Positions 1 through 64,000 of a stretch of DNA of 64,000 nt are shown in pieces (position 1 is the stretch's first letter; each line of letters begins with the position of its first letter). This stretch comes from Nocardioides sp. URHA0032. Lineage in GTDB: Bacteria > Actinomycetota > Actinomycetes > Propionibacteriales > Nocardioidaceae. Location of the stretch: the NCBI RefSeq assembly GCF_000620645.1, contig NZ_JIAV01000015.1, positions 124,001-188,000 on the forward strand, in the 5' to 3' direction. The notes under the pieces are model-generated. The model did no database searches. It worked only from the letters and a program-made list of their open reading frames with translations, and had not been told where the DNA came from. Position numbers and translations under genes: made by a program.

Positions 1-156
1 GAAGCTGAAGCGACGACCACCCTTCACGACCTTGGCGACACGGTTGATCGCAACGACGCGCTCGATGTAGGCGGTCTTCTCCGCGCCCTGGCCACGACGA
101 TCGTCGCGTCCGCCACGGCGCTCGCCACCGCGCTGTCCGCGCTGGGCTCCGCTCAT
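1..156 (-). CDS. rpsE: 30S ribosomal protein S5, N-terminal part (cut by window edge)
   Basis: The first 52 codons of S5 are read leftward from an ATG at 154-156; the rest lies outside the window. S5 sits at the back of the 30S subunit and helps translational accuracy. The N-terminal tail is rich in Arg, Gly and Gln, as in actinobacterial S5, and is followed by the start of the double-stranded-RNA-binding fold ([20 protein letters not shown]). It follows rplR in the spc operon after a 67-nt gap that holds a small hairpin. Confidence 0.95.
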
Positions 157-197
157 GAGACTGTTCCTCTTCTCTTCCAAGCTTGAAGTACGGGGTA

Positions 198-214
198 CAC
201 GGGGTGTCCCCGTG
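198..214 (-). other. Intercistronic hairpin between rplR and rpsE
   Basis: CACGGGG (198-204) and CCCCGTG (208-214) form a perfect 7-bp stem with a 3-nt loop. It lies 10 nt past the rplR stop and 42 nt before the rpsE start. No T-run follows, so a role in mRNA stability or translation is more likely than full termination; this is inference. Confidence 0.5.
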
Positions 215-223
215 CGTGTGCGA

Positions 224-607
224 TCAGAAGCTCAGGCCGCCCTCACGGGCGCCGTCCGCCAGGGCCGCGATGCGACCGTGGTACTTGTTGCCGGCCCGGT
301 CGAAGACCACGCCGTCGATCCCGGCCGACTTGGCCCGCTCGGCCACCAGCTCGCCGACCTTCTTGGCCTTGGCGGTCTTGTCGCCGTCGAAGCCGCGCAG
401 GTCCGACTCCATGGTGGACGCCGACGCGATGGTCTTGCCCACCAGGTCGTCGACGACCTGGACGGTGATGTGCTTCGACGAGCGCGTCACGACGAGGCGC
501 GGACGCTCCGCCGTACCCGCGATCTTCTTGCGACCACGGACCTGACGACGCAGGCGCGACCTGACGCGCGACGCGGTGTGCTTGTTGTTCGAAAGCGAGA
601 TCGCCAT
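224..607 (-). CDS. rplR: 50S ribosomal protein L18
   Basis: L18 binds 5S rRNA with L5 and joins it to the 50S subunit. The protein (127 aa from the ATG at 605-607, [22 protein letters not shown]) has the basic N-terminus and the C-terminal segment [24 protein letters not shown] typical of the family. A GTG two codons upstream (611-613) overlaps the rplF stop as GTGA and could also serve. I prefer the ATG because homologues begin MAxS. Confidence 0.96.
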
Positions 608-609
608 GG

Positions 610-1149
610 TCACTTACCAGCCTTTCCGACCTTGCGGCGGATGTGCTCGCCGGCGTACCGAACGCCCTTGCCCTTGTACGGCTCGGGCTTGCGCAGCTTG
701 CGGATGTTCGCGGCAACCTCGCCGACGAGCTGCTTGTCGATCCCCTGGACGCCGAGCCGGGTCGGGCCGTCCACCGTGAAGGTGATGCCGTCCGGGGCGT
801 TGAAGGTGATCGAGTGGGAGTACCCGAGCTGGAACTCCAGCTGGGTGGGGCCCTTCGACAGGACGCGGTAGCCCACGCCCACGATCTCGAGCTTCTTCTC
901 GTAGCCCTCGGTGACACCGACGACCATGTTGTTGACCAGGGTGCGGGTCAGGCCGTGGAGGGCCTTGCTCTCCCGCTCGTCGTCGGGGCGCTTGACGTCG
1001 AGGACGCCCTCACCCTGCTCGACGATGATCGGTGCCGCCACGGTGTGGGACAGGGTGCCCTTGGGGCCCTTGACCGTCACCTGCGGGCCATCGATCGCGA
1101 CGTCCACGCCAGACGGGACCGCGATCGGAAGCTTGCCAATGCGCGACAT
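610..1149 (-). CDS. rplF: 50S ribosomal protein L6
   Basis: L6 lies near the factor-binding site of the 50S subunit at the base of the L7/L12 stalk. At 179 aa it has the normal bacterial length and two repeated alpha/beta domains. It begins [15 protein letters not shown], and the C-terminus carries the conserved [20 protein letters not shown] signature. In the spc operon it lies between rpsH and rplR. Confidence 0.98.
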
Positions 1150-1178
1150 GCTCTTCTACTCCTTCGCAGTTCTCGTCG

Positions 1179-1586
1179 TCACCAGACGTAGGCGAGGACT
1201 TCCCCACCCACGCCCTTCTGGTTGGCCTGGCGGTCGGTCAGCAGGCCCTGGCTCGTCGAGATGATCGCGACGCCCAGGCCGCCGAGCACCTTCGGGAGAC
1301 CCGTGTGCTTGGCGTAGACCCGGAGACCGGGCTTGCTGATCCGGCGGACGCCCGCAATGGAGCGCTCGCGGTTGCGGCCGTACTTGAGGGTGATGGTGAG
1401 CGTCTTGCCCACCTGGCCCTCGGCCGGGTCCTTCACCTCGAACGAGGTGATGTAGCCCTCCTGCTGGAGGATCTCCGCGACGCCCTGCTTCAGCTTGCTG
1501 TACGGCATGGTCACCGCGTCGTGGTACGCCTGGTTGGCGTTGCGCAGACGGGTCAGCATGTCTGCGATCGGGTCAGTCATCGTCAT
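1179..1586 (-). CDS. rpsH: 30S ribosomal protein S8
   Basis: S8 binds helix 21 of 16S rRNA in the 30S platform; in E. coli it also represses the spc operon. The 135-aa protein starts [20 protein letters not shown] and ends with the family motif [23 protein letters not shown] second possible start (MTDP) lies two codons inside. The 84-nt gap from rpsN upstream could hold regulatory RNA, but I see no obvious copy of the S8 target. Confidence 0.98.
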
Positions 1587-1670
1587 GATGGAGTTTCTTT
1601 CTCGTCGTGGTTTCGCCCACCGCGCCCATCTCCTGGGCTGTCCGGGCGACCTTCAACGTGTGTGAGGTGA

Positions 1671-1856
1671 TTACCAGGAGGACTTGGTGACGCCGGGAAG
1701 CTCGCCACGGTGTGCCATCTCCCGGAGGCAGATGCGGCACAGGCCGAACTTGCGGTAGACGGCCTTGGGCCGGCCGCAGCGCTGGCAGCGGGTGTAGCCG
1801 CGCACCGCGAACTTCGGCTTGCGAGCGGCCTTGACCCTGAGAGCGGTCTTCGCCAT
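1671..1856 (-). CDS. rpsN: 30S ribosomal protein S14, type Z (zinc-binding)
   Basis: At 61 aa this is the short zinc-binding S14 form. Both CxxC knuckles are present (CQRC and CRIC), so it is the C+ paralogue used under zinc-replete conditions. Many actinobacteria also carry a zinc-free paralogue elsewhere under Zur control; none is seen here. S14 assembles into the 30S head. Its place between rplE and rpsH is the standard spc order. Confidence 0.98.
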
Positions 1857-1918
1857 GTCAGTTCTCCTTGCTCTGCTGGAAGTTCAATCCAGCCTGAAAG
1901 CTCGACTTCGTCATCGCC

Positions 1919-2497
1919 TCAGGCCTCCTTGAACGGGAAGCCGAGCTGCTTCAGCAGCGCGCGACCCTGCTCGTCGTTGGTGGCGGTGGTGACGATCGTG
2001 ATGTCCATGCCCCGCGAGCGGTCGATCCGGTCCTGGTCGATCTCGTGGAACATGACCTGCTCGGTGAGACCGAACGTGTAGTTGCCCCGGCCGTCGAACT
2101 GGTTCGGGTTCAGGCCGCGGAAGTCGCGGATGCGCGGGAGCGCGAGCGAGAGCAGCCGGTCCAGGAACTCCCACATCCGGTCGCCGCGCAGCGTGGTGTG
2201 CGCACCGATCGGCATGCCCTCGCGCAGCTTGAACTGCGCGATGGACTTGCGGGCCTTGGTCACGAGCGGCTTCTGCCCGGTGATCGCGGTGAGGTCCTTG
2301 ACCGCACCCTCGATCAGCTTCGAGTCACGAGCCGCCTCGCCGACGCCCATGTTGACCACGATCTTGGTCAGCCCGGGCACCTGCATGACGTTCGCGATGT
2401 CGAACTCCGAGCGCAGCGCGGGCAGGATCTCCTCGCGGTACCGCGTCTTGAGACGCGGCGTGACCGCGGCAGAAGCGGTGGTCTGGGTCTCGGTCAT
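1919..2497 (-). CDS. rplE: 50S ribosomal protein L5
   Basis: L5 carries 5S rRNA into the central protuberance of the 50S subunit and contacts P-site tRNA. The 192-aa protein has an N-terminal extension ([20 protein letters not shown]) and then the canonical segments [18 protein letters not shown] and [20 protein letters not shown]. Its first base overlaps the last base of rplX, implying translational coupling. Confidence 0.98.
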
Positions 2498-2862
2498 CAG
2501 ATTTCCTTGCCGGTCTTGCGGGAGATGCGCACGGAGCGCTCCGCCTCGTACGTCGAGCCGTCGGGACGACGCTTGGTGACCTTGTCGCGGCGGAAGCCGA
2601 TGCGGGTCACGCCGTCGCCGTCGACGAGCATCACGTTGGACACGTGGATCGGGGCCTCGGCGGTGATGATGCCGCCGGTGGTGCCGGCGCGGCCGCCCTG
2701 GTTGACGACCTTGGTGTGCCGCTTGATGCGGTTGACACCCTCGACGATCACCCGCTGCTCCTCACGGAGCACCTGGATGACCTTGCCCTCGGCGCCCTTG
2801 TCCTTGCCGGCGATCACCTTGACGGTGTCGCCCTTCTTGATGTTCACGGTCTTCTTGGCCAT
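2497..2862 (-). CDS. rplX: 50S ribosomal protein L24
   Basis: L24 is an early 23S rRNA-binding assembly protein near the exit tunnel. The KOW domain is visible at residues 8-45 ([20 protein letters not shown]). At 121 aa it is slightly longer than the E. coli protein, with the extra residues in the basic C-terminus ([20 protein letters not shown]), as in other actinobacteria. Only 3 nt separate it from rplN. Confidence 0.98.
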
Positions 2863-2865
2863 GGC

Positions 2866-3234
2866 TCAGAGCACCTCCGGCGCGAGCGAGATGATCTTCA
2901 TGAACTTCTTCTCGCGCAGCTCGCGACCCACCGGGCCGAAGATGCGGGTGCCGCGCGGCTCGCCGTCGCTCTTGAGGATGACGGCGGCGTTCTCGTCGAA
3001 GCGGATGTACGAACCGTCCGGACGACGACGCTCCTTGACGGTGCGCACGACGACCGCCTTGACGACGTCACCCTTCTTCACGTTGCCACCGGGGATCGCG
3101 TCCTTGACGGTGGCGACGATGACGTCACCGATACCGGCGTAGCGGCGACCCGAGCCACCGAGAACACGGATGCAGAGGATCTCCTTCGCACCGGTGTTGT
3201 CGGCGACCTTGAGTCGCGACTCCTGCTGAATCAT
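2866..3234 (-). CDS. rplN: 50S ribosomal protein L14
   Basis: L14 forms part of the intersubunit bridge to 16S helix 44. The 122-aa protein starts [20 protein letters not shown] and ends [15 protein letters not shown], both highly conserved. It is the first gene of the spc operon. A strong Shine-Dalgarno (AGGAGAAGAA) stands right before the ATG, and the 91-nt gap before it marks the S10/spc boundary. Confidence 0.98.
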
Positions 3235-3325
3235 TTCTTCTCCTATGTCGTGCCGGTTCTCAGTGCCTCAACGGCAGTGAGCCTGGCCGAACCCTGGGTT
3301 GAATTCCGGGCTGCGCCCGGGGGGA
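3235..3325 (-). promoter_or_regulatory. S10/spc operon junction with two hairpins
   Basis: This is the longest gap inside the ribosomal block. Reading the minus strand, a GC hairpin (3306-3320, CCGGGC/GCCCGG, 3-nt loop) comes just after the rpsQ stop. A longer imperfect hairpin follows at about 3252-3290 (GGTTC...GAACC enclosing CTCAGTGCC/GGCAGTGAG on the plus strand), then the rplN Shine-Dalgarno. This fits partial termination of the S10 transcript plus an mRNA structure upstream of spc. No clear promoter hexamers were found. Confidence 0.5.
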
Positions 3326-3601
3326 TTACTTGGCCTTCTCGAGGATCTCGACGACGCGCCAGCGCTTGGTGGCGGACAGCGGGCGGGTCTCCATGAGGAG
3401 CACGCGGTCGCCGATGCCGCACTCGTTGTTCTCGTCGTGCGCCTTGTACTTGCTGGTCCGGCGAAGGACCTTGCCGTACATGGCGTGCTTGACGCGGTCC
3501 TCGACGGACACGACGACGGTCTTGTCCATCTTGTCGCTGACGACCAGGCCCTCGCGGACCTTGCGGGCGTGGCGGTCAGTTGCCTGAGCCTGCTCGCTCA
3601 T
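3326..3601 (-). CDS. rpsQ: 30S ribosomal protein S17
   Basis: S17 is a primary 16S rRNA-binding protein (OB fold). The 91-aa sequence contains the family motifs [20 protein letters not shown] and [20 protein letters not shown]. It is the last gene of the S10 operon and overlaps rpmC by 4 nt (ATGA). Confidence 0.98.
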
Positions 3602-3840
3602 GCGGCACCATCCTCGTTGCTGTCCTGACCCGGAGCGGTCCGGATGCCGAGCTCGCGCTCACGCACCACGGTGTAGATCCGGGCGATGTCCTTCTTGACC
3701 GTGCGGAGCCGGCCATGGCTCTCCAGCTGGCCGGTGGCCGCCTGGAAGCGGAGGTTGAAGAGCTCCTCCTTGGCCTCGCGCAGCTTGGCCTCCAGGTCGA
3801 CGGCGTTCAGCTCGTCGAGCTCGTGCGACTTGGTCGCCAT
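3598..3840 (-). CDS. rpmC: 50S ribosomal protein L29
   Basis: L29 is a small helical protein at the exit tunnel, near the docking site for trigger factor and SRP. The core ([20 protein letters not shown] to [13 protein letters not shown]) is standard. The 80-aa protein has a short acidic tail ([10 protein letters not shown]), common in actinobacteria. It overlaps rpsQ by 4 nt and the rplP stop by 1 nt. Confidence 0.97.
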
Positions 3841-4259
3841 CAGAATTCACCTGCCTCACGGGAGACGAAGCGGCACTTCATCGGGAGCTTGTGCATCGCG
3901 CGGCGCATCGCCTCGCGGGCAGTTCCCTCATCCACACCGGAGAGTTCGAACATGACACGGCCGGGCTTCACGTTGGCGATCCACCATTCCGGGGAACCCT
4001 TGCCGGAACCCATCCGGGTCTCGGCAGGCTTCTTGGTCAGCGGGCGGTCCGGGTAGATGTTGATCCACACCTTGCCGCCGCGCTTGATGTGACGGGTCAT
4101 CGCGATACGGGCCGACTCGATCTGGCGGTTGGTCACGTAGTGACCCTCGACCGCCTGGATCCCGAAGTCGCCGAACGCGAGGCGGGTGCCGCCCTTGGCC
4201 GCACCGGTCCGCTTGGGGTGGTGCTGCTTGCGGTGCTTCACACGACGGGGCATCAGCAT
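3840..4259 (-). CDS. rplP: 50S ribosomal protein L16
   Basis: L16 sits beside the A-site tRNA elbow and is needed for a mature peptidyl-transferase centre. I take the ATG at 4257-4259 ([20 protein letters not shown]), which matches family N-termini and gives 139 aa. A longer in-frame reading to 4313 would run into rpsC and has a non-homologous Pro/Arg-rich start. Only 4 nt separate it from rpsC. Confidence 0.97.
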
Positions 4260-4263
4260 GTCG

Positions 4264-5114
<851 letters not shown>

Positions 5115-5115
<1 letters not shown>

Positions 5116-5540
5116 CAGGCCTTCCGTCCCTTCTTCTCTGCCACGACCGCCGCCGGCTGGACGGCCAGCGTGATGTGGCTGGTGCGCTTGTTGATGCGCG
5201 TCGCTCGGCCCTGGGCGCGCGGGCGCCAGCGCTTCATCGTCGGGCCCTCGTCCACCTGGGCGACGGAGACGATCAGGTCACCGCGGTCGAGACCCTCGGT
5301 GGTCTCGGCGTTGGCGATCGCGCTCTCGAGGACCTTGTAGACGGTCTCGGAGGCGGCCTGCGGCGCGAACTGCAGCAGCGACAGGGCATCGTCGACGGGC
5401 AGGCCGCGGACCATGTCGACGACACGGCGGGCCTTCATCGGGGTGATCCGCGTGTAACGCGCGCTGGCGAACGCGCCCGGCTGGTCGCCGAGCAGCGACT
5501 CGCGGCGCGAGCTGACGCGCTGGCGGTCGGTGGTGCTCAT
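5115..5540 (-). CDS. rplV: 50S ribosomal protein L22
   Basis: L22 lines the polypeptide exit tunnel; its beta-hairpin is a macrolide-resistance site. The 141-aa protein has an N-terminal extension of about 25 residues before the conserved [20 protein letters not shown], and the hairpin region [20 protein letters not shown] looks wild type. It overlaps rpsS by 4 nt. Confidence 0.98.
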
Positions 5541-5818
5541 CGACGGCGCCCCTTCCGGTCTTCCTTGACGTGCCCGCGGTAGGTGCGGGTGGGAGCGAAC
5601 TCCCCGAGCTTGTGGCCGACCATCGCGTCGGTCACGAACACCGGGACGTGCTTGCGACCGTCGTGCACGGCGATCGTGTGACCGATCATGTCGGGCACGA
5701 TCATCGACCGGCGCGACCAGGTCTTGATGACGTTGTGCGAGCCCTTCTCGTTCTCGGCGTCCACCTTCTTCTGCAGGTGGTCGTCGACGAAGGGGCCCTT
5801 CTTCAGGCTGCGAGGCAT
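5537..5818 (-). CDS. rpsS: 30S ribosomal protein S19
   Basis: S19 is in the 30S head and makes bridge contacts to the 50S central protuberance. The 93-aa protein starts [20 protein letters not shown] and contains the motif [11 protein letters not shown]-like [20 protein letters not shown] and [14 protein letters not shown], all standard. It follows rplB after 5 nt. Confidence 0.98.
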
Positions 5819-5823
5819 CTCAG

Positions 5824-6660
<837 letters not shown>

Positions 6661-6689
6661 GTGTCTTCAGTCCTCGTTCCAGCGCCCGG

Positions 6690-6995
6690 TCAGGAGACCG
6701 GACCTCCGAAGATGTCGATGCGGTCGCCCTCGGCGAGGCTGACGATCGCGCGCTTGGTGTCCTTGCGCTTGCCGAGGCCGTTGCGGGTACGGCGCGTCTT
6801 GCCGGCGCGGTTGATCGTGTTGACCGACGTCACCTTGACGTTGAACACCTTCTCGACCGCGATCTTGATCTCGGTCTTGTTCGCGTCCGGGTGCACCAGG
6901 AAGGTGTACTTGTTCGCGTCGAGGAGGCCGTAGCTCTTCTCGGACACGACCGGCGCGAGCAGGATGTCGCGGTGGTCCTTGTGCAGGGTGCTCAC
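6690..6995 (-). CDS. rplW: 50S ribosomal protein L23
   Basis: L23 is the main docking site for trigger factor and SRP at the tunnel exit. The 101-aa protein carries [20 protein letters not shown] and [20 protein letters not shown], typical of the family. It overlaps the 3' end of rplD by 4 nt. Confidence 0.97.
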
Positions 6996-7681
6996 TTGGC
7001 AGCCTCCTCAGTGGCCTTGGTCGCGCCGCCCACGAAGGCGTCGAACGCGGCCTTCGTGAAGACGACGTCGTCGGAGGCCAGCACGTCGTAGGTGTTCAGC
7101 TGGTCGACCGCGACGATGTGCACCTCGGGCGCGTTGCGCAGCGACAGCCAGGTGACGGTGTCGGCGCGGTCCAGCACCACGAGGAAGTTGCCGCGCTCCG
7201 AGACCGACGCCAGCGCCTTGAGCGCCGCCTTGGTCGACGGGGCGTCGGCGCTGATCAGCGAGTCCACGACGTGGATGCGGTCGTTGCGCGCCCGGTCGGA
7301 CAGGGCACCGCGCAGGGCGGCGGCCTTCATCTTCTTGGGGGTGCGCTGGTCGTACTTGCGCGGCTGCGGTCCGTGGACGGTGCCACCGCCGGCGAACTGC
7401 GGGGCGCGGGTCGAGCCCTGGCGGGCGCGGCCGGTGCCCTTCTGCTTGTAGGGCTTGCGGCCACCGCCGCGGACCTCGCCGCGGGTCTTGGTGGCGTGCG
7501 TGCCCTGGCGCGCAGCGGCCTGCTGGGCCACGACGACCTGGTGGATCAGCGGGACGTTCAGCTCGACGTCGAAGATCTCCGCGGGCAGGTCGACCTTGGC
7601 CTTCTTCGGGGCGGCGGTCTTCTTGGCGGCGGTCTTCTTCGCTGCCGGCTTCTCGGTGGCCGTGTTGTCAGAGTTCGGCAT
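6992..7681 (-). CDS. rplD: 50S ribosomal protein L4 with Ala/Lys-rich N-terminal extension
   Basis: L4 is an assembly protein whose extended loop reaches the exit tunnel; in E. coli it also represses the S10 operon. The core begins near residue 35 ([20 protein letters not shown]) and has the tunnel-loop segment [20 protein letters not shown]. Before it is a tail of about 30 residues with KKTAAKK-like repeats, resembling actinobacterial histone-like tails, probably disordered and RNA-binding. Length is 229 aa. Confidence 0.98.
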
Positions 7682-7683
7682 GC

Positions 7684-8355
7684 TCAGGCCTCCTTGCCAG
7701 AAGTGACGGAGTTCTTGGCGGCCGAGCGGAGGACCACGAGTCCACCCTTGGGGCCGGGGACCGCGCCCTTGAGGAGGATCAGGCCCCTCTCGGTGTCGAC
7801 GGCGTGCACGGTGACGTTCTGGGTGGTGACGGTGTCGCTACCCATCCGGCCGGCCATGCGGACGCCCTTGAACACACGACCCGGGGTGGCGCAGGCGCCG
7901 ATCGAGCCCGGCTTGCGGTGGTTGCGGTGGGCACCGTGCGAGGCGGACACGCCGTGGAAGCCGTGCCGCTTCATGACGCCGGCGAAGCCCTTGCCCTTGC
8001 TGGTGCCGGTCACGTCGATCTCCTCGCCGGCGGCGAAGGTGTCGACGGCCAGCTCCTGGCCGACGGTGTACTCCGTGGCGAGGGCGGTGCGGATCTCCAC
8101 CACGTGGCGGCGCGGGGTGACCCCGGCCTTGCCGAAGTGGCCCGCCTTGGGCTTGGTCACCTTGCGGCCGTCGATCTCGCCGTACCCGACCTGGACGGCG
8201 TTGTAGCCGTCGGTCTCGGGCGTACGAACCTGGGTGACCACGTTCGTGCTGGCGGCGATGACGGTCACGGGGACGACGCGGTTGTTCTCGTCCCAGACCT
8301 GGGTCATGCCGAGCTTCTCGCCCAGCAGGCCCTTCACGTTGCGTTCGAAAGTCAT
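7684..8355 (-). CDS. rplC: 50S ribosomal protein L3
   Basis: L3 nucleates 50S assembly and its loop approaches the peptidyl-transferase centre. The 223-aa protein has [20 protein letters not shown] at the N-terminus and the long loop [20 protein letters not shown] followed by [19 protein letters not shown]. It lies 11 nt after rpsJ and 2 nt before rplD. Confidence 0.99.
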
Positions 8356-8366
8356 GTCGTCGAACC

Positions 8367-8675
8367 TCAGAGCTTGATCTCGATGTCGACGCCGGCAGGC
8401 AGGTCGAGGCGCATCAGCGAGTCGACGGTCTTCGGCGTGGGGTCGATGATGTCGATGAGGCGCTTGTGGGTGCGCATCTCGAAGTGCTCGCGGGAGTCCT
8501 TGTACTTGTGCGGCGAGCGGATGACGCAGTACACGTTCTTCTCGGTCGGCAGCGGCACCGGGCCGGCGACCTTGGCACCCGTGCGGGTGACGGTGTCCAC
8601 GATCTTGCGCGCCGAGGTGTCGATCACCTCGTGGTCATAGGCCTTGAGCCTGATGCGGATCTTCTGTCCCGCCAT
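8367..8675 (-). CDS. rpsJ: 30S ribosomal protein S10 (NusE)
   Basis: S10 is in the 30S head and, as NusE, also joins NusB in antitermination and links NusG to the ribosome. The 102-aa protein is canonical: [35 protein letters not shown] and [20 protein letters not shown]. It is the first gene of the S10 operon, preceded by a leader of about 250 nt. Confidence 0.99.
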
Positions 8676-8923
8676 AGGTCTCTCTCGTCCTCACTCGTTC
8701 AGTACCGCGTGCGTTGTGTCCGGGACGTCCTCCGGCTTGAGTCGGTCCCCGTTCCTTCTTCTCCCACCGCTCCCCCTCCGACCCCCGCGGTCGGGCGTGT
8801 CGTCCTCGTGGAGCGCGACACGAGACCGGGATCTCGAGTTGGTGGGTGGTGGTGCCCGGCCAAGCCGGACGAATCGGGTCTCCAGGTTCGGTGCGGCGCA
8901 CGCCAGACCACTGTGCCTGTGAT
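8676..8923 (-). promoter_or_regulatory. S10 operon leader (about 250-nt 5' UTR)
   Basis: No gene fits in the 417-nt gap from 8676 to 9092. On the minus strand the part up to about 8923 looks like the untranslated leader of the S10 operon. It contains an element at 8781-8802 also found in the str leader and a possible hairpin at 8778-8794 (CCGACC/GGTCGG). A weak purine-rich Shine-Dalgarno (GAGAG) lies just before rpsJ. Its length makes autoregulation or attenuation plausible; this is inference. Confidence 0.55.
8781..8802 (-). promoter_or_regulatory. Leader element shared with the str operon (copy 1)
   Basis: Twenty-one of 22 bases match the element at 29239-29260. Read on the minus strand it begins CGACACGCCCGACC, then one variable base (G here, T in the other copy), then CGGGGGT. 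It lies about 121 nt downstream of the predicted S10 start point and 106 nt before rpsJ. Confidence 0.6.
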
Positions 8924-8929
8924 GGCAGA

Positions 8930-8958
8930 ACCATCGGGAGACGCGATTCAGTAGTCAA
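8930..8958 (-). promoter_or_regulatory. Predicted S10 operon promoter
   Basis: On the minus strand a -35 hexamer TTGACT (8953-8958) is separated by 17 nt from a -10-like GATGGT (8930-8935). The -35 is close to consensus. The -10 keeps the key A and final T of TAnnnT. Transcription would start near 8923. Confidence 0.5.
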
Positions 8959-9092
8959 GCTGTGTGCCGTACCCCGGCAACCCGCCGAAGCAACCGGACC
9001 ATCTTGACAGAGATCGCGCAGCAGGCCAAATCCGGCGACGAAGACTCGGACGGAAGCTAGAACGCGTTCCAGAAACCGGGCTATCGTGCCGC

Positions 9093-9584
9093 ATGATCAT
9101 CGACCTGCCGGAGGGCGTGGACCCCATCATGCACGTCTGGGGCGACATGGTCCCGCACATCGGCGTCGCCGCCTCGCGGTTCTCGATGAGCGTCTACGAG
9201 CACACCACGCTCGGTCTCCGCGAGTTCGAGGCGGCGCGGCTGCGGATCGCCCAGGTCAACGGGTGCCTGTTCTGCCAGGACTGGCACACCGAGCGCGACG
9301 GCGTGACGGTCGAGGACACCTTCCCCGCGGCCGTCGAGGGCTGGCGGACCAGCCGGGACCTCGACGACCGGGCCCGGCTCGCGGCCGAGTACGCCGAGCG
9401 GTACGCGCTGGACCACCACGGGCTCGATGACGCGTTCTGGACCCGGATGAAGGCCCACTACAGCGACCGGGAGATCGTCGAGCTCTCGATGTGCCTGGGG
9501 TCCTGGCTGGCCTTCGGGCGGCTCAACCGCGTCCTCGGGCTCGACGCCGAGTGCGTGCTGCCGAGCGGCTTCGCCCACCGCTAG
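9093..9584 (+). CDS. Carboxymuconolactone decarboxylase (CMD/AhpD-like) family protein
   Basis: A 163-aa helical protein of the CMD/AhpD superfamily. The redox-type CxxC with a following His is present (NGCLFCQDWH, residues 58-67), as in AhpD-like thiol peroxidases rather than true decarboxylases. The preceding segment FEAARLRIAQVNGC is typical. I take the ATG at 9093: a -10-like TATCGT (9082-9087) ends 5 nt before it, suggesting a leaderless transcript, and the in-frame extension upstream is Arg-rich and non-homologous. The substrate is unknown. Confidence 0.85.
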   Translation: MIIDLPEGVDPIMHVWGDMVPHIGVAASRFSMSVYEHTTLGLREFEAARLRIAQVNGCLFCQDWHTERDGVTVEDTFPAAVEGWRTSRDLDDRARLAAEYAERYALDHHGLDDAFWTRMKAHYSDREIVELSMCLGSWLAFGRLNRVLGLDAECVLPSGFAHR

Positions 9585-9611
9585 GCCGGCCCCGACCACT
9601 AGGTTGATCCC

Positions 9612-10700
9612 GTGTCGGGGGATCGGTCCTACCCACCGCCGGGCAGTCCGCCGCCCGGCGGGCCGCCCCCGCCCGGATGGATGCCACCGCCCGCGCCGCC
9701 GCGCCAGGTCTGGGCGCCGTCCCCGCCGAGCGGGTCACCCGGCGTTCCTCGCGGGATGCTCGGCGCCGCGCACAAGCCCGGCGCGATCCCGTTGCGACCG
9801 CTGAACCTCGGGGACATGTACGACGCGGCGTTCCGCATCATCCGGTTCAACCCCCGGGCCACCGTCGGCTCGAGCGTGCTGGTCGCGGCGGTCTCCATGG
9901 CGCTGCCGGTGCTGCTGACCGCGATCCTGACGTTCGCCGTGGACCTCACCTCCGACGGCTCGGGCGACCTCTCGACCGGTGAGGCGATCGCGATCGCAGG
10001 CACCACCGGCTCGTTGCTGCTCGGCAGCGTGCTCCAGTCGATCGGCCTGCTGCTGGTCACCGGGATGGTCGCCCACGTGGTGTCGGCGGCCGCGATCGGT
10101 CGCCGGCTGACCCTGGGTGAGGCCTGGGCCGCGACGCACGGCTCGCGATGGCGACTGGTCGGCCTGACCCTGCTGCTGGGCCTGATGGTGCTCGGCCTGC
10201 TGGCCGCGTACGGCGCGGTCTGGGTGGTGCTCGCCCTGGTCGCCCCCACCTGGTTCCTCGTCGTCTTCGGCGTCGTCACCGCGCCGGCGTTCCTCGCCTT
10301 CCTCGTGTGGTGGTGGGTGCGCGTGTACTACCTGCCCGTCCCGCCGCTGATGATCGAGCGGATCGGGATCACCGCCGCGATCGGCCGGGCGTTCCGGCTG
10401 ACCCGCAGGCAGTTCTGGCGGACGCTCGGGATCGGCCTCCTGACGCTGGTCGTCGCCGGGATCGCCGGCAGCCTGCTGGCCCTACCGTTCACGATCGCCG
10501 CCCAGATCGTGCCCCTGGCGATGTCCGGCAGCCAGTACTTCGCGATCGTGACCGTGGTGCTCACCGCGCTCGGCACCGTCGTGCAGGCGGCGTTCGTGAC
10601 GCCGTTCAGCGCCGCGGTCACCTCGCTGCAGTACCTGGACCAGCGGATGCGCAAGGAGGCGTACGACGTCGAGCTGATCGCCCGGGCCGGCATCACGTGA
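9612..10700 (+). CDS. Multipass membrane protein with Pro-rich N-terminus
   Basis: A 362-aa protein beginning at GTG. Residues 1-55 are a Pro/Gly-rich cytosolic tail; then comes RPLNLGDMYDAAFRIIRFNP, a motif of actinobacterial membrane proteins sometimes annotated as glycerophosphodiester-phosphodiesterase membrane-domain proteins. About six hydrophobic segments follow. No catalytic residues were recognised. It is the first gene of a five-gene coupled run ending in MoxR and DUF58 and overlaps the next gene by 4 nt (GTGA), so it probably works with that system. Confidence 0.75.
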   Translation: MSGDRSYPPPGSPPPGGPPPPGWMPPPAPPRQVWAPSPPSGSPGVPRGMLGAAHKPGAIPLRPLNLGDMYDAAFRIIRFNPRATVGSSVLVAAVSMALPVLLTAILTFAVDLTSDGSGDLSTGEAIAIAGTTGSLLLGSVLQSIGLLLVTGMVAHVVSAAAIGRRLTLGEAWAATHGSRWRLVGLTLLLGLMVLGLLAAYGAVWVVLALVAPTWFLVVFGVVTAPAFLAFLVWWWVRVYYLPVPPLMIERIGITAAIGRAFRLTRRQFWRTLGIGLLTLVVAGIAGSLLALPFTIAAQIVPLAMSGSQYFAIVTVVLTALGTVVQAAFVTPFSAAVTSLQYLDQRMRKEAYDVELIARAGIT

Positions 10701-11299
10701 CCATCGAGCCGCCCCTCGATCCCTCCGCCGACGAGGCCCGCCACCTGCTCGAGCGCGAGCTCGTGCACCCGGAGTACCACCGGCACGACGTGCTCGGACA
10801 GCTCCTGGACTGGCTCGACCGGTTCGTCGCCGGCACCGTCGACGCGGCCTCGGCCGCACCCCCGCTGTCGACGTTCCTGGCGATGGTGGCCTTCCTGCTC
10901 CTCGCGCTCGCGCTCGGGTGGCTGCTCTCGCGGGCCCGGCGAACCGCGCGCGCCGAGCGGACCGGCGCGGTCGTCGCGTCCGACGAGGTCCTGAGCGCTG
11001 CCGAGCTGCGCCGCCGCGCCGAGCTGGCGCTGGCGGCGGGCCGGAACGCGGAGGCGGTGGTCGAGGGGTTCCGGGCGCTCGCCGTGCGCCAGGTCGAGCG
11101 CGGGTGGCTCGACGACCTGCCCGGCGCCACCGCGCACGAGGTCGCAGCTGCGGTGGGCACCGCGCACCCGGAGGCACGCGCCCGGGTCGACCGGACCGCG
11201 GCGCTCTTCGACGAGGTCCGGTACGGCGACCGCCCCGCCTCCCGCGACCAGGCGGCCGACGTGCTCGCCCTCGACGACGCACTGGCGGGCCGCTCGTGA
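10697..11299 (+). CDS. DUF4129 domain-containing membrane protein
   Basis: A 200-aa protein with one central transmembrane helix (about residues 56-74, FLAMVAFLLLALALGWLLSR) and a C-terminal cytosolic domain of the DUF4129 type (ELRRRAELALAAGRNAEAVV, VEGFRALAVRQVERGWLDD, RTAALFDEVRYGDRPASRDQ). It starts at a GTG overlapping the previous stop and ends in a GTGA overlap with the next gene, so the run is translationally coupled. DUF4129 proteins usually accompany MoxR/DUF58 and transglutaminase genes; no transglutaminase gene is present here. Confidence 0.85.
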   Translation: MTIEPPLDPSADEARHLLERELVHPEYHRHDVLGQLLDWLDRFVAGTVDAASAAPPLSTFLAMVAFLLLALALGWLLSRARRTARAERTGAVVASDEVLSAAELRRRAELALAAGRNAEAVVEGFRALAVRQVERGWLDDLPGATAHEVAAAVGTAHPEARARVDRTAALFDEVRYGDRPASRDQAADVLALDDALAGRS

Positions 11300-12389
11300 G
11301 CTGGGTGCGCCGGCACCGCGCGCTGCTCCTCGTCCTGACCGGCCTCGTCGTGGCGGTGGCGATCGTGGCCGTCACCGACGCCCGCACCACCAGCGGTGGC
11401 CGGCTCGACCCGGACAACCCCGACCCGGCCGGCGCCCAGGCGGTGGTCCGGGTGCTCGCCGACCAGGGGGTCGACGTGACCGTCGTGCGCGACGCGGACG
11501 CACTCGACCGGACGGCGGTGGACGCGGACACGACCGTGGTGGTCACCTCGACCGACCAGCTCGGGCGCAGCACGATCCGGCGGCTGCGGACCCACACCGC
11601 GGACGCGACCCTGGTGCTGGTCGAGCCCGGCCCCGGCACCACACGTGCCCTCGGGGTGAAGGCGCCGCCCTCCGCGGTCACGATGACCGAGGCGCGGCCC
11701 GCGGACTGCGACGAGCCGCGCTACGACGGCCTGGACGTCGTGGTCGACCGCGGCGTGGAGTACCCCGTCGACGGCAGCTGCTTCGGCGGCCTCCTGGCCG
11801 AGCCCGCCGCGGGGACCGTGCTCCTCGGCGCAGGCGACGCCCTGTCCAACGACCAGGTGCTGCGCGCCGGGAACGCCGCGGTCGCCCTGCGCCTGCTCGG
11901 TGAGCACCCGCGCCTGGTCTGGTACGTGCCGAGCCTCGACGACCTGGTGGCCGATGACGGGGTCAGCCTCGCGACGCTGCTGCCCGACTGGCTCCGGCCG
12001 GCGCTGTGGCTGGGGCTGCTGACCGTGATCGCCCTGATGCTGTGGCGGGGCCGCCGGTTCGGCGCCCTCGCCACGGAGCCGCTGCCGGTGGTCGTCAAGG
12101 CGATCGAGACGACCCGGAGCCGCGGCCGGCTGTACCGGAAGGCCGGCGACCGCGGGCACGCGGCCGCCGCCCTGCGTGCCGCGGCCCGCGAACGCGCCGC
12201 GACCCGGCTGCGCCTCGGCGCCCACCCCGACCCGGCGGTGCTGGTGCGCGAGCTCGCCCGCCAGACCGGCCGTCCGGCCGAGGACATCGAGCGGCTGCTC
12301 GGACCGACCGCGCCGGCACCCACCACCGACCACGACCTGATCACCCTGGCCAGCAGCCTGGCCGAGCTCGACCGAGAGGTACGCCGACC

Positions 12390-12393
<4 letters not shown>
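11296..12393 (+). CDS. DUF4350 domain-containing protein
   Basis: A 365-aa protein: N-terminal membrane anchor (residues 9-27), then the DUF4350 domain, which has a glutamine-amidotransferase-like fold (GAQAVVRVLADQGVDVTVVR). A second transmembrane segment (LRPALWLGLLTVIALMLWRG) is followed by a basic cytosolic tail with AALRAAARERAATRLRLG. The start GTG overlaps the DUF4129 stop, and its stop overlaps the moxR ATG (ATGA). The family is a fixed partner of MoxR and DUF58; its biochemical role is not known. Confidence 0.85.
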
Positions 12394-13355
<962 letters not shown>

Positions 13356-13365
13356 TGGCGGGCTA

Positions 13366-14658
13366 GTGGCGATCACCGGCCGGGTCCCGCTGCTGCTGCT
13401 CCTCGGAGTGGTGGCGGTCGCGCTGCGCCCTTCGCAGGGCACCGTGTGGCTCTGGGTGCTCGCCGTGGCGCTGCTGGTGGGCGCGGACCTGCTGCTCGCG
13501 CCGTCGACGTCCGCCCTGTCGATGGTCCGGCCGCCGGTCGGGACGGTCCGGCTCGGCCACCCGGCCGAGACGCGGTTGCTGGTGGTGAACGAGTCCGGGC
13601 GCCGGGTCCGCGGGCGCCTGCGCGACGCGTGGCAGCCGACCGCAGGAGCGTCGGGCAACCGGCACCGCCTGGCCCTCGACGCCGGCGACCGCGCGGTGCT
13701 GCGGACTCCGCTGCTGCCCCGCCGGCGCGGTGACCTGCGCGCAGTCGGGGTGACGGTGCGGCTGCGCGGCCCGCTCGGCCTGGCGTACCGGCAGCGCACC
13801 CGGGTGGTCGAGGGCGCGGTGCGCTCGCTGCCGCCGTTCGAGTCGCGCAAGCACCTGCCTAGCCGGCTGGCCCGGCTCCGCGACCTGGACGGGCGCGCCG
13901 CCGTCCGCGTGCGGGGGCAGGGCACCGAGTTCGACTCGTTGCGCGAGTACGTCCGCGGCGACGACGTCCGCTCGATCGACTGGCGGGCCAGCGCGCGGAA
14001 CCGCAACGTGGTCGTGCGCACGTGGCAGCCGGAGCGCGACCGGCGGGTCGTGCTGGTGCTCGACACGTCGCGTACGTCGGCGGGCCGGGTCGGCGACGTG
14101 CCCCGGCTCGACTCCGCGATGGACGCCGCGCTGCTGCTCGCCGCTCTGGCCGCCCGCGCCGGTGACCGGATCGACTTCGTGGCCGGCGACCGCCGGGTGC
14201 GCAGCCTGCTGCGCTCGGCCGGCGCGCGCGACGTCGCCGCGAACCTCCAGGAGGCGATGGCCGACCTCGAGCCGGAGATCGCCGAGGCCGCCTGGGGCCA
14301 GCTCGCCGGCGCGGTCACCGGGCTCGGCCGCCAACGCGCGCTCGTCGTGCTCCTCACGCCGCTGGAGCCCGCCGCCGTCGAGGAGGGCCTGCTGCCGGTG
14401 CTGCCCGCGCTGACCCGTCATCACCGGGTAGTGCTCGCCTCGGTGCGCGACCCCGCGCTCGAGGAGCTCGCCGCGGGACACGCGTCGCTCGACGAGGTGT
14501 ACGACGCCGCCGCGGCCGAGCAGGCGATCGGCCGGCGGCGCTGGACGGCCGACCTGCTGCGCGCCCTCGGCGTCGACGTGATCGACGCCGACGCCGAGCG
14601 ACTGCCGCCGGCGCTCGCCGACCACTACCTCGCCTTGAAGGCGCGGCGCCTGCTCTAG
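13366..14658 (+). CDS. DUF58 domain-containing protein (MoxR partner)
   Basis: A 430-aa protein starting at GTG, 10 nt after moxR. Two N-terminal hydrophobic segments (residues 1-46) anchor it. The DUF58 signature FDSLREYVRGDDVRSIDWRA is followed by a VWA-like fold with VLVLDTSRTSAG (DxSxS variant), suggesting a metal-ion-dependent adhesion-like site. Last gene of the coupled run; its 3' end overlaps the convergent SpoIIM-like gene by 4 nt. Confidence 0.92.
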   Translation: MAITGRVPLLLLLGVVAVALRPSQGTVWLWVLAVALLVGADLLLAPSTSALSMVRPPVGTVRLGHPAETRLLVVNESGRRVRGRLRDAWQPTAGASGNRHRLALDAGDRAVLRTPLLPRRRGDLRAVGVTVRLRGPLGLAYRQRTRVVEGAVRSLPPFESRKHLPSRLARLRDLDGRAAVRVRGQGTEFDSLREYVRGDDVRSIDWRASARNRNVVVRTWQPERDRRVVLVLDTSRTSAGRVGDVPRLDSAMDAALLLAALAARAGDRIDFVAGDRRVRSLLRSAGARDVAANLQEAMADLEPEIAEAAWGQLAGAVTGLGRQRALVVLLTPLEPAAVEEGLLPVLPALTRHHRVVLASVRDPALEELAAGHASLDEVYDAAAAEQAIGRRRWTADLLRALGVDVIDADAERLPPALADHYLALKARRLL

Positions 14659-15650
14659 ACCTGGGTCGCCACCCGGTCCTCCAACAGCGTCGCGTCGAGG
14701 TCGCCGGTCTGGCCGCGGTGGAAGGCCTGGCGGCCGAGCACGAAGACGTACGCAAGGAAGACGCACTCGGCGAGGACCCCGATGCCGATTCGGGCCCAGG
14801 TGGGCAGTCCCGACGGGGTCACGAACGCCTCGATGCAGCCGCTGACGAACAGCACCGCGACCAGCCCCAGGGCGACGGTGCCGGCCGTCCGGCCCTCACG
14901 CGCCAGGGACTGGGTGCGGGTCAGCCCACCGGGCTCGACCCACGACCAGAAGAGCCGGAGACCGACACCACCGGCCACGAAGACGGCCGTCAGCTCGAGG
15001 ATGCCGTGCGGGAGGATCAGTCCCCAGAAGTGACCCGCATGGCCGTGCCGGATCATGATCGAGCCGATGATCGCGAGGTTCGCGATGTTGTTGAAGAGCA
15101 GGTAGACCACCGGCAGCCCGAGCACCCCCAGCGCCAGGCAGAGCGCGGTGACCCACGCGTTGTTGACCCAGACCTGCGCCGCGAAGTGACTGGCGGCGTA
15201 CTCGCTGTAGTAGTCCTCGAAGTCGTGCGAGACAAGCTGGTCGACCTCGTCCGGCGACAGCAGGCTCTGCTCGACGTTCGGGTGGTGCAGCAGCCAGAGC
15301 ATCATCACCGCGGTCACGGCGACGCTGCCGGCGATCGTGCCCAGCCACCACCACCGGAGCCGGTAGAGAGCGGCGGGGAACCGCTCCGCGAAGAACGTGC
15401 GTACGCCGGCCCAGGTGCTGGCGCGCGAGCCCGCGGCCCGGTTGCGCGCCCGGGAGAGCAGCGAGGACAGGTGCGCGACCAGCGAGGGGTCCGGCGCGGA
15501 GGTGCGGACCACGGAGAGATGGGTCGCGACCTGCTGGTACCGCTCGACCAGCTCGTCGGCCTCGGCACCGGACAGCCGGCGCCGCCCGGTCAGCTCCTCG
15601 AGGCGGTGCCACTCGGACGAGTGCGCGGCGACGTACGCGTCCAGGTCCAT
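14655..15650 (-). CDS. Stage II sporulation protein M (SpoIIM) family membrane protein
   Basis: A 331-aa integral membrane protein with a cytosolic N-terminal helical domain (residues 1-95) and six to seven hydrophobic segments. The family core is NNAWVTALCLALGVLGLPVV, NNIANLAIIGSIMIRHGHAG and FWGLILPHGILELTAVFVAG; the HGxLE motif is the usual SpoIIM family mark. No sporulation is implied: in actinobacteria these genes travel with RDD and MoxR/DUF58 genes. A -10-like TAGGCT (complement of 15657-15662) ends 6 nt before the ATG, suggesting a leaderless transcript. Confidence 0.9.
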   Translation of the reverse strand: MDLDAYVAAHSSEWHRLEELTGRRRLSGAEADELVERYQQVATHLSVVRTSAPDPSLVAHLSSLLSRARNRAAGSRASTWAGVRTFFAERFPAALYRLRWWWLGTIAGSVAVTAVMMLWLLHHPNVEQSLLSPDEVDQLVSHDFEDYYSEYAASHFAAQVWVNNAWVTALCLALGVLGLPVVYLLFNNIANLAIIGSIMIRHGHAGHFWGLILPHGILELTAVFVAGGVGLRLFWSWVEPGGLTRTQSLAREGRTAGTVALGLVAVLFVSGCIEAFVTPSGLPTWARIGIGVLAECVFLAYVFVLGRQAFHRGQTGDLDATLLEDRVATQV

Positions 15651-15711
15651 GCGGGGAGCCTAGGCCGCACGCACCCCCGAGAGGCAGGCGCCGCACTCCT
15701 AGACTGACCGC

Positions 15712-16521
15712 GTGGCGGCCCACGAGTTCGCGACCCTCACGACCGACGACCTGGTCACGGGCGAGGCGGTCGCGCTCGACCTGCCCCCGGCCAGTCTGGG
15801 CTCGCGGATCGGATCGGGCCTGATCGACGTCGTCGTCACGTTCACGCTGCTGGTCGCGCTGGTCGTCGGCCTGGCGATCGCGGCGATCCACACCGACGAC
15901 GCCCTGGTCGAGGTCGCGTCGCTGGCGGCGGTGATCGTCTCCTTCCTGGTCTTCCCGACCGCGCTGGAGACCCTGACCCGCGGCAAGTCGCTGGGCAAGA
16001 TGGCCTTCGGACTGCGCGCGGTCCGCGACGACGCCGGCCCGATCTCCTTCCACCACGCGTTCGTCCGCGCCCTGGTCGGTGTCGTCGAGATCTACGTGTT
16101 CTTCGGGAGCCCGGCGTTCTTCTCGGCACTGCTCAGCCCGCGCGGCAAGCGCCTCGGCGACTACGCGGCCGGCACGTACGTCGTCCGCGAGCGGGTCCGG
16201 CTGCGCCTCGTCCCGCCCGCCGCGATGCCGCCCCAGCTGGCGTCGTGGGCGCGTTCCGCGGACCTCGCCGCGCTGCCCACCGGGCTCGCGCTCGCCGTGC
16301 GCCAGTTCCTCGGGCGGCTGCCCACGATCGACCCGGCCTCGCGGGCCGCGATCGGTGGCCGGCTCGCCGAGGCGGTCGCCGAGCACGTCGCACCGCCACC
16401 GCCTCCCGGGACCCCGGCCGACGTGTTCCTCGCCGCGGTGATCGCCGCCCGCCGGGAGCGGGACACCGCCCGGCTCGCACGCGAGGCGGACCTGCGCCGA
16501 CGGCTCACCACGCGTCGATGA
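15712..16521 (+). CDS. RDD family membrane protein
   Basis: A 269-aa protein starting at GTG. The RDD domain covers residues 18-160: SLGSRIGSGLIDVVVTFTLL, ALETLTRGKSLGKMAFGLRA and KRLGDYAAGTYVVRER are the conserved stretches around the membrane helices. The C-terminal 100 residues are soluble and helical. Divergent from the SpoIIM-like gene with 61 nt between; TAGACT (15700-15705) lies 6 nt before the GTG. The function of RDD proteins here is unknown, possibly small-molecule or ion transport. Confidence 0.88.
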   Translation: MAAHEFATLTTDDLVTGEAVALDLPPASLGSRIGSGLIDVVVTFTLLVALVVGLAIAAIHTDDALVEVASLAAVIVSFLVFPTALETLTRGKSLGKMAFGLRAVRDDAGPISFHHAFVRALVGVVEIYVFFGSPAFFSALLSPRGKRLGDYAAGTYVVRERVRLRLVPPAAMPPQLASWARSADLAALPTGLALAVRQFLGRLPTIDPASRAAIGGRLAEAVAEHVAPPPPPGTPADVFLAAVIAARRERDTARLAREADLRRRLTTRR

Positions 16522-16637
16522 CGGAGGGGACGACGAGGGCGTTCCGGCACGTACTCGCGCACCTGCGCCCACCGGTCCAGACGGCTGAGCGAGACCATCT
16601 TGTGACGTGCCCGGGCTGGACAGCGTCCTTCCCGTCG

Positions 16638-16651
16638 TGGGAGCGTTCCCA
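16638..16651 (+). promoter_or_regulatory. CebR/CelR-type operator upstream of the glucoside ABC operon
   Basis: TGGGAGCGTTCCCA differs from the perfect palindrome at 21620-21633 at one base (T for C at position 9). The consensus TGGGAGCGCTCCCA is the published target of Streptomyces CebR and Thermobifida CelR, both LacI-family cellobiose-responsive repressors. It lies 165 nt upstream of the binding-protein gene. Confidence 0.85.
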
Positions 16652-16692
16652 CTGAAATGTGACGTGCGTTACGTAAACGTTACGGCCCGTCC

Positions 16693-16721
16693 TTGACGGG
16701 CCCGGACGTAAACGTTTGCAT
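16693..16721 (+). promoter_or_regulatory. Predicted promoter of the glucoside ABC operon
   Basis: TTGACG (16693-16698) and a weak TTGCAT (16716-16721) are 17 nt apart. The -35 is good and the -10 poor. A LacI-type operator (16706-16721) fills the spacer and the -10, so a bound repressor would block polymerase. Confidence 0.45.
16706..16721 (+). promoter_or_regulatory. Second LacI-family operator (AAACGTTT-centred)
   Basis: ACGTAAACGTTTGCAT is a near-palindrome around CG with AAACGTTT at its core, the half-site style of the PurR/CcpA/LacI group and unlike the GGGAGC half-site of the CebR box. A related sequence, ACGTAAACGTTACG, lies 35 bp upstream at 16671-16684. This suggests a second LacI-type regulator. 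Confidence 0.6.
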
Positions 16722-16802
16722 CGTCTCCGACGGAGAGCGGGTTCCGGGCACAACGCGGACCCAACGACGGACCTGCTGAGAAACGCAGAAGGGAATGCAC
16801 GC

Positions 16803-18185
16803 ATGCGATCACGCAACACGCGCCGGGGGTTGGCAGTCGCTGCCGCTCTCGCGACGGGACTGGTTCTCGCCGGCTGCGCCAGTAGCGACAGCGGCGGCGG
16901 CGACGCCGTCAGCGGCACCTGGCCGGGTGACGGCAAGGCCGAGTGCAAGGGCCTCGAGCAGCTCGCCGACTTCGGGGACCTCTCGGGCAAGGAGATCTCG
17001 GTCTACACCTCGATCGTCGCTCCCGAGGACAAGCCCCACATCGACTCGTGGAAGCTCTTCACGACGTGCACCGGCGCCACGCCGAAGTACGAGGGCTCCA
17101 AGGAGTTCGAGACGCAGCTGAAGGTGCGCGTCCAGGCCGGCAACCCGCCGGACATCGCGTACGTCCCGCAGCCGGGCCTGCTGCAGACCCTGGTCGGCAC
17201 CGGCAAGGTCGTCGAGGCGCCCTCGCAGGTCTCGGACAACACCGACAAGTGGTTCGGCGAGGACTGGAAGGCGTACGGCAGCGTGGACGGCAAGTTCTAC
17301 GCCGCCCCGCTGGGCGCCAACGTCAAGTCGTTCGTCTGGTACTCCCCCAAGATGTTCTCCGACAACGGCTGGGACGTCCCCAAGACGTGGGACGACATGC
17401 TCGCGCTGTCGGACAAGATCGCGGCCACCGGCATCAAGCCGTGGTGCGCCGGCATCGAGTCCGGCGAGGCGACGGGCTGGCCGGCCACCGACTGGCTCGA
17501 GGACGTGCTGCTGCGCTCCGCCGGCCCGGACGTCTACGACCAGTGGGTCAGCCACGACATCCCGTTCAACGACCCGAAGGTCGCCGACGCGCTCGACGAG
17601 GTGGGCGGCATCCTGAAGAACGACAAGTACGTCAACGGCGGCATCGGTGACGTCTCGTCGATCGCCACGACGGCGTTCCAGGACGGCGGCCTGCCGATCC
17701 TCGACGGCAAGTGCGCGATGCACCGCCAGGCGTCGTTCTACGCGGCCAACTGGCCGGAGGGCACCGACGTGTCGGAGAACGGCGACGTCTTCGCGTTCTA
17801 CCTCCCGACCATGAGCGAGGAGTTCGGCAACCCGGTCCTCGGCGGTGGCGAGTTCGTCACCGCGTTCTCCGACCGTCCCGAGGTGCAGGCCTTCCAGACC
17901 TACCTCTCGACCGACGTGTGGGCGAACGAGAAGGCCAAGGCCTCCCCGAACGGCGGCTGGGTCAGCGCCAACAAGGGTCTCGACATCAACAACCTGGCCA
18001 GCCCGATCGACCAGCTGTCCGGCGAGATCCTGCAGGACCCGAACGCGGTCTTCCGCTTCGACGGCTCCGACCAGATGCCGGCCGAGGTGGGCGCGGGCTC
18101 CTTCTGGAAGGAGATGACGAACTGGATCACCGGCGAGAGCACCAAGGACGCCCTCGACAACATCGAGTCGTCCTGGCCGTCGTGA
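16803..18185 (+). CDS. Sugar ABC transporter substrate-binding lipoprotein (glucoside type)
   Basis: A 460-aa extracellular solute-binding protein (family 1). It has a lipoprotein signal peptide with the lipobox LAGC (Cys near residue 26) and a mature part beginning with a Ser/Gly linker. The segment TPKYEGSKEFETQLKVRVQA followed by GNPPDIAYVPQPGLL resembles AglE of alpha-glucoside systems more than CebE; this is from memory. The ATG at 16803 has AGAAGGGA 8 nt upstream. First gene of the transporter operon, followed by a strong hairpin that may favour binding-protein mRNA. The substrate is probably a glucoside; which linkage is open (see findings). Confidence 0.88.
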   Translation: MRSRNTRRGLAVAAALATGLVLAGCASSDSGGGDAVSGTWPGDGKAECKGLEQLADFGDLSGKEISVYTSIVAPEDKPHIDSWKLFTTCTGATPKYEGSKEFETQLKVRVQAGNPPDIAYVPQPGLLQTLVGTGKVVEAPSQVSDNTDKWFGEDWKAYGSVDGKFYAAPLGANVKSFVWYSPKMFSDNGWDVPKTWDDMLALSDKIAATGIKPWCAGIESGEATGWPATDWLEDVLLRSAGPDVYDQWVSHDIPFNDPKVADALDEVGGILKNDKYVNGGIGDVSSIATTAFQDGGLPILDGKCAMHRQASFYAANWPEGTDVSENGDVFAFYLPTMSEEFGNPVLGGGEFVTAFSDRPEVQAFQTYLSTDVWANEKAKASPNGGWVSANKGLDINNLASPIDQLSGEILQDPNAVFRFDGSDQMPAEVGAGSFWKEMTNWITGESTKDALDNIESSWPS

Positions 18186-18200
18186 TCGACGCGTGACCAC

Positions 18201-18238
18201 GGCCGGGTCGCGAGCGCAGACGTGCTCGCGGCCCGGCC
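18201..18238 (+). other. Strong intercistronic hairpin after the binding-protein gene
   Basis: GGCCGGGTCGCGAGC (18201-18215) pairs with GCTCGCGGCCCGGCC (18224-18238): 15 pairs, one a G-U wobble, with an 8-nt loop. It starts 15 nt after the stop. No T-run follows, so partial termination or 3' protection is likely, as in malE-malF type operons where binding protein is made in excess over permeases (inference). Confidence 0.7.
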
Positions 18239-18317
18239 CCCGTCGTACCGCCATCATCCGGATCCACCCGGCCGCTGAGCCGCCGCTCGCCGGCCCGTAG
18301 CCATCGGGAGTGCCTGT

Positions 18318-19280
18318 ATGTCGACAGGTGAGAAGTTCGCCCAGATGTTCATCGCGATCGCCCTGTTCTTCGTGGTCGTCGCGGTGATCCTCCTGCTGAC
18401 CCAACGGATGCGGAGTCGGACCGGAGAGGTCGTCCAGGCTGCCGCGTTCGTGCTGCCCGCTGTGGCGCTGATCCTCCTCGGCCTGCTCTACCCGGCGGTC
18501 ACCAGCATCTACCAGTCGCTCTTCGACCAGACCGGCAGCAACTTCATCGGGCTGGACAACTACAAGACCGTCTTCACCGACTCCGAGCAGCTGACGGTGC
18601 TGCGCAACACCGCGGCCTGGGTGATCCTGGTGCCGCTCTTCTCCACCGCCATCGGGCTGATCTATGCGGTGCTCGTCGACCGGTCCCGCTTCGAGAAGTT
18701 CGCCAGGGCCCTGATCTTCCTGCCGATGGCGATCTCGCTCGTCGGCGCGTCGATCATCTGGAAGTTCGTGTACGACTACAAGGACTCGAGCCAGACCCAG
18801 ATCGGGATCGCGAACGCCGTCCTCAAGGGCCTCGGCCTCGACACCTACAAGTTCATCCTCAACGACCCGTGGAACACGCTGTTCCTCATCATCGTGCTGA
18901 TCTGGGTCCAGACCGGGTTCGCGATGACGATCCTGTCGGCCTCCATCAAGGCGATCCCCGACGACATCGTCGAGGCGGCCCGGCTCGACGGGGTGGGCGG
19001 CGTCAAGATGTTCCGCTACATCACGATCCCGAGCATCCGGCCGGCGCTGATCGTCGTGCTCACGACGATCTGCATCACGACCCTGAAGGCCTTCGACATC
19101 GTCCGCACGATGACCGGCGGCAACTTCAACACCAGCGTGCTCTCCTACCAGTTCTACCGGGAGTACTTCATCTCCACGAACCAGGGCCTGGCCACGGCGA
19201 TCGCCACCGTGATCTTCCTGCTCGTGATGCCGATCGTCGTCTACAACGTCCGTCAGATGCGCAAGCTGGAGGCACGATGA
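18318..19280 (+). CDS. Sugar ABC transporter permease 1 (MalF/AglF-type)
   Basis: A 320-aa inner-membrane permease with seven to eight hydrophobic segments, including an extra N-terminal one (residues 9-29) as in AglF-like proteins. The binding-protein-dependent-transport (EAA) loop for ATPase contact is at DIVEAARLDGVGGVKMFRYI. Homologues pair with a MalG-type partner, here the next gene, which overlaps by 4 nt (ATGA). Shine-Dalgarno GGGAG is 7 nt before the ATG. No ATPase gene is nearby; a shared MsiK-like ATPase elsewhere is likely. Confidence 0.93.
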   Translation: MSTGEKFAQMFIAIALFFVVVAVILLLTQRMRSRTGEVVQAAAFVLPAVALILLGLLYPAVTSIYQSLFDQTGSNFIGLDNYKTVFTDSEQLTVLRNTAAWVILVPLFSTAIGLIYAVLVDRSRFEKFARALIFLPMAISLVGASIIWKFVYDYKDSSQTQIGIANAVLKGLGLDTYKFILNDPWNTLFLIIVLIWVQTGFAMTILSASIKAIPDDIVEAARLDGVGGVKMFRYITIPSIRPALIVVLTTICITTLKAFDIVRTMTGGNFNTSVLSYQFYREYFISTNQGLATAIATVIFLLVMPIVVYNVRQMRKLEAR

Positions 19281-20224
19281 CCGCCACGAACCCCGACGTC
19301 GCCGAGCTCGGCGCTCAGGGAGCTGCTCCCGGGCCGGAGCCGGTCTCCACCAGCGCCCGCAAGGCGCTCAGCTCCCCGTGGGCCTCCCTGGCAGCGATCG
19401 TCATCGCGGTCGTCTGGACGATCCCGACCCTCGGCCTGTTCATCACGTCGTTCCGCCCGGAGAGCGACATCACCTCCAGCGGCTGGTGGACCTTCTTCAC
19501 CAACCCGACCGTGACGTGGTCCAACTACGACGAGGTGCTGCACGGCAGCGACACCAACCTGGTGACGTACTTCGTCAACTCGCTGGTGATCACGATCCCC
19601 GCCGTGATCATCCCGATCAGCCTCGCCACCCTCGCGGCGTACGCGTTCGTGTGGATGAAGTTCCCCGGACGCGACTTCCTGTTCGTGGCGATCTTCGCCC
19701 TGCAGATCGTGCCGATCCAGGTGACGCTGATCCCGCTGCTCAAGCTCTACGTGCACCCGCCGCTGAACCTGGTCCCGCTGGCCGGGCCGGACGCTCCCGG
19801 CGGGGGCTTCTACACGCTGTGGCTCTCCCACACGATCTTCGCGCTGCCGCTGGCGATCTACCTGCTGCACAACTTCATGAGCCAGATCCCCGGCGAGCTC
19901 ATCGAGTCCGCCCGGGTCGACGGCGCGGGCCACGTGCAGATCTTCACCCGGATCATGCTGCCGCTGATGGCGCCGGCGATCGCGGCGTTCGGCATCCTGC
20001 AGTTCCTCTGGGTGTGGAACGACCTGCTGGTGGCGATCACGTTCGGCGGCCCCAACACCTTCCCGCTGACCGCACGGCTCGCCGAGCTGTCCGGGACGCG
20101 CGGGTCGGACTGGTTCCTGCTGTCGGCGGGTGCCTTCGTCGCGCTGGTCGTGCCGCTGATCGTCTTCGTGTCGCTCCAGCGCTACTTCGTGCGCGGGCTG
20201 CTGGCCGGAAGCGTCAAGGGCTGA
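19277..20224 (+). CDS. Sugar ABC transporter permease 2 (MalG/AglG-type)
   Basis: A 315-aa permease. After a 35-residue cytosolic tail come six hydrophobic segments. The EAA loop is visible (GELIESARVDGAGHVQIFTR), followed by IMLPLMAPAIAAFGILQFLW. The insert HPPLNLVPLAGPDAPGGGFY between helices resembles AglG-like permeases. It overlaps permease 1 by 4 nt and converges on the beta-glucosidase gene with only 8 nt between the stops. Confidence 0.93.
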   Translation: MTATNPDVAELGAQGAAPGPEPVSTSARKALSSPWASLAAIVIAVVWTIPTLGLFITSFRPESDITSSGWWTFFTNPTVTWSNYDEVLHGSDTNLVTYFVNSLVITIPAVIIPISLATLAAYAFVWMKFPGRDFLFVAIFALQIVPIQVTLIPLLKLYVHPPLNLVPLAGPDAPGGGFYTLWLSHTIFALPLAIYLLHNFMSQIPGELIESARVDGAGHVQIFTRIMLPLMAPAIAAFGILQFLWVWNDLLVAITFGGPNTFPLTARLAELSGTRGSDWFLLSAGAFVALVVPLIVFVSLQRYFVRGLLAGSVKG

Positions 20225-20232
20225 CCGGGGCG

Positions 20233-21588
20233 TCAGGTCGTCGAACCCGACCCGGACGCGATGTGCTCCGCGAGCCAGTGGTAGGACGCCTTCGGCGTCC
20301 GGGTCAGGTCCGAGGGGTCGATGTGCACGATGCCGAAGGTCTTGGTGTAGCCCTCGGCCCACTCGAAGTTGTCCAGGAGCGTCCAGACGATGTACGCCCG
20401 CACGTCCGCACCGGCCGCCCGCGCCCGCTCCGTGGCGGCGATGTGGTCACGCAGGTAGCCGATCCGGTCCTGGTCGTCCAGGCTGGCGTCCGGGTAGGCC
20501 GCGCCGTTCTCGGTGACCAGCACCGGGAGCCCGGTGCGCCGGTGGGTGTCGACCAGCAGCTCCTCGAGCCCGATGGCGTCGACCTCCCAGCCGATGTCGG
20601 TGCGCGGCTCCCGGACGACGAACGAGACCGGGGTCGCGCCGGGGTACGCCTCGACCTCGGGGTGCCGGGCGAGCGACGGATCGGCCAGGGTGGGGCGGAA
20701 CGGCGTGTAGTAGTTGACCCCGATCCAGTCGGCCGAGCCGCGGACCAGGGCCAGGTCGCCGTCGCGCACGAGCCGCGGGTCGGCGAGCTCGGGGGCCACG
20801 CGCAGCAGGCCCTCGTCGTACGCACCGTCGACGAGGGGGCCGACCCAGACCCGGTTGCGGACCGCGTCGAGCTCGTCCGCCGCCTGCGCGGCCTCCGCGG
20901 TCTCGGGCCAGTACGGCGCGAGGTTGTGCACGATGCCCAGGTCGGACACCCCGGCGTCGTGGAGACGGGCGGCGGCGAGACCGTGCGCGAGGTTCAGGTG
21001 GTGGGCCGCACGGTGGCCGGCGCCACCCTCCTTGCGCCCCGGCGCGTGCACGCCGGCGGAGTAGCCGAGGTACGCCGCGCACCACGGCTCGTTGTGGGTC
21101 GCCCAGACGCGCACGCGGTCGCCGAGCCGGTCGTGGACGACGCTCGCGTAGTCGGCGAACGCCTCGGCGGTGTCGCGGTTCAGCCAGCCGTCCCGGTCCT
21201 CCAGCTCCTGCGGGAGGTCCCAGTGGTAGAGCGTCGCGGTCGGGCTGATGCCCCGTGCCAGGGCCGCGTCGACCAGCCGGTCGTAGTGGTCCAGGCCGCG
21301 CTGCTCGACCCGGCCGGTGCCCTCGGGCACGATCCGCGGCCAGGCCACCGAGAAGCGGTACCACTGGGCCCCGGAGCCCGCGACCAGGTCGAGGTCCTCG
21401 GCGTACCGGTGGTAGGAGTCGCAGGCCACCGAGCCGTCCCGCCCGTCCCGGACCGCGCCCGGGCGGGCGGCGAAGGTGTCCCAGATCGAGGCGCCCCGCC
21501 CGTCCTCGGCGGTGGCCCCCTCAATCTGGTACGCCGCGGTCGCGACGCCGTAGGACAGCCGGGAACCGTCGGGGAGGTGCTGGGTCAT
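20233..21588 (-). CDS. Glycoside hydrolase family 1 beta-glucosidase
   Basis: A 451-aa GH1 enzyme, cytosolic (no signal peptide), expected to split imported beta-glucosides such as cellobiose into glucose. The acid/base Glu167 lies in THNEPW and the nucleophile Glu360 in LVTENG. The substrate-site segments SYGVATAAYQIEGA, RFSVAWPRIVP and LLDNFEWAEGY are intact. I take the ATG at 21586-21588, preceded 7 nt upstream by a -10-like TAGGGT (complement of 21596-21601), over a GTG three codons upstream. A CebR-type operator at 21620-21633 is upstream. Divergent from the LacI gene. Confidence 0.96.
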   Translation of the reverse strand: MTQHLPDGSRLSYGVATAAYQIEGATAEDGRGASIWDTFAARPGAVRDGRDGSVACDSYHRYAEDLDLVAGSGAQWYRFSVAWPRIVPEGTGRVEQRGLDHYDRLVDAALARGISPTATLYHWDLPQELEDRDGWLNRDTAEAFADYASVVHDRLGDRVRVWATHNEPWCAAYLGYSAGVHAPGRKEGGAGHRAAHHLNLAHGLAAARLHDAGVSDLGIVHNLAPYWPETAEAAQAADELDAVRNRVWVGPLVDGAYDEGLLRVAPELADPRLVRDGDLALVRGSADWIGVNYYTPFRPTLADPSLARHPEVEAYPGATPVSFVVREPRTDIGWEVDAIGLEELLVDTHRRTGLPVLVTENGAAYPDASLDDQDRIGYLRDHIAATERARAAGADVRAYIVWTLLDNFEWAEGYTKTFGIVHIDPSDLTRTPKASYHWLAEHIASGSGSTT

Positions 21589-21619
21589 GCGCTTCACCCT
21601 AGTGGCTCGGCGGTCTTTT

Positions 21620-21633
21620 TGGGAGCGCTCCCA
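21620..21633. promoter_or_regulatory. Perfect CebR/CelR operator between GH1 and LacI genes
   Basis: TGGGAGCGCTCCCA is a perfect 14-bp palindrome identical to the published CebR/CelR target. It ends 2 nt before the LacI ATG and lies about 20 bp upstream of the GH1 -10 box, so it could control both divergent genes and give autoregulation. Confidence 0.93.
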
Positions 21634-21635
21634 GC

Positions 21636-22655
21636 ATGACCGGCATCAAGGACGTCGCCCGCGAGGTCGAGATGTCGACGGCCACCGTCTCCCGCGCGCT
21701 GAGGGGCCTGCCCGGCGTGTCCGAGGAGACCCGGACCCGGGTGATGGAGACCGCGCGCCGGCTCGGCTACGTGCCGTCGCCGAGCGCCGCGGGCCTGGCC
21801 AGCGGGCAGACCCGGACCGTGGCGGTGATCGTCCCGTGGGTGACCCGCTGGTTCTTCGCCGCGGTCGTGCAGGGAGCCGAGGAGGTGCTCCGCGAGCACG
21901 GCTACGACCTGCTGCTCTACAACCTGGCCGGCGACGAGTCCGCCCGGCACCGGGTCTTCGAGACCAGCCTGCTGACCAAGCGCGTGGACGCGGTCCTGGT
22001 GCTGAGCCTGAAGCCCAGCCTCGACGAGCTGGGCCGCCTGGACAAGCTCGGGCGGCCGGTGACGATCGTCGGCGCCGACGTGCCGGGCTGGGCGACGGTG
22101 CGGATCGACGACGAGCAGGCAGCGCGCACCGCGACCCAGCACCTGCTCGGCCTCGGCCACTCGCGGATCGCCTACGTCGGCGGTGCGCTCGAGGGCGTCC
22201 TCGACTTCACCGCCCCGGCTGCGCGACTGTCCGGCTACCGGTCGGCGCTCGCGGAGGCCGGCCTGCGGCACGACCCCGCGCTCGAGGCCGACGGCGAGTT
22301 CAGCGTGGCCGGCGGCTCCCGTGCGGCCCACGACCTGCTGGAGCGTGCGGACCGGCCGACGGCGATCTTCGCGGCGTCCGACGAGATGGCCTTCGGGGTC
22401 CTCCGGACCGCCCGCGAGGTCGGGCTGCGGGTGCCCGAGGATCTCTCGGTGATCGGGATCGACGACCACGAGATGGCGGAGATCTTCGACCTGACGACGG
22501 TGGCGCAGCCGGTGCACGAGCAGGGCCGCGTGGCCGCGCAGCAGGTGCTCACCGCGCTCGAGGGCGCGCACTGGCTCCCCGAGCAGGTCCTGCTGCCCAC
22601 CCGGCTCGTGGTCCGGCGTACTACCCGGGCACCCGGGAGTAGCGCAGGTCGGTGA
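21636..22655 (+). CDS. LacI family transcriptional regulator (CebR/CelR-like)
   Basis: A 339-aa repressor. The N-terminal helix-turn-helix is GIKDVAREVEMSTATVSRAL (residues 3-22), followed by the hinge helix SPSAAGLASGQ and a periplasmic-binding-protein-like sugar domain (residues 60-330). Homology, position and the perfect operator just before its ATG make it the likely regulator of the GH1 gene and transporter, with a gluco-oligosaccharide such as cellobiose as inducer (by analogy with CebR). Its last 35 nt overlap the convergent trmB gene. Confidence 0.93.
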   Translation: MTGIKDVAREVEMSTATVSRALRGLPGVSEETRTRVMETARRLGYVPSPSAAGLASGQTRTVAVIVPWVTRWFFAAVVQGAEEVLREHGYDLLLYNLAGDESARHRVFETSLLTKRVDAVLVLSLKPSLDELGRLDKLGRPVTIVGADVPGWATVRIDDEQAARTATQHLLGLGHSRIAYVGGALEGVLDFTAPAARLSGYRSALAEAGLRHDPALEADGEFSVAGGSRAAHDLLERADRPTAIFAASDEMAFGVLRTAREVGLRVPEDLSVIGIDDHEMAEIFDLTTVAQPVHEQGRVAAQQVLTALEGAHWLPEQVLLPTRLVVRRTTRAPGSSAGR

Positions 22656-23352
22656 TGTCGCGGCCGGCCGCGAGGCCCTTCCGCTCGAACTTGGTCACCG
22701 GGCGCTCGGACCAGCGCTCGGTGACGCCGCCCTCGAGCAGCGGCTCGGCGTCCAGCACCTCGACCATCTGCTCGGCGTAGTCGCCCCAGTCGGTGGCCAG
22801 CCGCCACTCGGCTCCGGGCGCGAGCCGGGTCGCGGCGAGGCGGGCGAACGCCGGCGTCACGAGTCGCCGCTTGTGGTGCTTCTTCTTGTGCCAGGGGTCC
22901 GGGAAGAAGGTCCACAGCCCGGCGAGGCTCTCCGCCTCGACCAGGTGCTCCATCGACCAGACCGCGTCGACACTGAGCATCCGGACGTTCTCCAGCGCGG
23001 CCTCGCCGATCCGGGCGAGCGTGTCCGCGACGCCGGGGCGCCAGACCTCGAAGGCGACGACGTCGTGGTCGGGACGGGCGGCCGCGAGCGCGACCGTCGA
23101 CTCGCCGATCCCCGAGCCGATCTCGACGACGAGCGGCGCCGTACGCCCGAACATCCCCGCCAGCGTGAAGCCGGGGTCGTCCACCGCCTCGTCGGGCAGC
23201 CACCACCGCTCGGCGTACGCCGCCCACGCCTGCGCCTGCCGCGGGGTGAACCGGGCGCCGCGCCGCGAGTAGGTCAGCACCTCGCGCATCGTCCGACCGT
23301 CGTCGGTCAGCTTGTGGTGCGGGCGTGCGGGTCGGACGCGCTGTTCGGCCAT
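22621..23352 (-). CDS. trmB: tRNA (guanosine(46)-N7)-methyltransferase
   Basis: A 243-aa SAM-dependent methyltransferase making m7G46 in tRNA variable loops. SAM motif I is PLVVEIGSGIGESTVAL; the family hallmark is FFPDPWHKKKHHKRRL, and the C-terminal SERPVTKFERKG is also typical. I take the ATG at 23350-23352 (MAEQRVRPARPHHKL). A much longer upstream reading in frame lacks homology and runs through the divergent aminotransferase gene. The 3' end overlaps the LacI gene by 35 nt. Confidence 0.96.
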   Translation of the reverse strand: MAEQRVRPARPHHKLTDDGRTMREVLTYSRRGARFTPRQAQAWAAYAERWWLPDEAVDDPGFTLAGMFGRTAPLVVEIGSGIGESTVALAAARPDHDVVAFEVWRPGVADTLARIGEAALENVRMLSVDAVWSMEHLVEAESLAGLWTFFPDPWHKKKHHKRRLVTPAFARLAATRLAPGAEWRLATDWGDYAEQMVEVLDAEPLLEGGVTERWSERPVTKFERKGLAAGRDITDLRYSRVPG

Positions 23353-23371
23353 GTCGTCTATCTTCCCCACC

Positions 23372-24715
23372 ATGATCGATCGCGCCCGCATCGCCGCCCT
23401 CCGCGCCACCGAGGAGGACCGGTTCGCCGACCTCCATCCCCGCTCCGCCGCGCTCGCGGAGGAGGCCCGCGGCCCCCTGCTCGCCGGGGTGCCGATGCCC
23501 TGGATGACCCGGTGGCCGGGCCGGTTCCCGCTGTTCTTCGACACCGCGGCCGGGGCGCGGCTCGTGGACGTCGACGGCATCGAGTACGTCGACCTCTGCC
23601 TCGGGGACACCGGCGCCATGACCGGCCACGCGCTGCCCCAGGTCACCGACGCGATCGCCGCCCGCGCGGCCCGCGGCATCACCACGATGCTGCCGTCCGC
23701 GGACGCGGTCTGGGTCGGCGAGGAGCTCGTGCGCCGGTTCGGGCTGCCCTCCTGGCAGCTGGCGATGTCGGCGACCGACGCGAACCGCTTCGTGCTGCGC
23801 TTCGCCCGCCACCTCACCGGCCGGCCGCGGGTCGCGGTCATGGACTGGTGCTACCACGGCACCGTCGACGAGACCCTGGCCGTGCTCGACGGCGACGCGG
23901 TGGTGGCGCGGCCGGGCGCGCTCGGCCCGCAGGTGCCGGTGTCCGAGACGACCGCGGTGGTGCCGTTCAACGACGCCGACGCGCTCGACCGGCGGCTCGC
24001 GGTCGGCGACGTCGCGTGCCTGCTGATGGAGCCGGCACTGACGAACATCGGCATCGTGCTGCCCGAGCCCGGCTACCTCGACGCGGTCCGCGAGATCACC
24101 CGCCGGTACGGCGTGCTGCTGGTGGTCGACGAGACGCACACGCTCTGCGCGGGTCCCGGTGGCGCCACCGCTGCCTGGGGACTCGAGCCCGACCTGCTGG
24201 TGGTCGGGAAGCCGATCGGCGGCGGGGTCCCGTGCGCGGCCTACGGCATGAGCGCCGAGGTGGCGGGCCGGCTCTCGGGCCCGATGCTCGGCCACGAGAT
24301 CGACGTCGCCGGCGTGGGCGGCACGCTGACCGGCAACGCGCTGGCGCTGGCGGCCATCAGGGCGACCCTGTCGACCTGCCTGCGCGAGGAGGACTTCGCG
24401 GTCGCCGTACCCCTGGCGGAGCGGTTCGCGGACGGCGTGGCCGGCGTGATCGCGGACGCCGGCCTGCCGTGGCACGTGCAGCGGCTCGGCTGCCGCGCGG
24501 AGTACTGGTTCTGCCCGCCTCCTCGCGACGGCGCCGCGGCCGCGGCCGCGGTCGACGAGGAGCTCGAGGGCCTCCTGCACCTGTGGTGCCTGAACCGGGG
24601 CGTGCTGCTGACGCCGTTCCACAACATGGCGCTGTTCAGCCCGCACCACACCCCCGCCGACGTGGACCGGCACACCGAGGCCTTCGCCGAGGCACTCGCT
24701 GCCCTGCTCTGCTGA
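23372..24715 (+). CDS. Class III aminotransferase (glutamate-1-semialdehyde mutase-like)
   Basis: A 447-aa PLP-dependent fold-type I enzyme. The LVVDETHTLCAGPGG segment holds the cofactor-binding Asp, and the PLP lysine is in LLVVGKPIGGGVP. It resembles HemL-like transaminases but the N-terminal substrate region differs (WMTRWPGRFPLFFDTAAGAR), so it is probably a separate amino-acid or omega-transaminase rather than hemL. A -10-like TATCTT (23359-23364) is 7 nt before the ATG; the gene diverges from trmB across only 19 nt. The substrate is unknown. Confidence 0.88.
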   Translation: MIDRARIAALRATEEDRFADLHPRSAALAEEARGPLLAGVPMPWMTRWPGRFPLFFDTAAGARLVDVDGIEYVDLCLGDTGAMTGHALPQVTDAIAARAARGITTMLPSADAVWVGEELVRRFGLPSWQLAMSATDANRFVLRFARHLTGRPRVAVMDWCYHGTVDETLAVLDGDAVVARPGALGPQVPVSETTAVVPFNDADALDRRLAVGDVACLLMEPALTNIGIVLPEPGYLDAVREITRRYGVLLVVDETHTLCAGPGGATAAWGLEPDLLVVGKPIGGGVPCAAYGMSAEVAGRLSGPMLGHEIDVAGVGGTLTGNALALAAIRATLSTCLREEDFAVAVPLAERFADGVAGVIADAGLPWHVQRLGCRAEYWFCPPPRDGAAAAAAVDEELEGLLHLWCLNRGVLLTPFHNMALFSPHHTPADVDRHTEAFAEALAALLC

Positions 24716-24759
24716 CGCCGAGTCGGCGCAGTCTCAGCTGAGACTGCGCCGACTCGGCG
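24716..24759. terminator. 44-bp perfect inverted repeat after the aminotransferase gene
   Basis: Two 22-nt arms (24716-24737 and 24738-24759) match perfectly with no spacer; the left arm begins CGCCGAGTCGGCG and the centre is TCAGCTGA. It starts one base after the TGA. A long stem with a minimal loop would work as a terminator in either direction, although no T-run follows. Confidence 0.75.
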
Positions 24760-24774
24760 GGCATCCGGACACAC

Positions 24775-24814
24775 AGAAGGGCCCCGACCGCCTTGCGGCG
24801 GCCGGGGCCCTTCT
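24775..24814 (-). terminator. Intrinsic terminator of the str operon (after tuf)
   Basis: AGAAGGGCCCCG (24775-24786) pairs with CGGGGCCCTTCT (24803-24814); after one mismatch a further 5 pairs close a 4-nt loop. It lies 33 nt beyond the tuf stop. On the minus strand the stem ends in CCCTTCTGTGTG, only weakly T-rich, as usual in actinobacteria. Confidence 0.88.
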
Positions 24815-24847
24815 GGTCAGTGCTGGATCAAGCCGGGTGGGTCTGGA

Positions 24848-26041
<1,194 letters not shown>

Positions 26042-26110
26042 TGGGGCTCCTCCTGTGTGGGTTGTTACTTGACTCGTACAAGTTGTTGCAGCCGAGGGTC
26101 CTGACGAGGG

Positions 26111-28222
<2,112 letters not shown>

Positions 28223-28260
28223 TGTCTGTGCGTTCCTTAGAAAGTAGGAAGTGCCGGTGG

Positions 28261-28286
28261 GCGGGAGCGACGTACGCCGCTCCCGC
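28261..28286 (-). other. Intercistronic hairpin between rpsG and fusA
   Basis: GCGGGAGCG (28261-28269) and CGCTCCCGC (28278-28286) form a perfect 9-bp stem with an 8-nt loop that can itself partly fold. It follows the rpsG stop by 5 nt. It may slow decay or reduce read-through into fusA-tuf; no T-run is present. Confidence 0.6.
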
Positions 28287-28291
28287 GCAGA

Positions 28292-28762
28292 TCACCAGCG
28301 GTAGTGCGCGAAGGCCTTGTTGGACTCGGCCATCTTGTGGGTGTCCTCGCGCTTCTTCACAGCGGCACCGAGGCCGTTGGAGGCGTCGAGGATCTCGTTC
28401 ATCAGTCGCTCGTGCATGGTCTTCTCGCGACGGTCAGCCGCGTAGCCGACGAGCCAGCGCAGCGCGAGCGTGGTGCCGCGCGTGCCCTTGACCTCGATCG
28501 GGACCTGGTAGGTCGCGCCGCCGACGCGGCGGGACTTGACCTCGATGGCCGGCTTGACGTTGTCGAGCGCACGCTTCAGCGTGACGACCGGGTCGGTGCC
28601 GGTCTTCTCGCGGCAGCCCTCGAGCGCGGTGTAGACGATCCGCTGAGCGACCTGCTTCTTGCCGTCCTGCAGCACCTTGGAGACGAGCTGGGTGACCAGC
28701 TGCGACCCGTAGACCGGGTCGACGTCGATCGGCCGCTTCGGAGCGGGACCCTTGCGCGGCAT
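28292..28762 (-). CDS. rpsG: 30S ribosomal protein S7
   Basis: S7 nucleates the 30S head and is the str-operon autorepressor in E. coli. The 156-aa protein starts [20 protein letters not shown] and carries [14 protein letters not shown] and [20 protein letters not shown], all standard. It begins 1 nt after the rpsL stop. Confidence 0.99.
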
Positions 28763-28763
28763 A

Positions 28764-29138
28764 TCAGCTCTTCTCCTTCTTGGCGCCGTAGCGGCTGCGA
28801 GCCTGCTTGCGGTTCTTGACGCCCTGGGTGTCGAGGGTGCCGCGGATGATCTTGTAGCGGACGCCGGGGAGGTCCTTCACCCGGCCGCCGCGGACGAGCA
28901 CGATCGAGTGCTCCTGGAGGTTGTGACCGACACCCGGGATGTAGGCGGTGACCTCGACGCCGCTGGACAGGCGCACGCGGGCGACCTTGCGCAGGGCGGA
29001 GTTCGGCTTCTTCGGGGTGGTCGTGTAGACGCGCGTGCAGACGCCTCGGCGCTGCGGCGATCCCTTCAGGGCAGGCGTCTTGTTCTTCGACACCTTGTCC
29101 TGGCGGCCCTTGCGGACCAGCTGATTGATGGTGGGCAC
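28764..29138 (-). CDS. rpsL: 30S ribosomal protein S12
   Basis: S12 guards decoding accuracy and is the streptomycin-resistance protein. The 124-aa protein starts at GTG ([14 protein letters not shown]). Lys43 in [11 protein letters not shown] and Lys88 in [12 protein letters not shown] are the sensitive wild-type residues, so no streptomycin-resistance substitution is visible. First gene of the str operon, after a leader of about 240 nt. Confidence 0.99.
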
Positions 29139-29382
29139 CTGTGTGGTTCCCCTTCTTTTCGGCTCTCAGTACGAACGCTCTGCTCGCACGGTGTGCTGCT
29201 GCGTGTCCGGGTGGTGCGATCCCAACCGGCGCCGCTCTACCCCCGAGGTCGGGCGTGTCGCCCGGCCCCACGTTCAGCGAGAACTCGCGGTCTCGCCAAC
29301 GGGGATTTCCGTGCCGGAGTCGGGAACCTGTCCTCCCGACTGCCTCCGGGCACGCGCAACGGCCTGGTTGTCCCAGACACGA
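29139..29382 (-). promoter_or_regulatory. str operon leader (about 244-nt 5' UTR, overlapping the MFS 3' end)
   Basis: The predicted start point near 29382 is inside the MFS gene, so the leader spans the last 108 nt of that gene plus the 135-nt gap. It contains the element shared with the S10 leader (29239-29260) and AAAAGAAGGGGAACC as Shine-Dalgarno region before rpsL. Confidence 0.5.
29239..29260 (-). promoter_or_regulatory. Leader element shared with the S10 operon (copy 2)
   Basis: Twenty-one of 22 bases match 8781-8802 on the same strand relative to the operon. It lies about 122 nt after the predicted str start point and 101 nt before rpsL, nearly the same spacing as in the S10 leader. 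Confidence 0.6.
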
Positions 29383-30653
29383 GGAAAAAGACTACCTGTG
29401 GGCTCAACCGCATGCAAAACGCTGCGAGCACCCCCGCGGAGCCGCGCGTAGACGGCCAGCGCCAAGAGTACTCCCGCGACGGTGAGGGCGCCGCCGATCA
29501 TCAGGCTCCAGCGCGCCCCGAGGTGCTGCCCGACCCAGCCGATGATCGGCGAGCCGAGCGGCGTACCGCCCATCACGATCGTCATGTACAGCGCCATCAC
29601 CCGGCCCCGGATGGCCGGGTCGGACTCGAGCTGGAGCGTCGCGTTCGCGGAGTTGAGCAGGGTCAGCGTGCAGAACCCGATCACCGGGCAGAACAATGCG
29701 AACGCGAGGTACGTCGGAAGCACGCCGGCGACCATCTCCGCGACGCCGAAGCCGAGCGCGGCCACGACCAGCAGCCGCAACCGGATCCGGACCCGGCGGG
29801 CGGCCATCAGCGCACCGGTCAGCGACCCGACCGCCATCGCGGAGCCCAGGATGCCGAACTCACCCGCACCCTTGCCGAACACCTCGGTGGCCATCAGCGC
29901 GGAGGTGATCTGGAAGTTCATCCCGAAGGTGCCCGCGAAGAACACCATGATCAGGATCATCACCATCTTGGGCTGGCTGCGGATGTAGCGGACCCCCTCG
30001 ATCAGCATCCCCGGCGTCCGGGCGCGGAGCTCGGGGGTGTTGAGCAGCGCAATGTTCATCCGCTGCAGCTGGGCGATCACCGCGAGGTAGGACACCGCGT
30101 TGATGAGGATCACCCAGCCGGTCGCCTCCGCTCCCCCGCCGAGCGCACCGATCATCAGGCCCGCGAGACCGGGCCCGAGGATCCGGGCGGCGTTGAAGCT
30201 CGCCGAGTTGAGCCCGACGGCGTTGGTGAGGTCGTCCTGGCCGACCATCTCCGAGACGAACGACTGGCGCGCCGGCGCGTCGAACGCGGCGCCGATGCCG
30301 AACAGCAGCGCGATCGCGTAGACGTGCCACGTCTGGGCCACGCCGAGCACGGCGATCACGCCGAGGACGAGCGCCGCGACCGCCATCGTCGCCTGGGTCA
30401 GCTGGAGGAGGCGACGCTTCGGGAAGCGGTCGGCCACCACGCCGGCGTACGGGCTCAGCAGCAGGACCGGGAGGAACTGGAGCCCGGTCGTGATGCCGAG
30501 CTCGGTGCCGCTGTTGCCGGGGAGACTGAGCACCAGCCAGTCCTGCGCCACCCGCTGCATCCAGGTACCGGTGTTCGACACCGCACTACCGGCCAGGTAC
30601 AGCCGGTAGTTGGGGTTGCGGAGGGCGCGGAACGTCGGGCTCGTCGCTATCAG
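29274..30653 (-). CDS. MFS transporter (MFS_3/EntS-like), probable CTG start
   Basis: An integral membrane exporter of about 459 aa with twelve hydrophobic segments. The family N-terminal signature SNTGTWMQRVAQDWLVL and the loop ADRFPKRRLLQLTQA are present. The first conventional start, GTG at 30579-30581, would cut off the conserved segment TFRALRNPNYRLYLAGSAV that is read in frame just upstream. No ATG, GTG or TTG exists before that segment. A CTG at 30651-30653 overlaps the marR stop (CTGA) with GGAAGGA just upstream, so I extend the gene to it. Cotranscribed with marR; probably exports an inducing drug or metabolite. Confidence 0.8.
   Translation of the reverse strand: MIATSPTFRALRNPNYRLYLAGSAVSNTGTWMQRVAQDWLVLSLPGNSGTELGITTGLQFLPVLLLSPYAGVVADRFPKRRLLQLTQATMAVAALVLGVIAVLGVAQTWHVYAIALLFGIGAAFDAPARQSFVSEMVGQDDLTNAVGLNSASFNAARILGPGLAGLMIGALGGGAEATGWVILINAVSYLAVIAQLQRMNIALLNTPELRARTPGMLIEGVRYIRSQPKMVMILIMVFFAGTFGMNFQITSALMATEVFGKGAGEFGILGSAMAVGSLTGALMAARRVRIRLRLLVVAALGFGVAEMVAGVLPTYLAFALFCPVIGFCTLTLLNSANATLQLESDPAIRGRVMALYMTIVMGGTPLGSPIIGWVGQHLGARWSLMIGGALTVAGVLLALAVYARLRGGARSVLHAVEPTGSLFPRVWDNQAVARARRQSGGQVPDSGTEIPVGETASSR
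29389..29417 (-). promoter_or_regulatory. Predicted str operon promoter inside the MFS gene
   Basis: On the minus strand TTGCAT (complement of 29412-29417), a 17-nt spacer and TAGTCT (complement of 29389-29394) make a good sigma-70-type promoter. It sits in a local AT-rich patch (GAGGAAAAAGACTAC on the plus strand) within the coding region for the variable MFS C-terminus. Confidence 0.55.
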
Positions 30654-31120
30654 TCCTTCCGGGCGATGTTCTCGATGATGGGGGCGGCCTTGCGGAGGAC
30701 GGCGCGCTCCTCGGGCGTCAGCTCGCGGAGCCGCTGCGAGAGCCAGGCGTCCCGCCGGTCGCGGTCGGCCAGCAGCCGGGCCCGGCCGGTGTCGGTGATG
30801 GCCACGACCACCTGTCGGCCGTCGGTCTCGTGCGGCCGGCGTTCGACGTCGCCGCTCTGCTCGAGGCAGTTGACCGTGCGGGTCATGGACGGGGGCTGGA
30901 CCCGCTCGCTGCTCGCGAGCTCGCCGATGGTCAGCGCGCCGCCGTTGCGGAACAGGCAGCCGAGCACCGCCATCTGGTTGAGACTCAGCTCGTTGTCGGG
31001 GTGGCGCTCGTTCGCGAGTCGCCGCCGCAGGCGCATCACGCTGAGCCTGAGCTCCGAGGCGAGCCCGCCGTCGGTGCGCGCGGCCTTCTCCACTGTCGGC
31101 ATATCGTTAGCATAACTCAT
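30650..31120 (-). CDS. MarR family transcriptional regulator
   Basis: A 156-aa winged-helix repressor. The recognition region ALTIGELASSERVQPPSMTR and the wing VERRPHETDGRQVVVAITDT are typical. I keep the ATG at 31118-31120; a second one at 31100-31102 (MPTVEKAA) would leave an inverted repeat in the promoter. Upstream of and overlapping the MFS gene, so it probably represses the pair until a ligand binds. Confidence 0.93.
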   Translation of the reverse strand: MSYANDMPTVEKAARTDGGLASELRLSVMRLRRRLANERHPDNELSLNQMAVLGCLFRNGGALTIGELASSERVQPPSMTRTVNCLEQSGDVERRPHETDGRQVVVAITDTGRARLLADRDRRDAWLSQRLRELTPEERAVLRKAAPIIENIARKD

Positions 31121-31132
31121 TACCTGTGCTAA
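31107..31132. promoter_or_regulatory. AT-rich inverted repeat at the marR start (candidate operator)
   Basis: TTAGCA (31107-31112) and TGCTAA (31127-31132) are inverted copies 20 bp apart, start to start. Inside, GTTAGCATAAC (31106-31116) is itself a small GTTA/TAAC repeat. AT-rich against a GC-rich background and at the promoter or start of a marR gene, it fits an autoregulatory site. Confidence 0.5.
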
Positions 31133-31213
31133 GTATTCCGGTCCGGGGTGGTAGGTCCGGCCTGGAGGGTGGGCGGCGGCGTGGGCCGCTCGCTGTCGGC
31201 CCCCGAGGTCACG

Positions 31214-31300
31214 GCTTCACCAGGGGATGCGGTCGAACCCGCCCTTCCATGGCCTTCCCACCGTGGGAAGTGCAGGCTTCCCTGCTGACCATGGTGAAGC
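31214..31300. repeat. Nested inverted repeats in the marR upstream region
   Basis: GCTTCACCA (31214-31222) is inverted at TGGTGAAGC (31292-31300). Inside lie CTTCCCAC/GTGGGAAG around one base (31254-31270) and GGAAG/CTTCC (31266-31281). No open reading frame with homology is here. It could be a structured RNA, a terminator pair or a decayed small element. Confidence 0.45.
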
Positions 31301-31353
31301 TGCGACACCGGGGACCGGCCGGCGACACCAGCTGCGATCACTCCGCAACGCAC

Positions 31354-31392
31354 GAGCCGGCGCACGCCGCGGGTGGTGGCGTACGCCGGCTC
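31354..31392 (-). terminator. Hairpin terminator after the purine permease gene
   Basis: GAGCCGGCGCACGCC (31354-31368) pairs with GGCGTACGCCGGCTC (31378-31392) over a 9-nt loop. The single mismatch is a G-U wobble on minus-strand RNA. It starts 22 nt after the permease stop. Confidence 0.8.
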
Positions 31393-31414
31393 GGCGGCGG
31401 TGGGTGAGCTGGGG

Positions 31415-32863
31415 TCAGGTGAGCCAGCTGGTGATCGGGTGGATGAAGAAGTAGAGGACGAACATGGCGGCGACGACCCACATCAGCGGGTGGATGCCGG
31501 CGGCCTTGCCGCGGACCAGCTTGATGAACACGTAGGCGATGAAGCCGGCGCCGATGCCGACCGTGATGGAGTACGTGAACGGCATCAGCACGATGGTGAG
31601 GAACGCCGGGATGGCGATCTCGAGGTCCTCCCAGTCGATGCCCCTCACCTGCTGCATCATCAGGAAGCCGACCAGGACCAGGGCGGGGACCGCGGCCTCG
31701 GAGGGGATGATCGCGACCAGCGGCGCCAGGAAGATCGCGAGCAGGAACAGGATGCCGGTCACGACCGAGGCGAGGCCGGTGCGCGCGCCCTCACCGACGC
31801 CCGACGCGGACTCGATGTAGGACGTGTTCGACGAGACGCCGGCGGCACCACCGGCGGCCGCGGCGATCGAGTCGACGACCAGGATCCGCTGGGTGTTCGG
31901 GGGCGTGCCGTCGGGCTGGAGCAGGCCGGCCTCGGCGCCGATCGCGGTCATCGTGCCCATCGTGTCGAAGAAGTCGGCGAGCATCAGCGTGAACACGAAC
32001 AGCAGCGCGGTGACCACGCCGGCGTTCTGGAACGAGCCGAGCAGGCTGAAGTGGCCCACGGTCCCGAAGTCCGGCGTGTCGAAGATCTTGTCCGGCCAGG
32101 CGGGAGTGGTGAGGCTCCACGCCTTCGGCTCGCCGATCGCCTCGACGATGATCGCGAGGATCGTGGTCGCGACGATCGAGATCAGGATCGCGCCCTTGAC
32201 GTGGCGCACCCACAGCGCGATCACGAGCAGCAGGCCGACGGCGAAGACGAGCACCGGCCAGCCGGAGAGCTGCCCGGTCTCACCGAGCTGGACCGGGACC
32301 GTGGTCTGCGCGGCGTCCGGGATGCGGTGCACGAAGCCGGCGTCGACGAAGCCGATCAGTGCGATGAACAGGCCGATGCCGACCGAGATCGCCACCTTGA
32401 GCTGGGCGGGTACGGCGTGGAACACCGCCTCCCGGAACCCGGTCAGGACCAGGACCAGGATGACGAGGCCCTCGATCACGACCAGTCCCATCGCGTCCGC
32501 CCAGGTCATCTGGCTGGCGATCGCGAACGCCACGAACGCGTTCAGGCCCAGACCGGTGGCGAGCGCGAGGGGGTAGTTCGCGACCACGCCCATGAGGATC
32601 GTCATCAGACCCGCGACCAGCGCCGTACCGGCGGCGATCATCGCGAGGTTCGGGACGGTGCCGCCGCCCAGGAGGTTGCCGTCCTGGTCCGGCGCGTAGC
32701 CGAGGATGAGCGGATTCAGCACGATGATGTAGGCCATCGTGAAGAACGTGACCAGCCCGCCCCGGACCTCACGGCCGACGGTCGAGCCCCGCTCAGTGAT
32801 CTTGAAGTAGCGATCGATGCCGCCGCCGGCGGCCAGGGTCTGGTTGCTCACGGGCCGCAGCAT
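31415..32863 (-). CDS. NCS2 family purine permease (AzgA-like)
   Basis: A 482-aa membrane protein with 12-14 helices of the AzgA branch of NCS2 (adenine/guanine/hypoxanthine:H+ symport). Diagnostic segments are DRYFKITERGSTVGREVRGG at the N-terminus, FFTMAYIIVLNPLIL, NYPLALATGLGLNAFVAFA, DFFDTMGTMTAIGAEAGLL and SNTSYIESASGVGEGARTGL. Start uncertain: ATG at 32863 or a GTG five codons inside (SNQTLAAGG). Monocistronic, with a terminator downstream. The exact base transported cannot be told from sequence. Confidence 0.94.
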   Translation of the reverse strand: MLRPVSNQTLAAGGGIDRYFKITERGSTVGREVRGGLVTFFTMAYIIVLNPLILGYAPDQDGNLLGGGTVPNLAMIAAGTALVAGLMTILMGVVANYPLALATGLGLNAFVAFAIASQMTWADAMGLVVIEGLVILVLVLTGFREAVFHAVPAQLKVAISVGIGLFIALIGFVDAGFVHRIPDAAQTTVPVQLGETGQLSGWPVLVFAVGLLLVIALWVRHVKGAILISIVATTILAIIVEAIGEPKAWSLTTPAWPDKIFDTPDFGTVGHFSLLGSFQNAGVVTALLFVFTLMLADFFDTMGTMTAIGAEAGLLQPDGTPPNTQRILVVDSIAAAAGGAAGVSSNTSYIESASGVGEGARTGLASVVTGILFLLAIFLAPLVAIIPSEAAVPALVLVGFLMMQQVRGIDWEDLEIAIPAFLTIVLMPFTYSITVGIGAGFIAYVFIKLVRGKAAGIHPLMWVVAAMFVLYFFIHPITSWLT

Positions 32864-32898
32864 CCCAGAATCGGAGCCCGTCGACTAGCGTGGCGCGC

Positions 32899-33192
32899 GT
32901 GGAGTTCGACGAGGAGCAGCCGAGGACGCACGAGTTCGGCAACCGGACGTTCTTCGTGGCCGACGTCGAGCCCCTCGACGTCGACGGCGTCCGGACCGTC
33001 GAGGTCGGTACGGCGCTCTGGCTGATCGGCTTCCTCGCCCTGCTGCCGTTCTACGGCCGGCTCGAGGACTCCGGCAACGAGTGGTGGCTGTGGACCTGCC
33101 TGGCCGGCTTCGGCCTCGGCCTGTTCGGCCTGGAGTTCTGCCGCCGGCGGCGCAAGGCACGCACCGAGGTGCGCGACGCCGAGACCGCCTAG
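32899..33192 (+). CDS. DUF2530 domain-containing small membrane protein
   Basis: A 97-aa protein with two hydrophobic segments (about residues 38-54 and 62-80) joined by YGRLEDSGNEWWLW, ending in an Arg-rich tail. The sequence EPLDVDGVRTVEVGTALW is the DUF2530 hallmark, found in actinobacteria only as far as I know. I prefer the GTG at 32899: TAGCGT (32886-32891) ends 7 nt before it, consistent with a leaderless mRNA, whereas a GTG at 32890 would overlap that box. Function unknown. Confidence 0.85.
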   Translation: MEFDEEQPRTHEFGNRTFFVADVEPLDVDGVRTVEVGTALWLIGFLALLPFYGRLEDSGNEWWLWTCLAGFGLGLFGLEFCRRRRKARTEVRDAETA

Positions 33193-33199
33193 CAGAGGC

Positions 33200-33988
33200 C
33201 TAGAAGAGCTCGATCTCGTCGGTGCTGACGGTGTCGAAGACCGGCTCCGGGAGCGGCACCGGCTCGTGCTTCTTGGCGAGCCGCACCTCGCTGTGCGCAC
33301 CGCAGCCGTGGTCGAAGGAGACGATCCGGCCGTCGTCGTTCGCATCGCCGTTCGCGCAGACCCCGAACGTCTCGGCGAGCGGACCGGCGATCCGCATCAG
33401 GAAGCCGCAGGTCGTGCACGAGTCCGGGGCGGAGCGGGCCACCGGGGCCTCGGGGCCACCGTCACCGTCGTACCAGCGCTGGGCGGCGAGGTCGCGGCCC
33501 TCCGGTGACAGCGTCCGGACCCGGCCCAGGCCGAGGTCCTTGGCGACCGCCCGGACCTGCGCCTTGTCGTCGGCGTCGAGCGGGTCGTCGCCGAAGGAGT
33601 ACGCCGGGACCAGGCGCGGGTCGTCGTCGTCGACCGGCAGCAGGTCGCCCGGGGAGAGGTCACCGGGCTTGATCCGCTCGCGGTAGGGCACCCACGCCGG
33701 AGCGACGATCGCCTCGTCGCCGGGGATCAGCACGACCTCGTCGACGGTCACCGCCTTCTGGCGGGGTGCGCGGGCCACGGTGACGGACCAGCGCCAGCCG
33801 ATGTATCCCGGCCGCTCGCAGGCGAACAGGTGGGTCACCACTCGCTCGTCCTCGACCAGGTGGCCGAGGTGCTCACCGACGTCCTCGGCCGGGACGTTCT
33901 CGAGGAGCGCGGCGCGGGCGGCGTCGACCGCCGCCACCGTGGCGGAGTCGGGCTTGGCGCGCGCGATCGTGGTCACAGACGAAATCAT
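33200..33988 (-). CDS. DUF3027 domain-containing protein
   Basis: A 262-aa soluble protein of the actinobacterial DUF3027 family. Recognised by the block RPGYIGWRWSVTVARAPRQK near residues 60-80, the WVPYRERIKPGDLSPGDLLP segment and a Cys-rich part SCTTCGFLMRIAGPLAETFG followed by VCAN and HGCGAHSEV, possibly a zinc site. It converges on the DUF2530 gene with 7 nt between stops. Function unknown. Confidence 0.88.
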   Translation of the reverse strand: MISSVTTIARAKPDSATVAAVDAARAALLENVPAEDVGEHLGHLVEDERVVTHLFACERPGYIGWRWSVTVARAPRQKAVTVDEVVLIPGDEAIVAPAWVPYRERIKPGDLSPGDLLPVDDDDPRLVPAYSFGDDPLDADDKAQVRAVAKDLGLGRVRTLSPEGRDLAAQRWYDGDGGPEAPVARSAPDSCTTCGFLMRIAGPLAETFGVCANGDANDDGRIVSFDHGCGAHSEVRLAKKHEPVPLPEPVFDTVSTDEIELF

Positions 33989-34046
33989 GACCCATGGGGG
34001 ATGGCGATGTCAGGTCGGGTGGCCACCGACCGGGCAGGATGGACTC

Positions 34047-35399
34047 ATGACGGACCTGCCGGACCCCACGGCGCCCGCCGGCTCGAAGGTCGCGCGGGGT
34101 CTCGGCGCCACGGCCCGGGCGACCCGTCGGGCGGGCCGCTTCACCATGCGAACGGCGAAGCGCGCGGCCGACGCCCAGGGCGCCGGCGAGTCCGGCCTGT
34201 CGCGGCTGATCCAGATGCACTTCTTCAACACCGCCGGCGACGCCGCCGTCGCGATCGCGCTGGCCGGGACACTCTTCTTCACGGTGCCCTCGGGCGAGGC
34301 GCGCGGCCAGGTGGCGCTGTTCCTGGGCCTGACGATGCTGCCGTTCGCCATCGTGGCGCCGCTGATCGGGCCGTTCCTCGACCGGTTCGCGCACGGCCGC
34401 CGCTGGGCGATCGGCGCGACCATGGCGATCCGCTGCTTCCTGTGCTGGGTGCTCGCCGGCGCCGTGCACACCGACTCCAGATGGCTGTTCCCCGCGGCGC
34501 TCGGGGTCCTCGTCGCGTCCAAGGCGTACGGCGTGACCCGCGCGGCCGCCGTACCCCGCCTGCTGCCGCGGGACTTCACCCTGGTCAAGGCGAACGGCCG
34601 GGTGTCGATGTCCGGCATCGTCGCCGTCGCGATCTCCGCGCCGATCGCCGGGCTGGCGTCGCTGGCCGGGCCGGAATGGGTCCTCCGCTACGCCTTCCTG
34701 CTGTTCCTGGTCGCCACCGTCACCGCCATCCGGCTGCCGAGCCGCGTCGACTCGAGCGCGGGCGAGGGCGACCTGGTGCTGCGCGGCGACGCCGGCAGCG
34801 CCCGGACCGGCAGCATGCGGATCCCCCCGGCCGTGTCGTACGCGCTGCGCGCGAACTGCGGGCCGCGGTGGATGTCGGGATTCCTGATCATGTTCATGGC
34901 GTTCCAGCTGCGGGAGAACCCGATCGACGGCTGGAGCACCGAGGTCCTGACCGCGGTCGTGGTGGGCGGCGCCGCGACGGGCAACTTCCTCGGCGTCGTC
35001 GCGGCGTCCGTGCTCAAGCAGATCAACCCGGCGGTCACGGTCTCGGCCGTCCTCGTGGCCGACCTCGCCGTCGTCGTCTTCGGCTTCCTCCTGTACGGCG
35101 TGCTCGCGCTGCTGCTGCTCGGCCTGGTGGCCGGGCTGGGACAGGCGCTCGCCAAGTTCTCCCTGGACGCGACGATCCAGCGCGACGTGCCGCACCGCGT
35201 CCAGGCCAGTGCGTTCGCCCGGAGCGACACCACGCTGCAGCTGGCGTGGGTCATCGGCGGGTTCGTCGGCATCGCGATGCCGATCGACCCGCCCCGGCTC
35301 GGCCTCGGCGTCGCGGTCGCCGTGCTCGCGGCGTGGGTCCTGTTCGTCCTGACCCGCCACTCGCCGCGGCTCCGCCGCGAGATGGCCACCGGGAGCTAG
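34047..35399 (+). CDS. MFS transporter
   Basis: A 450-aa membrane protein. A 55-residue basic cytosolic tail (RRAGRFTMRTAKRAADAQ) precedes about twelve helices; the loop between helices 2 and 3 is PFLDRFAHGRRWAIGATMAI. A central cytosolic loop (residues 232-262) is acidic. I take the ATG at 34047, with CAGGAT (34035-34040) 6 nt upstream, since the longer reading lies in the DUF3027 upstream region. The substrate is unknown; it converges on the cold-shock gene with a 4-nt overlap. Confidence 0.87.
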   Translation: MTDLPDPTAPAGSKVARGLGATARATRRAGRFTMRTAKRAADAQGAGESGLSRLIQMHFFNTAGDAAVAIALAGTLFFTVPSGEARGQVALFLGLTMLPFAIVAPLIGPFLDRFAHGRRWAIGATMAIRCFLCWVLAGAVHTDSRWLFPAALGVLVASKAYGVTRAAAVPRLLPRDFTLVKANGRVSMSGIVAVAISAPIAGLASLAGPEWVLRYAFLLFLVATVTAIRLPSRVDSSAGEGDLVLRGDAGSARTGSMRIPPAVSYALRANCGPRWMSGFLIMFMAFQLRENPIDGWSTEVLTAVVVGGAATGNFLGVVAASVLKQINPAVTVSAVLVADLAVVVFGFLLYGVLALLLLGLVAGLGQALAKFSLDATIQRDVPHRVQASAFARSDTTLQLAWVIGGFVGIAMPIDPPRLGLGVAVAVLAAWVLFVLTRHSPRLRREMATGS

Positions 35400-35791
35400 A
35401 GCTCGAGCTCGTCGGCGAGCGCGCGGAGCAGCTTGGCGGTCGGCTTCGCCGTCTTGGGGTCCGGGTACCGGCCGTGGCGGTACGCCTCGCCGGCGCCGTC
35501 GAGCAGCCGGATCAGGTCCTCGACGATGGTCGCCATCTCGTCGGGCTTCTTGCGCTTGGCGTCCCGCTGGTTGCGGCTCACCGAGGCGGGCCGGTCGAGG
35601 ACCCGCACCTGGAGCGCCTGCTCGCCGCGCCGGCCCTGGGCGATGCCGAACTCGACGCGGGTGCCGGGCTTGAGGGTGTCGATGCCGTCGGGCAACGCGT
35701 CGGCGTGGACGTAGACGTCCGGGCCGTCCTCCTGCGACAGGAAGCCGAACCCCTTGTCGGTGTCGAACCACTTCACCTTGCCAGTGGGCAC
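35396..35791 (-). CDS. Cold-shock domain protein with C-terminal extension
   Basis: A 131-aa protein. Residues 1-66 form the cold-shock OB fold with both RNA-binding motifs (KGFGFL and VYVHADAL). The 65-residue extension is basic and then helical (SVSRNQRDAKRKKPDEMATI, ending LLRALADELEL), so it is about twice the length of CspA. This two-part form is common in actinobacteria. Likely a nucleic-acid chaperone. Its stop overlaps the convergent MFS gene by 4 nt. Confidence 0.93.
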   Translation of the reverse strand: MPTGKVKWFDTDKGFGFLSQEDGPDVYVHADALPDGIDTLKPGTRVEFGIAQGRRGEQALQVRVLDRPASVSRNQRDAKRKKPDEMATIVEDLIRLLDGAGEAYRHGRYPDPKTAKPTAKLLRALADELEL

Positions 35792-35840
35792 GGGTCTGTC
35801 CTCTTCCTGCGTACGGGGGATGCTGCTGCAGCGACCGAGT

Positions 35841-37256
35841 CTAGAGGCGTTCGTTCATCGATCCCGAACGGAATCCGCGGGGATCGACGCCGGCCTCGTC
35901 GAAGCCGGCGGCGCGCACGCCCGCGAGCAGCCGCTCCTCGACGTCGGGGGCGAGCGGGAGCAGCCCGGCGTCGATCTCGACCGACGCCCGGGCGCCGAGG
36001 TCGCGGACCCTCAGGTCGACCGGCCCGGCACCCAGTGCGGACCGTACGGCGGCCTCGGCGCGCTCCACCCGGCCGAGGCGGTACGGCGTCACCTCGACGC
36101 CGTACGCGACCCGGGACGACAGGCACGCGGCCGCGGGCTTGTCCCAGGTCGGCAGGTCCCAGCGCCGGGACGCCTCCCGGACCTGGGCCTTGGTCAGCCC
36201 GGCGTCGCGCAGCGGAGCGATCGCGCCCCGCTCGGCGGCGGCCCGGATGCCCGGCCGGAACCCGGCCACGGCGTCGTCGGCGTTCGTCCCCGTGGCGACG
36301 TGGGCGAGCCCGCGGTCGGCGGCGATCGGCCCCAGCACCTCGATCAGCTCGGCCTTGCAGAAGTAGCAGCGGTCCGCACCGTTGGCGCGGTAGCCCTCGC
36401 GCTCCATCTCGTGGGTCTGCGGGGTGAGCACCTCGACACCGAGCGAGGTCGCGAACTCCCGCGCCGGGTCGCGCTCCACCTGCGGCAGCGAGTGGGAGTA
36501 GCCGGTCGCGGCGACGACGTGCTGCGGCCCGAGCGCCCGGACCGCGGCCGCGAGCAGGAAGGCGCTGTCCGCGCCGCCGCTGTAGGCGACCAGCACGGAG
36601 CCACGCTCCCGCAGGTCGGCCTCGAGGGCGTCGAGCCGCAGCTGCAGGAGGTGGTCCTCGAGCCAGGCCGGGAACGCGCCGAGGTCGTCGAGCACGACGT
36701 GCGTGCCGGCCGCCAGCAGCTCCTCACGGGTGCAGCCGCCGGTGAGCACGGAGACGCTCAGCGCCCCGGCGGCCAGCGCCCCCTCGACGTCGTGGACGTG
36801 GTCGCCCACGTAGATCGTGGCTCCCTCGCGGCGCAGCACGTCGGCCTTGCCGACACCCCACACCCAGCCCTCGAGGTGGTCCACGTCCAGGGCGAGGTGG
36901 TCGAGGTGGAGCCGGGCGTTGGCGGGGTACTTCCCGGTCACGACCAGCACCCGGCCCGCGTGCCGGCGTACCGCCTCGATGGCCTCGTGCGCGCCCGGGA
37001 GCACGGGCGTGCCCGTGATCGCGTGGTCGGGGTAGAGCGCGCGGAACCGGTCGCCCGCCGCCGCGATCGCGTCGGGCGCGAGATACGGCTCGAGCAGGAG
37101 GTCGAGGGGCGGCCCGAGCTTCGCGGTCATCTCGGCGACCGGGAACTCCACGCCCAGCTCTGCGCCGAGGGCGTGCAGCACCTCCGCGAACCCCGGTGCG
37201 GTGTCGATCAGCGTCATGTCGAGGTCGAAACCGACGACGAGGGGCGCTGACTGCAT
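35841..37256 (-). CDS. HAD phosphatase-LarE sulfur transferase fusion
   Basis: A 471-aa two-domain protein. Residues 1-205 are a HAD hydrolase of the phosphoglycolate-phosphatase type: motif I DLDMTLID (Asp11, Asp13), motif II VVTGK, motif IV GDHVHD (151-156). Residues 208-471 are LarE-like: PP-loop SGGADS (226-231), CYFCK (297-301) and the sacrificial-cysteine region AACLSSR (Cys378). LarE turns a carboxylated nicotinate mononucleotide into the thio form of the nickel-pincer cofactor; no larB, larC or lactate racemase is nearby. TAGGCT (complement of 37263-37268) is 6 nt before the ATG. Confidence 0.88.
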   Translation of the reverse strand: MQSAPLVVGFDLDMTLIDTAPGFAEVLHALGAELGVEFPVAEMTAKLGPPLDLLLEPYLAPDAIAAAGDRFRALYPDHAITGTPVLPGAHEAIEAVRRHAGRVLVVTGKYPANARLHLDHLALDVDHLEGWVWGVGKADVLRREGATIYVGDHVHDVEGALAAGALSVSVLTGGCTREELLAAGTHVVLDDLGAFPAWLEDHLLQLRLDALEADLRERGSVLVAYSGGADSAFLLAAAVRALGPQHVVAATGYSHSLPQVERDPAREFATSLGVEVLTPQTHEMEREGYRANGADRCYFCKAELIEVLGPIAADRGLAHVATGTNADDAVAGFRPGIRAAAERGAIAPLRDAGLTKAQVREASRRWDLPTWDKPAAACLSSRVAYGVEVTPYRLGRVERAEAAVRSALGAGPVDLRVRDLGARASVEIDAGLLPLAPDVEERLLAGVRAAGFDEAGVDPRGFRSGSMNERL

Positions 37257-37343
37257 GTCCCCAGCCTAGGGAACGAGGTGTTGAGTTCCGAAACGCCTGT
37301 CACAATGAGTGGCTCACGTGACAGCAGTGTTCGAGGGGGAACC

Positions 37344-39407
37344 GTGCGAGCGAGGGCCGCGACCGGTGCAGCTGCGCTGGCGGTCGCCCTCGGCGTCTTG
37401 GTCCCGGCGCACCCGGCCACCGCCGCGCGCGGCGAGGAGCTCTACCTGGTCACGCTCGAGGGACCCGGCGCCAGCGGGCTGCTGGGCAGCCTCTCGCTGA
37501 GCGCCGAGCAGGACCGGGTGCTCACCGCCGTCGGCGCTCCCGAGCCGGTCTACCGGTGGACCACCGCGCTCAACGGCGTCGCCGTACGCCTCACCGCCGG
37601 GCAGGCCGCTGACCTCCGGCGGAACGCCGAGGTGGCGCTCGTGGAGAAGGACGAGGTGCGCCCGCTCGCCGGGCGGACCGGCCGGGCCGGGCTCGTGCCG
37701 GGGCTGCCGTCGCGCGACCGGGGCGGCGCGGGCGCGGTGATCGGCGTCGTCGACACCGGGATCGCGCCGGAGAGCCCGGTGTTCTCGACCGTGTCCGGCC
37801 TCGGGCGGGCACCGCGCGACTTCCACGGTGCCTGCCAGCCCGGCGACGGGTGGGCGACCGACACCTGCACCCGCAAGCTGGTCGGCGCCCGCTGGTTCGT
37901 CGACGGCTTCGGCGCCGACCGGGTGCGCTCGTCGGAGTCGCTGTCTGCGCGCGACGACGACGGCCACGGCACCCAGGTCGCCTCCATCGCCGCCGGCGAC
38001 TCCGACGTGCCCGCGCGGGTCGCGGACCAGCACCTCGGCACGTACGCCGGGGTGGCGCCGCAGGCCCGCCTCGCGATCTACAAGGCCTGCTGGACCGCCC
38101 CCGACCCGCGTGACGACGGCTGCTCCACCGCCGACCTGGTGAGCGCGATCGACGCGGCCACCCGGGACGGAGTCGACGTGCTGAACCTCTCGGTGGGCGG
38201 GCCGGCCGGCTTCGACACCGTCGAGCGCGCGCTGCTCGGCGCGGCCGAGCACGACGTCGTGGTCGTCGGTGCGGCCGGGAACTCCCCCGACCGGGTCGCC
38301 GCCCACGGGTCGCCGTGGGTGACGACGGCCGGCGCGACCACCGGGCCGGTGCGCGAGGGCCGCGTGGTGCTGTCCGACGGGAGGTCGTTCACCGGCGCGA
38401 TGGCCTCCGCGGACCGGGTCTCCGGCAGGCTGGTGATCGGCGCCGACGCCGCCGCCGAGGACTCGACGAGGAGTGCGGCCCGGGTCTGCACCCCCGGCAG
38501 CCTGGACGCCTCGGAGGTCGCGGGCCGGGTGGTCCTGTGCGACCGCGGCGCGATCGGCCGGGTCGACAAGTCTGCCGCGGTCGCGCAGGCGGACGGCGCC
38601 GGCATGGTGCTCGCCAACCGCGGCCCGGGATCCGAGGTCGCCGACTTCCACACCGTCCCGACGGTCCACGTCGACGCAGTCGCCGGCCGTGCCCTGCGCC
38701 GGTACGACGGAGCTGTGCGGCTGGTCCCGCTCGGCGCGGAGCGGACCCCTCCGCACGTCGCCCGCTGGTCGAGCACCGGCGACCCGTCCGGACCGGTCCT
38801 CAAGCCCGACCTGGTCGCGAACGGCACCGGGGTCCTCGGCGCGGTGCCCGGCGATGACGCGTGGGACCTGGCGTCCGGGACCTCGGTCGCCTCCGCCGTC
38901 ACCAGCGGGGCGGCCGCCCTGCTGGTCGCCCGGCATCCCGACTGGGCGGCCGCGACGGTCCGGTCGGCCCTGGTGACCACCGCCCGCCGGGTCCCGGGCA
39001 CCGCCGTGCTGAGTGCCGGTGCAGGCCGGGTGGTCGCCGACCCCGCGCTCCGCCCCGGCCTGGCGTACCAGGTCGCACCCGGCGACTACCGCGCCTGGCT
39101 GACCGGCACGCTGACCGGAGACCTGAACACCCCGTCGATCCTGCTCACCGGGAGCGCGGACACCGCCGTTCGCACGATCACGAACGTGACCGGCCGGCGG
39201 CTCTACTTCTCGTCGCGGGCGACCGGGTTCGTCCACCACCGGGTGCGCGTCACCCCGGCGGCGGTCCGGCTCGGCCCGGGCGAGAGCGCGAGGTTCACCG
39301 TCACGGTCGGCCGCACCTCCGTGCCGCAGCCGGACGACGACGGCTGGATCACGTGGCGCGGCGCGACCGGGACCGTGACCCGGATCCCCGTCGTGATCTC
39401 GCGCTGA
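37344..39407 (+). CDS. Secreted subtilisin-like serine protease (S8) with PA domain
   Basis: A 687-aa preproprotein. The GTG at 37344 with GAGGGGGA just upstream gives a good signal peptide (residues 1-28, ending PATAA); an in-frame start further up lacks one. A propeptide inhibitor I9 domain (30-105) precedes the catalytic domain: Asp137 (VVDTGI), His208 (DDGHGTQVAS), Asn313 (GAAGNS) and Ser514 (SGTSVASA). A PA domain is inserted at about 345-465, and a fibronectin-III-like domain (590-687) ends the protein. Probably exported to degrade proteins. Confidence 0.94.
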   Translation: MRARAATGAAALAVALGVLVPAHPATAARGEELYLVTLEGPGASGLLGSLSLSAEQDRVLTAVGAPEPVYRWTTALNGVAVRLTAGQAADLRRNAEVALVEKDEVRPLAGRTGRAGLVPGLPSRDRGGAGAVIGVVDTGIAPESPVFSTVSGLGRAPRDFHGACQPGDGWATDTCTRKLVGARWFVDGFGADRVRSSESLSARDDDGHGTQVASIAAGDSDVPARVADQHLGTYAGVAPQARLAIYKACWTAPDPRDDGCSTADLVSAIDAATRDGVDVLNLSVGGPAGFDTVERALLGAAEHDVVVVGAAGNSPDRVAAHGSPWVTTAGATTGPVREGRVVLSDGRSFTGAMASADRVSGRLVIGADAAAEDSTRSAARVCTPGSLDASEVAGRVVLCDRGAIGRVDKSAAVAQADGAGMVLANRGPGSEVADFHTVPTVHVDAVAGRALRRYDGAVRLVPLGAERTPPHVARWSSTGDPSGPVLKPDLVANGTGVLGAVPGDDAWDLASGTSVASAVTSGAAALLVARHPDWAAATVRSALVTTARRVPGTAVLSAGAGRVVADPALRPGLAYQVAPGDYRAWLTGTLTGDLNTPSILLTGSADTAVRTITNVTGRRLYFSSRATGFVHHRVRVTPAAVRLGPGESARFTVTVGRTSVPQPDDDGWITWRGATGTVTRIPVVISR

Positions 39408-39443
39408 CCAGCAGCACCCCGGCCGGGCGGTCGCGCCAATTGA

Positions 39444-39508
39444 CCGTCGAGTGACGCGAACTGGCTGGAATCCGGGCCGGATCACGACCAGTTCCCGTCA
39501 CTCGACGG
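39444..39508. terminator. Long bidirectional hairpin between the protease and acyl-CoA synthetase genes
   Basis: Arms 39444-39464 and 39488-39508 match at 20 of 21 bases (left arm begins CCGTCGAGTGACG). The 23-nt loop has its own small stem ATCCG/CGGAT (39470-39482). Placed between two convergent stops, it can end transcription from both sides. Confidence 0.8.
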
Positions 39509-39521
39509 GAGATGACCGGCC

Positions 39522-41123
39522 TCAGGACAGGCCGAGGGCCCGCGCGGACTCCTCGCGCATCTGGACCTTGCGGATCTTGCCGGTCACGGTCATCGGGAAC
39601 TCGTCGACGACCATCACGTAGCGCGGGATCTTGTAGTGCGCGAGCCGGCCGTCGACGAAGGCACGGACGGCGTCCGCGTCGAGCGGCTCGGCGCCGTCGC
39701 GCAACTTGATCCAGGCGCAGAGCTCCTCGCCGTACTTCTCGTCCGGTACGCCGACGACCTGGACGTCCTCGACGTCGGGGTGCTGGTAGAGGAACTCCTC
39801 GATCTCGCGGGGGTAGATGTTCTCCCCACCGCGGATCACCATGTCCTTGATCCGGCCCACGATGGTGCAGTAGCCGTCCTCGCGCATCTCGGCGAGGTCG
39901 CCGGTGTGCATCCAGCCGTCGGCGTCGATCGCCTCGGCGGTCTTCTCGGGGTCGTCCCAGTAGCCGAGCATCACCGAGTAGCCGCGGGTGCACAGCTCAC
40001 CCGTCTCCCCGCGCTCCACCGTCGCCCCGGACACCGGGTCGACGATCTTCACCTCGACGTGCGGGTGGACCCGGCCGATCGTGGCGGTACGCCGCTCCAG
40101 GTCGTCGTCGGAGCGGGTCTGGCAGGAGACCGGCGACGTCTCGGTCATGCCGTACGCGATCGACACCTCCGCCATGTGCATGTCGTTGACGCAGCGCTTC
40201 ATCACCTCGACCGGGCAGATCGAGCCGGCCATGATGCCGGTGCGCAGCGACGACAGGTCGTGCTCGGCGAACGTCGGGTGGTTCTGCATCGCGATGAACA
40301 TCGTCGGCACGCCGTACACGCCGGTGCAGCGCTCCTCGGCGATCGTGCGCAGGGTGATCTCGGGGTCGAAGCCCGGCGCGGGGATCACCATCGTGGCGCC
40401 GTGGCTGGTGCAGCCGAGGTTGCCCATCACCATCCCGAAGCAGTGGTAGAACGGCACCGGGATGCACAGGCGGTCCTGCTCGGTGAAGCCGATCAGCTCG
40501 GTCGTGAAGTAGCCGTTGTTGAGGATGTTGCGGTGGCTGAGCGTCGCGCCCTTGGGGTAGCCGGTCGTGCCGGACGTGTACTGGATGTTGATCGGGTCGT
40601 GCGGCGACAGGGTCCAGGTCACCACGTCGGCGAGCGACCCCTGCGCCGAGGCCAGGGCGTCCCACTCCGGCGAGCCGAGGTAGACGACCTGCTCGACCGG
40701 GGTCTGGTCGACGACCTCGGTGACCATCGCGCGGTAGTCGCTGGTCTTGAACGAGGGCGCCGAGACGAGCAGCCTCGTGCCCGACTGGTTCAGCGCGTAC
40801 GACAGCTCGTGGGTCCGGTACGCCGGGTTGAGGTTGACCAGGATCGCGCCGATCCTGGCGGTCGCGTACTGGGTCAGGGTCCACTCGGCGCAGTTGGGCG
40901 ACCAGATGCCGACCCGGTCGCCCTTGCCGATCCCGGCGCGGACGATCCCGACGGCGAGTGCGTCGACGTCGCGGTCCAGCTCCGCCCAGGTCCACCGCCG
41001 GCCGGACGCCACGTCGACGAGGGCCTCGCGCTCGCCGTACGCCGCGACCGTGCGCTCGAGGTTCGCGCCGATCGTCTCCTCGAGGAGCGGCGGCTGGGTC
41101 TCTCCGGCGGCGTAGGACTCCAT
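39522..41123 (-). CDS. AMP-binding acyl-CoA synthetase (medium/long-chain type)
   Basis: A 533-aa adenylate-forming enzyme, activating a carboxylic acid to acyl-CoA. P-loop [11 protein letters not shown] (182-192), the A5 motif [12 protein letters not shown]7 [11 protein letters not shown]8 [20 protein letters not shown] and the catalytic Lys516 (VTGKIRK) are all present. It most resembles FadD-type fatty acyl-CoA synthetases. TAGTTT (complement of 41131-41136) lies 7 nt before the ATG and overlaps the stop of the upstream reductase gene, so it can be expressed alone. Confidence 0.94.
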
Positions 41124-41133
41124 GGAGGCGAAA

Positions 41134-41688
41134 CTACGCCTGCCTCCTGAAGACCTGGTACTGCACGCCGTTGGAGAACGCGGTGCTCTCGGCCAGGGTC
41201 AGCTTCACCTTGTCCTCGGCGTCGTCCGGGAACAGCCGGCGGCCGCTGCCGAGGATGACCGGGAAGACCGTGAGCCGCAGCTCGTCGACCAGCCCGGCCA
41301 CCAGCAGGCTCTGCGTGAGGGCGATGCTGCCGGTCACGTTGATCGGCCCGCCGTCGCCCTCCTTGAGCGCCGCGACGTCGTCGAACGAGATGACCGTGGA
41401 GTTGTTCCACTCGGGGTCGGTGACGGTCGAGGACACGACGTACTTGGGCATCGCGTTGAACTTCGCGAAGTAGTCCATCGTGGGCCAGACGGCCGCGAAC
41501 GCCTCGTAGGAGCGGGCGCCCAGCAGGAGGGCCGCTGCCTCCTCCTGCTCGCGGGCCTTGGCCTCGTAGACGGCCGGGTCGGGCTCGACGTCGAGCGTCC
41601 AGCCGGTGTGCCGGTAGCCGGGCTCCCCGCCGGGCGCCTCGGCGACGCCGTCGAGGGAGACGAAGTGGGTGGTGACCAGGGTGCGCAT
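41134..41688 (-). CDS. Dihydrofolate reductase family (RibD C-terminal-like) protein
   Basis: A 184-aa protein of the RibD/DHFR-like superfamily (YyaP/YwjB type). Visible: [17 protein letters not shown] at the N-terminus, [51 protein letters not shown] and [25 protein letters not shown]-dependent reductase by family; not a housekeeping folate enzyme. Shine-Dalgarno GGGAGGAA lies before the ATG. Its stop codon is part of the next gene's -10 box. Confidence 0.9.
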
Positions 41689-41760
41689 CGGAGTTCCTCC
41701 CGTGGGTATGGATCTGTCAGCAACTCCACGAACGGGTGTGCCCCGGTACGACAGGTCGGG

Positions 41761-42171
41761 TCAGGACTTCTGCTCGGCCATCCGGACCAGGGCCTCGAGC
41801 GCCTTCGGGGTGTCACCCGTGACGATCGGCCCGACGTCGGCGGCACCGGGCCCGGAGAGGTGCGTGCGCACGGTGACCTCCGAGCCCGTGTCGGTGGCCT
41901 TGACCTCGTGGTCGATGTGGATGACCAGGTCACCCATCGTGACCCGGTCCAGGAACCGGCTGTTCGGCTCGACGATCTCGAGGACGAACGGCGCCTCGAG
42001 GCCACCGACGAGGGTCATCGTCCCCGCGGCGCCCTCGGCGAAGTGGCCCTCCATGCAGACCTGCTGCACGGACGGGTCCCAACAGTGCCAGCTGCCGACG
42101 TCCGACCACAGGTGCCAGACGTCCTTCGGAGATGCGCTCGTCGTGACGGTGCCCTCGTACTCGAAGCTCAT
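41761..42171 (-). CDS. SRPBCC family protein
   Basis: A 136-aa START/Bet v1-like fold protein, of the polyketide-cyclase/dehydrase type that binds hydrophobic ligands. Typical pieces are TTSASPKDVWHLWSDVGSWH, WDPSVQQVCMEGHFAEGAAG and a C-terminal helix (PKALEALVRMAEQ). TAGCGT (complement of 42178-42183) ends 6 nt before the ATG. The ligand is unknown. Confidence 0.87.
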   Translation of the reverse strand: MSFEYEGTVTTSASPKDVWHLWSDVGSWHCWDPSVQQVCMEGHFAEGAAGTMTLVGGLEAPFVLEIVEPNSRFLDRVTMGDLVIHIDHEVKATDTGSEVTVRTHLSGPGAADVGPIVTGDTPKALEALVRMAEQKS

Positions 42172-42266
42172 AGAGGCACGCTACGCATCCGCCTCCGTCG
42201 CGGGAAGGCCGCGGGAACCACCGGGTCGAGATAGTTCTGGACGCCGTGGTCGGCCGCACACGAAGC

Positions 42267-42306
42267 GATGGGCCCCGCCGATCCCTGGGGATCGACGGGG
42301 CCCATC
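42267..42306 (-). terminator. Terminator of the immune-inhibitor-A gene
   Basis: GATGGGCCCCG (42267-42277) pairs with CGGGGCCCATC (42296-42306); after one mismatch, CGATCC/GGATCG close a 4-nt loop. It lies 15 nt past the stop on the minus strand. Confidence 0.88.
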
Positions 42307-42320
42307 ACGTCATCCGCGTG

Positions 42321-44693
42321 TCAGCTGGCCTTCGGGGTGTGGACCCGAACGATCATCACGCCGTTCCTCTTGACCTTGAGCACCGTGATCGTGGTCCCGG
42401 TCTTCGGCGGGTTCACGCCGATCCAGCCCGGCTTGTACGAGCCGGGGTGGTCGGCCGCACCGTGCTTGTCGCGCGAGTGCCACCAGGTCTGGGTGTCGTC
42501 GAACTTCGACACGGCCTTGCGGGCGGGGAGGTTGACCTTCTCGCCGTTCAGCCAGACCGTCTGGGCGTCGGTCTTCCTGACCCCGAACGTGGAGTCCAGC
42601 GTCTGGACCTTCGTCCGGAGCAGCTGGTCGCCCAGGTGCACCAGACCCGGGTGGGCGTCGACCGGGAGGATCTGGCCCTCGCCGGGGTGGTCACCCACGT
42701 TGTTGTCGCTGTACTCGGTGTTCCAGTACGAGATCAGCGCGCCCGGCTGGAACTTCAAGAAGTCCACCCAGTTCGACATCTTCAGGCTGTGCACGTTGCG
42801 GAAGTTGTAGACGTGCGACAGCAGGTTGTCGTTGCCGACGTACTGGCGGTTGTCGACGATGTAGGCGTTCATGAACGACTGCATCTCGTGACCGGTGGTG
42901 GTACGGAAGCCGTCGAGCGTCCAACCCTCGTCGGTCTCGGCGGTGCCCAGGGTGGTGCCGTCGAGCGCCACGTTGTCGACCCGCAGGCCGGTGCCGGCGA
43001 CAGCCGGGTCCGTGACGTAGTGGAACCGGACGCCGGTCGCGTCGGCCGGGATGTCGGCGGTCAGGTCGGCCCACTCGCCGTCCGTGGTGCCCGACGTGCC
43101 GTTGTTGTCAGCGGCGTCACTGAGGTTCGTCGGGACCGGCGCCCAGTCCGAGCTGGCGGTCTTCGACTCGACGTACCAGTAGTCGTAGTCCTTCTCGGTG
43201 TCGTAGCTGACCTCGGCGGTCAGCTGGCCACCAGCGGCGACGTCGTGGGCCATCGAGGTGCTGATCTCGTTGCCCTTGTCGCTGTAGAAGTACTTCGTCC
43301 CGCCGTCAGCGGCCGGGTCGCCCAGGTCCAGCGGGACCTGGCGGTTCGGCAGCATGACGAGCGCGGCCTTCTTGCCGGCGCTGTCGGACGAGTTCGGGTT
43401 GATCCGGAACGTCTCGTTCTTGCCGAGGCCGACCTTGCGGTAGTTCAGCCAGCCGAGCTGCAGCTTCTCCCAGGCGCCGAAGGACTGCGGCCGGTCGCCG
43501 ATGCCCTGGTCGCGCTTGGCGGTGCCGCGGGACTGCGACATCAGCGACCAGTGCTCGACGGTGTTCGAGGCGCCACCGGTGTTGCCGGAGGTGTCGTACA
43601 GGTCCGGCAGGCCGAGGTCGTGGCCGAACTCGTGCGCGAAGACGCTCAGGCCGCCGTTCTCGGGCTGGATGGTGTAGTTGCCGACCCACACTCCGGTCGG
43701 GTTGTTCGGGATGTCGACCTTCGCGCCGTTCGGGTCGGACAGACCGCCCTCACCGACGTTGACGCCACCGAACTTGCCGCCGTCCGTCGGGCCGGTGCCG
43801 TAGGGCTCGATCTGCGCGAAGGACTTGTGGCTCCAGATGGCGTCGTTGCCGTACAGCGGGTCGCCGTCGGCCTCGTCGCCGCCCGCGTGGACGATCTGGA
43901 AGTGGTCGATGTAGCCGTCCGGCTCGTTGAAGTTGCCGTCCCCGTCGTAGTCGTACCGGTCCTGCTGGTCGAACGACTTGAGGTAGGCGGTGATCTCGTC
44001 CATGGTCTTGCCGGCCCGGAGCTGATCGTCGACCCAGATGGCGAGGGCGTCACGGATGAGGAAGTACGTGCTGCTGCACACGATGTCGCCGCAGTAGTCG
44101 CGTCCGTAGCGGGCCTCGTTGAACGGGACCTTCACCCAGTCGGTGACCGTGCCGTCGATCGAGTAGTGGCCCGAGGACTGCTGCTGGTAGAACTCCTTCA
44201 TCCGGTTGAAGTAGAGGTTCTGGTAGTGCGACTGGTCGTAGTCGGGCTGCCAGTTGGTGGAGTTGTCCACCTTGCGGTCCGGCTTCGGGATCTGGTTGTG
44301 CAGCGGGCCGTCGACGCGCTGGGCATCGTCCGACTGGCCGGGGTACGCCGAGTGCTGGGTGTTCCCGAACTCGGCGAGCACGACGAAGATCTTGTCGGTC
44401 TGCTCGGGGGTGCCGACGCGGCCGTACTTGCCCTTGCCGAGCTTGACCGAGTCACCGGTGCCGCCGGTGCGGATCTGCTTCTCGAGCGCGGCCCGGTTGC
44501 GCTCGTCGTACTTCTTCTCCCACGGCTGGTCGAAGACGTCCGAGACGACCTTGCCGAGGGCGGGTGCCCCCGGGTCGGCGTACCGGTCCGTGTCGGACGG
44601 CGCCGCGCCGGCCTGCGGGGTGGTGAGCGACAGCGCTGTTGCCGCCGCGATGAGGGTTGCGGTCGCCGAGGCGGCGACGCGGGTCCTTCGCAA
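42321..44693 (-). CDS. Secreted immune inhibitor A-type metalloprotease (M6)
   Basis: A 790-aa secreted zinc protease. I place the start at a TTG (44691-44693) because AGGAGG lies 6 nt upstream and the product then begins with a clean signal peptide (RRTRVAASATATLIAAATAL, cleaved near AGAA). A GTG further up at 44774 lacks such a site. The zinc motif HEFGHDLGLPD (354-364) matches HExxHxxGxxD; the downstream WSLMSQ supplies the Met-turn. The C-terminal third is a jelly-roll-like domain (EWADLTADIPADATGVRFHY). Likely degrades proteins outside the cell. Confidence 0.94.
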   Translation of the reverse strand: MRRTRVAASATATLIAAATALSLTTPQAGAAPSDTDRYADPGAPALGKVVSDVFDQPWEKKYDERNRAALEKQIRTGGTGDSVKLGKGKYGRVGTPEQTDKIFVVLAEFGNTQHSAYPGQSDDAQRVDGPLHNQIPKPDRKVDNSTNWQPDYDQSHYQNLYFNRMKEFYQQQSSGHYSIDGTVTDWVKVPFNEARYGRDYCGDIVCSSTYFLIRDALAIWVDDQLRAGKTMDEITAYLKSFDQQDRYDYDGDGNFNEPDGYIDHFQIVHAGGDEADGDPLYGNDAIWSHKSFAQIEPYGTGPTDGGKFGGVNVGEGGLSDPNGAKVDIPNNPTGVWVGNYTIQPENGGLSVFAHEFGHDLGLPDLYDTSGNTGGASNTVEHWSLMSQSRGTAKRDQGIGDRPQSFGAWEKLQLGWLNYRKVGLGKNETFRINPNSSDSAGKKAALVMLPNRQVPLDLGDPAADGGTKYFYSDKGNEISTSMAHDVAAGGQLTAEVSYDTEKDYDYWYVESKTASSDWAPVPTNLSDAADNNGTSGTTDGEWADLTADIPADATGVRFHYVTDPAVAGTGLRVDNVALDGTTLGTAETDEGWTLDGFRTTTGHEMQSFMNAYIVDNRQYVGNDNLLSHVYNFRNVHSLKMSNWVDFLKFQPGALISYWNTEYSDNNVGDHPGEGQILPVDAHPGLVHLGDQLLRTKVQTLDSTFGVRKTDAQTVWLNGEKVNLPARKAVSKFDDTQTWWHSRDKHGAADHPGSYKPGWIGVNPPKTGTTITVLKVKRNGVMIVRVHTPKAS

Positions 44694-44871
44694 GAGATGC
44701 CTCCTGAGGTGTCGGGGCGTGGTCCGCCCGGGATTCCTGGCAGAGTCCGACACCGGATCGCAGTGCCGAGTCACTGGTCAGGGGGGAGCAGTTGACACGG
44801 CCGGACGCGCCGAGCGGAAGAGCCGGGCCCGTTCGTTATCGGACCGTGACCAAAACCGGGAGATGTCCCGC

Positions 44872-45876
44872 TCAGGGCTCCCGCGCGACCGACATGATCC
44901 GGTCACCGAACCGGACGTGGTCGCCGTCGAGCAGCGTCGTCGGCCGCCCGGCGGTGAGATCGCGCGCGACGCCCTGGCGCAGCAGCACCGATCCGTTCGT
45001 GGATCCGCGGTCCATCACCACCAGCACGCCGTCCGCAACGACCTGCAGCTGCGCGTGGGTCTTCGAGAGCGACATGTCCTCCGAGCGCAGCGCGACGAGG
45101 TGCCCGGGCCTCTCCCCGGACCGCGGCTCGGGCTTGCGGCCGACCAGGGTCAGACCCTCGACGACGAACGACTCGCCCGAGTCGAAGCTGACCCGCCACC
45201 GCGCGACCGGTCCCGGAGCGTCGGGCACCAGCGGGTAGCCCAGCTGCTGCTTCGGCGGGACCGCCTCCCGCACGGCGGCGCGGTGCTGCGGCGCGGCCGC
45301 AGGGGCCGGCCCGGGCGGAGTCACCGGCGGAGCCGGCGGAGGAGTCGCCGGTGGGGGCACCAGTCGCATCGCGGTGAGGTTCACGACGTGCCGAGGCCCC
45401 ACCTCGACCTCCTCCGGCTCCTCGGGCGCCGGGCGTACGTCGAGCACCTCCGAGCCGCACACCCGATCGTGCCAGCCGTGCCGGCGCCCGCTCGGGTCCA
45501 TCGCCGCGGTCCAGGCGAGGGTCGCGGTCCCGAGGCCGAAGGTCGGCAGCGTGGCGAGCCCCAGGACCAGCTGGCGCAGCAGCGCGGGACCGGCGCCGAT
45601 CGGGCCGCCGGTGCCGACGCCGAGGACCCGGATGCCGACCACGGCGTTGCCCGGGGAGCTGCCGGTGAGACCGAGCACGACGGCGAACCCGGCGTACACC
45701 ACCAGCACGACGGCCGCGACGGTGGCGACGCCCGCGACGACCCGGCCGTCGTCGACGAGGTAGCGCCACGCGAGGTACGCCGCGACCGCATCGATCGTCC
45801 ACGCGACCAGCCGGTCGACCGCGAACGCGTAGAACCGGCGGTCCAGGTCGGCCGGTTCGTCGGGCCGGGGGCTCAC
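44872..45876 (-). CDS. RDD-FHA fusion membrane protein
   Basis: A 334-aa protein that starts at a GTG overlapping the previous stop (GTGA). Residues 10-140 are an RDD membrane domain (RFYAFAVDRLVAWTIDAVAA, SSPGNAVVGIRVLG, GRRHGWHDRVCGSEVL). A Pro/Ala linker (165-205) follows, and residues 228-330 are an FHA domain with GRKPE, the SLSKTHAQL stretch and DRGSTNGS. FHA domains bind phosphothreonine; a membrane RDD-FHA protein next to PP2C suggests a phospho-signalling scaffold. No Ser/Thr kinase is in this window. Confidence 0.88.
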   Translation of the reverse strand: MSPRPDEPADLDRRFYAFAVDRLVAWTIDAVAAYLAWRYLVDDGRVVAGVATVAAVVLVVYAGFAVVLGLTGSSPGNAVVGIRVLGVGTGGPIGAGPALLRQLVLGLATLPTFGLGTATLAWTAAMDPSGRRHGWHDRVCGSEVLDVRPAPEEPEEVEVGPRHVVNLTAMRLVPPPATPPPAPPVTPPGPAPAAAPQHRAAVREAVPPKQQLGYPLVPDAPGPVARWRVSFDSGESFVVEGLTLVGRKPEPRSGERPGHLVALRSEDMSLSKTHAQLQVVADGVLVVMDRGSTNGSVLLRQGVARDLTAGRPTTLLDGDHVRFGDRIMSVAREP

Positions 45877-46757
45877 GGGTTGACGACCTGGATGCTCACT
45901 CCGTCCCCGAGGTCGAGCACGGCGCCGGGGATCAGCTGGACGGCGACCCCGGCCTTGAGGTCCTCGGGCGGCAGCCCCGGCTGGACGAGGAGGGTGCCGT
46001 TCGTGGAGCCGAGGTCGGTGACGACGGCGGAGCCGTGGTCGGCACCCGACCCGGGACGGATCTCGAGGTGGGTCGCGGAGATCTCCTGGTGCGGGCTGTC
46101 CACGCGGACCTGGCGCGACTCGTCGCCGGCGCCGGCGCGGGTCTCCGGCGCCCGACCGACCAGGACGACGCGGTCGACGTCGACGGCGTGGCCGCCGGAG
46201 AACAACAGCCGGGCGACCGGCCGGGCCGTGACGGCGGGGGCCGGGGGCTGGCCGGGGATGCCGGGCAGCGCCCGCTCGGGGGTCGGGGTGCCACCCTGGG
46301 TGAGGCCGTCGTGGTCGACGTCGATGCGGGCGTCCTCGTCCTGCCACTCGGCGGACGCGATCCGCACCAGGCCACCGGACAGCACCAGGTCCTCGGCGCC
46401 GTGCTCACCGGACACCTCGAGGTGGATCCGGTTGACACCGGCGATGGTGCGCTCCACCCAGGTCGTCGCGGAGTCGCCGTCGACGTGCACGACCTCGTCG
46501 CCGGCGGCGAAGTGCGCGTACGCAGCGCCCCGGAGCACCACCCGGGTCTCGGCGCCGTCGCGGCTGACGAGCACGAAGCCCGGCAGGTCGCGCAGCCCGG
46601 CGGAGATCAGCGCGTCGAGGGTCTCGTCGAAGCCGGCACCGTCGTCGACGAGCTCCCAGACGCCCGCCACCCGTGCCTTCTCCGACGGCGGCAGCACGAC
46701 GACGGCGTTCTCGCCGAAGATGCCGAACCAGTCGCCGCCGCGGTAGGACCAGCTCAC
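45873..46757 (-). CDS. FHA domain-containing protein
   Basis: A 294-aa soluble protein starting at GTG. The N-terminal 155 residues (MSWSYRGGDWFGIFGENAVV) have no clear match and fold unknown. A Pro linker (165-178) leads to the FHA domain at 185-285: RVVLVGRAPE, SPHQEISATHLEI and VTDLGSTNGTLL carry the phosphothreonine-binding Arg, Ser, His and Asn. It overlaps both neighbours by 4 nt, so it is cotranslated with the PP2C phosphatase and the RDD-FHA protein. Confidence 0.9.
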   Translation of the reverse strand: MSWSYRGGDWFGIFGENAVVVLPPSEKARVAGVWELVDDGAGFDETLDALISAGLRDLPGFVLVSRDGAETRVVLRGAAYAHFAAGDEVVHVDGDSATTWVERTIAGVNRIHLEVSGEHGAEDLVLSGGLVRIASAEWQDEDARIDVDHDGLTQGGTPTPERALPGIPGQPPAPAVTARPVARLLFSGGHAVDVDRVVLVGRAPETRAGAGDESRQVRVDSPHQEISATHLEIRPGSGADHGSAVVTDLGSTNGTLLVQPGLPPEDLKAGVAVQLIPGAVLDLGDGVSIQVVNP

Positions 46758-47587
46758 GAGCCGCCCCCCAGCTTCTCCTCGAGGCTGGCGCGCTGGCGCT
46801 CGGCGTCGTAGGCCTCGTCGGCGCCCTCGGCGGAGATGCCGACGACGTCGACGACGACGGCGGTGGCGTTGTCCTCGCCGCCGGCGACGACCGCGGCCGC
46901 GACCAGCCGGTCGGCGGCGTCCCGCGGGTCGGCCGCCTCCCCGAGGATGGTGGCGATCGTGTCGTCGTCGAGCATGCCGCTGACGCCGTCGCTGCAGAGG
47001 ACGATGCGCTCCGCCTCGGCCAGGGGTACGACGAAGTAGTCGGCCTGCACGCCCACGTCGTCGCCGAGGGCCCGGGTGATGACGTTCCGGTCCGGGTGGG
47101 TCGCGACCTGCCCGGGGGTGATCTGCCCGGCCTCGACGAGCTCCTGGACCAGGCTGTGGTCGGTGCTGACCTGGTCGAGCCGGCCGTCGCCGAACCGGTA
47201 CACGCGTGAGTCGCCGAGGTTCGCGAGCAGCCAGGCCGGGCCGCCGGCCTCCTCGACGAGGAGCGCCGCGACCACGGTGGTCCCCGCGCTGCGGCGCCGT
47301 TCGATGCCGTGGCGCTCCTGCTCGTCGGCGAACTCCAGGATCCGGCGCTGCGCCGCGTCGAGAGCGCCGGCCACGGCGTCCCGGCCGCGGGTCGGGTCGT
47401 AGCCGGCCTCGGCCATCCGGCCGAACTCCTCGACCGCGATCGCGCTGGCGACGTCACCGCCCGCGTGGCCACCCATGCCGTCCGCGACGACGTACACAGG
47501 CGGTACGGCGAGGTAGGCGTCCTCATTGACCTCGCGGACCCGCCCGACGTCGGTCGCAGCACCGTGGTGCAGCTCGACCTGCCTCAT
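46754..47587 (-). CDS. PP2C-type Ser/Thr protein phosphatase
   Basis: A 277-aa PPM phosphatase. Metal-binding motifs: VREVNEDAYL (Asp near 22), VADGMGGHAGGDVAS (Asp35 region), SDGVSGMLDDDTI and GGEDNATAVVVDV. It would reverse Ser/Thr phosphorylation read by the two FHA proteins. I take the ATG at 47585-47587; a longer reading lacks homology and overlaps the divergent gene. CAGGGT (complement of 47595-47600) is 7 nt before the start. First gene of the three-gene operon. Confidence 0.94.
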   Translation of the reverse strand: MRQVELHHGAATDVGRVREVNEDAYLAVPPVYVVADGMGGHAGGDVASAIAVEEFGRMAEAGYDPTRGRDAVAGALDAAQRRILEFADEQERHGIERRRSAGTTVVAALLVEEAGGPAWLLANLGDSRVYRFGDGRLDQVSTDHSLVQELVEAGQITPGQVATHPDRNVITRALGDDVGVQADYFVVPLAEAERIVLCSDGVSGMLDDDTIATILGEAADPRDAADRLVAAAVVAGGEDNATAVVVDVVGISAEGADEAYDAERQRASLEEKLGGGS

Positions 47588-47617
47588 CCCGCGCACCCTG
47601 CCGGTAATTTGGGAGGG

Positions 47618-49864
47618 ATGTCCACGGGATACCGCTCTCTCGCCGACCAGCTGCGCAGCTGGCCGGACGACCGGCTGTCCCGCCTGCTCATCGACCGTCC
47701 CGATCTCGCCACACCGGCCCCTCACGACTCAGGCCAGCTGGCGTCACGTGCGGCCACCCGGTCCTCGCTGCTGCGCGCGCTCGACCAGCTGACACACGCC
47801 GAGCTCAGTGTCCTAGATGCCCTCGTGGTCGCCGGCCAAACCACCGGACCCGCGCTCGCGGCGCTCGTCGACGCCGCCCCGGCCTCGGTGGAGGCCGCGG
47901 TGGACCGGTTGCTCGGGCTCGCGCTCGCGTGGGAGACACCGCAGGGTCTCCGGGCGCTGAGCGGGGTCGCCGACGCGCTGTCACTCAGCGGGCTGCGGCC
48001 GTTCTCCGCCGAGGCGCCGGCGCAGGAAGAGGTGCGCCGACGGCTCGGCGAGCTGTCGGAGCCGGCCCGGGCGCTGCTGGAGCACGTGCTGGCGTCGGGC
48101 GGCGAGGCGACGACCGGCACCTCGCGGCACACGGTGCTCCCCGAGGACGCGGAGACGCCCGCGGAGGAGCTGCTCGCGCGCCGGCTGCTGGTGCCCCGCG
48201 GAGGCGGCGTCGTGGTGCTGCCGGGCGAGGTCGGTGTGGCGCTGCGGGGTGGCCGGACCACCACCGAGCGCGTCGACGACGTGCCGGAGCCGGCCACCTC
48301 GGAGCGGGCGGAGTCGCTGGTCGACCGGGCCGGTGCGGGCGCGGCGTTCGAGGCGGTCCGCCGCGTCGAGCTGCTGCTCGACCACTGGGGGCTCCACCCG
48401 CCGGCCGCGCTGCGCAGCGGGGGCCTGGGCGTCCGCGACCTCAAGGCGACCGCTGCCGAGCTGCACGTCGACGAGCCGACCGCGGCGACGCTGATCGAGA
48501 CGGCGTACGCCGCGGGGCTGCTCGCGACCGCCGCCGACCCGGACGGCAACCCGGTCTGGATCCCCACCGACCTGTACGACCAGTGGGTCCAGCGGCCGGT
48601 CGTGGAGCGCTGGGCGACGCTGGTCGCCGCGTGGCTGGAGAGCCCGCGGATGCCGGGACTGGTCGGGGGGCGCGACCCGGCCGGCAAGGTGTGGAACGCG
48701 CTCGCGCCCGAGCTGGCCGGGGTGCACCAGGCCGAGAGCCGGCGGATGGCGCTCGCGGAGCTGGCCGCGCTGCCGCCGGGGACCGTGCTGGCGGCCGGCA
48801 CCGGCGTCCCGTCCCTGGTCAAGCGGGTCGCGTGGGTGCGCCCGCGCCGGCCGCGCACCCGCGCCGACCAGGTCGTGTGGTCGCTGGAGGAGGCGGCGGT
48901 GCTCGGGCTGGTCTCGCTCAACGGGTTGACGTCGTACGGCCGCGCGTTCCTGGCCGGCGACCGCCCGGTCGCGGAGAAGTCGCTGGCCGCGCTGCTGCCC
49001 GAGCCGGTCGATCACGTGCTGCTCCAGGCGGACCTCACGGCGGTGGCCCCCGGGCCGCTGGAGTCGCAGCTGGCCCGCAAGCTGCAGCTGGTCGCCGACG
49101 TCGAGTCCCGCGGCGGGGCGACCGTCTACCGGTTCACGCCCGGGTCGGTGCGGCGCGCCCTCGACATGGGCTGGTCGGCCGCGGAGGTGCACGAGTTCGT
49201 CGCGTCGGTCTCCCGGACCCCGGTCCCCCAGCCGCTGTCGTACCTCGTCGACGACACCGCCCGGACCTTCGGCACCGTGCGGGTCGGCCACGCCGAGGCG
49301 TTCCTGCGCTCCGACGACGAGGCCGCGCTGACCGAGCTGCTGCACCACCCCCGTGCCGGGACCCTCGGGCTGCGACGGCTGGCGCCGACCGTCCTGGTCG
49401 CCTCGACGCCGTTGGACGTGCTGCTCCCCCGGCTCCGCGACCTCGGCGCCGCTCCCGTGGTCGAGGCCGCGGACGGCACCGTCCACGTCGCCCGGCCCGA
49501 CGCCCTGCGCGCGCGGACACCGAGGGAGCACCGCGGCCGCGCCGTCCGCTCCGCGCGGGACGCCGCCCACGTCTCGCACGCCGTGACCGCGATCCGGGCC
49601 GGGGACCGCGCGGAGTCCGCCCGCCCCGAGGCGCCCGCGGCGTCGCTGTCGCCCAGCGGCTCCATGGCCGCGCTGCGCGAGGCGGTCGAGTCGCGGTCGA
49701 CGGTGCTGATCGGGTACGTCGACAACCACGGCACCACCTCCGAGCGGCTCGTCGACCCGCTCCGCGTCGAGGGCGGCTCGCTGACCGCGCACGACCACCG
49801 CAGCGACGACGTGCGAACCTTTGCCGTGCACCGCATCACGACGGTGCGGCCGGTAGACGCCTGA
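47618..49864 (+). CDS. Helicase-associated domain protein (XPB partner)
   Basis: A 748-aa soluble protein. It begins MSTGYRSLADQLRSWPDDRL and contains helical winged-helix-like repeats, for example ELSVLDALVVAGQTTGPALA and DLKATAAELHVDEPTAATLI. The last third (LLQADLTAVAPGPLE, VYRFTPGSVRRALDMGWSA, LSYLVDDTARTFGTVRVG) matches the helicase C-terminal-like module of actinobacterial XPB-associated proteins, and the end (RSTVLIGYVDNHGTTSERLV) resembles a WYL domain. No helicase motifs itself. TAATTT (47605-47610) is 7 nt before the ATG. Followed by the CGNR and XPB genes. Confidence 0.85.
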   Translation: MSTGYRSLADQLRSWPDDRLSRLLIDRPDLATPAPHDSGQLASRAATRSSLLRALDQLTHAELSVLDALVVAGQTTGPALAALVDAAPASVEAAVDRLLGLALAWETPQGLRALSGVADALSLSGLRPFSAEAPAQEEVRRRLGELSEPARALLEHVLASGGEATTGTSRHTVLPEDAETPAEELLARRLLVPRGGGVVVLPGEVGVALRGGRTTTERVDDVPEPATSERAESLVDRAGAGAAFEAVRRVELLLDHWGLHPPAALRSGGLGVRDLKATAAELHVDEPTAATLIETAYAAGLLATAADPDGNPVWIPTDLYDQWVQRPVVERWATLVAAWLESPRMPGLVGGRDPAGKVWNALAPELAGVHQAESRRMALAELAALPPGTVLAAGTGVPSLVKRVAWVRPRRPRTRADQVVWSLEEAAVLGLVSLNGLTSYGRAFLAGDRPVAEKSLAALLPEPVDHVLLQADLTAVAPGPLESQLARKLQLVADVESRGGATVYRFTPGSVRRALDMGWSAAEVHEFVASVSRTPVPQPLSYLVDDTARTFGTVRVGHAEAFLRSDDEAALTELLHHPRAGTLGLRRLAPTVLVASTPLDVLLPRLRDLGAAPVVEAADGTVHVARPDALRARTPREHRGRAVRSARDAAHVSHAVTAIRAGDRAESARPEAPAASLSPSGSMAALREAVESRSTVLIGYVDNHGTTSERLVDPLRVEGGSLTAHDHRSDDVRTFAVHRITTVRPVDA

Positions 49865-49880
49865 TCCGTACGATTGAACA

Positions 49881-50408
49881 GTGGACTTCCTCAAGTACGC
49901 CGAGGCCTCGGCCGCGCTGCTGAACGCCGACCTGTCGCAGGTCGACGGCCTGACGGCGTACCTCGAGGGCCGCGACCGGCTCCGCGAGCGGGCGACCGAC
50001 CGCGACTGCATGCTGCTGCGGAAGTTCCAGCGCGAGCTGCGGCCGGTGTTCGAGGCCGGCCAGGCGGACCGCGTCTCCGAGGTCGTCGGCGGCCTCAACG
50101 AGCTGATGTCCCGGCACCCCATCACGCCGCGGATCTCCGACCACGAGCACGGCGACCTGCACCTGCACGTCGCGACCGACAACGCCACCGTCGCCGACCT
50201 GGTGGTCGGTGAGTCCCTGCTCGGCCTGGCCACGCTGGTGTGCGACCTCGGCCCCGACCGCCTCGGGGTCTGCTCGGCCGCGCCGTGCACCCACGTCTTC
50301 GTGGACACCTCGCCCAACCGGTCCCGCCGCTACTGCTCCGAGCGGTGCTCCTCCCGTGCCAACGTCGCCGCGTTCCGTGCGCGGCAGAAGGCGGGCGTCG
50401 TCTCGTGA
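49881..50408 (+). CDS. CGNR zinc finger protein
   Basis: A 175-aa protein: N-terminal ABATE/DUF1470-like domain, then a C-terminal CGNR zinc finger (CSAAPCTHVFVDTSPNRSRR followed by YCSERCSSRANVAAFRAR). These are putative transcription regulators. The CGNR tetrad appears here as CSSR. Starts at GTG with TACGAT (49869-49874) 6 nt upstream; overlaps the helicase gene by 4 nt (GTGA), so the two are co-translated. Confidence 0.92.
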   Translation: MDFLKYAEASAALLNADLSQVDGLTAYLEGRDRLRERATDRDCMLLRKFQRELRPVFEAGQADRVSEVVGGLNELMSRHPITPRISDHEHGDLHLHVATDNATVADLVVGESLLGLATLVCDLGPDRLGVCSAAPCTHVFVDTSPNRSRRYCSERCSSRANVAAFRARQKAGVVS

Positions 50409-52048
50409 CCCACGACGGTCCCCTCATCGTCCAGTCCGACAAGACCCTGCTCCTCGAGGTCGACCACGAGCGCGCGGCCGACTGCCGCAAGGCGATCGCG
50501 CCGTTCGCGGAGCTGGAGCGGTCGCCCGAGCACGTGCACACCTACCGGCTGACGCCGCTCGGGCTCTGGAACGCGCGCGCCGCGGGGCACGACGCCGAGC
50601 AGGTCGTCGACACGCTGCTGGAGTACAGCCGGTACGCCGTACCGCACGCGCTGCTCGTCGACGTCGCCGAGACGATGGCGCGCTACGGGCGGCTGCGGCT
50701 CGAGAAGCACCCCACGCACGGCCTGGTGCTGGTGTCGAACGACCGGCCCGTGCTCGAGGAGGTGCTGCGCGCCAAGAAGGTCGCCGGGATGGTCGGGGCG
50801 CGGCTCGACGACGACACCGTGGTCGTGCACGCGTCCGAGCGCGGCAACCTCAAGCAGGCGCTGCTCAAGATCGGCTGGCCGGCCGAGGACTTCGCGGGGT
50901 ACGTCGACGGCGAGGCCCACCCGATCGCGCTCGACGAGTCCGAGTGGCACCTGCGCACCTACCAGCGCGAGGCGGCGGAGTCCTTCTGGCACGGGGGATC
51001 CGGCGTCGTCGTGCTCCCGTGCGGCGCCGGCAAGACCCTGGTCGGCGCGGCCGCGATGGCGGAGGCGAGGGCGACGACGCTGATCCTCGTGACGAACACC
51101 GTGTCCGCGCGGCAGTGGAAGGACGAGCTGGTCCGGCGTACCTCCCTGACGGAGGACGAGATCGGCGAGTACTCCGGCGCCGTCAAGGAGGTGCGCCCGG
51201 TCACGATCGCGACGTACCAGGTGCTGACGACGAAGCGGAAGGGCGTCTACCCGCACCTCGAGCTCCTGGACGCCCGCGACTGGGGCCTGATCGTGTACGA
51301 CGAGGTGCACCTGCTCCCGGCGCCGATCTTCCGGATGACCGCGAACCTCCAGGCCCGGCGGCGGCTCGGCCTGACCGCGACGCTGGTGCGCGAGGACGGC
51401 CGCGAGGGCGACGTGTTCTCGCTGATCGGCCCCAAGCGCTACGACGCGCCGTGGAAGGACATCGAGGCGCAGGGCTGGATCGCACCGGCGGACTGCGTCG
51501 AGGTGCGGGTGTCGCTGCCCTCGTCGGAGCGGCTGGTCTACGCGACCGCCGAGCCCGAGGAGCGCTACCGGCTGGCGTCCTGCACGCACCACAAGATCGA
51601 CGTGGTGCGCCAGCTCGTCTCGTCGCATGCCGGCCAGCCGACGCTGGTGATCGGGCAGTACATCGAGCAGCTCGACGAGCTCGCCGCCTCCCTGGACGCG
51701 CCGGTGATCAAGGGCGAGACCCCGGTGCGCGAGCGCCAGCGGCTCTTCGACGCGTTCCGCTCCGGTGAGGTGGGGCTGCTCGTGGTCTCGAAGGTCGCGA
51801 ACTTCTCGATCGACCTGCCCTCCGCCGAGGTCGCGATCCAGGTGTCCGGCTCGTTCGGCTCCCGGCAGGAGGAGGCCCAGCGCCTCGGCCGGCTGCTGCG
51901 GCCCAAGACCGAGGGCCGGTCCGCGCACTTCTACACGATCGTCTCCCGCGACACCGTCGACGCCGACTTCGCCCAGAACCGGCAGCGGTTCCTCGCCGAG
52001 CAGGGGTACGCGTACCGGATCGTCGACGCCGAGGACCTGCCTGCCTGA
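50405..52048 (+). CDS. XPB-type DNA repair helicase
   Basis: A 547-aa SF2 helicase. Residues 1-175 are the damage-recognition-like domain (PLIVQSDKTLLLEVDHERAA). Walker A is PCGAGKT (205-211), motif II is DEVH (299-302), motif III LGLTATL, the XPB RED motif is VREDG (Arg329-Glu330-Asp331), and motif VI is QRLGRLLRPK. It should unwind DNA 3' to 5' in repair or transcription-coupled processes; the bacterial role is less clear than in archaea. Starts at a GTG overlapping the CGNR stop. Confidence 0.94.
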   Translation: MTHDGPLIVQSDKTLLLEVDHERAADCRKAIAPFAELERSPEHVHTYRLTPLGLWNARAAGHDAEQVVDTLLEYSRYAVPHALLVDVAETMARYGRLRLEKHPTHGLVLVSNDRPVLEEVLRAKKVAGMVGARLDDDTVVVHASERGNLKQALLKIGWPAEDFAGYVDGEAHPIALDESEWHLRTYQREAAESFWHGGSGVVVLPCGAGKTLVGAAAMAEARATTLILVTNTVSARQWKDELVRRTSLTEDEIGEYSGAVKEVRPVTIATYQVLTTKRKGVYPHLELLDARDWGLIVYDEVHLLPAPIFRMTANLQARRRLGLTATLVREDGREGDVFSLIGPKRYDAPWKDIEAQGWIAPADCVEVRVSLPSSERLVYATAEPEERYRLASCTHHKIDVVRQLVSSHAGQPTLVIGQYIEQLDELAASLDAPVIKGETPVRERQRLFDAFRSGEVGLLVVSKVANFSIDLPSAEVAIQVSGSFGSRQEEAQRLGRLLRPKTEGRSAHFYTIVSRDTVDADFAQNRQRFLAEQGYAYRIVDAEDLPA

Positions 52049-52107
52049 GTCCGGCCCGGCCCCGGATTCCTGCACCGTCGGAGCCCGGCGGGCCCTACGC
52101 TGCGCGC

Positions 52108-52497
52108 ATGTCCCAGCAGCAGGCGCCGCAGCCGACGGGGTGGATCCGGCTGACCGTCGCGGGCAACTCCCTGACGAGCAACATGATCCGGCCCGCGATC
52201 AGGTTCAACGGCTACCCCGTGCACGCCGGGTACGGCGAGTCGACGCACCCGGTCCCGCCCGGCCGCTGGCACGTCGACGCCCGCTGCCAGTGGCTGCGCG
52301 AGTACGGCCAGGCCGAGCTCGACGTCGACGTCGCCGAGGGGCAGGCCGTGGACGTCTTCTACGCGCCCCCGTGGCACCAGTTCTCGCGGGGACGGATCGG
52401 GCTGGCCCACCAGCAGCGCCCGGGGCTCTGGGTGTTCGTGGTGACGATGCTGTTCGTGCTCCTGATCGTCGTCGGAGCGATCCTCCTCAGCCTCTGA
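52108..52497 (+). CDS. Small C-terminally anchored membrane protein, unknown function
   Basis: A 129-aa protein. Residues 10-85 form a beta-rich soluble domain (GWIRLTVAGNSLTSNMIRPA, VDVAEGQAVDVFYAPPWHQ), then a single C-terminal transmembrane helix (LWVFVVTMLFVLLIVVGAIL). It resembles small actinobacterial proteins of unknown function. TACGCT (52096-52101) is 6 nt before the ATG. Its 3' end overlaps the convergent hydrolase gene by 11 nt. Confidence 0.75.
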   Translation: MSQQQAPQPTGWIRLTVAGNSLTSNMIRPAIRFNGYPVHAGYGESTHPVPPGRWHVDARCQWLREYGQAELDVDVAEGQAVDVFYAPPWHQFSRGRIGLAHQQRPGLWVFVVTMLFVLLIVVGAILLSL

Positions 52498-55228
52498 CGA
52501 AGACCGTCCGCTCGAACCGCGACCTGCCCAGCTTGAGCTTGAGCGTCAGGGCCTCGCGGCCCTCGGCCACGGCGTCCTTGCGGGTCGGGATCCGGAGCGC
52601 GACCTGGGTCCGGCCGGCCTTGAGCTCGTCGAACACGTAGGGGTGGTAGGACCACAGCGGCTTGGTGAGGTCGAGGTCCTCGCCGAGGTGCGAGCGGAGC
52701 CAGGTGCGGGACACGTCGCCCGCCGCCGCGTTCGGCGCCGGTCCGCGAACCACCCGGCCGGTGACGAACAGGTCGTAGTCGACCGGCCGCGAGAGCGTGA
52801 CCTGCCACTCCGCGCGATCGCCCTCGGCGACCGTCCGCTCGACCGGGCGGACGGTGATCCGCGGCGTCGGGTCGTCGTCGAGGACGGTGAGGTCGCCGAC
52901 GTACGCGTCGGTCATCATGTTGCGCACCGCCCACGTCGAGACCTGCGTGATCAGCTTCGCGAAGTCGTCGCGCCGGTCGGCCTGGTAGCTGATCGGGATG
53001 CTGCCCGAGGTCTGCCCCGGCGCCAGGTCGATCGTGAACCGCTGGATGTCGCCGACCTGCTGGCCGACGGTGACCACGGAGAACCGGGCCGGGCGGGTGA
53101 CCGCGCCGCTCACCGTGAACGGCAGGTGCGCGGTGGCCGTGCCCGGGCCGTCGCCCTCGGGGATGCGGACCCGGCCGACGTCGATGGTCGGCAGCCGCTG
53201 CTCGGGTACGTCGGCCAGCGCGGCCGGCGCCGTGCCGAGGTCGGCCACCCACACGCGGCCGCCGTCACTTGCGCTGACCAGGTCGACCTGGGTGATGCGG
53301 GTCAGGTCGACGCCGGTCGCGCCGGAGGGGTCGACCATCAGGGTCTGCGCCCAGAGCTTCTCGGTGCCGAGGCCCTGGCCGAGCCCCGGCAGGGTGCCGC
53401 CGCCGACGGGGGTCAGTACGGCGGCGTCGCCGTCCGCGTCGGTGACCCGGGCCCGCAGGTCGACGTCCCCCGCTTCCGGGTCCACGATCGTGCGCAGCGC
53501 GAGCCGGCTCGTGCTCAGGTCGAGGGGGTCGTCGAGGACCATGCCGCCGGACTGGCCCGCCGCCGTCCAGCTCATCTCGAAGAACTCGCGGGGCACCAGC
53601 CGCTCGTACTGCTCCGGCCAGTGCGGGTGCACCCCGGCCCAGTCGATGCCGTAGGTGCAGGACGAGCGCTTCGTGGAGTCGTTGACGCCCTGGCACATCC
53701 GGGTGCTCGCGCCGTCGGCGAGGTCGAGCGGGGCCGTGCCACCTGGGGTGCGCACGTCGCGGCCGCCCCCGACCGCCTCGCTGAGGACCTGGGCGTCACC
53801 GATCGAGGGCACGGTCGCGCGGGAGCCGTCGAACAGCGGCAGCACGGCCTGGTCGTCGTCCGCGAACAGGTGGACCGCGCCGGCGACGTACGCCGTCCCG
53901 ACCGACTGCTGCTCCGCCGGCGTGAGACGGTCGGGGTTCTTGGTGCCGCACTCGTCGCGCTTCGCGCCGTACCAGTCGTCCCAGGCCGGCGCCTGGGCGA
54001 GGCCCGGCGTCCACTCGGTGTTGAAGTAGTTGTGGTTCGCGCCCATCACCAGGACCGAGCTCTTCAGGGACGTGTCGCCCGTCGTGAGATCACGGGAGAC
54101 GTCGGTGAACCGCTGGCCCTGCAGGTCGCTCACGTCGCCGTCGCAGAACGGCAGGAGCGTCACCGTCGGGACGAACGGCGCGGTCTGGGTGCCGAAGTTC
54201 GTCGGCGCGATCAGCACCTGGCCGACGATGCGGTACGGCGCGGTCAGCGGGATCTGGATCGAGGCCCGGTCGACGCCCTCGCCGCCGCGGCTGTGCCCGA
54301 CGAGCACCACGCGGCTGAGGTCGACCTGGTGGTCGGCGGCGAGGCCGACCCAGTGGTCGAGGTGCCGCTCGACGATCTGGGCGCGCGCGTCGGCGCCACC
54401 GTCGGGGAGGCGGTAGTCCTGTGCGTTGATGCCGTTCACGCGGATCGACACGGTCGCGTAGCCCTGGGATGCCAGCACCCGCTGGATGTAGTCGTACCCG
54501 AGCTGGCTCGGGATCTCCTTCATCGGCGGCTGGCACGGCCACGAGCCCTCGTCGCCGGAGTCGCCGGGGTCGTAGCAGACGCTGTGGCGGCCGTGCAGGA
54601 ACAGCACCAGCGGTCGCGGGCCGGTCGGGGCGTCGGCCGCCGGCTCGACGACGTGGCCGACCATCTCGATCGGCTCGGGCATCCCGGCGAGCTTGACCGG
54701 GTCGAGCTGGTAGTCGCTGGTGGCCACGGCGTACGGGCCCGGGCTCGCGGGGTCGTCCGCGAGTGTGACCGTGCCCGGGAGGTCGAGCGCCTTGCCCGTC
54801 GGCGTGCTCCGGGAGGTGACGCGGGCGCGGTCGTCGCCCGGGTCGTCCAGCCGGTCGCCGGAGAGCAGCACGTCGAGGTCCGCCGGGTCGGGGCGGGTCG
54901 CCGAGGTGACGACCGCCTGGACGGTGCGCCCGTCCGCGGCGATGGTCGGGGCCCCGAGGAGCATCCCGGCCGGCCCGACGATGGTCGGCCTGTCGCTGCT
55001 CAGCGGGAACCGGCCCGGTGAGCGCCAGGCGACCTGATACCGGTCGCCGCCCAGGGACTGGACCTGCCAGCTCCCCCGGTCACCGGCCACCGTGGCCCGG
55101 TCAGGGGCCGCGGCACCCCCGGTGGCGGCGACCGTCGAGGCCGTCGGCGCCAGGATGGTGGTGAGGGCCGCGGCGAACGCGACCAGAACGGCGCCGGTGC
55201 GCCTGCGTGCTCCCATGCCGTGCATCAT
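52487..55228 (-). CDS. Large secreted alpha/beta hydrolase with C-terminal beta domains
   Basis: A 913-aa exported protein. The ATG at 55226-55228 has GGAG 6 nt upstream and gives a signal peptide (GAVLVAFAAALTTILAPTAS). The hydrolase domain (residues 175-480) has an oxyanion strand PLVLFLHGRHS and the nucleophile elbow GHSRGG (Ser313). Paired cysteines near residues 218 and 232 suggest a disulfide. The C-terminal 250 residues hold Calx-beta-like modules (RITVRPVERTVAEGDRAEWQ). The substrate is unknown: an esterase, lipase or cutinase-like role is possible. Confidence 0.82.
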   Translation of the reverse strand: MMHGMGARRRTGAVLVAFAAALTTILAPTASTVAATGGAAAPDRATVAGDRGSWQVQSLGGDRYQVAWRSPGRFPLSSDRPTIVGPAGMLLGAPTIAADGRTVQAVVTSATRPDPADLDVLLSGDRLDDPGDDRARVTSRSTPTGKALDLPGTVTLADDPASPGPYAVATSDYQLDPVKLAGMPEPIEMVGHVVEPAADAPTGPRPLVLFLHGRHSVCYDPGDSGDEGSWPCQPPMKEIPSQLGYDYIQRVLASQGYATVSIRVNGINAQDYRLPDGGADARAQIVERHLDHWVGLAADHQVDLSRVVLVGHSRGGEGVDRASIQIPLTAPYRIVGQVLIAPTNFGTQTAPFVPTVTLLPFCDGDVSDLQGQRFTDVSRDLTTGDTSLKSSVLVMGANHNYFNTEWTPGLAQAPAWDDWYGAKRDECGTKNPDRLTPAEQQSVGTAYVAGAVHLFADDDQAVLPLFDGSRATVPSIGDAQVLSEAVGGGRDVRTPGGTAPLDLADGASTRMCQGVNDSTKRSSCTYGIDWAGVHPHWPEQYERLVPREFFEMSWTAAGQSGGMVLDDPLDLSTSRLALRTIVDPEAGDVDLRARVTDADGDAAVLTPVGGGTLPGLGQGLGTEKLWAQTLMVDPSGATGVDLTRITQVDLVSASDGGRVWVADLGTAPAALADVPEQRLPTIDVGRVRIPEGDGPGTATAHLPFTVSGAVTRPARFSVVTVGQQVGDIQRFTIDLAPGQTSGSIPISYQADRRDDFAKLITQVSTWAVRNMMTDAYVGDLTVLDDDPTPRITVRPVERTVAEGDRAEWQVTLSRPVDYDLFVTGRVVRGPAPNAAAGDVSRTWLRSHLGEDLDLTKPLWSYHPYVFDELKAGRTQVALRIPTRKDAVAEGREALTLKLKLGRSRFERTVFVRG

Positions 55229-55365
55229 GCCGGTCTCCGCCCTCCACGTCCTGCTGATGATGCACGTACGACGCGCCACGCGCGGATCCGGTTGCAGTCC
55301 GCGCCGGCGTCGGCCGGTTTCCGGGTTCCGCCACGACGGCCGGCAGAGCGGTGTCTCCTGGGTGT

Positions 55366-55620
55366 ATGAGCATCCGTACCTTCGTCGCGACCCTCGCGAT
55401 CGTGCTCGCCGGCCTCGTCTCGGTGCCGGCGCACGCGGCACCGCCGACCGACGTCAGCCTCCGGCTCACCCACCCCTGCACGCGCACCTCGAGCGGCAGC
55501 TGCATCCGCGGCGGCGCGTTCTGCCCCCAGGCGAGCTACGGCCACAGCGGCTGGGACGCCCGCGGCCGGCGGTACGTCTGCAAGGGCGACCACACCCACC
55601 CGCACTGGATGAGGCCCTGA
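55366..55620 (+). CDS. Small Cys-rich secreted protein, unknown function
   Basis: An 84-aa precursor: signal peptide 1-24 (ending AHA), then a 60-residue mature chain with four cysteines at 38, 46, 53 and 72, enough for two disulfides, and many His/Gly (RYVCKGDHTHPHWMRP). No family recognised. It is divergent from the large hydrolase with 137 nt between. A GTG is 2 nt upstream and the ATG lacks a strong Shine-Dalgarno, so it could be missed by gene callers. Confidence 0.7.
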   Translation: MSIRTFVATLAIVLAGLVSVPAHAAPPTDVSLRLTHPCTRTSSGSCIRGGAFCPQASYGHSGWDARGRRYVCKGDHTHPHWMRP

Positions 55621-55684
55621 CGCCGCGTCCCAGCGTTCGGCGGCGTTTCGGCCGCACGCCGGGTCCGACCTAGGCTGGCTGACC

Positions 55685-56884
55685 GTGAAGGTGTTGTTGC
55701 TGGAGAACATCCACCCGGTCGCCGTCGAGATCCTCGAGGCGCGCGGCTTCGACGTGGAGCTGCGGACCGGGTCCCTGTCCGAGGACGAGCTGATCGGCGC
55801 GCTGCCCGGGGTCCAGCTCCTCGGGATCCGGTCCAACACCCACCTGACCCCGCGGGTGCTCGACGCGGCCTCGGACCTGCTGGCGGTCGGCTGCTTCTGC
55901 ATCGGCACCAACCAGGTCGACCTGGTCGCGGCCGCCGAGCGCGGCATCGCGGTGTTCAACGCGCCGTACTCCAACACCCGCAGCGTCGTGGAGCTCGTGA
56001 TCGGCGAGATCATCGTGCTGGCCCGGCGGCTGGCCGAGAAGACCGAGAAGATGCACGCCGGGGTGTGGGACAAGTCCGCCAAGGGCAGCCACGAGATCCG
56101 CGGGCGCACACTCGGCATCGTCGGCTACGGCAACATCGGGACCCAGCTGTCGAACCTGGCCGAGGCGATGGGCCTGCGGGTGATCTTCTTCGACACCGCG
56201 GACCGGCTCGCGCACGGCAACGCCCGCCGGGTGACCAGCCTCGACGAGCTGCTCGCCGAGGCCGACGTCGTGAGCATCCACGTGGACGGCAGGCCCGGCA
56301 ACGCCGGGATGTTCGGCGCCGAGCAGTTCGCCAGGATGCGGCCGCGGAGCCTGTTCATCAACGCCTCGCGCGGCATGGTCGTCGACGACGTCGCGCTGCG
56401 CGAGAACATCCTGTCCGGCCACATCGCCGGCGCCGCGCTCGACGTCTTCCCGGTCGAGCCCAAGGCGCAGGGCGACCCGTTCGAGTCCGCGCTGCGCGGC
56501 CTCGACAACGTGATCCTCACCCCGCACGTCGGCGGCTCCACCCAGGAGGCCCAGGAGGAGATCGGCTACTTCGTGGCGGGCAAGCTCGGCGGCTTCGCGC
56601 TGGAGGGCCGCACGGAGCTCTCCGTCAACGTCCCCGCCGTCCAGGCCCCGCAGCTCACCGCCGGCCACCGGATCGGCTTCCTGCACGTCAACGTCCCGGG
56701 CGTGCTCGCCAGCGTGAACGGCGTGCTGGCCGACGCCGGCGCGAACGTCACCGGGCAGTACCTCTCCACGCGCGGCGAGCAGGGGTACGTCGTGACCGAC
56801 ACGCTCGACCCGCTGCCCTCCGACGCCCTCGCCAAGCTCGCCGAGGCCGAGCACGCCATCTGGCTCCGGACCTGGGACGCGTGA
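55685..56884 (+). CDS. serA: D-3-phosphoglycerate dehydrogenase
   Basis: First step of serine synthesis. The 399-aa protein starts at GTG. The NAD site is GYGNIG (147-152); the catalytic triad is Arg229 (NASRG), Glu258 and His281 (TPHVGGST). Residues 315-399 form a short ACT-like domain as in the E. coli type, so feedback by serine is likely; there is no long intervening domain as in mycobacterial SerA. TAGGCT (55671-55676) is 8 nt before the start. Confidence 0.95.
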   Translation: MKVLLLENIHPVAVEILEARGFDVELRTGSLSEDELIGALPGVQLLGIRSNTHLTPRVLDAASDLLAVGCFCIGTNQVDLVAAAERGIAVFNAPYSNTRSVVELVIGEIIVLARRLAEKTEKMHAGVWDKSAKGSHEIRGRTLGIVGYGNIGTQLSNLAEAMGLRVIFFDTADRLAHGNARRVTSLDELLAEADVVSIHVDGRPGNAGMFGAEQFARMRPRSLFINASRGMVVDDVALRENILSGHIAGAALDVFPVEPKAQGDPFESALRGLDNVILTPHVGGSTQEAQEEIGYFVAGKLGGFALEGRTELSVNVPAVQAPQLTAGHRIGFLHVNVPGVLASVNGVLADAGANVTGQYLSTRGEQGYVVTDTLDPLPSDALAKLAEAEHAIWLRTWDA

Positions 56885-56981
56885 GCTGCCCGGGTCCGAG
56901 CCTGCGAGGACCCGGAACAACAGCCAGGTCGAGGGTGTGCGTCCACAGCTCGACCGTTGCGGCCCGACGTACTGTCGTGGC

Positions 56982-57848
56982 GTGAGGGCGGTACGAGAGA
57001 GGCTGGGCCAGCAGCTGTTCCTGCGCGTCGCGGGACCGGACGGCGCGGCGCACGCCCAGCGGATCCACGGCACGCCCGGGCCGCGGTGGTTCGAGCCGGA
57101 CAGCCCGATCGCCCGGGTGCACGGCGACGCGGCGATGTTCATCGGCGGGATCCGCGCCGTGCTGCTGCAGACCCTCCACCCGGCCGCGATGCGCGGCGTC
57201 GCGGAGCACTCCGGCTACCGCGGCGACATGTGGGGGCGGCTGGCCCGCACCAGCCGGTTCATCGCGGTCACCACGTTCGGGACCGTCGAGGACGCCGAGC
57301 AGTCGGTCGCGATCGTGCGCGCCATCCACGACCGGGTCACCGGCACGATGCCCGACGGGTCGACGTACTCCGCAAGCGACCCGCACCTGCTGGGCTGGGT
57401 GCACGCGGCCGAGGTGGACAGCTTCCTGCGGGCGCACGACGTGTACGGCGTGGAGCCGCTCGTCGGCGCCGAGCGGGACACCTACGTGGCCCAGAGCGCG
57501 GAGATCGCCGCCCGGCTCGGCGTGGTCGACCCGCCGACGACCGAGGCGGAGCTGGCCGAGGTGCTGGCGGCGTACCGGCCGGAGCTGCGCGGCACGCCCG
57601 AGGCGCGCGAGGCGGTCGCGTACCTGGTGCTGCACCCGGACCTGCCACTGCTCGCGCGGGCGCCGTACGGCGTGCTCATCGCGGCCGCCGTGGGCCTGAT
57701 GCCGCGGTGGACCCGGCGGCCGCTGCGGCTGCCCTGGCTGCCGGTCTCGGAGCGGACCGTGGTGCGGGTGCTCGGGGGGCTCGCCACCGGGACGATCCGG
57801 TGGGCGATGACTCCCGGCCGGGACGAGCGCGTCTTGAGGAAAGCCTGA
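56982..57848 (+). CDS. MpaB/rubber-oxygenase-like (DUF2236) protein
   Basis: A 288-aa helical protein of the DUF2236 (ER-bound oxygenase mpaB/latex clearing protein) family. The block ARVHGDAAMFIGGIRAVLLQ TLHPAAM carries the conserved His ligands; RGDMWGRLARTSRFIAVTTF and HLLGWVHAAEVDSFL are also typical. Such proteins can bind haem b; catalysis is not proven here. Starts at GTG with TACTGT (56970-56975) 6 nt upstream. Confidence 0.88.
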   Translation: MRAVRERLGQQLFLRVAGPDGAAHAQRIHGTPGPRWFEPDSPIARVHGDAAMFIGGIRAVLLQTLHPAAMRGVAEHSGYRGDMWGRLARTSRFIAVTTFGTVEDAEQSVAIVRAIHDRVTGTMPDGSTYSASDPHLLGWVHAAEVDSFLRAHDVYGVEPLVGAERDTYVAQSAEIAARLGVVDPPTTEAELAEVLAAYRPELRGTPEAREAVAYLVLHPDLPLLARAPYGVLIAAAVGLMPRWTRRPLRLPWLPVSERTVVRVLGGLATGTIRWAMTPGRDERVLRKA

Positions 57849-57895
57849 ACCTTCCTTGCACGGCGGTCCGGACGGGGCTCCCTACGATGAGGCCC

Positions 57896-59149
57896 ATGCG
57901 CTCCCCCGCTCGCCGCGTCCGCGCCGTCCTGGTGCTGCTCGTCGCGCTCGTCGCGACGCTGGCCGCCGCCGGTGCCGGCACGCCGGCGCAGGCCGCGGGC
58001 GACAAGGGCATCGTCAACGGGGGCATCACCTGTCCGCCCAAGCACTCGAAGTGCCCGGGTCTGAAGCTCCTGTGGTTCGACAGGAACTGGACCTATCTCG
58101 GCCAACGAAAGCTCGGCACCGGAGCGCACGGCTACTCCCTGACGCTTCCGGCCGGCACCTACCACCTGCAGTTCGTCGATCAGCGGCCGGCGTACGACGT
58201 GACGAAGTACGCGCCGACCGACACCCAGGTGACGGTTCGCCCGAACGACCTCACTGTCCGGAACGTGACGATGCAGGCGGGCGCCGTCATCACCGGCACA
58301 GCCAGGAACGGCCACGGTAGGCCGCTGGGCGGTGCCACGATCGTCGCGGCCAGCAAGGGCCAGCAGTCCTTCTCCACCCAGGCCAACGGCAAGGGCCAGT
58401 TCGCCATCGGCGGTCTCCCGCAGGGCCAGTACTCCGTCTTCACCTTCGACAGGTCGAAGACCTGGGTGGGCAAGAGCAGCTGGGCTGGAGCGGTGAAGCC
58501 GGGCTCGCCCAAGAACATGACCATCACGCTCACCAAACGGGCGGGGCAGATGACCGTCTACCTCTTCTCGCCGAAGGGTCTCCTGAAGCAGAAGACGACC
58601 CTCACCGTGACCAGCAAGCAGACCGGCCAGTGGTGGTCGGCGACGTCCGGCAACGGCACCTTCGTGTTCAAGGGGTTGTACGCAGGGGGCTACAACGCCG
58701 AGTTCAAGGGGGCGGGTCCGTGGCTCGCGAAGACCGGCGCGGTGCAGAAGGCCGACGTGAAGCCCAACGGCTTCACGTCCGGCAAGTTCAACGTCACGCG
58801 GCACGGGGCCTGGGTCGAGGGCAATGTCGTCGACGCATCCCAGACCGGTCGAACCCTCCAGGGCGCGAGGGTGCAGGTCTGGTCGAGCACGGGGAGCGAG
58901 CTGGGTGATGCCACCACTGACCAGAACGGCTACTTCCAGGTCACCGGACTCATCTACACGCAGTCGGATGTGACCATCATCGTGCAGCCCGGACCCGATT
59001 CCGACTATCTCGGGACGGAGCCGAACCGCTGCCAGTACGTCAGGACCGAGCACGCCGACTTCGACGTCACCGAGAACGAGCACAGCTTTGTCGGCGACCT
59101 CGGCATCGATCGCCTGTCTCCGCAGACCAAGCCGGGTTGTGAGGCCTAA
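57896..59149 (+). CDS. Secreted protein with carboxypeptidase-regulatory-like beta-sandwich repeats
   Basis: A 417-aa exported protein. Signal peptide at residues 1-34 (VLVLLVALVATLAAAGAGTP). The mature part has at least two carboxypeptidase-regulatory/Cna-B-like beta-sandwich repeats, seen as VITGTARNGHGRPLGGATIV and WVEGNVVDASQTGRTLQGAR, each followed by a glycine-rich turn. TACGAT (57883-57888) is 7 nt before the ATG at 57896, so I prefer it over one at 57887 that overlaps the hexamer. Likely an extracellular or wall-associated binding protein. Confidence 0.8.
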   Translation: MRSPARRVRAVLVLLVALVATLAAAGAGTPAQAAGDKGIVNGGITCPPKHSKCPGLKLLWFDRNWTYLGQRKLGTGAHGYSLTLPAGTYHLQFVDQRPAYDVTKYAPTDTQVTVRPNDLTVRNVTMQAGAVITGTARNGHGRPLGGATIVAASKGQQSFSTQANGKGQFAIGGLPQGQYSVFTFDRSKTWVGKSSWAGAVKPGSPKNMTITLTKRAGQMTVYLFSPKGLLKQKTTLTVTSKQTGQWWSATSGNGTFVFKGLYAGGYNAEFKGAGPWLAKTGAVQKADVKPNGFTSGKFNVTRHGAWVEGNVVDASQTGRTLQGARVQVWSSTGSELGDATTDQNGYFQVTGLIYTQSDVTIIVQPGPDSDYLGTEPNRCQYVRTEHADFDVTENEHSFVGDLGIDRLSPQTKPGCEA

Positions 59150-59520
59150 CCGATGACCATGTCGTCGTCGCCCCAGTAGGCGCGCATCGACGTGATCTTC
59201 CCGTCGTCGTCGAAGGCCATCACGTCGAACGGCGCAAGGGTGTAGGTGACCCCGTCCGCGAACGTCTGGACCTCGAAGTGGAACGCCGCACCCCCGCCCG
59301 CGACCCGCAGCGTGATCAGCCGGGTCTTCTGCTCCAGGCCCTCGAGGCCGGAGTAGAAGGCGGTGATCGCCTCGGCGCCGGTGAGCACGTCGGACCCGAC
59401 CGGGTCCTCGACCGTCGCACCCTCGGCGTACAGCGCGGCGATCTCGGCGGCGGTGCCGGTCGCGACCAGGCGTACGTACTCGTCCACGACCTCGCGGATC
59501 CGCTCCTTGCTCGCGGTCAT
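59146..59520 (-). CDS. SnoaL/NTF2-like protein (ketosteroid-isomerase type)
   Basis: A 124-aa protein with the cone-shaped NTF2/SnoaL fold: VDEYVRLVATGTAAEIAALY, AEGATVEDPVGSDVLTGAEA and VMAFDDDGKITSMRAYWGDD. It may be a steroid delta-isomerase or an unrelated binding protein. A KstR-like palindrome at 59538-59551, 18 bp upstream, favours a steroid or lipid link. Shine-Dalgarno GGGGGA precedes the ATG. Its last 4 nt overlap the convergent secreted-protein gene. Confidence 0.82.
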   Translation of the reverse strand: MTASKERIREVVDEYVRLVATGTAAEIAALYAEGATVEDPVGSDVLTGAEAITAFYSGLEGLEQKTRLITLRVAGGGAAFHFEVQTFADGVTYTLAPFDVMAFDDDGKITSMRAYWGDDDMVIG

Positions 59521-59537
59521 CGGTTCCCCCTGATTTC

Positions 59538-59551
59538 TGCAACACGTTCTA
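59538..59551. promoter_or_regulatory. KstR-like operator upstream of the SnoaL-type gene
   Basis: TGCAACACGTTCTA fits TnnAACnnGTTnnA, the consensus for mycobacterial KstR, the cholesterol-catabolism repressor, at every fixed position. It lies between the SnoaL-like gene and the divergent HD-domain gene. Confidence 0.6.
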
Positions 59552-59595
59552 TTGGTCTGGCACACCGTAGCGCCCCGGGTGCCGACCCTGCTTCC

Positions 59596-60204
59596 ATGTC
59601 CGTCGTGGACCTCCTGCCGGCCTGGCCGCTGCCCGGCGCCCGCGAGCTCGGCGCGCAGCTCGTGGCGTCGTACGCGCACCCCGACCGCGGCTACCACGAC
59701 TCCCGCCACCTCGCGGAGGTGCTGGAGCGGATCCACGAGCTGGCGAGCCATGACGAGGACTTCGACCGGATGGCGGTCGTGCTCGCGGCGTGGTTCCACG
59801 ACAGCGTGTACGACGCCCAGCCGGACGCGGAGAAGCGCTCGGCCGCCTGGGCCGCGGAGGCGCTGCCGACGATCGTCGACCCGGCGACCGTGGCCGAGGT
59901 GGTCCGGCTGGTGCTGGTCACCGAGCACCACCGCCCCGCCGACGACGACCGCAACGGCTGCACGCTCTCCGACGCCGACCTGGCGATCCTGGCGGCGCCG
60001 CGGGACCGGTACGACGAGTACGTCGCCTCGGTGCGCCGCGAATGGGCGCACCTCTCCGACACCGACTTCGCGGCCGGCCGTGCGGCGATCCTCCGGGACC
60101 TGCTCGACAAACCGCACCTGTTCCAGACCGCGTACGCCCGGGCCACCTGGGAGGTCACCGCCCGGGCGAACGTGGCGGCGGAGCTCGGCGCGCTGGTCGG
60201 GTAG
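59596..60204 (+). CDS. HD-domain protein (predicted metal-dependent phosphohydrolase)
   Basis: A 202-aa helical protein. The HD residues are His34/His38 (YHDSRHL), His68-Asp69 (WFHDSVYD) and an Asp around 126-128; TEHHRPADDD supplies another His pair. It is a predicted metal-dependent phosphohydrolase; substrate unknown. I take the ATG at 59596 since an upstream extension has no homology and crosses the SnoaL-like gene. It ends in the left arm of a long hairpin. Confidence 0.85.
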   Translation: MSVVDLLPAWPLPGARELGAQLVASYAHPDRGYHDSRHLAEVLERIHELASHDEDFDRMAVVLAAWFHDSVYDAQPDAEKRSAAWAAEALPTIVDPATVAEVVRLVLVTEHHRPADDDRNGCTLSDADLAILAAPRDRYDEYVASVRREWAHLSDTDFAAGRAAILRDLLDKPHLFQTAYARATWEVTARANVAAELGALVG

Positions 60205-60261
60205 TCCCTGCCCGAAATGTCCTCCAACCGGCCTGCGAACGACATTTTCGTCAGGGACTAC
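60201..60261. terminator. Bidirectional hairpin between convergent HD and DUF4031 genes
   Basis: Arms 60201-60221 and 60241-60261 match at 18 of 21 bases (GTAGTCCCTG ... AAATGTC), with a 19-nt loop. The left arm contains the HD gene stop and the right arm contains the DUF4031 gene stop, so it can end both transcripts. Its arms share the core TGACGnnAAnTG with the hairpin at 39444-39508. Confidence 0.75.
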
Positions 60262-60514
60262 CGGTCTTGCGACGCCGGAGGCCGGCCTCGCTGAGCAGCC
60301 GCACCAGCTCCCGGGACGAGATTGCGGTGGCGCCGGCGGCCACCACCTGGTCGTACGACTCGGCGGGCACGTCGTAGTGGTCGCGGTCGAAGCCGCGCTC
60401 GGGGATGCCGATCACGCGGGCGAACGCGTGCAGCTCGTCGTACGACACGTCGCTGGCCAGGTGCGACCAGAGCCGGCCGTGCCCGGCGGCGTTCGGCGGG
60501 TCGATGTAGATCAT
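60251..60514 (-). CDS. DUF4031 domain-containing protein
   Basis: An 87-aa basic protein beginning MIYIDPPNAAGHGRLWSHLA, the DUF4031 signature, with SYDELHAFARVIGIPERGFD and DRDHYDVPAESYD. It overlaps the cutC-like gene by 4 nt (ATGA), so the pair is coupled. Function unknown; its stop lies within the right arm of a terminator hairpin. Confidence 0.85.
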   Translation of the reverse strand: MIYIDPPNAAGHGRLWSHLASDVSYDELHAFARVIGIPERGFDRDHYDVPAESYDQVVAAGATAISSRELVRLLSEAGLRRRKTGSP

Positions 60515-61221
60515 CCGGCAGTGCGCTGCGCGCGCTCCGTCGCGTCGTCGAGCAGCAGCCGCCACGAGCGGACCAGGCCGGCGTCGACGTAGGACCGGTA
60601 CGACGCGCCGGTGCGCGCCTGGCGCTCGAGCCGGAACTGGCGGACGCCGGCCCGGACGAACCACGGCACCTGCTCGGCGACCAGGCCGCCGCCGGGCATC
60701 AGGGTGCGGGCCACCAGGGGGTCGCCGGCGACCAGCGCGAGGAGCTCGTCGTACCCCGCCTCCAGGCCGCGCGGCGAGCCCGCCGAGCAGACCGCGACCA
60801 GGTCGGGCAGGTCCGCGAGCCGGCGCCAGGAGCGGCGCAGGTCGAGGGTGTCGTCGACGGCCCGGCCGAAGGTCCACGGGACGTTCGGCAGCTGGCCGGC
60901 GAGGTAGCCGCACACCTCGGCGTCGACCTCGAGGTCGGCGTCCAGGAACTCGAAGGACACCCCGGTGGCGCCGGATCCCAGGTAGTCCTCGGCCAGCCCG
61001 ACCAGCCGGGTGAGCTCGCCCCCGGTGGTGCTCCAGGTGTCGTTCAGGCGCAGCACCACGAAGACCGGGAGGTCGGTCTCGCGGCAGGCGGCCGACACGG
61101 TCGCGGGCTCGGGCGACATGCCCTCCGGTGTCGCGAGGTGCAGCCGGTCGGCGCCGCCCTCCTGCGCGCCGGGGACGTCACGCGGGTCCAGGACGGCGAC
61201 CTCGAGGAGCGAGGTGTCCAT
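60511..61221 (-). CDS. CutC family protein (copper homeostasis/TIM-barrel)
   Basis: A 236-aa TIM-barrel protein of the CutC family: LLEVAVLDPRDVPGAQEGGA DRLHLATPEG, VFVVLRLNDTW, VAGDPLVARTLMPGGGLV and VRQFRLERQARTGASYRS. The family's copper role is disputed. I take the ATG at 61219-61221; ATCGTA (complement TACGAT, 61228-61233) ends 6 nt before it. Followed by the coupled DUF4031 gene. Confidence 0.85.
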   Translation of the reverse strand: MDTSLLEVAVLDPRDVPGAQEGGADRLHLATPEGMSPEPATVSAACRETDLPVFVVLRLNDTWSTTGGELTRLVGLAEDYLGSGATGVSFEFLDADLEVDAEVCGYLAGQLPNVPWTFGRAVDDTLDLRRSWRRLADLPDLVAVCSAGSPRGLEAGYDELLALVAGDPLVARTLMPGGGLVAEQVPWFVRAGVRQFRLERQARTGASYRSYVDAGLVRSWRLLLDDATERAQRTAG

Positions 61222-61305
61222 GCGGGCATCGTAGGTCCGCCGGCCGGGCCACGGACGGAGCCGCGCTGGCCCGGTCGCCTTTCCGGCGAGGGGCATGATG
61301 GGGGG

Positions 61306-61650
61306 ATGGACAACACCCTGCTGTTCGACGCGCGCGCCCGCGTGCTGGCCGACCTGCAGGCCCGTCAACAGGCGACCGCTCCGGCGGTGTCGGCGCTCGA
61401 GGACGCGGTGTCCCAGCGCAAGTGGTGGGCGGAGCAGTGGCCGGAGGGTGCGCAGTACGTCGCCGGGCTGGTCGCCCAGGACGTCCAGGACGCCCTGTTC
61501 GAGACCGTCGGCCGCTGGCCGCTGTGCCTGGACTGCGGTGACCGCGCCCCCGTGCACGCGCTGTACATCCAGCCCGACCTCGGCGGCCCCGACCCGGTGT
61601 GGGTCTGCGAGGAGACCGGCGACGTCGTCGCCCCCCTGGGCGGGCTGTGA
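61306..61650 (+). CDS. Hypothetical protein with CxxC motif
   Basis: A 114-aa soluble protein of unknown family: helical N-terminus (LLFDARARVLADLQARQQAT), then WPLCLDCGDRAPVHALYIQP and VWVCEETGDVVAPLGG. Three cysteines, one CxxC, could bind metal. CATGAT (61294-61299) is 6 nt before the ATG. It converges on the GntR gene with 4 nt between the stops. Confidence 0.7.
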   Translation: MDNTLLFDARARVLADLQARQQATAPAVSALEDAVSQRKWWAEQWPEGAQYVAGLVAQDVQDALFETVGRWPLCLDCGDRAPVHALYIQPDLGGPDPVWVCEETGDVVAPLGGL

Positions 61651-61654
61651 GGGT

Positions 61655-62374
61655 CTATCCCTCCGAGCCCACCTGGATCCACATCGTGTAGCGGTCCGCC
61701 CGGTACACCGTCCGCGACACCTCGACGACCTTCTCGCCCGAGAGCCCGCGACGCGAGTGCCGCAGCACCGGGCCGCCCGTCTCCATCTCGAGCAGCTTGG
61801 CCTCCTCGTCGCCGGCGACGTCGGCGTTCACCGAGTCCTCGGCCCAGGTCGGCCGCAGGCCGCGCGACTCGAGCGCGTCGTACAGGCTGGTCGGCATGCC
61901 GCTCTGCAGGAAGCCCGGGATCAGCACCTCGTTGAGGTAGGCGTCCTCGACGCACATCGGCTGGCCGTCGGCGCGGCGCAGGCGCCGCCAGTGGATGACG
62001 GCGTCGCCCTCGGTCACGTTCAGCGCACGGGCGACACCGGGTCCGGCCTGCTCGCGGCGGGCCAGGAGGGTCTGTGACTCGCCCAGCAGGCCGCGGCGCG
62101 CCATCTCCTCGGTGTAGCTCGTCAGCCGGCTCGCGGCCCGACGGGGGCGGGCGACGAACGTGCCCCTCCCCGGGATCCGCTCGAGAAGGCCCTCGACGAC
62201 GAGGGCATCCATGGCTTGTCTCACGGTCATGCGGGCGACCCCGAAGCGGTGCACCAGCTCACGCTCGCTGGGTGCAGGTGAACCGGGTGCCGCCCCCGTG
62301 ACGAGAGTGCGCACGTATTCGCGCACCTGGACGTGCTTGAGCGCACGCCCCTCAGTCACCAGCAACTCGTCCAC
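61655..62374 (-). CDS. GntR family transcriptional regulator (UTRA domain)
   Basis: A 239-aa regulator. The winged helix-turn-helix is at residues 12-80 (PSERELVHRFGVARMTVRQA), followed by a UTRA/chorismate-lyase-like ligand domain (95-235; IHWRRLRRADGQPMCVEDAY). It belongs to the HutC group and resembles DasR-like regulators. I take the GTG at 62372-62374 with TACATT (complement of 62382-62387) 7 nt upstream. Targets and ligand are unknown; no adjacent sugar genes. Confidence 0.92.
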   Translation of the reverse strand: MDELLVTEGRALKHVQVREYVRTLVTGAAPGSPAPSERELVHRFGVARMTVRQAMDALVVEGLLERIPGRGTFVARPRRAASRLTSYTEEMARRGLLGESQTLLARREQAGPGVARALNVTEGDAVIHWRRLRRADGQPMCVEDAYLNEVLIPGFLQSGMPTSLYDALESRGLRPTWAEDSVNADVAGDEEAKLLEMETGGPVLRHSRRGLSGEKVVEVSRTVYRADRYTMWIQVGSEG

Positions 62375-62451
62375 AGGGGGAAATGTAGGTGGCCTAGCCC
62401 GGTTTCGTCCCCGGATCGGCGAAACCGCCGGCGCGGCGGCCCCGCCCGCGG

Positions 62452-64000
62452 TCAGTCGGTCGCGATCGCCCTCAGTACGTCGAGACGCGCGGCCCGGCGC
62501 GCCGGGAAGACCGCCGCGAGCACCCCGATGACCACCGCCAGCGCCAGGAACACGGCGAGCTGGCCGTACGGGACGCTGATCACCTCGAGCCCCTGGTCGC
62601 GCACGGCGTACATGAGGGCGACGCCGAAGCCGATGCCCAGCAGCACGCCCAGGACGGCTCCGAGGACGGCGATCACGACCGACTCGAGGGTGATCATCCA
62701 GCGCAGCTGCCGTCGACTGACGCCGATCGCGCGCAGCAGGCCGACCTCCCGGGTGCGCTCGATGACCGACAGCGCGAGCGTGTTGACGATCCCGAGCACC
62801 GCGATCACCAGCGCCAGGCCGAGGAGGGCGAAGATCATCAGCACGAACTGGTCGATCGGCTCCCGCTGCTCCTGGGCGAACTCGGCCTGGTTCTTGACGG
62901 TCACGACCGGCAGGTCGGCGACGACCGCGTCGAGCCGGTCCTGGATGCCGGCCGAGTGGTCGGTGAAGACGATGAGGACGTTGTCGCTCTCGGTGAAGCC
63001 CGCGGCGCTGAGGTCGTCGAGGGTCATCAGCACGGGCGCCACCACGATCGGGTTGTCCTCGAAGATCCCCGCGATCCGGTAGGTCCGCTCGCCGACCGGC
63101 ACGTCGAGGTCGACGTGGTCGCCGACCCCGAGGTCCTCGTCGTCGGCCCAGGACCGCTGGACCAGGACCGAGCCGGTGGCCAGCCCGTCGGCCGCGCCGT
63201 CGCTGACGTCGAGCTCGAGCGGGCCGACGTCGCCGGGGGCGAGCGCGGACACCGACATCCGGTCGCCGTTCCGCTCGACCTGCTTGAACCGCTCGCGGAC
63301 CACGCGCCGGACGCCGTCCACCTGCTCCATCTGGTCGCCGATGGCCGGGGTGAACTCCGAGCCGATCACGTTGCTGACGACGTAGTCGCCGACGAAGTTC
63401 TCCTCGATCGACCGGTCCACGCTGGCCTTGGCGGAGTCGCCGACGATCGCCATCGTGCAGGCGAGCGCGAGGCCGATCATCAGCGCGGAGGCGGTGGCGG
63501 CGGTCCGCCGCGGGTTGCGCAGGGCGTTCTGTCCCGCCAGGTGGCCGACGGTGCCGAACAGCCGGGCGTACACCGCCCGGGCGACGGCCAGGAACGGCCG
63601 CGAGATCACCGGGCTCGCCGCCGCGACGCCGAGCAGGATCGCGAGGATGCCGCCGCCGGTCTGCCAGCCGCCGTGCGGGAGGTCGCCGAACAGGCCGAAC
63701 CACAGGCACCCCAGCCCGAGCGCCACCAGCACCGCACCGGCGACGAACCGGCGGCGCAGCGACGACTCCGGGAGGGCCACGTCGTCGCGGAGCGCCTGGA
63801 CCGGGGCGATCCGGGCGGTGCGCCGCGCTGGGAGCCACGCGGCGGCCATGGTGACCACGATGCCGACGGCGTACGCCGCGAGGAACGTGCGCGGCGCGAA
63901 GATCAGCGGCTGCCCGGACAGGTCGAGGCCGAAGTTCGCGAACAGGGCGCGGATGCCCATCGCGAGCAGGACACCGAGGCCGAGGCCGACGGTCGAGCCG
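62452..64000 (-). CDS. FtsX-family ABC transporter permease, C-terminal part (cut by window edge)
   Basis: About 516 codons of a MacB/FtsX-like permease whose 5' end is beyond the right edge; the reading frame stays open through the last base. Seen are a helix pair ending in WLPARRTARIAPVQALRDD, a four-helix unit, a large extracytoplasmic loop (GDYVVSNVIGSEFTPAIGDQ), and a terminal FtsX domain with IVNTLALSVIERTREVGLLR and FPARRAARLDVLRAI. Its ATPase partner is presumably further right. Substrate unknown: antimicrobial peptides, lipids or lipoproteins are candidates. Confidence 0.92.
   Translation of the reverse strand, partial: GSTVGLGLGVLLAMGIRALFANFGLDLSGQPLIFAPRTFLAAYAVGIVVTMAAAWLPARRTARIAPVQALRDDVALPESSLRRRFVAGAVLVALGLGCLWFGLFGDLPHGGWQTGGGILAILLGVAAASPVISRPFLAVARAVYARLFGTVGHLAGQNALRNPRRTAATASALMIGLALACTMAIVGDSAKASVDRSIEENFVGDYVVSNVIGSEFTPAIGDQMEQVDGVRRVVRERFKQVERNGDRMSVSALAPGDVGPLELDVSDGAADGLATGSVLVQRSWADDEDLGVGDHVDLDVPVGERTYRIAGIFEDNPIVVAPVLMTLDDLSAAGFTESDNVLIVFTDHSAGIQDRLDAVVADLPVVTVKNQAEFAQEQREPIDQFVLMIFALLGLALVIAVLGIVNTLALSVIERTREVGLLRAIGVSRRQLRWMITLESVVIAVLGAVLGVLLGIGFGVALMYAVRDQGLEVISVPYGQLAVFLALAVVIGVLAAVFPARRAARLDVLRAIATD

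Follow-up and report, generated by a model that had tools for sequence, protein, structure and literature searches.

According to the accessible part of the respective publication (PMC9283937), the sulfur transferase LarE of Thermotoga maritima passes on sulfide via a [4Fe-4S] cluster held by three cysteines, namely a CXXC pair and a third cysteine shifted by one residue against Cys176 of Lactiplantibacillus plantarum LarE, and these three cysteines occur in most LarE homologues. Ser180, Arg212, and Arg214 of the L. plantarum enzyme are proposed there to hold the phosphate of P2CMN, the pyridinium dicarboxylate mononucleotide of the pathway (PMC9283937). Here, we analysed a gene of Nocardioides sp. 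URHA0032 in which a LarE domain follows a phosphatase domain of the HAD family. It lies in a stretch of 64,000 nucleotides, hereafter the window, on contig C12 of a 4.56-Mb genome assembled into 17 contigs. While this kind of LarE is already known, the HAD-LarE architecture was not found in print in the openly accessible literature searched, which was partly covered by titles and the openings of abstracts; the single hit for Nocardioides proved to be a place name. Likewise, the accessible parts of PMC9283937, PMC11770544, PMC7583248, and PMC11796402 do not describe it.

A phosphatase and a LarE domain in one reading frame

The fusion gene is located on the minus strand (35841..37256), starts with an ATG at 37256, ends with a TAG at 35843-35841, and encodes 471 aa. 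The initial annotation, which named no strand, had proposed one 471-aa chain with both active sites complete, and this was borne out by the single open reading frame, by profile matches to HAD and LarE, and by the conserved residues described below. Scanning the frame over 35841-37256 revealed no internal stop in the 471 codons, and the G+C content at the three codon positions (0.81/0.50/0.96) was much the same in each quarter of the gene, so that a hidden frame change between the domains is absent; the frameshift or missed stop named beforehand as the weak point of the annotation was thus looked for and not found. Since full-length relatives of the fusion (59-84% identity) occur in other genomes, chance or an assembly error could be ruled out. 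An artefact, i.e., two neighbouring genes joined by a missed stop or a frameshift, might still be suggested by one family group (three genomes) where HAD and LarE adjoin as separate genes in different frames, but it is refuted by the open frame, the uniform codon-position G+C, and the fact that 77 distinct rows of fused LarE share the identical in-frame join, and its probability is negligible. Altogether, the two-domain fusion in Nocardioides sp. URHA0032 was confirmed as real. Its AlphaFold2 model, based on 21 aligned sequences, reached a mean pLDDT of 91.8 and a pTM of 0.87, and predicted a continuous helix leading from the HAD into the LarE domain (residues 192-218; 36603..36683, minus strand).

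The N-terminal half was assigned by Pfam and by its fold to the HAD phosphatases (subfamily I, C1 cap; residues 1-200; 36657..37256, minus strand), with HAD_2, HAD, Hydrolase, and Hydrolase_like all scoring over cut-off within residues 8-193. All of motifs I-IV that define the HAD family (D..D, T/S, K, D...D) were present. Motif I, D11-x-D13 (37218..37226, minus strand), presumably provides the nucleophile and the acid/base aspartate; the lysine of motif III is K109 or K137; and motif IV runs, judged by row conservation, from D152 to D156 (DHVHD; 36789..36803, minus strand). D11, D13, K109, K137, D152, and D156 were invariant in 100/100 distinct HAD rows, and position 107 was occupied by T in 90 and by S in 10 of them. 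All catalytic positions were also retained in proteins consisting of the HAD domain only (21/21). Modelled alone, the domain reached a pLDDT of 95.8, and the models placed a helical cap (helices 20-34, 40-45, 51-55, and 61-78) between motifs I and II.

A structure search with the HAD domain gave HAD-fold proteins for all 50 matches listed, with 16-24% identity. Most of these were unspecific HADs and pyrophosphatases (3qu2 and relatives), so that the fold led to no substrate assignment, and the nearer fold and sequence matches among those listed were unspecific or phosphoglycolate-type phosphatases. Bacterial phosphoglycolate phosphatase (TIGR01449) was rejected with 47.3 bits, far under its cut-off of 180. 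From an identity of about 20% and 47 bits against 180, a substrate is not assignable. The N-terminal half is probably a HAD phosphatase of small molecules with a separate function.

The LarE domain comprises residues 209-471 (35844..36632, minus strand) and was delimited by profile and Foldseek searches. The NCBIfam equivalog profile for LarE, TIGR00268, matched residues 209-468 with 267.3 bits (cut-off 150), and when the whole fusion model was submitted to Foldseek, all 50 PDB matches listed were LarE of lactate racemase. Alignment located a PP-loop SGGADS (residues 226-231; 36564..36581, minus strand), which conforms to SGGxDS, a CXXC formed by Cys297 and Cys300 (36357..36368, minus strand), predicted by analogy with T. 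maritima LarE to be cluster ligands, and Cys378 (36123..36125, minus strand) as the third cysteine of the CXXC-C triad. Among 142 distinct LarE rows, S226, G228, D230, S231, C297, C300, C378, R416, and R418 were invariant, the triad thus being found in 142/142, and single exceptions occurred at G227 (A in one row) and S381 (T in one row). L. plantarum Ser180, Arg212, and Arg214 correspond to S381, R416, and R418, which were kept in 141, 142, and 142 of the 142 rows, respectively. Mutated catalytic residues, the other circumstance that was to speak against the annotation, were accordingly not found among the relatives examined (100 HAD and 142 LarE rows).

The initial annotation had further recognised a "sacrificial-Cys" region. 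Pairwise alignment revealed that Ala377 occupies the place of L. plantarum Cys176 and that Cys378, one residue further, is the cysteine belonging to CXXC-C. Because of this alanine and of the triad in every row, the label "sacrificial" does not fit, and a sacrificial-cysteine LarE of the L. plantarum type was ruled out. By its sequence, the LarE half is of the [4Fe-4S] CXXC-C type, and we infer by analogy that it would transfer a cluster-borne sulfide.

The nickel-pincer nucleotide pathway in the genome and the family

It had been noted beforehand that no larB, larC, or nickel enzyme gene lies near the fusion. This is correct in that all of them are located on other contigs, yet they are present in the genome: LarC was found on contig C10 with LarB directly before it, and a LarA-type protein on C14. 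With the set of NF033503, TIGR00299, and NF052512 for LarB and LarC, LarB reached 268 bits (cut-off 175), while LarC1 and LarC2 scored 195 and 139 bits against curated cut-offs of 90 and 50, respectively. The LarA homologue matched NF052592 (NPN-dependent isomerase LarAH14/15/16) with 915.4 bits (cut-off 740). The cut-off for LarE was passed at a single site of the genome, which is the gene in the window. As a side observation, the LarA homologue (L071:6780-8360) directly follows an ORF that, judged by eye, resembles a zinc alcohol dehydrogenase. In other actinobacteria, LarE genes free of a HAD domain adjoin larB and larC, e.g., in loci L099, L151, and L174; in L151 (Nocardioides litoris), the neighbourhood of such a gene also includes a homologue of LarA that shares 82% identity with that of the source genome.

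To these data we added a survey of 149 genomes of the family, in which the counts are not independent because the genomes are related to one another. LarE was present in 56, LarC in 59, and both in 55 of them. A single genome had LarE but no LarC (G009, with a completeness of 82%), and four had LarC but no LarE (G027, G032, G062, and G122), each of these assembled into 300-500 contigs. Lar_N, representing LarA, was detected in 28 genomes, all with LarC, so that 31/59 LarC genomes had no Lar_N match.

As the gene is the sole LarE of a genome that also encodes LarB, LarC, and a homologue of LarA, its LarE half most likely carries out the usual thiolation in the synthesis of the nickel-pincer nucleotide. 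The basis for this putative role is made up of sequence, fold, the positions of cofactor ligands and of substrate binding, and the co-occurrence with larB, larC, and the LarA homologue. The initial annotation had instead considered that the fusion may serve a different sulfur-transfer reaction, outside nickel-pincer nucleotide synthesis. This would agree with the position of LarC and Lar_N, which matched the genome only on contigs other than that of the fusion, and with the 31/59 LarC-bearing family genomes without a Lar_N match as a user of the cofactor. Against it stand the presence of a single LarE in a genome with larB-larC on C10 and a LarAH14/15/16 protein on C14, the conserved P2CMN-binding positions (141-142 of 142 rows), and the family survey, with LarC in 55/56 LarE genomes and LarE in 55/59 LarC genomes. 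Given these pathway genes and this co-occurrence, we dropped a different reaction as the leading view and consider it very improbable.

Fused and separate forms and their genomic place

In the family survey, the fused state was found in 46 genomes, including two with partial coverage (G055, residues 53-471; G009, residues 82-470), and LarC accompanied it in 45/46, which answers positively the proposed check for co-occurrence with the pathway. One further genome (G046), tallied separately, has LarC and a fusion whose frame is broken inside the HAD domain. LarE without a close HAD match occurred in nine genomes, with LarC in 9/9; in two of these (G002 and G042), the contig ends exactly where the HAD domain would lie, leaving 7/7, and one (G001) has a broken LarE frame. 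HAD without LarE was found in 56 genomes, one of them (G067) with a broken HAD frame, and LarC was present in 0/56. Neither domain was detected in 37 genomes, of which four had LarC, among them G032, where part of LarE is found at the end of a contig. At most 10 candidates per genome were scored, with an additional weak match left unlisted in each of G042 and G052, so that remote copies of the HAD domain may have escaped this search. HAD was commoner in genomes with LarE (47/56, one broken fusion included) than in those without (56/93), an enrichment that could reflect a mutual benefit of the halves or simply their being encoded by one gene.

The proposed search for HAD-LarE domain architectures was likewise fruitful. 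At the level of the class, a search of 394 genomes revealed the fused form in 46, spread over eight family groups (in G451 cut by a contig end), with Nocardioides, Marmoricola, Kribbella, Frankia, Pseudofrankia, and Embleya among the holders. The fused form made up 35 of the 80 loci kept, which gives no prevalence since these were the best 80 of 331 for a fused query. Searching 396 genomes of the phylum at E <= 1e-85 resulted in five matches, with both domains covered only in the source genome; distant fusions would be missed at this strict threshold.

In the window, the fusion is followed after 49 bp by a gene for a cold-shock-domain (CSD) protein (35396..35791, minus strand), which marks a conserved place; beyond it lie a transporter-like ORF and a DUF3027 gene (33200..33988, minus strand), identified by a profile match and used as a second marker. 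On the other side, an ORF for a subtilisin-type protease (S8, PA domain; 37278-39407, plus strand) is oriented divergently, its mechanical start being 21 bp from the start codon of the fusion. In several loci, a relative of this S8 protease was likewise seen next to the fusion or to a separate HAD or LarE gene.

A CSD gene was found within 1.1 kb after the gene in 84/91 fused, 16/21 HAD-only, and 25/68 LarE-labelled loci (duplicates included). It was missing from this distance in 7/91 fused and 5/21 HAD-only loci and in all three loci of adjacent pairs, i.e., in genomes G158, G181, and G198 of one other family group, where HAD and LarE are neighbours in different frames. Many of the LarE-only genes away from CSD adjoin larB or larC. 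Thus, the fusion mostly lies beside the CSD gene, in the same place where other genomes hold the phosphatase alone or LarE alone. In one genome (G058; loci L064 and L065), two different full-length fusions were seen, both near CSD and DUF3027 genes, but this assembly may be mixed.

The ends of the HAD-only proteins were also located: all 14 examined extend 3-21 residues beyond the end of the HAD alignment and stop within the linker helix or shortly after it, and in 9 of 10 loci measured, their stop lies 38-117 bp from the CSD gene. The remaining locus (L046) has a gap of 851 bp, which is occupied by an ORF with a HEAGH motif (L046:6918-7798), which we take to be an M50-like membrane protease. 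Similar DNA follows the fusion and precedes the CSD gene in L010, L013, L014, L017, and L116, so in L046 this gene persists though LarE is gone. Conversely, a tblastn scan of up to 1000 bp upstream of 68 LarE-labelled loci, using only stretches longer than 60 bp, found no HAD remnants ahead of LarE-only genes except in L132, which is cut by a contig end. By eye, a stretch resembling a HAD start (VVGFDL) was noticed before the LarE-only gene in L057 at about 10178-10249, perhaps a deletion scar, which was not significant in tblastn.

In a tree of 64 HAD rows with LarC status, the fused or HAD-only state matched the presence or absence of LarC in 64/64. These rows, restricted to fully read HAD domains, stem from 42/46 fused and 21/56 HAD-only genomes, with G058 giving two. 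Fused versus HAD-only needed 10 changes on this tree, five of them forced by starred branches, and the supported independent pairs agreed with LarC in direction in 5/5 cases (sign test p 0.0625, the minimum possible for five pairs). The larger HAD tree (76 fused, 21 HAD-only, and 3 adjacent rows) required 15 changes, six of them forced, and bootstraps gave 13-16 changes for the fused label. On the LarE tree (77 fused, 62 LarE, and 3 adjacent distinct rows), 22 state changes were counted, only three being forced by starred branches; it is poorly resolved (55/139 inner branches open), and four of the 62 rows labelled LarE may represent truncated fusions, as less than 700 bp of sequence precedes them. 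Since these counts cannot separate gain from loss, the direction was judged from the genes themselves: HAD-only genes are scattered among fused ones and end near the linker helix, wherefore we infer that an old fusion would have lost one half repeatedly. On some branches, it is possible that neighbours fused repeatedly.

Two enzymes in one chain and their known counterparts

Because 56 genomes hold HAD without LarE and LarC, and seven hold LarE and LarC without a close HAD match, the phosphatase would have a use outside the pathway and appears neither specific to nor required by nickel-pincer synthesis. As many genomes retain only one of the halves, the fused parts probably have separate functions. 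We thus regard it as probable that the chain is a tether of two independently useful enzymes, with LarE doing cluster-based thiolation of P2CMN and HAD acting as an independent phosphatase. In such a chain, the LarE half would adenylylate the carboxylates of P2CMN with ATP and insert the sulfide borne on its tri-Cys [4Fe-4S] cluster, like the enzyme of T. maritima; LarC would then insert nickel, and a LarAH-type isomerase would use the finished cofactor. The HAD gene may once have adjoined larE beside the CSD gene and then have joined it, selection maintaining both active sites. A lineage losing nickel-pincer nucleotide synthesis would have lost the LarE half and kept the phosphatase, and in other lineages the phosphatase may have been lost and LarE kept. 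The join would accordingly be a tether and not a dedicated reaction pair. However, the frequency of fusions and the integrity of both active sites across a wide range might be taken by some to indicate coupling.

Such a coupling could mean that the phosphatase helps the pathway by clearing pyrophosphate or AMP released by LarE or by dephosphorylating a pathway nucleotide, with a second use explaining the HAD-only genomes. In favour of this, the fusions examined have retained the two active sites, the architecture is widespread, and the structure search with the HAD domain also hit pyrophosphatases (3qu2 and relatives). Yet 56 genomes of the family have the domain but neither LarE nor LarC, seven LarE genomes with an intact upstream region, all with LarC, have no close HAD match, and the closer fold and sequence matches listed are unspecific or phosphoglycolate-type phosphatases. 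In addition, the LarE gene of T. maritima, given as 0.83 kb in the accessible part of PMC9283937, is too short to include a HAD domain. We therefore hold a helper role to be rather doubtful. The initial proposal that the phosphatase could trim a pathway intermediate is likewise weakened by the 56 HAD-only and seven LarE-only genomes. As for its target, it is conceivable, but unlikely, that the tethered enzyme acts on a compound of the pathway, be it P2CMN, P2TMN, the completed cofactor, or the AMP/PPi of LarE, while policing a related pyridine nucleotide elsewhere. If the phosphatase did act on a pathway compound, actinobacteria would have a phosphatase-gated nickel-pincer pathway.

Returning to the tether of independent enzymes, our analysis documents a common form of LarE that is undescribed in the literature searched, and it reveals an actinobacterium that encodes the complete pathway to the nickel-pincer nucleotide with larE apart from larB-larC and within a phosphatase gene. 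Since each half survives alone in many genomes and the LarE half tracks its pathway, it also provides a well-sampled warning against the reasoning that fusion means a shared pathway. The 31/59 LarC family genomes without a Lar_N match are places to seek nickel-pincer enzymes of other kinds; such a gap is already in print for about 15% of genomes (PMC11796402, accessible part).

Compared to known systems, the LarE half has the same fold and family as L. plantarum LarE (PDB 5udq, 6b2o, and others), with an E value of 1.2e-26 to 5udq by sequence, a TM-score of up to 0.87 by target length, and the three residues proposed to bind the P2CMN phosphate conserved. In contrast, the L. plantarum enzyme has no CXXC pair and sacrifices its own Cys176, the site taken by Ala377 in the fusion. 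The HAD half shares the four motifs, the helical cap between motifs I and II, and a TM-score of about 0.8 with C1-cap subfamily I phosphatases (PDB 3mc1, 2ah5, and 3sd7, as well as 2nyv and 2yy6 of the phosphoglycolate phosphatase type), but is only about 20% identical to them. As far as the accessible part of PMC9283937 describes it, T. maritima LarE agrees with the fusion in the PP-loop SGGxDS, the CXXC-C triad, and the one-residue shift against L. plantarum Cys176, whereas its 0.83-kb gene encodes no phosphatase and about 200 HAD residues precede LarE here. Finally, in a HAD-terpene cyclase fusion (PMC12365925, accessible part), a HAD phosphatase domain is likewise joined to another enzyme, but the partner and its pathway are unrelated to LarE.
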